A stretch of DNA of 25,127 nucleotides from a virus. Location of the stretch: positions 1 to 25,127 of the IMG/VR virus record IMGVR_UViG_3300025013_000007; one strand, 5' to 3'. Position numbers and translations under genes: made by a program. Numbering within the stretch: position 1 is the first letter of the stretch; each line of letters begins with the position of its first letter. The notes under the pieces are model-generated. The model made no database searches, was not told where the DNA came from, and was given only the letters and a program-made list of their open reading frames with translations. Shown here piece by piece: positions 1 to 25,127 of the stretch.

Positions 1-740
1 CCGACATCCGGAGAGATCTCCTGCCCCGTGAGCGGATCGCGATAAACGGTAACCGCTTGAAGCTCACCTGTCCTCTTTGAGACAAGCCTGTCTTCGGTAG
101 AGAGTTTACCCTTCGAACTTTCAACAGTATGCCCTCTGTCTTTGATATTTTTTTCAGAGAGCGCCCTCACCCGGCAGCGGCAGCGGAAACCGAGCGGCGG
201 ATAGTGAGTATTCCAGAAAGGATCATCTGCCGGAAAAACCTTTCCGTTTAATGAAGCATGCGCCGGTCTTGTGCGTTTGTCCATCACGGCCACATATTGC
301 AGGTATGGACGGTTGTCTACATTGTCCATCTGCTCTTTCCATCTGCCGGCATTGTAAGCTGTCTGAAGATTGGTCTGGTAGATAGTCTTAAGCCGGTGCG
401 GCGAGCCAAGCTGCACTTCCTTTGCGCCGGTCTCATCGCCTAAGAGTTTCTTGCCCCACCACCCCTTTGCCTTGAGCTTAGGCTCCAGCTCTTTTTTGAA
501 CTGCTGAAAGGTGATGCCTTCATCGAGGGCCTTCTTGATCATGTCTCTGATGTCTTGCAGGATGTCCATCCGCATTACTTTTGTGACTGTGAATGCTTTA
601 GCGTGTGCCTCCTGCCATGTGTCCCACCAGTCCCATGAAAAAGTATAGCCCTTACTTTTGAAATACTCTATTGCCTTCGCTGGAGGCAGGCCGATGGCGT
701 AAAGTAGATCAGGCGGATTGGACTTATTCTTTTCCGGCAT
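1..740 (-). CDS. MuF-type phage head morphogenesis protein (Mu gpF/gp30-like), C-terminus cut by window edge
   Basis: The minus frame is open from ATG at 740 to the window edge, giving 246 visible residues. At about residues 150-190 it carries the MuF signature: DKRTRPAHASLNGKVF, then a DDPFW motif, a PPLGF motif and a CRCRV cysteine pair. In Mu and SPP1 relatives this family is a minor capsid protein bound at the portal vertex and needed for head maturation. The N-terminal half is helical and lysine rich, as usual. The start overlaps the last 17 bases of the portal gene, and GGGGA lies upstream as a weak ribosome site, so translation is probably coupled to the portal. The gene continues leftward outside the window. 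The family call is firm; the exact length is unknown. Confidence 0.9.
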   Translation of the reverse strand, partial: MPEKNKSNPPDLLYAIGLPPAKAIEYFKSKGYTFSWDWWDTWQEAHAKAFTVTKVMRMDILQDIRDMIKKALDEGITFQQFKKELEPKLKAKGWWGKKLLGDETGAKEVQLGSPHRLKTIYQTNLQTAYNAGRWKEQMDNVDNRPYLQYVAVMDKRTRPAHASLNGKVFPADDPFWNTHYPPLGFRCRCRVRALSEKNIKDRGHTVESSKGKLSTEDRLVSKRTGELQAVTVYRDPLTGQEISPDV

Positions 741-2289
741 TTAAACGTCCCCACAGTTCACTTACAAATATTGCCCTTGCAATCATATCCTCAACCGATT
801 TTATATCCATGTCCGGATATGTCTCTATGAGCTTTTCCATGACGGCGTTGTAATCGCCGCTCTCGTTGATGAGATCAATGATCGGCTTCAGAACGCCTTT
901 CATCTGAGATTGCAGTTCCTTTGGAGTGATGGAGTCAATAACATCGTCAAGCGCCTGCTGATCAGGGAACGGGGACAGTTCCGAGGGGACTGTCCCAGAT
1001 TTACGGACGCTGTCAGGCGTCGTAGAATCGGGACTGTCCCCGGCCTCCACAAATTCCGCCTGCCCTTTAGCCTTTAGCCCTTCGCCTTCGGCCTGTATCT
1101 CTATATCCTCTTCCTCGAGGCCGTAACTCTTCTGATAATATTTTCTGGACAGTCGCAATCCGGACTTTTCCATAGAGGCAGTGAGACTCTCGTCTCTCGC
1201 TGCAAGGTCTTTATCCACATCCTCTTCTTCCCACATACTGAAGCCCGGAAGCTCGGAGGCGGTGAAATTCAAATCTGCAATCCACTTTATAAGCGTGTTA
1301 AAAGTCTTTTCGACGAGCTTTTCGTCGGCATCTATAATGTCCTTACGGACCTGCATGTGCGACTGCGATGCCGCATAAGAGCCGCCTTTGACCTCTGTCG
1401 ACAGGTTTTGCCCAAGCAGCGCTATTGATACCTCAGCCTTGCAGAATTCCAGAAGCTTTGAGTATATGTCTGCTGATGCGCCTTTTCCGCCCGCCTCTTT
1501 TATGTCTATAGAGGAGTCGTCCGGGATAACGGCTATCGCATCCTGCACCATAGCCTCAAGATTATCGGCAAACTTATCTGTTTCGGCCTGACCTGTTCCT
1601 CTCGGCTGTTTGCCGATCAAAAACGGCATCCCGTATTTTTCAGAGAATATCACCCAGAATTTCATGCCGCCGCGCTTGAAAGTGATAGGCCAGAAACACC
1701 TTGAGAGCGATGGAAAGCCGTAAGGATTCTTATAAGTGGCTTCATGCTGCACGAGCAGAAACTTCTTTTCAGGCACAGGCTCGCCATTGTAATTATTTTT
1801 GGTTCTGAGCCTGAGATCATTATCTTCGCCGAATACAAACCACTCCTGCGGCTTGCCGATGACGGATGCAGGCAGTATGTAATTGCCGACCCTTTCCCAT
1901 ATGACCTCAAGCGCCTGATAGCCGAATAAAGGGGCATTAAGTATTTCGGAGATGATACGCTCAATGTCTAAATTTTTGAAAATATCCTCGATGAGTTTTG
2001 CCTGCCGGGATTTTGCCTTACCCCTGTCTATCGACCACTCAAGCGACAGGACTCCTGACTTTCTGCTTGTCACGCATCCACCGAGATGCGCGTCTACGAG
2101 CATCTCGTTATAGACCGTGATGTCCTTGCCCTGCTTTTTAAGCACGTTATCCGGGTTCGGCAGATACATGCCGAGGGAATAGAAGTCTATCGCTCCCTTT
2201 CTGGTTGCGATCTCCCCTGTGAGAGAGGTATTTTTGTCCGAAAAACTTATAAAAGTCCTATCATTTATCCATAACCCCTTTTTGCCCAT
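724..2289 (-). CDS. Phage portal protein, DUF935 family (Mu gp29-like)
   Basis: This 521-residue protein resembles the DUF935 portal family of Mu-like phages. The N-terminal third has the family layout: a leader, then YNEMLVDAHLGGCVTSRKSG near residues 60-80, and the FGYQALEVIW segment further on. Portals form the dodecameric DNA gate at one capsid vertex and bind the terminase. The start follows a strong AGGAGGT site 6 bases upstream of ATG. Residues 417-435 are encoded by a palindromic repeat (985-1041) shared with the terminase and gp38 genes. The peptide there, GDSPDSTTPDSVRKSGTVP, is low in hydrophobics and sits in a C-terminal linker rich in Gly, Ser, Glu and Pro, after the presumed portal core. 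A helical tail rich in Asp, Glu, Lys and Ile follows. The gene overlaps the MuF gene by 17 bases. Confidence 0.9.
   Translation of the reverse strand: MGKKGLWINDRTFISFSDKNTSLTGEIATRKGAIDFYSLGMYLPNPDNVLKKQGKDITVYNEMLVDAHLGGCVTSRKSGVLSLEWSIDRGKAKSRQAKLIEDIFKNLDIERIISEILNAPLFGYQALEVIWERVGNYILPASVIGKPQEWFVFGEDNDLRLRTKNNYNGEPVPEKKFLLVQHEATYKNPYGFPSLSRCFWPITFKRGGMKFWVIFSEKYGMPFLIGKQPRGTGQAETDKFADNLEAMVQDAIAVIPDDSSIDIKEAGGKGASADIYSKLLEFCKAEVSIALLGQNLSTEVKGGSYAASQSHMQVRKDIIDADEKLVEKTFNTLIKWIADLNFTASELPGFSMWEEEDVDKDLAARDESLTASMEKSGLRLSRKYYQKSYGLEEEDIEIQAEGEGLKAKGQAEFVEAGDSPDSTTPDSVRKSGTVPSELSPFPDQQALDDVIDSITPKELQSQMKGVLKPIIDLINESGDYNAVMEKLIETYPDMDIKSVEDMIARAIFVSELWGRLNAGKE
985..1041. repeat. In-frame palindromic repeat, copy A (57 bp, in portal gene)
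   Basis: On the plus strand it begins GGGGACTGTCCC and ends GGGACTGTCCCC. The outer arms match copies B and C except at the base after the first CCC. The centre is 15 bases instead of 9 and contains its own stem, GACGC/GCGTC around TGTCAG. The length is 57 bp (19 codons). Relative to the host gene it lies in the opposite orientation to copies B and C, yet it still reads without a stop. A further half-site, GGGGACAGTTCC, lies at 971-982, so the disturbed stretch may be 971-1041. Confidence 0.85.
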
Positions 2290-2392
2290 CTATGACCTCC
2301 TCAAAATTTCGCTCCTGACCCTTCCAAAATCTTACAAAAACGACTCAAATCAAAAATGGCTACCTATGTAGCCGTTTGGGGTCTCGACGGCT
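2290..2392 (-). terminator. Terminase-portal spacer with a 6-bp stem and T-run; weak terminator or attenuator candidate
   Basis: This 103-bp spacer on the packaging strand holds one clear structure. Read on the minus strand, GGCTAC-ATAG-GTAGCC (2358-2373) forms a 6-bp stem with a 4-base loop followed by ATTTTTGATTT. The stem is short for an intrinsic terminator, so partial attenuation between terminase and portal is the most that can be suggested. The portal ribosome site AGGAGGT lies at the left end of the spacer. No reading frame of note is present. Confidence 0.3.
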
Positions 2393-3781
2393 TTAAAAGC
2401 CTCTAATTAAGCCGTAACTTTCCCGTCTTTTTCTGCTCGCCGTATTTATCGGGCCGGAAGACTTATCCGACGCTGCATGATTTGCCAGCGCGCAGGCCCA
2501 AAAGCGGTCTGCGTGTCCCCTTGCCTCTGATGCCGCCACATCAAACCTGATATTGCCGGATGTAGTTGTAACCTTCCGAATTGAGCGGAAGTCCTCGCGT
2601 GTCTCAAAATCAGACGGGATATAAAGAAGCCTGTCCTCTATTGAGTTTTTCAGTCCGTAGCCCATATCTTCCTTGGCCGTGTTTGTGAATGTTACAGCCT
2701 CCACGCGGTATTTGCCGAAAGCGTCCTGCGCCTCTTCGCTAAGCTGCATGCCGATGCCGGTGGCGTCAATGCAGAATCTCCTCATGCGCGGATGCTTTAA
2801 TATTTCAAAGAGGGTCTCGCGCTGCACGCTGAAAGGCGTTTTTTCCATTATCTTGACAAGCCGGGTATATTTGACATGGCCGAACTTCTCAATCAGCCAG
2901 ATGACCGAGAGGTCTTTTTTTCTGCCGATGTCCATGCCTCCGTAAAGGTCGCCTGTTGACGGGGACAGTCCCGATTCTACGGCTTGCGCCCGTAAATCAG
3001 GGACAGTCCCCTCCCACAATATGTCATCCCTCTCAACGGATGAAAGCATCTCATAGGTGATAAATGCTGAGGCTTCATCAACAGGTATGCAGCAGTATTC
3101 TTGCAGCCATGTGTTTTCGTCAAAGCAGCTTTCTCTCTGCTCGCGGAGCCACGCCTCTTTTTCTTTATCGGCCGCCTTCCTGCCGAGTATCTTGTCAACA
3201 AGCCCCTGATTAACCGCGTCCTGAATCGTGGTGGTATGCAAAGACCAGTGGAGCTTGCCCTTCTTCACGCCGTCTATAAATTTGTAGTAACGGCAGTTCG
3301 TGCCGTTATGGGTGCTTAATATCCTGAGCGGAAATCCCCATGTGATACACGGCCGCGCGGCAGCCCATAGTCTTTCCTGATCCTCATGCCATGCAAACTC
3401 ATCGAGGATCACCTTGCCGCCTTTCGAACGGAATGCTTTGGGGTTTGAACTGAGGGCGTGTATCTTTGCGCCGTTGGCGAATTCAATTGCAAAGGTCTTA
3501 ATATTCTTAGCGTCATCGAGGACTATCTCGCCGAGGTATTTAGCGGCAGCATTGAAGAGCTTCGTCCATTTCTCTGCGTAGAGTATATATTCCTTGGCGG
3601 CGGATTCATCCGCAGACGAAAACCAGACAGCCGTGACTTTTTTCTTTACGCAGTCACGGACATCTTCATATGACTGGACATAAGAGGCTCCAATGCGCCG
3701 GGACTTTTCCCATATCTTGATAGGGCTTTCGTCTTTGAGCCAGTCAATCTGATATTGGAGAAAATACTTTTTGTCATTCAA
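2393..3781 (-). CDS. Terminase large subunit (Mu gp28-like), packaging ATPase and nuclease
   Basis: This 462-residue protein has the two-domain terminase layout. A degenerate Walker A lies at residues 25-34 (EKSRRIGASY), and Walker B is VILDE at 124-128, followed by FAWHED. The RNase H-like nuclease domain begins near residue 277 with GGMDIGRKKDLSVIW, and CIDATGIG supplies a second acidic motif. The enzyme powers DNA entry through the portal and cuts the packaged DNA. Residues 257-274 (EGTVPDLRAQAVESGLSP) are encoded by repeat copy B and sit exactly in the linker between ATPase and nuclease domains. Its start overlaps the small-terminase-like gene by 8 bases, with GAGG upstream. An AHADRFWACALA helix near the C-terminus is typical of Mu-like terminases. 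Confidence 0.92.
   Translation of the reverse strand: MNDKKYFLQYQIDWLKDESPIKIWEKSRRIGASYVQSYEDVRDCVKKKVTAVWFSSADESAAKEYILYAEKWTKLFNAAAKYLGEIVLDDAKNIKTFAIEFANGAKIHALSSNPKAFRSKGGKVILDEFAWHEDQERLWAAARPCITWGFPLRILSTHNGTNCRYYKFIDGVKKGKLHWSLHTTTIQDAVNQGLVDKILGRKAADKEKEAWLREQRESCFDENTWLQEYCCIPVDEASAFITYEMLSSVERDDILWEGTVPDLRAQAVESGLSPSTGDLYGGMDIGRKKDLSVIWLIEKFGHVKYTRLVKIMEKTPFSVQRETLFEILKHPRMRRFCIDATGIGMQLSEEAQDAFGKYRVEAVTFTNTAKEDMGYGLKNSIEDRLLYIPSDFETREDFRSIRKVTTTSGNIRFDVAASEARGHADRFWACALANHAASDKSSGPINTASRKRRESYGLIRGF
2961..3011. repeat. In-frame palindromic repeat, copy B (51 bp, in terminase gene)
   Basis: The minus strand reads GGGGACTGTCCC at one end and GGGACTGTCCCC at the other, with TACGG/CCGTA forming the inner stem. 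Over 51 bp it differs from copy C at one base only (T instead of G after the first CCC). The encoded residues are identical to those of copy C across 18 positions. The length is a multiple of three, so the reading frame is kept. Confidence 0.9.
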
Positions 3782-4172
3782 TGCCTAAAACCTCTTTCTC
3801 TATATGCTTTACAGCATCTTCCGTCAGCCCTTTTCTTTCGTCCGGCGTTGTCTCATCTTTTATAAGCTTCACGCCCTGATATGACTTAAGCGCGGCGATT
3901 GCTTTGCTCATCGCGTAGATATTGTGCGGCGTGGGATTTGCCTTAGCCTCTTTTATTGTGAGCTTCGCAAGTTCAAGGAGATCTTCCTGCAGGGCTTTAG
4001 TCTCATTGAGGTAGTTTCGTCTCTTTATATCCCACTCCCCCGCGATCTTCCAGTTGTAAAGCGTTTTACGCGAGACTTTATTTGAGAGTATGCCGACGAT
4101 AGCGTCCAGCGATAATCCTTCCTGCACGGAGAGACGCTTTGCCTCATCGTTATAAATCGCGAGTTTAGCCAT
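3774..4172 (-). CDS. Small-terminase-like DNA-binding protein (Mu gp27 position; DUF1804-like)
   Basis: This 132-residue protein starts at MAKLAIYNDEAKRL, where ATG overlaps the upstream stop by 8 bases; an upstream in-frame ATG exists but would run deep into the neighbouring gene. Residues about 10-45 look like a helix-turn-helix: SVQEGLSLDAIVGIL, then VSRKTLYNWKIAGEW. The rest is a charged helical region (LLELAKLTIKEAKAN...). This layout matches small terminase subunits and DUF1804 proteins, which recognise phage DNA and hand it to the large subunit. Position directly before, and 8-base overlap with, the large terminase supports the role. Assignment rests on the HTH and on synteny; the exact family is not certain. 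Confidence 0.78.
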   Translation of the reverse strand: MAKLAIYNDEAKRLSVQEGLSLDAIVGILSNKVSRKTLYNWKIAGEWDIKRRNYLNETKALQEDLLELAKLTIKEAKANPTPHNIYAMSKAIAALKSYQGVKLIKDETTPDERKGLTEDAVKHIEKEVLGIE

Positions 4173-4410
4173 TGAGGTCTTTCTCCATCCGCGCGATCTG
4201 AGCTTTAAGCTCCCTCCCCTCGGCGCAGAGGCGGTTAAAGTCATTGACGATTACTACTGCGCGGTCAATATCGATAGTCGTGAAATCCTCGGTGTAAGGA
4301 TCGAAGATGTCCCGTAAGACGATAATGTAAGAGTCTGCCCTGCGATTCATCTCCTCCAGCGATTTCTTTTTTTCTGCGCGGCGGGCTTTAAGTAAAAGGA
4401 CTTCATTCAT
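4165..4410 (-). CDS. Small helical protein in the Mu gp26 position, function unknown
   Basis: This 81-residue protein starts at MNEVLLLKARRAEKKK. The start ATG overlaps the stop of the upstream membrane-protein gene as ATGA, and GGAGGT sits about 8 bases before it, which decides against the longer in-frame start upstream. It is predicted almost wholly helical, with an N-terminal Lys/Arg-rich coil (residues 9-25) and a C-terminal coil (RELKAQIARMEKD). I do not recognise a family. Small helical proteins in this place (Mu gp26) are encoded next to the terminase genes and are poorly characterised. It overlaps the small-terminase-like gene by 8 bases, so the four packaging genes are translationally linked. 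Confidence 0.72.
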   Translation of the reverse strand: MNEVLLLKARRAEKKKSLEEMNRRADSYIIVLRDIFDPYTEDFTTIDIDRAVVIVNDFNRLCAEGRELKAQIARMEKDLNG

Positions 4411-4730
4411 TCGGTTACCTCCAGCTTGAGCTTTTTCCCGGTCATAAGGATGGGACATTGCGCGGGTGTTTCGATCTTGATGGATATTCTGTCGAGGATG
4501 CCGGTGAGGATCGTTTTGTATTCCTGCTCGTCCCGCAGGTATTGCAGAAGCTGCTCGTTCAGCTTCGTATGCTTTTCAAACGCCTCGGCGCTCTGCGACA
4601 ACGACTGCTGCAGGAAACTATCTGTCTGTTTGCTCGACTTAGTAAAGGTGAAATACCAGATTATAAAAACGACTATTGCGACGCCTCCCTGAATAATAAA
4701 CTGCAATATTTCTTTCAGTCCCATTTCCAT
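4407..4730 (-). CDS. Membrane-anchored coiled-coil protein in the Mu gp25 position
   Basis: This 107-residue protein is the first gene of the minus-strand packaging operon. Start MEMGLKEI is chosen because AGGAGGGCGGGC lies directly upstream; a longer in-frame ATG lacks this. One transmembrane segment lies at about residues 9-27 (LQFIIQGGVAIVVFIIWYF). A polar helix with coiled-coil character follows (KQTDSFLQQSLSQSAEAFEK...). The C-terminus has QCPILMTGKKLKLEVTE. This layout fits the DUF2730/gp25 type found at this place in Mu, and a holin-like or anchoring role cannot be excluded. The stop overlaps the next gene as ATGA. Confidence 0.7.
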   Translation of the reverse strand: MEMGLKEILQFIIQGGVAIVVFIIWYFTFTKSSKQTDSFLQQSLSQSAEAFEKHTKLNEQLLQYLRDEQEYKTILTGILDRISIKIETPAQCPILMTGKKLKLEVTE

Positions 4731-4859
4731 GCCCGCCCTCCTAATAAATTTTCCTCTCAATCTTACCTTTTAAAATTGTTTCGCTCTCCCGAACGGTTCA
4801 GGAGAACCGATTAAAACCTTCCGGTAAGATGAGAGCATGAAACTGAGAAAGGAGGGTTT
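4731..4859. promoter_or_regulatory. Divergent late control region with mirrored GGTAAGAT boxes and a central palindrome
   Basis: This 129-bp gap separates the minus packaging operon from the plus capsid/tail operon. GGTAAGAT occurs at 4823-4830 on the plus strand and, inverted, at 4760-4767 for the minus strand. Each box ends exactly 29 bases before its own ATG (4860 and 4730), and each is followed by GAGAG (one extra T in the minus copy). TAAGAT resembles a -10 hexamer, and TTAAAA lies just upstream of both boxes. Between them is a perfect 6-bp palindrome, CGGTTC-AGGA-GAACCG (4794-4809), a candidate operator. No convincing -35 is visible, which would fit activator-dependent late promoters like those Mu activates with C. 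Both leaders end in a GGAGGG ribosome site. Confidence 0.6.
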
Positions 4860-5966
4860 ATGCTGATTGAAATTTTCAAGGCCGGCGCTCATACAGACTC
4901 GGCAGGCAATGCCCGCACATGGACAGAAAAAGACCTCGATGCTATTGCGAGCAAATACAATCCTGCGAATCACGAAGCGCCTGTGGTGATAGGACATCCA
5001 AAAGATAATGCCCCGGCATTCGGCTGGGTAGAGGGATTAGAGCGCAAAGGAAGCGTCCTTTACGCGAAGCTCAAAGACCTCGTTCCTGAATTCGTGGAAG
5101 CGGTCAAAAAGGGGTTTTATAAGAAGCGCTCAATCTCGCTCTACCCGGATATGACATTAAGGCATGTAGGATTCCTCGGCGCAATGCCGCCTGCGGTCAA
5201 GGGGCTGACGGATGTAGCGTTTTCCGAAGCAGAGGCGGTAACCATTGAGTTCTCTGATTATCGCATGTCCACTATCGGCAGAATATTTCAGAGACTGAGA
5301 GACCTGCTGATAGAAAAATTCGGAACCGATGTCGCGGACAAGGTGGTCAACAGCTTTGAGATCGAGGATATTCAACGCGAAATAAAAGACCCGGAGGAGG
5401 TTGCATCCTCCGCATTTAATGAAGGAGGTAAGCAAGACATGGACAAAATCAAAGAGCTTGAAGCCAAGCTCGCAAAGGCGGAAACGGCGCTCTCCGAATT
5501 TGCCGAGACGGACAAGGCAAAGGAAGACGAGATCGCAAGCCTGAGAAAAGAGCTTGTCGAAGAGAAGGTCAAGCAGAGAAAGGCTGAGTTCAATTCCTTC
5601 TGCGACAGCCTTACGGCAGAGGGCAAACTCACACCGGCAATGAAGCCTGCTGTGCTGGATTTCATGGAGATACTGCACGGCAGCGGCGAGTATGAGTTCG
5701 CGGAAGGAGACGGCAAGGTAAAGGCGCAGCCTGCCGAGAAGTTTAAAACCTTCTTAAACGCCCTTCCCAAACAGGTTGAATTCGGGGAACATGCCACAAA
5801 GGATAAGGCAGGAGAGGCTACAGGCATAGGGACGCAGGAGACCGGATTCTCCGGCAATGTGGATGAAGACAGGCTCGCCATACATCAGAAGGCGATGGAA
5901 TACTGCGAGAAAAATGAAGGCGCCGCATATATAGACGCCGTAAGACATGTAATTAAGGAGGGCTAA
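4860..5966 (+). CDS. Mu-like prohead protease with C-terminal scaffold (gpI/gp32-like)
   Basis: This 368-residue protein is preceded by AAAGGAGGG. The N-terminal ~190 residues match the Mu-like prohead protease family: EIFKAGAHTDSAGNARTWTE, then HEAPVVIGHPKDNAPAFGWVE, and KKRSISLYPDM with a candidate active serine. The C-terminal half (from about residue 195) is a long charged coiled coil (KIKELEAKLAKAETALSEFAE...), typical of a scaffold. The protease trims capsid and scaffold during head maturation. As in Mu genes I and Z, an internal start lets the scaffold be made alone. It is the first gene of the plus operon and lies 3 bases from the major capsid gene. The catalytic residue assignment is inference. 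Confidence 0.88.
   Translation: MLIEIFKAGAHTDSAGNARTWTEKDLDAIASKYNPANHEAPVVIGHPKDNAPAFGWVEGLERKGSVLYAKLKDLVPEFVEAVKKGFYKKRSISLYPDMTLRHVGFLGAMPPAVKGLTDVAFSEAEAVTIEFSDYRMSTIGRIFQRLRDLLIEKFGTDVADKVVNSFEIEDIQREIKDPEEVASSAFNEGGKQDMDKIKELEAKLAKAETALSEFAETDKAKEDEIASLRKELVEEKVKQRKAEFNSFCDSLTAEGKLTPAMKPAVLDFMEILHGSGEYEFAEGDGKVKAQPAEKFKTFLNALPKQVEFGEHATKDKAGEATGIGTQETGFSGNVDEDRLAIHQKAMEYCEKNEGAAYIDAVRHVIKEG
5439..5966 (+). CDS. Nested scaffold protein from internal start (Mu gpZ-like)
   Basis: AAGGAGGT (5422-5429) is followed 9 bases later by ATG at 5439, in frame with the protease gene (codon 194). From there the reading frame gives 175 residues beginning MDKIKELEAKLAKAE, a coiled-coil scaffold-like protein lacking the protease domain. 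This reproduces the Mu arrangement, in which gene Z is nested in the 3' half of gene I. The internal ribosome site is as strong as any in the window. That supports a separately made scaffold, which head assembly needs in much larger amount than the protease. Confidence 0.8.
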   Translation: MDKIKELEAKLAKAETALSEFAETDKAKEDEIASLRKELVEEKVKQRKAEFNSFCDSLTAEGKLTPAMKPAVLDFMEILHGSGEYEFAEGDGKVKAQPAEKFKTFLNALPKQVEFGEHATKDKAGEATGIGTQETGFSGNVDEDRLAIHQKAMEYCEKNEGAAYIDAVRHVIKEG

Positions 5967-5969
5967 GAC

Positions 5970-6890
5970 ATGGGCAGAATGGAAAATTTAAGAGTTGTAG
6001 ACCCCGTATTAACAACGCTTTCAAGGGGATACTCCAATGCCGAATTCGTAGGCGACAAGCTTTTCCCCTTTGTGGTCGTTGACAAAGAGGCAGGCAAAAT
6101 ACCGCAGTTCGGCAAAGAGGCGTTCAAAATTTATAACACCGAAAGGGCTATCAGGGCGAAGTCCAACAGGATAACCCCCGATGGAAGGACGTCTATAGAT
6201 TATGTCTGCGATGAGCATGATCTCGAATATCCTGTGGATTACCGCGAGTCCGAAGAGGATATATTTCCACTGGAGCAGCATGCGACGAATGTCGTAACCG
6301 AGGGCATCAGGCTCAGACATGAAAAGATGTGCGCTGATATTGCTCAGGATCTGAACAGCTATTCATCCGGTAATAAGATCACGCTGTCGGGCACTTCCAA
6401 GTTCACGGACAAGACGAACTCCGACCCTATCGGCGTCATAGAGGACGGCAAGGAAGCAGTGCGCCAAAAAATCGGCAAAACGCCTAATACCGCTGTAATC
6501 GGCGCTCAGACGCTTAAGGCTCTCAAAGTCCATCCGCAGATACTGGACAGAATCAAATACTCGATGAAGGGCGTTATCACCGTTGATCTCCTCAAAGAGA
6601 TACTGGAGGTGGAGAGCATCTTTATCGGCAAGGCCATCTATGTCTCCGATGCAGGGGCGTTCTCGGATGCATGGCTCGACAACATCGTGCTGGCCTATGT
6701 CACAGGCACAGAGGCGGAAAAGAGAACGGTCTTTGAGCCGAGCTTCGCATACACGCTCAGGAAAAAAAGCAAACCGGAGATCGACACTTATGACGAAGGC
6801 AAGAAGCTGAGGCTTATCAGAAATACCGATATCTTCGTGCCGAAGCTGGTAGGCGCAGAGGCCGGATATATCATCAACGATACGAACTGA
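5970..6890 (+). CDS. Major capsid protein (Mu gpT position)
   Basis: This 306-residue protein is preceded by AAGGAGGGCTAAGAC. It directly follows the protease/scaffold gene and precedes gp35, which is the place of Mu gene T. The N-terminus (VVDPVLTTLSRGYSNAEFVG, then KLFPFVVVDKEAGKI) is typical of a phage major capsid family with an HK97-type fold. ITPDGRTSIDYVCDEHDLEY could form the spine/E-loop region. A start 9 bases downstream (MENLRV) is possible but less well spaced from the ribosome site. Hundreds of copies would form the shell. The role is secure from context; the exact family is from memory of related sequences. Confidence 0.85.
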   Translation: MGRMENLRVVDPVLTTLSRGYSNAEFVGDKLFPFVVVDKEAGKIPQFGKEAFKIYNTERAIRAKSNRITPDGRTSIDYVCDEHDLEYPVDYRESEEDIFPLEQHATNVVTEGIRLRHEKMCADIAQDLNSYSSGNKITLSGTSKFTDKTNSDPIGVIEDGKEAVRQKIGKTPNTAVIGAQTLKALKVHPQILDRIKYSMKGVITVDLLKEILEVESIFIGKAIYVSDAGAFSDAWLDNIVLAYVTGTEAEKRTVFEPSFAYTLRKKSKPEIDTYDEGKKLRLIRNTDIFVPKLVGAEAGYIINDTN

Positions 6891-6900
6891 GGAGGCAATG

Positions 6901-7062
6901 ATGGCGAAATACATAGTCAAAGGCACGGACATAAGGCATAACGGCGAGCTTTATCCCGAAGGCTCTGAGATAGAGCTTACGGATAAAGAGGCAAAGAGTC
7001 TTGAGGCATACATCGGAAAGATAGAGGCCAAGACCAAAGAAACCAAAGGAGGTAAGAAGTAA
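6901..7062 (+). CDS. Short gp35-like protein after the capsid gene
   Basis: This 53-residue frame starts at the second of two adjacent ATGs, 5 bases after GGAGG (6891-6895); the first is too close to the ribosome site. The sequence starts MAKYIVKGTDIRHNGELYPE, then GSEIELTDKEAKSLEAY and a Lys-rich tail. Small proteins with a beta-rich domain and the pattern 'G.elY.eG..i.l...eA..L' occupy this place, Mu gene 35, in many Mu-like prophages. The stop TAA overlaps the next ATG by one base. Function is unknown; a head-tail joining or capsid accessory role is inferred from position only. Confidence 0.75.
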   Translation: MAKYIVKGTDIRHNGELYPEGSEIELTDKEAKSLEAYIGKIEAKTKETKGGKK

Positions 7063-7478
7063 TGAAGACAGAGATAATTATCGGAACATCGTCAATACAG
7101 GCAGCCGCAGATATCGTTAAACACAGGTTCATAGGCTTTGACGGCAATCTCTGCGGAGCGAATGCAAAGGCGCGGGGAGTCTCTGCTGCGGACATAAAGA
7201 GCGGACAGATGTGTCCTATAAACATATCCGGAGAGGTTTTAGTTGAGTCGGGCGGCGCAATAACAGCAGGCGCTGCGCTTGCATCGGATGCAAGCGGCAA
7301 GGCTGTAGCCGCAACCGCATTTTCCGTAACTGTTCCTGTAGGCGGCACGGCAGTAACATCCGATGCCGCACAGCCGGATCTCGTGGAGGCAGGCGGATAC
7401 TTGCCTCAGGCTGTAAACGGCTATGCGGTTGATGCCGCATCCGGCGCAGGCGAGTTTGTCAGGGTGAGGCTGGTATAA
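7062..7478 (+). CDS. Capsid decoration/cement protein, DUF2190-like
   Basis: This 138-residue protein is rich in Ala, Gly and Val. It shows the DUF2190 layout: GSGGAIT-type turns (ESGGAITAGAALASDASGKA), a repeat of similar strands (VPVGGTAVTSDA), and NGYAVDAASGAGEFVRVRLV at the end. Members are trimeric cement proteins sitting on the capsid surface. GGAGGT lies 10 bases upstream, inside the gp35-like gene. The frame runs directly into gp36 with no gap. Start and family are well supported by layout and context. Confidence 0.82.
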   Translation: MKTEIIIGTSSIQAAADIVKHRFIGFDGNLCGANAKARGVSAADIKSGQMCPINISGEVLVESGGAITAGAALASDASGKAVAATAFSVTVPVGGTAVTSDAAQPDLVEAGGYLPQAVNGYAVDAASGAGEFVRVRLV

Positions 7479-7913
7479 ATGCCCTACTGCACGCTTGACG
7501 ATCTTAAGCTGTCATGCCCTGAGGCCAACATCAGACAGCTTACGGATGATGCCGGCACAGGAGCGATTGATCAGGTAAAGGTAGATGAGGCAATAGCCTA
7601 TGCAGACCAATTGATTGACGGATATCTAAGGGGACGCTATAGCGTCCCCCTTAATCCACTGCCCGATCTGATCAAACATTTTTCTGTTGATCTTGCAGTC
7701 TTTCATTTGTATGCTCGGCGCTTTGAAATGGAGATGCCGGAGTCCATGATGGCAAAACACAAAAACACCGTCAAGTTCCTTGAGCAGATACAGAAGGGGC
7801 TTATCAGCCTCGGCATTGAATCGCCGGATACCGGGCCGGGGCAGGGCAATTACAAGACAAATAAAACATCACAAGACAGGACATTCAGCAAAGATGTTCT
7901 GGATAAGTTTTAG
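7479..7913 (+). CDS. Mu gp36-like head-tail connector protein (DUF1320)
   Basis: This 144-residue protein matches the gp36/DUF1320 family: MPYCTLDDLKLSCPEANIRQ at the start, then VDEAIAYADQLIDGYLRGRY and helical DLAVFHLYARRFEMEMPES. The family is a head-completion or connector component between portal and tail. The codons for LRGRYSVPL form a perfect 20-bp palindrome (7630-7649). The gene abuts the decoration gene and is followed by a good ribosome site for the membrane protein. It is the last head gene before the lysis cassette. Confidence 0.88.
   Translation: MPYCTLDDLKLSCPEANIRQLTDDAGTGAIDQVKVDEAIAYADQLIDGYLRGRYSVPLNPLPDLIKHFSVDLAVFHLYARRFEMEMPESMMAKHKNTVKFLEQIQKGLISLGIESPDTGPGQGNYKTNKTSQDRTFSKDVLDKF
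7630..7649. repeat. Perfect 20-bp palindrome inside gp36
   Basis: GGGGACGCTATAGCGTCCCC is a perfect inverted repeat with no loop. It shares its GGGGAC and GTCCCC ends with the longer in-frame repeats. The encoded residues (RGRYSVP) fit the family consensus, so this need not be an insertion. Confidence 0.6.
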
Positions 7914-7922
7914 GAGGCATTT

Positions 7923-8189
7923 ATGACGGAGCTTAAAAAGTTCGCAATGAGATTCGGAGGATTGAGCATTGTAGCGCTAATTCTTTTGACCATATTCGCA
8001 GGACTCCTGAGCGATAAGGTGAGGATGGTATTACTGTCAGTGGCGCTCAGCGAGGTTATATGGATGGTTCTGTTTAAACCCGTATACGGAAAAACGGAGG
8101 ATATGACGGATGATAAGATGCTTGCGGTATTGCTCTTTAGGGGCATTTATACTGCTGCTATTATCCTTGGCCTTACCATCGGAATGTAG
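7923..8189 (+). CDS. Three-helix membrane protein, holin candidate
   Basis: This 88-residue protein has three likely transmembrane segments: about residues 12-29, 33-51 and 67-86. A polar stretch (KPVYGKTEDMTDD) lies between the second and third. The start follows TAGGAGG with ideal spacing. It sits directly before an exported lytic transglycosylase and spanins, which is where a holin or pinholin is expected. I do not recognise a specific holin family, so the role is inferred from size, membrane layout and neighbours. The last 80 bases overlap the next gene in another frame. Confidence 0.68.
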   Translation: MTELKKFAMRFGGLSIVALILLTIFAGLLSDKVRMVLLSVALSEVIWMVLFKPVYGKTEDMTDDKMLAVLLFRGIYTAAIILGLTIGM

Positions 8190-8763
8190 AGCCGAGGGGA
8201 CGGGACTGTCCCCGTCTTCGCGATGCATGAAATTCTACAGGCAGGTGGTTAAGGAGTCGAGATATTTCCTCGGCAAGGATGCTCCTGCCCATTACTTCAT
8301 GGGGCAGATAGAGCAGGAAAGCAGATGCGTTGAAGGCATCACAGCCTTTGACGGCGGCATGGGGCTTGGACAGTTCATGCCGGCAACCGCCGAATGGATG
8401 CAGGCAAGGGAGGCTGCGCTCAAGGAGTTCGGGATTGATCCGCAGCCGTATAATCCACGATGGGCTATAAGGGCGCTAATACTTTACGACCGTTGGCTTC
8501 GTAATAGCTCTACAATTCGTCAATGCGAAGCCGTTCAAGACTGGATTGCATGGTATTTCGTATTCCGTGCATACAATGGAGGACTCGGCAATCTGACTAA
8601 GGAGATTGTCTCCGCGGGATTGTGTGATCCTCCGGCTGTCGAAGCATATTGTAAGCGGAAAGTCGTAAGGCTTAAAAACGGCTCGTTGCTCGATCTATGC
8701 AAGGTTAATATCGAGTATCCGTTTTTGATTTTCGAGAAGGCCGGGAAATACAGGAGGCTCTAA
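8110..8763 (+). CDS. Exported lytic transglycosylase (SLT-like endolysin)
   Basis: This 217-residue protein has a signal peptide at residues 1-28 (hydrophobic core GAFILLLLSLAL, then PSECRA). The SLT-fold catalytic pattern is visible: MGQIEQESRC, with Glu in QES as likely acid, then GGMGLGQFMPA, and later AYNGGLGN. Such enzymes cleave the MurNAc-GlcNAc bond of peptidoglycan to release progeny. GGAGG (8096-8100) lies 9 bases before ATG, inside the upstream gene, and decides this start. Immediately after A28 comes EGTGLSP, encoded by an 18-bp shortened copy of the palindromic repeat (8196-8213), so the repeat lies at the predicted mature N-terminus. A secreted enzyme needs the holin only for timing, if at all. 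Confidence 0.88.
   Translation: MIRCLRYCSLGAFILLLLSLALPSECRAEGTGLSPSSRCMKFYRQVVKESRYFLGKDAPAHYFMGQIEQESRCVEGITAFDGGMGLGQFMPATAEWMQAREAALKEFGIDPQPYNPRWAIRALILYDRWLRNSSTIRQCEAVQDWIAWYFVFRAYNGGLGNLTKEIVSAGLCDPPAVEAYCKRKVVRLKNGSLLDLCKVNIEYPFLIFEKAGKYRRL
8196..8213. repeat. In-frame palindromic repeat, shortened copy D (18 bp, in transglycosylase gene)
   Basis: GGGGACGGGACTGTCCCC equals copy B with 33 internal bases (11 codons) removed: the first GGGGAC is kept and joined to the final GGGACTGTCCCC. The GA before it and the GTC after it also match copy B. It encodes part of EGTGLSP right after the signal peptide. Confidence 0.6.
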
Positions 8764-9225
8764 ATGATGGTCATACCGTTATGGATGTCGCTGTTGAGTT
8801 TTGGGTTGAGGAATTGGAAATACATATTGATAGGACTTGCGCTGCTCTCTGCAAGCTTTTTCGCTGCATGGCAGATTCAGGGCGTGAGGGTTGATTTGAA
8901 AGAAGCCGAGCTGCAGAAGAAAAAAGTCGAGATCACGGCTCTCAAGAAAGACTTGCAGGATTGTCAGGCTGCGAATGCAGCGAATCAGGAGACGATAGGA
9001 AAGCTGCGGAATGAAGTCGCTGCGGCCAATAAATCATGCGACGGTCGCATGAAAGTAAAAGAGGAGATGATCAAAAGCCTGAAGCGCATAGACGGCTTAA
9101 AACCTAAAAAAACAGATGACAAGGAGTTAAAGAACGATGAAAAGACTGTTCGCATTGCTGTTGATGATCCTATTCTGCATGAGCTTGATCGGATGTTCAT
9201 CAACAAAGCAGATCGTAAAGACTGA
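8764..9225 (+). CDS. Inner-membrane spanin (Rz-like)
   Basis: This 153-residue protein has one N-terminal transmembrane segment at about residues 18-38 (WKYILIGLALLSASFFAAWQ). A long periplasmic coiled coil follows (VDLKEAELQKKKVEITALKK to about residue 110). Two cysteines, in DCQAA and KSCDG, could form disulfides. AGGAGG lies 5 bases before the first of two ATGs. The downstream Rz1-like gene starts inside it in another frame (9137), the classic Rz/Rz1 overlap. The pair joins inner and outer membranes and fuses them in the last step of lysis. It shows that the host has an outer membrane. Confidence 0.82.
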   Translation: MMVIPLWMSLLSFGLRNWKYILIGLALLSASFFAAWQIQGVRVDLKEAELQKKKVEITALKKDLQDCQAANAANQETIGKLRNEVAAANKSCDGRMKVKEEMIKSLKRIDGLKPKKTDDKELKNDEKTVRIAVDDPILHELDRMFINKADRKD

Positions 9226-9424
9226 GTATATCAAACAGACCGTTCCTGATCTGCCTCCAGCGCCGGAATATTATCCGGTCATCTGGCAGGTTAACGGCAG
9301 TATGTATTGTGTGGCTGAAGACAGCGCACTTAACATGCTCAAAAACAGAGAGCTTGACAAGGGCTATCAGGAAGAGATGAGGGAGATTTTAAAACAAATG
9401 AAGGAGCAAAACATTGTTCGCTGA
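9137..9424 (+). CDS. Outer-membrane lipoprotein spanin (Rz1-like)
   Basis: This 95-residue protein has a lipoprotein signal, MKRLFALLLMILFCMSLIGC, with lipobox LIGC and acylated Cys20 followed by SSTK. The mature part begins with a proline-rich stretch, VPDLPPAPEYYP, as in Rz1 proteins. A C-terminal amphipathic helix (NMLKNRELDKGYQEEMREI) could pair with the Rz coiled coil. AAGGAG lies about 11 bases upstream. It starts 89 bases before the Rz-like stop in a different frame. It is longer than lambda Rz1 but within the range of o-spanins. Its end overlaps gp37 by 11 bases. Confidence 0.82.
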   Translation: MKRLFALLLMILFCMSLIGCSSTKQIVKTEYIKQTVPDLPPAPEYYPVIWQVNGSMYCVAEDSALNMLKNRELDKGYQEEMREILKQMKEQNIVR

Positions 9425-9935
9425 AATAGAGAAAAAGATACAGCAGAGGATTGAAGACAAAATCACATCCATACGGGATGTTGATATACAGAAAGGCGTT
9501 AAGGGCGCTCTTATAAATCCCGCGGTGGCCGTATCGGTCGAGGAAGGGTCATTTGAGCAGCGAGGTCAGAAGAGTTTTAAAACGCCTACGACCGTCTATG
9601 TGGAGATTGAGTTTAAAAATCTCAGGAGCGAGGAGGACAGAAGGAAAGGCTCTTTCCCGATACTGCTCGCAATCATTCAGTTCCTTATGCTGCAGGAATT
9701 TGATCTCGGTATAGATCCGTTGATGCCTGTCAGGTGGCGGAATGTGACGGATGATGAAGACTTTAAAAAAGCGATAATGCGCGTTCAAATCATCTTTAAG
9801 ACTGGGTTCACAATAACAAAGACCGATGAGGAGGCAGCAGATGATCTACTCAGGGTCGGGCTTAACTATTACCTTAAACCGGGTGATGATGTAGCGGATA
9901 TATCAGACCTGTTGACATTACAGGAAGGAGGATAA
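9414..9935 (+). CDS. Mu gp37-like tail protein (DUF1834)
   Basis: This 173-residue protein starts at TTG (9414) with GGAG 8 bases upstream; no ATG is suitably placed. The layout matches gp37/DUF1834: FAEIEKKIQQRIEDKI at the N-terminus, then a beta-rich part (PTTVYVEIEFKNLRSEEDRR) and MRVQIIFKTGFTI near the end. The family is a head-tail connector or tail-terminator type protein. It resumes the Mu gene order interrupted by the lysis cassette. The TTG start may keep its level low relative to gp38 and sheath. Confidence 0.84.
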   Translation: MFAEIEKKIQQRIEDKITSIRDVDIQKGVKGALINPAVAVSVEEGSFEQRGQKSFKTPTTVYVEIEFKNLRSEEDRRKGSFPILLAIIQFLMLQEFDLGIDPLMPVRWRNVTDDEDFKKAIMRVQIIFKTGFTITKTDEEAADDLLRVGLNYYLKPGDDVADISDLLTLQEGG

Positions 9936-9939
9936 ACAT

Positions 9940-10176
9940 ATGAAAGTTATTGCCGCAAAGGGCACAAGATGCCCGAAGGAAGGGTATCCGAGGGAATACA
10001 TCGCAGACGCTGCGGCTGTAGATGTTCCCGATACGGCGTATTACAAAAGGCTCGTCAAAGACGGCTCGCTGATATTAGCGCATGAGGGGACTGTCCCGGA
10101 TTTACGGGCGCAAGCCGTAGAATCGGGACTGTCCCCGGAAAATGACGGGAGAGAAAAGAAGGGAGGTAGAAAATAA
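9940..10176 (+). CDS. Mu gp38-like small tail protein (DUF2635) with repeat-encoded tail
   Basis: This 78-residue protein begins MKVIAAKGTRCPKEGYPREY and continues VDVPDTAYYKRLVKDGSLI, the DUF2635/gp38 pattern. AAGGAGGATAAACAT gives a strong ribosome site. The conserved domain ends near residue 47. Residues 49-66 (EGTVPDLRAQAVESGLSP) are encoded by palindromic repeat copy C and are identical to a segment of the terminase. A Lys/Gly-rich end follows. Family members are usually about 55-70 residues, so the repeat accounts for the extra length. Its stop overlaps the sheath ATG by one base. Confidence 0.84.
   Translation: MKVIAAKGTRCPKEGYPREYIADAAAVDVPDTAYYKRLVKDGSLILAHEGTVPDLRAQAVESGLSPENDGREKKGGRK
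10086..10136. repeat. In-frame palindromic repeat, copy C (51 bp, in gp38 gene)
   Basis: The plus strand reads GGGGACTGTCCC at one end and GGGACTGTCCCC at the other. GGATTTACGG and CCGTAGAATC form the inner arms around GCGCAAG. It differs at one base from copy B although the host genes are unrelated. The whole can fold as one imperfect hairpin. Confidence 0.9.
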
Positions 10177-11606
10177 TGGCATCGAAAAACATATCATTCG
10201 ACCAGATACCGAGCAGCATAAGAAAGCCGGGCAAGTATTTCGAGTTTAATACGAAGCTCGCAGTAAGGACGCTGCCGAACAATAAGCAGAGGATGCTTAT
10301 TGTCGGACAGAAGACAGCATCCGGCTCTGTAGCCGCGCTTTTCCCGACCGAGATATTTTCCGACAGACAGGCAGCCGAATACTTCGGTTACGGCTCCATT
10401 GCCCATCTGATGGCTAAAGCTGCGATTAAGGCAAACACTTACCTTGACCTTACAGTCTGCGCTCTCGATGATGCGGGCACAGGTGTAGCCGCGGCAGGCA
10501 GCGTAACCATCGGAGGCCCGGCGACCGGCTCAGGAAGCATTAAGCTGTATGTCGGCAATAAAAAAATAGCGATAGGCATTGCAAGCGGCGACGCTTCCAC
10601 AGCCATAGCGTCCACGCTCAATGCCGAGATTGCAAAGTATCCCGATCTGCCTATCATATCCGCGGTTGACGGCGTCAATGAGAGCAAGCTTAATTTCACG
10701 GCTAAAAATAAAGGCACGATAGGCAATCAGATAAACATCGCCTATGAGGTCAGCGCAAAAAGCGTTACTGTTACAGTTGAGGCCATGTCAGGCGGAGCGA
10801 CCGATCCGGATGTAAATGACGCTCTGAGCGTAGTCTTCGCGGAGCATTACAACATTATCGCCGTACCGTATAATGACCAGACATCCCTGACAACATTAAG
10901 GGATTATCTCGATGCTGTCTCGGGCCCCATGGAGCAGCGCGGCGCCGTGGGCATCTACGGCACGAACGGCGCTCTTTCAGCGGCTACGACCCTCGCAAAC
11001 GCTGTGAATCACGGCAGGATTTCAAATCCGTATCTGCGCGGATCGCGGAGCATCCCTTACGAAATCGCTTCGGCATACGCGGCAGTCATGGCATTTGAAG
11101 AGGATCCGGCAAGGCCGCTCAATACTTTGGAGTTGAAAGGTATTCATGCGCCTGCGATTGACCAGAGGCTTTCAAGGACAGAGCAGGAAAACTGCCTGTA
11201 TAACGGCGTTACGCCTTTGGAAGTCGGACCCGGCGAAAAGTCGCAGATCGTAAGGGCAATATCCACCTACATCAAAGACGCGCAAGGGATTGACGATGTA
11301 TCGCTGCTGGATATTACAACGATTCGCACGCTCGATTATGTCCGCAAGGCTTGCAGGGAGAGGATATCCTTGAGATTCCCGCGTGAGAAGCTCTCGTCTA
11401 AAACGGCTGCGAAGGTAAAAACAGAGATCCTCGATGTGCTGTTTAAACTTGAGTCTCTGGAGATCGTGGAAGAGGTGGCGGCCAATCAGGACGGCCTGAT
11501 AGTAGAGAGGGATGAGCAGGATGTGAACCGATTGAATGCAAAGATACCGGCAGATGTGGTCAACGGCCTGCATGTGTTTGCGGGACGGATTGATCTGCTG
11601 CTTTAA
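10176..11606 (+). CDS. Contractile tail sheath protein (Mu gpL-like)
   Basis: This 476-residue protein lies in the Mu gene L place, between gp38 and tube. Its N-terminus (SFDQIPSSIRKPGKYFEFNT) is the typical start of a Mu-like sheath. The middle has the insertion domain (YVGNKKIAIGIASGDAST...), and a domain with HYNIIAVPYNDQTSLT follows. The C-terminus (DVVNGLHVFAGRIDLLL) is the strand that interlocks with neighbours in contractile sheaths. Sheath hexamers stack round the tube and contract on infection. GGGAGGT precedes the ATG. The length is close to Mu gpL. Confidence 0.92.
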   Translation: MASKNISFDQIPSSIRKPGKYFEFNTKLAVRTLPNNKQRMLIVGQKTASGSVAALFPTEIFSDRQAAEYFGYGSIAHLMAKAAIKANTYLDLTVCALDDAGTGVAAAGSVTIGGPATGSGSIKLYVGNKKIAIGIASGDASTAIASTLNAEIAKYPDLPIISAVDGVNESKLNFTAKNKGTIGNQINIAYEVSAKSVTVTVEAMSGGATDPDVNDALSVVFAEHYNIIAVPYNDQTSLTTLRDYLDAVSGPMEQRGAVGIYGTNGALSAATTLANAVNHGRISNPYLRGSRSIPYEIASAYAAVMAFEEDPARPLNTLELKGIHAPAIDQRLSRTEQENCLYNGVTPLEVGPGEKSQIVRAISTYIKDAQGIDDVSLLDITTIRTLDYVRKACRERISLRFPREKLSSKTAAKVKTEILDVLFKLESLEIVEEVAANQDGLIVERDEQDVNRLNAKIPADVVNGLHVFAGRIDLLL

Positions 11607-11624
11607 AAAAGGAGGGAATGAATT

Positions 11625-11981
11625 ATGAGCGAATATGTAGAACGCGTAACGCTTGAGGTCAATGGACAGGTGATTGATGACTTTGAGGAGGTTACGGAAA
11701 ACGATATGGAGATCAGAAAGCCGGTAAACCTGATGAATAAGACCGGCTTTACAGAGACCACGCCGCGCTATGGCGCGAAAGTGAAATATGCGATACCCAA
11801 GGGCGCTGCCGAGTTTGACTTTGCGGGCATCAAGGACGGAACGCTGACTATAGACCGTGGGGACGGCAAGAGGATCACATATACAGGCGTATTCTGCACG
11901 AAGATCGGCGAGACGCAGTACGGCAAGGATGTAGCTACCCAAACAATCGAATTCGGAAGCGTAGATAGAAAGGAGACATAA
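11625..11981 (+). CDS. Tail tube protein (Mu gpM-like)
   Basis: This 118-residue protein starts after AAAAGGAGGGAATGAATT. It shows the tube pattern of Mu gpM: ERVTLEVNGQVIDDFEEVTE, then a middle loop, and YAIPKGAAEFDFAGIKDG followed by strands (LTIDRGDGKRITYTG). It forms the rigid inner tube through which DNA passes. It follows the sheath gene and precedes the tail chaperones, as in all contractile tails of this group. Length and order agree with the family. Confidence 0.9.
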   Translation: MSEYVERVTLEVNGQVIDDFEEVTENDMEIRKPVNLMNKTGFTETTPRYGAKVKYAIPKGAAEFDFAGIKDGTLTIDRGDGKRITYTGVFCTKIGETQYGKDVATQTIEFGSVDRKET

Positions 11982-11984
11982 GGC

Positions 11985-12326
11985 ATGATTACAGAGAAAG
12001 GAACACTTATTGTCGGCGTCGAATATGAGGGCAAGACGCATAAAGAGTTTGAGATCAGGCCTCAGATTGTGAAAGATTCTATAGATGCGATAGAGGACGA
12101 CAGGGCAAAGAAAAATGAAAGTTATCTCGGCCTGTGTGTAATCACAAAACAGATTATTAAGCTCGGCGAGATACCAAAGGAAAAGATCACGACAGAGATG
12201 CTGATGAATATGTATGAGGTTGATCTTTTCGCTATATCAGAGGCGGCAAGGAGGCTGCAAAAAAGGCAGCAATCCTTTCGAGGCGAAAGTAAAACCCCTG
12301 AGAAAACTGATTCTGGCAATGCTTAA
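11985..12326 (+). CDS. Tail assembly chaperone, zero-frame product (Mu gp41-like)
   Basis: This 113-residue product starts with ATG 3 bases after the tube stop. The first ~95 residues form the conserved part: GVEYEGKTHKEFEIRPQIVK, then SYLGLCVITKQIIKLG and AISEAARRLQKRQQS. Tail assembly chaperones coat the tape measure protein during tube growth and are absent from the virion. Ribosomes that do not shift end in a short polar tail (FRGESKTPEKTDSGNA). A subset should shift at the A-run 12259-12264 to make a longer protein. The position between tube and tape measure is diagnostic. Confidence 0.85.
   Translation: MITEKGTLIVGVEYEGKTHKEFEIRPQIVKDSIDAIEDDRAKKNESYLGLCVITKQIIKLGEIPKEKITTEMLMNMYEVDLFAISEAARRLQKRQQSFRGESKTPEKTDSGNA
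12258..12289 (+). promoter_or_regulatory. Programmed frameshift signal: A6 slippery run plus stem-loop
   Basis: The zero frame reads CAA-AAA-AGG over C(12258) and A-run 12259-12264. After a 10-base spacer, CTTTCG-AGG-CGAAAG (12275-12289) forms a perfect 6-bp stem. Lys tRNA on AAA can re-pair after -2 or +1 movement. The frame reached is the one encoding the chaperone extension. Mu itself has been reported, as I recall, to use a -2 shift at this gene. Confidence 0.72.
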
Positions 12327-12471
12327 GCTGGGATTCAGGCGCGATGAGATAATGAGCATGACAGAGACGGAAATGGAAGGCTATCTCGATGCGTATGAAG
12401 ATATTATAAACCCTGAGAAGACAAAGACCTATGTTGTGAAAAAAGCCGGAGGCAGAGGAAAAGCCAGATGA
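12265..12471 (+). CDS. Frameshift extension of the tail chaperone (Mu gp42 / lambda T type)
   Basis: This 68-codon extension reads in the +1 (equals -2) frame relative to the chaperone and has no good ribosome site of its own. It begins GSNPFEAKVKPLRKLILAML, then LGFRRDEIMSMTETEMEGYL and DAYEDIINPEKTKTYVVKK. The sequence is helical and looks like the second chaperone domain. The frame is open back to 12214, but the ATG there lacks a ribosome site. Joined to 93 zero-frame residues, the product is 161 (+1) or 162 (-2) residues. The extension is the part that binds the tape measure in lambda. It ends overlapping a possible small frame as ATGA. Confidence 0.8.
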   Translation, partial: GSNPFEAKVKPLRKLILAMLKLGFRRDEIMSMTETEMEGYLDAYEDIINPEKTKTYVVKKAGGRGKAR

Positions 12472-12664
12472 GAGCGCCAACAGCTAAAGAAAAATTCCCA
12501 AGCATCTGCCGTAAAGCAAGATGCACAAGCAGAGCAGACAGAATCATGCCTGCAATAAAGATGATGGAGGCAATCAGTTGATGCCATTTAAGCCTTACAA
12601 GGAAATACACAAGGATAAGGCCGATTGCAATTCCTATGTAGGGGGCTGCTATGTCTAATGTCAT
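12404..12664 (-). CDS. Candidate antisense three-helix membrane protein
   Basis: This 86-residue minus-strand frame starts at MTLDIAAPYIG, with GGAGGG 9 bases upstream. It has three hydrophobic segments: about residues 5-23 (IAAPYIGIAIGLILVYFLV), 30-51 (ending ALLVHLAL) and 56-76 (ending WLFLCLRLF). Codon use (CTT, GCA, AGG, ATA) is like the neighbours. It fills the only long plus-strand gap in the tail operon but overlaps the chaperone extension by 68 bases and the tape measure start by 14. It could be a late-acting antisense gene or a chance frame. No family is recognised. Confidence 0.35.
   Translation of the reverse strand: MTLDIAAPYIGIAIGLILVYFLVRLKWHQLIASIIFIAGMILSALLVHLALRQMLGNFSLAVGALIWLFLCLRLFSQHRSLSSQGL
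12468..12658 (+). other. Two coupled very short frames between tail chaperone and tape measure
   Basis: A 37-codon frame starts at 12468, its ATG overlapping the chaperone stop as ATGA. It ends at 12581 in TGATG, where a 25-codon frame begins with GGAGG 10 bases upstream. That frame ends at 12658 inside the tape measure start. The first peptide is basic (MRAPTAKEKFPSICRKAR...), the second polar. Neither resembles a known protein. They may only carry ribosomes to the tape measure start, or may be chance frames antisense to the membrane-protein candidate. Confidence 0.3.
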
Positions 12665-14456
12665 GAACCTTGCCCTCCAGTTTACCGCTGTTGATATAGC
12701 CAGCGGCATAGTCAACCGCATCAAGAACTCTGTTTTAAGTTTAGGCTCATCTGCGGGGAATGTCAAGAAAGACTTTGAGCAGATGCAGTCCTCGGTTACT
12801 AAGGGGCTTAAGGCAATTGCAGTCAGCTCATACGCTATGCATAAGGCATTGCCCGGAGTAAAGGCAGCGGGAGATCTTCAAGAGGCAATGCTCGGCGTCA
12901 AGATGAACATCGCCTCTTCCGCAAAGGATGCAAAAGAACTCACAAGTATGCTCTCACAGGTTAAGGGCACGGCAATCTCCGTATCAGCGAATGCGCCGTT
13001 TTCAGCAGAGGATGTTGTGAGGATAGAAAACTCGCTCTTAAAGGCAGGGCTTGACTTAAAAGATGTAATAGGCGAATCGGGAGCGGCCTTTGCGGCAACT
13101 GCGCTCGCAAGCCTTTCCGGCGTGGCCCCTGAGATCGTAGGGGACAGTCTCGCAAACATAGGGACGGTATTCAAGTTTAAAGGAGAGGATTATAAAGAGT
13201 TTTCCGACTGGCTCACGAGGGTTGATGATGCAGCAGCAACGAGCTTGCCAAAGCTTATATATGGTTTGCAGATGTCCGGCAGTTCAGCCGCCGCCCTCGG
13301 TATTTCGTCGAAAGATTCAGTAACGGCTCTTGGCGCTCTTTCTCCGCTTGGAGATCGAGCGGGTTCTTCGTTTAATAATTTTCTTTTAGCAATCACATCA
13401 AAAGGGAAAGAGTTAAGGGGTATGGGATTGAAAATGTTTGAGGGCGGTAAGTTTGTAGGGCTTGAAAAGGCGACGGATAGTTTAAAGAAAAGATTCGGCG
13501 ACATTAAGGATGAGGAAGTGCGGCTGAAAAAACTTACAGATATATTCGGCGAAGAAGGCGGAAGGGCTGCAAATACATTCATAAATGCTGACAAGGGGTT
13601 TAAGGATATAGAAAATTCAGCAAAAGGCTCATTGTCAATGGCACAGAAAATGTCGATCTGGTCAACGGGCATGAACGCATCTCTTAAAATGCTCGGCGGC
13701 ACGGCTAAGTCAACTCTTGCGAGCATTTTCGACCCGCTCCTTGTTCCCCTGACAAAAGTTATAAGCCTTCTGAATACTGCCACAGGCAAACTCGGAGAGT
13801 TTGCTGAAAAAAACAAAGCATTTGCAGCATCCATATCCGGCGGCATAGGGGCAGCAGCATTAGGAGCAGGCGCTTATGGACTTTTAAATATCCTCAAAGG
13901 CGGCGCGGCAGGCGCGAGAGTTTTTAAAGGACTCGGCGGGGTGAAGGGTCTTTTAAAGGGATTTGGAGGCTCTGCAGCGGGAATAGCTCAAGGCAAGGCT
14001 ATCGAAGCGGCAACGGGAGTAACCCCTGTTTTTGTAACTAACTGGCCTGCTAATTTCGCAGCAGAGACGGCAGCCGGATTATCCGGCAAGGCCGGAAAGC
14101 TCAAAGACCTCTTTACCGGCCGCGGCGCGAATAAGCTCCTCGGCGCCGGAGGTCTGAAAGGAATGCTTAGGGTAGGCACAACAGCGCTCTTAGTCTCTGC
14201 TGCCGCCGCCGGAGGCTATGCCCTCGGCACGGGAGCAAATTATATGCTCAACAAAGGCGTGTCAGGTCTTACCGGCGGGAAGAATGATTCTATCGGCGGC
14301 TGGCTCTATGACTTCCTGCACAAAAAAGAAAACCCGGAGGTTAAAAATAACATCACCATGAATGTGAGCATTGATGAAAAGAGCCGTGTCATTGCCGAGA
14401 CATCGGATATGAACACAAAGGCTAACATTAACACCATGAAGAGAGGTCAGTTTTAA
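12651..14456 (+). CDS. Tail tape measure protein
   Basis: This 601-residue protein has the TP901-type tape measure layout. The N-terminal region contains LQFTAVDIASGIVNRIKNSV and then AGDLQEAMLGVKMNIASSAK. A central domain follows with SLSGVAPEIVGDSLANIG and ALGALSPLGDRAGSSFNNFL. Hydrophobic Gly/Ala segments lie at about residues 393-415 and 506-532, the parts thought to enter the host membrane. A polar C-terminus ends it. Its length sets tail length; 601 residues would give roughly 90 nm by the usual 0.15 nm per residue, a rather short contractile tail. The start has GGGGG 6 bases upstream. It follows the chaperones that bind it. Confidence 0.9.
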   Translation: MSNVMNLALQFTAVDIASGIVNRIKNSVLSLGSSAGNVKKDFEQMQSSVTKGLKAIAVSSYAMHKALPGVKAAGDLQEAMLGVKMNIASSAKDAKELTSMLSQVKGTAISVSANAPFSAEDVVRIENSLLKAGLDLKDVIGESGAAFAATALASLSGVAPEIVGDSLANIGTVFKFKGEDYKEFSDWLTRVDDAAATSLPKLIYGLQMSGSSAAALGISSKDSVTALGALSPLGDRAGSSFNNFLLAITSKGKELRGMGLKMFEGGKFVGLEKATDSLKKRFGDIKDEEVRLKKLTDIFGEEGGRAANTFINADKGFKDIENSAKGSLSMAQKMSIWSTGMNASLKMLGGTAKSTLASIFDPLLVPLTKVISLLNTATGKLGEFAEKNKAFAASISGGIGAAALGAGAYGLLNILKGGAAGARVFKGLGGVKGLLKGFGGSAAGIAQGKAIEAATGVTPVFVTNWPANFAAETAAGLSGKAGKLKDLFTGRGANKLLGAGGLKGMLRVGTTALLVSAAAAGGYALGTGANYMLNKGVSGLTGGKNDSIGGWLYDFLHKKENPEVKNNITMNVSIDEKSRVIAETSDMNTKANINTMKRGQF

Positions 14457-15746
14457 ATGGCCGTCAATGATAAATACGAAGTAAAGCTCGACCACTTCAA
14501 TCTTGAGTTAGAGAACATCGAGGACTCTTTTGAAAAGTCTATCGCAAAGTATGAGTTCCCTTATCGTGACGGCGCATTGCTTGAAGACATGGGGCTTAAA
14601 GCCCGCAGCGTCAAGATTCGTTGCTACTTCTACGAGGAGACATACGAGACGCACAAAGAGCTTATAGAGCATCTGAAAAAGAAAGAACTCTTTGAACTGC
14701 TTCATCCAAAATACGGTCTGATTAAAGGCTCTGTGGAATCCGTCTCTGTAAGGCATGACGACAGGAAGCGGACTGCGGAGATAGACATCTCATTTGCCGA
14801 AAACCTTATCACCGCGGCAGAACCGCAGCGGCATGTCAATGTCGAGTACTCCACAGAGGAAGCCTTTCAGAGGGGCCAATTTGAGATCATCGAGGAATTT
14901 GAATTTGACGTAAAAGATGAACTCGGCATCGAGGCTGCGGATATCCTCGATCTGGAACTCGATATTGATCTGGGCATGCTCGAACAGATTACCGGGCAGA
15001 TGCCGGATCTATCGATGAAGGCAAGGGGCTATCTAAAAGAGGTTGATTCCTTCGTGTCCGGCCTCACGGGCACCCTGCCGGAGATACCTAATCCCACAGA
15101 CTCATTGCTTGCAATGATCAGCTTTTCTAAAACCCTCGGAGGCATAACAGTAGGCACGATAGCAAGGACGATGGAAAGATATGTCGTGCTGTTCGATTCG
15201 CTCAGGACTGCGCCTACACGGTTTTTAAGCAGCCTTAAAAGCAGTTTTAATTCCATTGTCGGTTTATATCCTAAGTTCTCAAAGCATACGCGGATCGCAT
15301 CAGCGCAGAGGCGCGGACTTGAGGCGGCATATATATATCGCGAGGATGAGACCCGCAGGCAGCAGGTCAGGAAACTCGAAAAAGTGAAAAGCTTCGATGC
15401 CCTCGGCAACTATGTGAAGCCTGAGCCTGTAGAGCCGATCATGCCGATCAATGAAATTGAATCCACCCTTGCCGATGTAAGGACGGACATTCAAAGCTCG
15501 GTTGATGAATCGAGACGGACACAGAGCCTGAAAGACATGGCAGTAACGCTTTTGACTCATGTCAACAGCATAAAGCTCGAAAGGGAAAAGATTATCAATG
15601 TAGAGCTTGATAATGAAATGCCGCTGCATATTGTCTGTCTGAAACACGGGCTGCCTTATAACTATGCGGAGCGGATACACAGCATTAATTGTATTAAAAA
15701 CCCTAACTTCACGCCTTCCGGAGAGGTAAGGATATATGCAAGATAG
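14457..15746 (+). CDS. Mu gpN-like tail/DNA circularisation family protein
   Basis: This 429-residue protein matches the N-terminal pattern of the DNA_circ_N (Mu gpN, gp43) family: ENIEDSFEKSIAKYEFPYRD, then GLKARSVKIRCYFYEET and LLHPKYGLIKGSVESVSV, ending in EIDISFAENL. Mu gpN is a tail/baseplate protein; the 'circularisation' label comes from an older annotation of relatives. The C-terminal part is helical, then a short LysM-like end (ALDNEMPLHI-like pattern: LDNEMPLHIVCLKHGLPYNY). GAGAGG lies upstream and the stop abuts the tape measure gene's end. It overlaps gpP by 11 bases. Confidence 0.87.
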   Translation: MAVNDKYEVKLDHFNLELENIEDSFEKSIAKYEFPYRDGALLEDMGLKARSVKIRCYFYEETYETHKELIEHLKKKELFELLHPKYGLIKGSVESVSVRHDDRKRTAEIDISFAENLITAAEPQRHVNVEYSTEEAFQRGQFEIIEEFEFDVKDELGIEAADILDLELDIDLGMLEQITGQMPDLSMKARGYLKEVDSFVSGLTGTLPEIPNPTDSLLAMISFSKTLGGITVGTIARTMERYVVLFDSLRTAPTRFLSSLKSSFNSIVGLYPKFSKHTRIASAQRRGLEAAYIYREDETRRQQVRKLEKVKSFDALGNYVKPEPVEPIMPINEIESTLADVRTDIQSSVDESRRTQSLKDMAVTLLTHVNSIKLEREKIINVELDNEMPLHIVCLKHGLPYNYAERIHSINCIKNPNFTPSGEVRIYAR

Positions 15747-16788
15747 CGTCTCGCTACTCATAGGCGGCATGGCTATCAATAACTTTCTCTCATACACTAT
15801 CGAGAGCGATATCTATACGGCCGATGACGCATTTTCCTTAGAACTTGCAAACCCGGAGATAGCGGTTAAGGAAGGACACCGCTGCGAGTTGTATGTGAAC
15901 GGCGAACTGGAGATGACAGGCATTATAGACCGCATATCCAAGAGCCATGACAAATCAGGAGTGAAGCTGAAGGTCGAAGGAAGGGACTTGATGGGATTGC
16001 TCGTGGATTCATACTGCGAGGAGTTTATTACACTTCAAGGCATTAAGGTGAAAGCCCTTGCAGAGAGGCTTTTAAAGAAAGTGCCTTTTATTAATCGCGA
16101 GAAGATCGTTTATCAGGAAAACTTCTCGGGCAGGACAAAGAAAAAAGCCAAGGGCGAATCATCCATCGCGCTCATGGACGCGCCGCACAATTTCTCGCAG
16201 ATAGAGCCGGGCATGACAATATTCGATGCCCTTAAAGACTATGCGGGCAGCCGCGGGATGATGTTCTTTTGCCTGCCGGACGGCACGATGGTATTCGGCA
16301 AGCCTAAAGAAAAAGGAGAGCCGGTTTTTAATCTGATATGCACGAAGGAAGGCAAGGACAATAATGTCCTCGATGGTTCTATGACTAAGGACATCTCAAA
16401 AAGATATTCAAAGATAACTGTTATCGGCCAGCAGCAGGGAACGGACGGCATAGATGCCAGCGCGATAAATACGAAAGCAACTCTTGAGGATAAGGAATTT
16501 CCTTTTTATAAGCCGATGGTGGTTAAGAACAATAATGATTATCAGAGTCCAAGGCTCCACGCCCGGATGCTCCTTGAAAAGTCCATGTATCAGGGCTTTC
16601 AGCTTAACTATAAAGTCCCCGGCCACAGCCAAAACAGAAAGAACTGGACGATCAACGAACTCTGCAGCGTAAAGGACGAGGCTCTGGAGGTCGAAGGGAC
16701 ATATCTTATATACGGCAGGACATTTGAGATGTCAAAACAGGGAGTATATACAAGTCTTAAGCTCGGCATTCCGGGCGTGGTGCAATGA
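15736..16788 (+). CDS. Baseplate hub protein (Mu gpP/gp44-like)
   Basis: This 350-residue protein resembles the Mu gp44/P2 gpD hub family. Early strands are LLIGGMAINNFLSYTIESDI and AFSLELANPEIAVKEGHRCE. GIIDRISKSHDKSGVKLKVE and GRDLMGLLVDSYCEE follow, the family's most recognisable part. A later domain contains ISKRYSKITVIGQQQGTDG. Hub trimers cap the tube and hold the spike. The gene has GGAGAGGTAAGG before its start and overlaps gp45 as ATGA. Its length is close to Mu gp44. Confidence 0.88.
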   Translation: MQDSVSLLIGGMAINNFLSYTIESDIYTADDAFSLELANPEIAVKEGHRCELYVNGELEMTGIIDRISKSHDKSGVKLKVEGRDLMGLLVDSYCEEFITLQGIKVKALAERLLKKVPFINREKIVYQENFSGRTKKKAKGESSIALMDAPHNFSQIEPGMTIFDALKDYAGSRGMMFFCLPDGTMVFGKPKEKGEPVFNLICTKEGKDNNVLDGSMTKDISKRYSKITVIGQQQGTDGIDASAINTKATLEDKEFPFYKPMVVKNNNDYQSPRLHARMLLEKSMYQGFQLNYKVPGHSQNRKNWTINELCSVKDEALEVEGTYLIYGRTFEMSKQGVYTSLKLGIPGVVQ

Positions 16789-17366
16789 TAAGGGCAATAA
16801 TTCAATCGGTCATCGAGGGCGCTATCAAAAGATTTACTGCATCAGGCCGCTCCGATGAGACGATAACGAACCGGGAATATATGCAGCATTATGGTTTTAC
16901 CTCGAGGCCCCTTGCCGGAGCCGAGGCGGTAGTCATCAAGGAGGGCAATCATATCGTTATGATTGCCTCCGATGACCGCCGGTATCGCATCGGCATCGAG
17001 GACGGAGAGGTCTGTTTATATACGGACGAGGGGGATCATATCCGTTTAAAACGCGGCAAGGAAATTTATATTAAAAGTGGCAATAAGCTGACTGCCGATA
17101 TAGCCAACGATGTGGTTATATCTACATCGAGGATTGACGCCCATGCAACCGAGTCGGCAATATTGCGATCGCCGGTCGTAACTCTCAAGGCGGATTCTAT
17201 CACGATGGAAACCTATTCCGGCCAGACGCCGCTTGCGACATTAAAAGGCAATATGAGGCTTGAGGGCAATATCGAGATAATAGGTAATGTAAATGTAACA
17301 GGCCAGATAGACGCCTCCGGAACGATCATAGACGGCGGCGGCAATACGAATCATCATGTGCATTAA
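16785..17366 (+). CDS. Baseplate spike protein (Mu gp45/P2 gpV-like) with C-terminal HxH
   Basis: This 193-residue protein has an N-terminal OB-like region (YGFTSRPLAGAEAVVIKEGN, then HIVMIASDDRRYRIGIEDGE) followed by a repetitive beta-helix (ATLKGNMRLEGNIEIIGNVN). It ends GGGNTNHHVH. In P2 gpV and relatives such a terminal HxH pair from three chains binds iron and hardens the membrane-piercing tip. I infer the same here. It overlaps the hub gene by 4 bases. It is close to the length of Mu gp45. Confidence 0.9.
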   Translation: MIRAIIQSVIEGAIKRFTASGRSDETITNREYMQHYGFTSRPLAGAEAVVIKEGNHIVMIASDDRRYRIGIEDGEVCLYTDEGDHIRLKRGKEIYIKSGNKLTADIANDVVISTSRIDAHATESAILRSPVVTLKADSITMETYSGQTPLATLKGNMRLEGNIEIIGNVNVTGQIDASGTIIDGGGNTNHHVH

Positions 17367-17374
17367 GGAGAGAC

Positions 17375-17740
17375 ATGGACTTTAAAATATACACGGAAGA
17401 CGCAGTCGGGCAAATGACATTTGAAAAGGCGGATAATATTTTCAATAATGTCTTTCTGAGCCTCATGGTTGAGAAAGGATCATTCTTTCAGAATCCTGAC
17501 TTCGGCAGCAGGCTTCATCTTCTGAAACGCGCCAAGAACACAGAAAAGACCGCTGCGCTTGCAGAGGAATACTGTAAAGAGGCGTTTCAATGGCTCATAG
17601 GCACAGGTAGGGCTAAAAAAATAGAAGTATTCACGCAGAGAGACAGGCTTCAGGATTTAAATCGCTTGAAACTTCTTATAGAGGTTACGCAGTCAGACAG
17701 CAGGCAGGTCAGCTTTGAGACATTTGTGGAGGTCGTGTAA
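17375..17740 (+). CDS. Baseplate protein Mu gp46-like (gp25/gpW type)
   Basis: This 121-residue protein fits the GP46 family: DFKIYTEDAVGQMTFEKADN, then LMVEKGSFFQNPDFGSRLHL, and LKLLIEVTQSDSRQVSFETF at the end. It belongs to the T4 gp25/P2 gpW baseplate sheath-initiator group, which starts sheath polymerisation. GGAGAGAC lies before ATG. It sits between spike and gp47, as in Mu. A GGAGGT site for gp47 is encoded in its last codons. Confidence 0.88.
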   Translation: MDFKIYTEDAVGQMTFEKADNIFNNVFLSLMVEKGSFFQNPDFGSRLHLLKRAKNTEKTAALAEEYCKEAFQWLIGTGRAKKIEVFTQRDRLQDLNRLKLLIEVTQSDSRQVSFETFVEVV

Positions 17741-18514
17741 ATGGGCTTTCAAAAAGACTTTGACGAGCTTTTAAATGAGATTTTAACAGACTATAAAAAC
17801 CAGTTCCCTGAGGCGGATACCTCTCAGGGATCTTTGATATTTATCAAATCCGCATGTATTGCATCGGCTCTGTGGGGACTCTATAAATATCAGGATTGGA
17901 TATCTAAACAGACGTTTCCAGATACGGCGGATACCGAGGCATTGGAGCATCACGCGTGGGTGCGCGGACTCACAAGGACATATGGAGAGACGGATGTCGC
18001 ATATCTTGCCCGGCTTCTGGATTACATCAGGCGGCCGCCTGCAGGCGGAAACAAATACGACTATGTGAAATGGGCATTAGAGATTGACAATGTTAAAGCT
18101 GCTTATTGCTTTCCGTTAACTCAGGGACTCGGCACAGTAGATGTCGTGATCGTGGTAAATGAAGCTGCAACAGGAAGCGAGATTCCAACTCAGGCATTGA
18201 TAGATGAGGTCAAGGCATATATAAATGATGTGCGGCCGGTAACCGCTTCCGTCGTGCGAGTACTCGGTCCGACTATTCTTACGCAGGATGTTACTATGAC
18301 CATCACCGGCAGCGGCATCGATACCGCTGTGATCGCCTCGGATATCGAGGCGTATATGAAGACCCTGATACCCGGGCAGACGCTTTATAGGTCGAAGCTC
18401 ATACAGATCGCGATGGACAATGGCGCGGATAATGCAACCGTAACCGCACCTGCAGCGGATGTTACAGCACAAAGCTATGAGATGATTCGAGCGGGGGTAA
18501 TAAATGTCTCATAG
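17741..18514 (+). CDS. Baseplate J-like wedge protein (Mu gp47-like)
   Basis: This 257-residue protein has the Baseplate_J layout: EILTDYKNQFPEADTSQGSL near the N-terminus, then ALEHHAWVRGLTRTYGETDV, then PAGGNKYDYVKWALEIDNVK. ALIDEVKAYINDVRPVTASV lies in the C-terminal domain. The family forms the wedge around the hub and corresponds to P2 gpJ. It is shorter than Mu gp47 (about 360 residues), so a domain may be missing or the family branch may be compact. GGAGGT lies 9 bases upstream. It overlaps gp48 by 11 bases. Confidence 0.9.
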   Translation: MGFQKDFDELLNEILTDYKNQFPEADTSQGSLIFIKSACIASALWGLYKYQDWISKQTFPDTADTEALEHHAWVRGLTRTYGETDVAYLARLLDYIRRPPAGGNKYDYVKWALEIDNVKAAYCFPLTQGLGTVDVVIVVNEAATGSEIPTQALIDEVKAYINDVRPVTASVVRVLGPTILTQDVTMTITGSGIDTAVIASDIEAYMKTLIPGQTLYRSKLIQIAMDNGADNATVTAPAADVTAQSYEMIRAGVINVS

Positions 18515-19055
18515 CGATACCTTAAAACTCCTTTTTCCTATAGAGCTTCAAGGCGACTTTGTAAAGGACATCGAAGTCGAGGGTAAATACCTCGATGGCG
18601 CACAGTCAAGAGCAGAGCAGCTTCTGAATGAAATGTTCCCGGACCAAAGCCATGAACTCTTACCGGACTGGGAACGCGTCTGTGGGCTTACGCCGGGAAG
18701 CGATGATACGCTTCAACTCAGGCGCGACAGGGTGATCAGGAAACTCCGGGAGCGTGGAAGCTTGAGTATTCCATATTTCATCGCCTTAGCCGCGGCGATG
18801 GGATATGAAATAACGATAGAGGAGGATAATCCCTTTATTTGCGGTTGGAGCGAAGTAGGCGTAGACCCGCTGAGTATAGAAGAAAGCATTTTTATGTGGC
18901 GGGTGAATGTTGCCGGGCAGCCTGTTTATGAATTCCGCTGCGGGGAGTCCGCATGCGGCGAAAGATTGCTGTGGTGGCCCGGCGTTGCAGAGCTTGAAAT
19001 TTTTTTTAATGAGCTTAAACCGGCTCATACATTTGTTTATTTCACATACGAATAG
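18504..19055 (+). CDS. Mu gp48-like tail protein (DUF2313)
   Basis: This 183-residue protein shows the DUF2313 pattern: AQSRAEQLLNEMFPDQSHEL, then LPDWERVCGLTPGSDDTLQL and RRDRVIRKLRERGSLSIPYF. A C-terminal strand-rich part contains CGESACGERLLWWPG. The family lies between baseplate wedge and tail fibre in Mu and links fibre to baseplate. A run of GGGGG lies before ATG inside the gp47 gene. Length and order match. Confidence 0.88.
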   Translation: MSHSDTLKLLFPIELQGDFVKDIEVEGKYLDGAQSRAEQLLNEMFPDQSHELLPDWERVCGLTPGSDDTLQLRRDRVIRKLRERGSLSIPYFIALAAAMGYEITIEEDNPFICGWSEVGVDPLSIEESIFMWRVNVAGQPVYEFRCGESACGERLLWWPGVAELEIFFNELKPAHTFVYFTYE

Positions 19056-19066
19056 GAGGAACATAT

Positions 19067-20188
19067 ATGGGAAAAACAGCTTTTACAGACGGCGACAAAT
19101 CGCAGGGGATAATGGGATCGAAAATTTTTGCTAATTTTCTGCATAAATGGTTCGGCGCTAATGGAGCGACCGGTCATCGGCACACCGGCCTCGATGAGGA
19201 CGGCCACGCGCCGCTGGATTTCTACACAGACACCGGCGCAGCCAATGCCTATGCAATACCGCTTGATGCTTCGCTGCCGCAGCGCATAGTCGGCATGCCG
19301 ATAACATTGGTGGTCGCCAATACTAACACAGGAGCCTCGACACTCGATGACGGCTTTGGCGCGGTAGATATAAGTAAAAACTATGATCAGCCCCTTGCCG
19401 CGGGCGACATCAAAGCAGGGCAGATCTCAACCGTGGTATGGGACGGGGCGGATTATCAGATGCAAGGCGCAGCGCCGGCAGCCGCAGAGCCAATGTCAAT
19501 AGGCGGCGCTTATAAAAATCTGGCAATCAAAAACAATGCAGTAAACCCTAATTATCAGGTAGACATCACAATCGATGAAATAGTGCTTAAAGACGCAGAT
19601 GGGAAATCCTTGCTTGTGTCTAATGTGACTCAGACCTGTGATATTACAGTGTCAGGGGTAAATGGTCTTGATGCCGGTGCAGAATCAGCATCCACGTGGT
19701 ATCATATTTGGGCAATAACTAAAGTCGACGGCACGCAAGCAGGATTACTATCGGCATCTGAGACAGCGCCTACAATGCCGTCTGGATATACCTACAAGGC
19801 GTATCTGGGCGCTATTTATAACGCAAGCGGCAGTAATTTCATAAAGATATTACAACAAGACAAAAAAGCCGCAAGAGAGCCTGTGCAGGTGCTTTCAGGC
19901 GGCTCGGCAGCAAGTTATACTGCTTTAAATATTAGCGTTGCAGTGCCAAAAACAGCGAAGAGCGTTGAAGGCTATGGATGGGCTGACACTGTTGATAATG
20001 GCAATGCTCTATTTATTGCTTCTGATGCTTCCGCTGTGGGACAATGCCGCATTGGCGGCTATTTCGGTGATATATACTATGACCATGTAGTTGGTTCATT
20101 TAATATTATCTTAAAGCAGCAACAAACACTATATTATTATCGGGATGCTGGGTTGGTATTGTTAGCAGTGTCTCAATGGACATATTAA
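19067..20188 (+). CDS. Tail fibre (receptor-binding) protein
   Basis: This 373-residue protein begins with a baseplate-attachment part ending in HRHTGLDEDGHAP (residues 37-49), a motif common in Mu-like fibres. Residues about 58-145 hold a fibre repeat (AIPLDASLPQRIVGMPITLV, then NTNTGASTLDDGFGAVDI and AAGDIKAGQISTVVWDGADY) that is widespread in phage fibres. The C-terminal half is less familiar, is richer in A/T, and probably forms the receptor-binding tip. TAGGAGG precedes ATG. No invertible segment or recombinase is visible here, unlike the G region of Mu. Confidence 0.85.
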   Translation: MGKTAFTDGDKSQGIMGSKIFANFLHKWFGANGATGHRHTGLDEDGHAPLDFYTDTGAANAYAIPLDASLPQRIVGMPITLVVANTNTGASTLDDGFGAVDISKNYDQPLAAGDIKAGQISTVVWDGADYQMQGAAPAAAEPMSIGGAYKNLAIKNNAVNPNYQVDITIDEIVLKDADGKSLLVSNVTQTCDITVSGVNGLDAGAESASTWYHIWAITKVDGTQAGLLSASETAPTMPSGYTYKAYLGAIYNASGSNFIKILQQDKKAAREPVQVLSGGSAASYTALNISVAVPKTAKSVEGYGWADTVDNGNALFIASDASAVGQCRIGGYFGDIYYDHVVGSFNIILKQQQTLYYYRDAGLVLLAVSQWTY

Positions 20189-20209
20189 ACAAAAATACGG
20201 GAGGGGCAA

Positions 20210-20623
20210 ATGATAGCGTATAAAAAACAGGTTGATGGTCAGGCTACAGACTTGAGGTTTGTTCAGGATGATTATGTGTCGGAGGTAGGAGAAATAGTAA
20301 TTGAGGGCGATGTGCTGCCGCAGATAGAAACCCTGCATGCTTTAAACTATCTGAAGATTTTAAAAATCGTAAAGTTTAAATCTGAAGCCGCACGGCGAAT
20401 AGATGCCGTGTTGCCTGATTGGAAGGCTAACAGGCACAGAGATCAGCTTGAATTGGGAGCATCTACTACTCTCTCGGCAGAGGGATACGCAGCAAAACAG
20501 CAGAAAAGACAGGCCATTAGAGACGCCTCGAATACCATCGAGGCTGAGATTCAGGCACTCAATGAGCCTGCCGAGATTGAAACATTAGATATTGCGAATC
20601 ATCCGGCTTGGCCGGTGGAATAA
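20210..20623 (+). CDS. Probable tail fibre assembly or fibre-tip-associated protein
   Basis: This 137-residue protein has GGGAGGGG before ATG and follows the fibre gene directly. The first half has short strands (AYKKQVDGQATDLRFVQDDY). The second half is helical (ARRIDAVLPDWKANRHRDQL, then QKRQAIRDASNTIEAEIQAL). It ends with NHPAWP. Small partly helical proteins in this place are usually fibre chaperones. I do not recognise an exact family, so the role is inferred from position. The helical segment with a WK..RHRDQ motif resembles the C-terminal part of some fibre assembly proteins. Confidence 0.6.
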   Translation: MIAYKKQVDGQATDLRFVQDDYVSEVGEIVIEGDVLPQIETLHALNYLKILKIVKFKSEAARRIDAVLPDWKANRHRDQLELGASTTLSAEGYAAKQQKRQAIRDASNTIEAEIQALNEPAEIETLDIANHPAWPVE

Positions 20624-20770
20624 GCGGACAGCAGTCCGGGGAGTTAGAGCCTCCCTAAACCTCAATGTTGACGCATTGAGACGGGATAACCCGCTACCAT
20701 CCGCTACCCGCGCGACGGGCGGATATATTGTGGCAGGGGAGTCCCTAAAAATTCAATTTAGGGAGGCTCT
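20624..20770 (+). ncRNA. Highly structured 147-nt leader of the methyltransferase gene; candidate regulatory RNA
   Basis: This gene-free stretch is packed with hairpins. A perfect 14-bp inverted repeat joins 20646-20659 (AGAGCCTCCCTAAA) to 20757-20770, whose last base touches the ATG. Inside lie CTCAATG/CATTGAG (20661-20680), CGGG/CCCG around ATAA (20682-20693), and CCG..CCCG/CGGGCGG (20701-20722). TCCCTAAA (20742-20749) can pair instead with TTTAGGGA (20757-20764). CGGAC/GTCCG (20625-20638) precedes them. The ribosome site GGGAGG (20761-20766) is inside the 3' strand in either fold, so translation could be switched. No known riboswitch class is recognised. A small mobile palindromic element is the alternative. 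Confidence 0.6.
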
Positions 20771-21553
20771 ATGAAAAACAGTTTTATTGCTTGGGTAGGC
20801 GGGAAAAGGCTTTTGAGGAAAAGGATAATAGCGATGATGCCGGAGCATCACTGCTACGTGGAAGTATTCGGCGGAGGAGGATGGGTCTTATTCGGCAAAC
20901 AGCCCTCTCCGGTTGAGGTCTATAACGATATAAACTCAAACCTCGTTACGCTCTTCAGGGTTGTCAAATTAATGCTTCCTCTCTTTATAAAGCGATTGGA
21001 CATGCTTTTAAAGTCCAGAGAGGAATACAACGCCTTTCAACAGGCGCTTAAGACCGGAATCTTTAAGAACGATATGGATAGGGCTATAGCGTTTTATTAT
21101 TGTATTAAGAACAGTTTCGGCAGCGGCATCACAACCGGCTGGGCATTCAGCCCTACACAGCCTCCAAGAAAGTGCGTAACAGGAGACCTTAAATCGGCTC
21201 ATGAGCGCCTGAAAAATGTCTATATAGATAATCTTCCATTTGAGAGGCTCATCCATAACTGGGATCGTAAAAACTCTTTATTTTACTGTGACCCTCCATA
21301 TTGGATGCTCATAGAAAAGAAAGGGAAGTCGTATTATCAGTACACCTTTACTGCTCAGGATCACGAACGCTTAAGGGATATGCTGAAAGGGATTGAGGGA
21401 AAGGTCATAATATCGTATGACGATCACCCTGTAATCCGGAAACTTTACAGGAAATTTAACATTCACGAGACCGGGCCGATACTTTACACTATGAATAACC
21501 GTCGAAACACTCCGGAACGGAGGGTCGGAGAGTTGATTATAACTAACTTTTAA
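20771..21553 (+). CDS. Dam-type adenine-N6 DNA methyltransferase
   Basis: This 260-residue protein has the alpha-class layout. SFIAWVGGKRLLRKRII and VEVFGGGGWVLFGK (about residues 31-44) form the AdoMet site. The target-recognition region follows, and the catalytic DPPY is at residues 174-177 (FYCDPPYWM). GKVIISYDDHP follows, near residues 212-222. It transfers methyl groups from AdoMet to adenine, most often in GATC for this family, but specificity cannot be read here. In phages it protects DNA from restriction or affects packaging and gene control, as Mu mom does by another chemistry. The SD is 4 bases from ATG and buried in the leader structure. It is an accessory gene inserted after the fibre module. 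Confidence 0.92.
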   Translation: MKNSFIAWVGGKRLLRKRIIAMMPEHHCYVEVFGGGGWVLFGKQPSPVEVYNDINSNLVTLFRVVKLMLPLFIKRLDMLLKSREEYNAFQQALKTGIFKNDMDRAIAFYYCIKNSFGSGITTGWAFSPTQPPRKCVTGDLKSAHERLKNVYIDNLPFERLIHNWDRKNSLFYCDPPYWMLIEKKGKSYYQYTFTAQDHERLRDMLKGIEGKVIISYDDHPVIRKLYRKFNIHETGPILYTMNNRRNTPERRVGELIITNF

Positions 21554-21659
21554 GGCCGTTTTTAAGAGGGATAACAGGCAGAATGGGATAAAAATTCTCA
21601 AACTGCCTGTTAAGAATTCTCAAACTGGGTGTTAAGTTATAACGGGCTCGCGGGCATGG
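21554..21659 (+). promoter_or_regulatory. Spacer after methyltransferase with hairpin and repeats; possible promoter or operator
   Basis: This 106-bp gap holds AACAGGCA (21573-21580) pairing with TGCCTGTT (21604-21611), with GAAT/ATTC inside it. It also holds the tandem 22-bp repeats and a GTTATAAC palindrome (21636-21643). No T-run follows the hairpin, so a terminator is unlikely. TATAAC at 21638 could serve as a -10, but no good -35 is placed before it. No ribosome site is seen for the next gene. Confidence 0.4.
21593..21636. repeat. Tandem 22-bp direct repeat
   Basis: Two adjacent units each read AATTCTCAAACTG, two variable bases (CC, then GG), and TGTTAAG. They are contiguous at 21593-21614 and 21615-21636. 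Twenty of 22 positions agree. Confidence 0.8.
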
Positions 21660-22061
21660 GTGGACAAGACGACAGAACTGGACAATGAAAAGGCGGATAT
21701 TGATACGGATATAGCGCAGAAGTCAACCCTCGCAAAGGAAGACCTGATTCAGAGAAATAAGAACTTTGCATTGCAGACTATTGCAGAGCTTGACTCCGGG
21801 AAAAAGACAGACGCTCTTATCGCATCGCAAAATGCAGATCAGGCAAGGATGGGAGCGCAGCTCGGCACAGCGGCTTTGATGGGAGCGTATCAGATTGACA
21901 CATCAAATAAGCTCAAAAAATGGGAGACAGAGGCGGCCTTAAACAAAAACCTTACGAATTCGCTGACCGATACGGCATCCGGCCTTGCTTTTCTGTATGG
22001 TTACGGGAATAAAGGCAGTAAAGCAAAACAATCAATGATAAAAACTGATAGTTACGGTTAG
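21660..22061 (+). CDS. Hypothetical alpha-helical phage protein, start uncertain
   Basis: This 133-residue frame starts at GTG 21660, the only usable start after an in-frame stop at 21633, and no ribosome site precedes it. It is helical and polar (TELDNEKADIDTDIAQKSTL, then KEDLIQRNKNFALQTIAEL), with an Ala/Gly-rich middle (RMGAQLGTAALMGAYQ) and an end rich in Gly and Lys. No family is recognised. It may be a 5'-truncated virion gene, since the missing start coincides with the methyltransferase insertion. It shares an operon with the next two genes and encodes the strong GGAGGT for the following gene at its end. Confidence 0.55.
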   Translation: MDKTTELDNEKADIDTDIAQKSTLAKEDLIQRNKNFALQTIAELDSGKKTDALIASQNADQARMGAQLGTAALMGAYQIDTSNKLKKWETEAALNKNLTNSLTDTASGLAFLYGYGNKGSKAKQSMIKTDSYG

Positions 22062-22072
22062 GAGGTGAAGAT

Positions 22073-23167
22073 ATGGAATCTTACGGGCTCGGAACGCTTT
22101 TCAGGAAAGAGAATCCTTATGAAAAAAGGGTGAAGACAGCGGCGGCAGTCGCGGATAAGTCGGGCTTCGCAAAGCCGCTTATCTACGCTGCAATGGGCGC
22201 GGATATGTCTAATGCAGAGCAGTGGGATAGTGAGCAGGCGGTAGCGCAGAATCAGCAGGCAGAGGCTAAGGCGGCTCAGACTATGCTCCAGACGATTATA
22301 AAGATTTCGGAGACTCAGCCGGAGGCGGCTAATGATCTATTGCAAGATGCCGCCGCCCGTAATCCGCATCTTGCGCCTTACGGTAAGATTAAGTTTATAG
22401 ATAAGTCCACAAAAGAGTGGGTAATGGTTACTGATGCATCCCGACAGCCGTTTGCCGTAAGTAAGGCAGGGCTTGCATGGATAACGCAGCAGAATAAGGA
22501 TAAGGTCTACGGCGATGACGGCAAGATTTTGCCGGATGTGGCTCAAAAGGTATTTATACCGTTCGGAGCCAAGAAGTCCGATCAATTTAAGCTGACCGAG
22601 CAGGCGGCTGGGGATGCTGTGCTTGCTGATTATCCTTATTCAAGCGATAAGGATGTTGCGGGGATAGCAGCGCAACATAACCCTGAGTTTGGCGGCAAGG
22701 TTGAAAAGGCTAAGGCATTGGCGCGGGGCGGCATGGGCATGAAGGATATTATGGCTAATATTGAAAAGACCGAGGCTGACCCTAAGAGCGATTTTAATTT
22801 GTTCTACAAGGCAATGAAAGCAAAAGGCCTGCCGGAAGATGAGATCAGCGCGGCATGGGAGGAGAGAAAGGTAAGGGTTGCGAGGGAGTCAAGGCCGCCG
22901 CGTGATGCATCCGAACCCCCGACAACGAATATGAAGGAGCATGCTATTTATAATGCGGACAGGAAAAAGGCTGGAAAGCCGGAGTTGTCCTTTGAGGAAT
23001 ACATGAAGATAAAATTTGAGTGGAATGATCCTTATGGCGTAAAAGAGACAATTAAGAACAGGCTCAATCAGGGCAAGCCGCAGGGGACTTCAACCATAAC
23101 GCCGCAGAGGGGGACGGGAGCGAAGCCTATTGTTAGATATAATCCGGTAACCGGCAGGTTTGAATAA
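22073..23167 (+). CDS. Hypothetical protein, probable internal virion or accessory protein
   Basis: This 364-residue protein has TTAGGAGGTGAAGAT before ATG, the best ribosome site in this part. It begins with MESYGLGTLFRKENPYEKRV and AAVADKSGFAKPLIYAAMGA. Helices rich in Gln and Ala follow (QNQQAEAKAAQTMLQTIIKI). The middle is mixed, and the C-terminus is Pro/Gly-rich (QGKPQGTSTITPQRGTGAKP). No family is recognised. The next gene starts on its stop codon and encodes a likely ejected protein. This gene is therefore probably part of the same virion module. Confidence 0.6.
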   Translation: MESYGLGTLFRKENPYEKRVKTAAAVADKSGFAKPLIYAAMGADMSNAEQWDSEQAVAQNQQAEAKAAQTMLQTIIKISETQPEAANDLLQDAAARNPHLAPYGKIKFIDKSTKEWVMVTDASRQPFAVSKAGLAWITQQNKDKVYGDDGKILPDVAQKVFIPFGAKKSDQFKLTEQAAGDAVLADYPYSSDKDVAGIAAQHNPEFGGKVEKAKALARGGMGMKDIMANIEKTEADPKSDFNLFYKAMKAKGLPEDEISAAWEERKVRVARESRPPRDASEPPTTNMKEHAIYNADRKKAGKPELSFEEYMKIKFEWNDPYGVKETIKNRLNQGKPQGTSTITPQRGTGAKPIVRYNPVTGRFE

Positions 23168-25127
23168 TGCGCGTAGAGGTTGCAGGGTATGATGGAATAA
23201 TTGAGTTTCCGGATGATATGCCGCAGGACGAGGTTGCGTCTGTATTGCAACGGCAGTTCCCTCCTATTAACAGCATTGCCAACACTGACGGCTCATGGAA
23301 GGTGGATACAGGCAGTTTACCGCTACAGCCTATACATCCCTCTCCTATAAGGCAGACGGTTATCAAGCAGGCGCCGGAGCCGTCTTTAACAGAGAAGTTT
23401 ACAGGCGGCATTAGGGACCTGTTCGGCAGGAAAGAGCAGAAAGACTCTATGGACAGCGCCGCCGCTGCTGTTGAGCTTGTCAATAGAGAGGCCGGACTGC
23501 CGTTTAAAAAAGATATTTCGGATAAGCTCAAAGATATTAAAGAGCGTCCGTCTCAATTAGTGCCGTTTCTGTCGGGAGCCGTTGAGCTTGCCGATATAGT
23601 AAAGGTTGCCGAATCAGCGCACAGGCTTGAAAACAATACCGCTACTGAAGACGATCTGAAAATGCTTAAGGCTTTTAGGGATAAAAACAGCGAGGATGCG
23701 ACATTTGGATATAAAGTTCTCGATGTCATCTCTAATCTGCCGGCGTTTGCCGGAGAGCTTCTTGCTACATCGGGAATTTACACAGCCGGTAAAAAGGCGA
23801 CTTTAAAGGGAACTGAAAGGGTTATTAAGTCATTACTTTCAGAGTCAGGCGAGGAATTATTAAAAAAACGGGCGATGCAGATAGCAGTCAAGAGTGCCGG
23901 AGGCATTGTCGGGGGGACATTACAGACGCCGGTATCAGGCGGTTTTAGGATTGCAACAAAGGCTGTTGAAAAGGAGATGCCGACATTTGCCGATTCGGGC
24001 GGGCTTGAAAAAGGAGACGATGTTTTAACCGCCGTTGCAAAGGCATTCGGGGATCAGTGGGTTGAAACGGTCTCGGAACACAGCGGAGGGTTATTCACAG
24101 AGCTTGGCCGCGCGGCTAAATCAGAGCTTGTTAAGAAGGGGATATTAAAGTCATTTCTTGGCGCAAATCCGTCTGCAACTGCAAAGGATTTTCATAATAT
24201 TCTGAGAAAGGCCGGATGGAACGGCGTTATAAACGAGATGCTTGAGGAGCGCGTAGGAGAGGCAGGAAGGGCTGCGCTCGGTCTTTCGAAATACAAGCTC
24301 CCTACACCTGAACAGTTGGCAGTTGAACTTATGGCATTTTCCATACCCGGCTCTACAATTAAATTGGCGGATAGGGTATTGAAAACGCAGTCGCCGCTTG
24401 AAGATAAGAAAGTGCTGAAAGATGTGGCCCCTGTTATAAAGGATTCTACAAAAGACATTGTCGGTATTCTTACCGAAGGCGAGGCGAATAAAAAGGAGTA
24501 TCAGGCTAAGAAAAAGGCGGAAGTTGCTCGGGACATTATCGCCGAAAACATCGAGGATGCCGGAGTCATCACCGAATCTGATGAGCATCGAGGCTCGCCA
24601 GAAAGACCGAGGGGTGGTGTTATATCGACAGCAGCGATTTGGGATAAGACACCTATGGATATACAGCAGGTTTGGTCTGAGGCGATGGATTATACCGAAA
24701 GCAAGAAGAATGAAATAATGCCGAAGGTTACGGCGTTGAAAAATGAGCTTAAATCTCTGAAAGGCAAGCTGCACACAGATCGCAGGAACCTTATAAAAGA
24801 GCAGATTGCAGACCTTGAGGCTGATTATAAAGGTCTATTTGGTGAATATGAGCAGGCCGCGATGGATGAGTCCCTTACGCTGAGGGATGATGCTATAAGG
24901 CGGGCTAAAGAACGGGGATTGACGGATGAAGATGCGCTGGAGAGGTTTGCGGAGGACTTTTTAATGGAGTCTTCTGCCGAGCGGCCTTATATAGAATATA
25001 ACCATGATAAGCCTGTTAAACAGATTTTTGATGAGGTGATAAAGGACTATCTGCCTGAGAGCGTGGATGCAAAGGCGCATGAGGCGGCTGCATCACCTTT
25101 GAACAGCCTCGCAGAACCTACGGATGC
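23167..25127 (+). CDS. Very large virion/polyvalent-type protein, N-terminal 653 residues (runs off window)
   Basis: The frame is open from ATG 23167 (overlapping the previous stop by one base) to the window edge with no stop, giving 653 residues. The N-terminus, EFPDDMPQDEVASVLQRQF (residues 13-31), matches a short domain found at the start of many phage internal-virion and large multi-domain proteins. A Gly/Ala-rich region (about residues 175-290) includes VKSAGGIVGGTLQTP and GDQWVETVSEHSGG, a motif type common in such proteins. Charged helices fill the rest. These giants are often ejected with phage DNA and carry enzyme or nuclease domains near the C-terminus, which is not visible here. 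Role inferred. Confidence 0.7.
   Translation, partial: MRVEVAGYDGIIEFPDDMPQDEVASVLQRQFPPINSIANTDGSWKVDTGSLPLQPIHPSPIRQTVIKQAPEPSLTEKFTGGIRDLFGRKEQKDSMDSAAAAVELVNREAGLPFKKDISDKLKDIKERPSQLVPFLSGAVELADIVKVAESAHRLENNTATEDDLKMLKAFRDKNSEDATFGYKVLDVISNLPAFAGELLATSGIYTAGKKATLKGTERVIKSLLSESGEELLKKRAMQIAVKSAGGIVGGTLQTPVSGGFRIATKAVEKEMPTFADSGGLEKGDDVLTAVAKAFGDQWVETVSEHSGGLFTELGRAAKSELVKKGILKSFLGANPSATAKDFHNILRKAGWNGVINEMLEERVGEAGRAALGLSKYKLPTPEQLAVELMAFSIPGSTIKLADRVLKTQSPLEDKKVLKDVAPVIKDSTKDIVGILTEGEANKKEYQAKKKAEVARDIIAENIEDAGVITESDEHRGSPERPRGGVISTAAIWDKTPMDIQQVWSEAMDYTESKKNEIMPKVTALKNELKSLKGKLHTDRRNLIKEQIADLEADYKGLFGEYEQAAMDESLTLRDDAIRRAKERGLTDEDALERFAEDFLMESSAERPYIEYNHDKPVKQIFDEVIKDYLPESVDAKAHEAAASPLNSLAEPTD

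Follow-up and report, generated by a model that had tools for sequence, protein, structure and literature searches.

A predicted, conserved small RNA antisense to the leader of a phage DNA methyltransferase gene

Analysis of a 25,127-nt stretch of viral DNA (the window; IMG/VR record IMGVR_UViG_3300025013_000007, itself a fragment) indicates that the minus strand encodes a predicted small RNA of about 100 nt, antisense to the leader of a methyltransferase gene, an assignment that is well supported by comparison with homologous loci. We consider this minus-strand gene very probably real. Its strand, promoter and fold, its linkage to DNA-modification genes and a co-varying anti-RBS segment in the opposing leader all emerge from comparison of related sequences.

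The contig belongs to a Mu-like phage, as judged from profile matches to portal, Mu-like protease, Mu gp36 and tail genes. Its terminase and portal genes (724-4244) run on minus, whereas the capsid and tail genes (4860 onward) run on plus. The gene downstream of the element (20771-21553, plus) encodes a D12-class N6-adenine DNA methyltransferase of 260 residues (PF02086, E 2.3e-26; phrog_56, E 5.8e-71). The DNA-modification genes of Mu-like phages do harm if switched on early, and their control is tight, mom of phage Mu being the textbook case. A search with the tail-fibre-assembly-like ORF upstream of the element returned no relatives, and the 60-residue ORF overlying the element (20592-20774) is without a Pfam match. 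Directly 3' of the methyltransferase, at 21572-21632, there is a 17-nt inverted repeat (82%) together with tandem 22-nt direct repeats, TAAAAATTCTCAAACTGCCTGT / TAAGAATTCTCAAACTGGGTGT.

The nearest relatives of the methyltransferase in IMG/VR, at loci L013 (83% over the first 38 residues) and L002 (66%), are preceded by recognisable versions of the element. The family was gathered with the 16-mer GGGATAACCCGCTACC and further seeds and then with covariance models; as the seeds were exact, conservation inside them is partly by construction. The covariance models added loci from Nitrospinota genomes and from one Planctomycetota contig, beyond which no element was found in 294 Planctomycetota genomes. 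There are 66 distinct loci, comprising the 61 sequences of alignment A4 and L142, L154, L158, L160 and L161. Neither the plus nor the minus model matched the dam leaders of the cultured phages KS9, B3, PhiKM, VP882, AM106 and MuM16-1, and no nucleotide match to the element was found among phage or plasmid records.

The loci lie in phages and prophages, where the element sits directly upstream of DNA-modification genes. The genes on its 5' side are varied, many of them stopping within about 20 nt of it, and with few exceptions a D12 methyltransferase follows on its 3' side, in many cases as the final gene of the record. Elsewhere the downstream gene encodes a DAM-like plus GNAT enzyme (PF22555, PF22559; L097) or an N6/N4 methylase (PF01555; L093 and L137), or a com-like gene intervenes before a D12 enzyme (L038, L047, L051 and L121) or a C5 enzyme (PF00145; L160, its com read by eye). 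A com-like gene, called from its position and from weak matches to the phrog_6417 profile (E about 1e-5 to 1e-6), separates element and methyltransferase in six relatives. Because the enzymes downstream of this RNA thus belong to at least four Pfam families (D12, DAM-like plus GNAT, N6/N4 and C5), autoregulation by the methyltransferase, which the initial annotation had raised, is unlikely. Retention of the core after loss of the methyltransferase, as in L119 and L122, suggests that it has a role of its own.

Sequence comparison assigns the conserved fold to the strand opposite the methyltransferase mRNA. Our first model, an aptamer-like leader on the plus strand with a competing hairpin, an RBS stem and pseudoknots, showed strong covariation. 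It was given up once the G-U/A-C test and the folding of each strand had placed the core on minus and the presumed partner in the pseudoknot had turned out to be promoter sequence. Among the changed pairs of the core stems, A-C is far commoner than G-U on the plus strand, and A-C on that strand is G-U on the other; related sequences and a single variable position in P4 account for part of this excess, so that the count by itself is suggestive. The core folds to lower energy on the minus strand in 55 of 55 members, with a better shuffle-corrected z in all 30 tested (median -4.7, versus -2.9 on plus). For the same 102 nt of the window the values are -48.3 kcal/mol (z -5.1) on minus and -37.3 kcal/mol (z -2.75) on plus. 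Distant members score higher with the minus-strand covariance model than with the plus model, and of 77 Nitrospinota genomes the former detects six and the latter three. The sense-strand wobble pattern of a plus-strand riboswitch or cis-acting leader was thus not observed: A-C exceeds G-U, and it is the minus strand that folds better. A striking leader fold can, in other words, be the shadow of an RNA encoded on the opposite strand.

The predicted small-RNA gene spans about 102 nt (20618-20720, minus), as judged from covariance model R2 (match at 20612-20711, minus; 76.8 bits), the minus-strand fold and covariation. It is read from right to left, and its ends are estimates, with the start at about 20719-20720 and the end at about 20618; by position it lies opposite the leader of the gene that begins at 20771. 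The minus-strand fold is a stacked four-way junction with three hairpins, closed by a stem of 10 bp and with little unpaired sequence at the junction. In the closing stem, P1, defined by covariation and folding, the 5' strand (20695-20704) pairs with 20624-20633, which leads into the T-rich end at 20618-20623; an internal loop in the plus-strand version of this stem becomes tandem U-G/G-U pairs on minus. The hairpins, each seen in both the covariation and the RNAalifold analysis, are P5 (20682-20693, minus; CGGG-UUAU-CCCG), P4 (20661-20680, minus), which is the most variable in sequence and has double changes in six of its six pairs, and P2 (20639-20655, minus), to which the arm-swap test also applies and whose 5' arm and loop hold a copy of the methyltransferase RBS region.

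The covariation that the initial annotation proposed to look for in homologous leaders is present. Over 61 sequences, 94.5% of the cells of the minus fold are paired and both-side changes occur at 19 of 26 pairs; double-change cells number 122, whereas shuffles give 30.7 +/- 4.7 and slid controls never more than 44. RNAalifold, run without a given structure, returns essentially the same minus fold (28 pairs, 21 with double changes). All four helices appear in the unconstrained minimum-energy fold of 54 of 60 members on minus, versus 42 of 60 on plus. The divergent L002 and L137 fold like the rest of the family, and of five members folded singly only the com-type L121 prefers another structure. 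Across diverse phages the sequence and fold of the core are near-invariant.

The conserved plus-strand "tail" of the element is, to judge by its consensus, a leftward sigma-70 promoter on the minus strand. The conserved plus-strand string TATAGCAGGGttACTCCCatAAATCAA reads on minus as TTGATTT-atGGGAGTaaCCCTGC-TATA, that is, a -35 element, a spacer, an extended TG and a -10 element. A strict pattern for this promoter is matched by 57 of 62 sequences, of which 55 begin with a TTG-like -35 (consensus TTGa); the spacer is of 17 bp in 43 members and 18 bp in 14, and in the 17-bp class the information content is about 1 bit per base inside the promoter and about 0.3 outside it on either side. In the window, the -35 element is TTGAAT (20751-20756, minus), followed after an 18-bp spacer by the extended TG and -10, TGC CACAAT (20727-20735, minus; family consensus TGnTAtaaN). 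This -10 is degenerate, C replacing the first T of CACAAT, and the promoter, which matches at 8 of 12 positions in all, falls below the threshold of a simple promoter scan and is therefore not listed there. In all family members the spacer (20736-20750 in the window) contains a conserved dyad, GGG...CCC, which may be an operator through which the small RNA is regulated. On the minus strand, T makes up 57% of the 8 nt past the closing stem, versus 27% further on, with at least five T in 9 nt in 43 of 61 sequences. L137 has a run of seven T at the small-RNA end; the U-run of the window, CTTATT, is weak.

On the plus strand, the perfect 14-bp inverted repeat of the initial annotation is real and one pair longer, 20645-20659 (the anti-RBS segment) being complementary to 20757-20771 (the RBS arm) at 15 of 15 positions, with 97 nt between them. 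As had also been described, the 3' arm holds the ribosome site, GGGAGG (20760-20765), and reaches the A of the ATG at 20771. The plus strand of 20624-20775 folds to -72.8 kcal/mol, compared with -46.0 +/- 4.25 for 200 dinucleotide shuffles (z -6.3), none of which is as low. Of the two competing folds that had been proposed, one rests on TCCCTAAA (20742-20749), which does complement 20757-20764 in the window, but this pairing does not co-vary (z 0.2); family-wide, only the long stem over the RBS does (own versus swapped arms, z 8.9). That covariation (z 8-10) extends past the Shine-Dalgarno (SD) core, the extension alone giving z 8.0 (0/2000), and z is about 8 after redundancy reduction. Being wobble-neutral, it indicates that the two arms evolve together but does not directly prove that they pair in the mRNA. 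The L082 clade differs in that CATGCGAT, an arm of P4, is paired with ATCGCATG across the start codon; L002 uses the other P4 arm for this. The SD is predicted to be less open in leaders with the element than in those of D12 genes without it (median 0.21 versus 0.39, P 0.004). The RBS of the modification gene is thus predicted to be masked by a stem, and this stem co-varies. The earlier view is supported to the extent that a conserved, co-varying structure is predicted to mask the RBS of a phage Dam-type gene; that the element is simply a leader acting in cis, whether riboswitch or protein-binding, is not supported, since its conserved hairpins are better explained by an RNA from the opposite strand with its own conserved promoter.

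The anti-RBS segment of the leader is the complement of the predicted small RNA, which therefore carries a copy of the RBS region. In the explanation that we somewhat favour as a whole, the RBS is freed when the small RNA captures the anti-RBS segment. The methyltransferase mRNA would presumably arise by read-through from the tail genes; because its leader carries the anti-RBS segment, which would mask the RBS, the bare mRNA would be closed. The promoter directly upstream of the RBS would drive a leftward small RNA of about 100 nt ending at the U-run, which, starting 5' of the RBS, would leave it uncovered. Being the exact complement of the anti-RBS segment, this RNA would pair with the leader and occupy that segment, and with the segment captured the RBS would be freed and translation of the modification gene would open. 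We infer that the RNA is produced, where exactly it begins and ends, and that it regulates the neighbouring gene, which we regard as likely; we lean towards activation, by freeing of the RBS, as the manner in which it does so.

Counting against this explanation are the degenerate -10 and weak U-run of the window, the wobble neutrality of the anti-RBS covariation, and a degree of conservation in the core that exceeds what a simple antisense RNA would require. The near-invariance of the core across diverse phages, retention of the fold in the two loci lacking the methyltransferase and the linkage to anti-restriction-type genes of different families speak for a small RNA that works mainly in trans, on a protein or RNA of host or phage, perhaps within an anti-restriction cassette, and that overlaps the leader as a matter of packing. 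Such a role is possible, if rather improbable; it leaves unexplained both the covariation of the leader segment with the RBS and the fixed position directly 5' of the modification gene. That the conserved four-way junction is a trans-acting RNA part of anti-restriction cassettes and also sets translation of the modification enzyme through its RBS copy seems to us doubtful. Transcription of the minus strand could alternatively repress the modification gene, either because the two transcripts converge or because RNase III cuts the duplex, in a way similar to the action of reverse promoters on EcoRI, with the anti-RBS stem as an additional lock. The antisense orientation and the position of the promoter would suit repression, for which there are precedents in EcoRI Rna0 and symR (PMC3874152) and in momP2 (PMC4287176). 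We nevertheless think it unlikely: the small RNA begins 5' of the RBS, which it leaves uncovered, and repression alone gives no reason for an RBS copy in the RNA.

The plus-strand leader might itself be the functional RNA, riboswitch-like or protein-binding, with a hairpin (20638-20643/20651-20656) that competes with the RBS stem. The plus-strand pairs do co-vary; when the window is folded stepwise, the local hairpin appears first and the RBS stem only at the end; and the probability of this hairpin is near 1 in truncated leaders of most members. Any minus fold, however, leaves identical covariation on plus, the tests of strand point to minus, and the minus-strand promoter occupies the conserved 3' part. 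We judge this reading very improbable. A small mobile element with terminal inverted repeats, suggested by the perfect 15-bp repeats with TA at their ends and entertained in the initial annotation, is hardly credible. The arms vary between phages; of 24 other contigs with the exact 15-mer none has the partner arm or the core; the record holds a single copy; homology runs on into the modification gene; and copies adjoin DNA-modification or com genes. Copies with conserved ends at unrelated sites, as expected of a miniature inverted-repeat element, were not found.

In outline, the element would work like the control of Mu mom or of EcoRI. In Mu, Com is a translational activator and translation of mom depends upon it. 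As in com-mom, the modification gene is near the right end of a Mu-like genome, its RBS appears masked by a stem and a leftward promoter lies beside it, and six relatives have a com-like gene; unlike com-mom, the main-type records searched have no Com homologue. PF10122 (Com) gave nothing above cut-off in 17 records, the window being a fragment, and apart from two weak, distant matches phrog_6417 (Com) was found only in com-type records and in B3, which served as control. Dependence on Com was considered and rejected, the main-type records being without it. Mom has divergent promoters, momP1 and momP2 (PMC4287176); the leftward transcript here is predicted to be a conserved structured RNA, which that of momP2 is not known to be. 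Com is covered by references given in PMC4287176 and PMC4461284.

EcoRI is controlled by Rna0, an 88-nt antisense RNA from a reverse promoter (PMC3874152). The element resembles it in having, as predicted, a short antisense RNA and a reverse promoter beside a DNA-methyltransferase gene; Rna0, in contrast, acts negatively and within the endonuclease gene, whereas here a fold is conserved across many phages. We know of no relation in sequence or fold between the two. In symE-symR, an antisense RNA from a reverse promoter overlaps the mRNA leader (PMC3874152). The predicted RNA shares these features, but SymR covers the Shine-Dalgarno sequence, whereas the RNA described here starts 5' of it and leaves it uncovered. 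C4 is complementary to an RBS region, and the element is likewise a compact phage regulatory RNA with such complementarity. C4 is the antisense RNA of phages P1 and P7 (RF01695; PMC2864571). Unlike C4, which is read in the direction of its target, the RNA here is read in the opposite direction, and neither of its strands has an Rfam match.

As the initial annotation had it, no known RNA class is recognised. Rfam release 15 gave no match at the gathering score on either strand of the window and ten homologue loci, C4 and riboswitches included, nor any match down to E 10 for three leaders. The conserved fold is described nowhere in the literature searched, absence there being no proof of absence overall, and a D12-methyltransferase-associated RNA motif was looked for there by name and not found, all Rfam models having been scanned instead. 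We regard the small RNA as previously unlisted. Membership in the Mu mom or EcoRI type is not supported, given the lack of Com in main-type records, of an Rfam match and of a description of the fold in the literature searched. If the proposed mechanism is true, a conserved antisense RNA gene would constitute a second, widespread route of control for phages with different modification enzymes, and would add an RNA component to anti-restriction loci. Whether a masking segment can be captured by an RNA copy of the ribosome site would also become clearly testable.

Some individual loci show further features. L069 has two copies of the element (1773-1917 and 4587-4739), each followed by the start of a D12 methyltransferase; in the first, the P2/P1 side has given way to foreign sequence, which looks like the result of recombination with a tail-fibre cassette. 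L103 (2076-2150) and L113 (3265-3376) retain only one half of the element and continue into unrelated DNA, which in L113 includes a long perfect hairpin. The 85-residue protein with CxxC pairs encoded between the element and the N6/N4 methylase of L093 (2468-2725, minus) is possibly a Com analogue. The com-type loci L038, L047, L051 and L121 have a separate hairpin of their own at the methyltransferase RBS, between com and the methyltransferase (in L038, for example, AATACCTC...GAGGTATT), which is of the type expected of a Com target.
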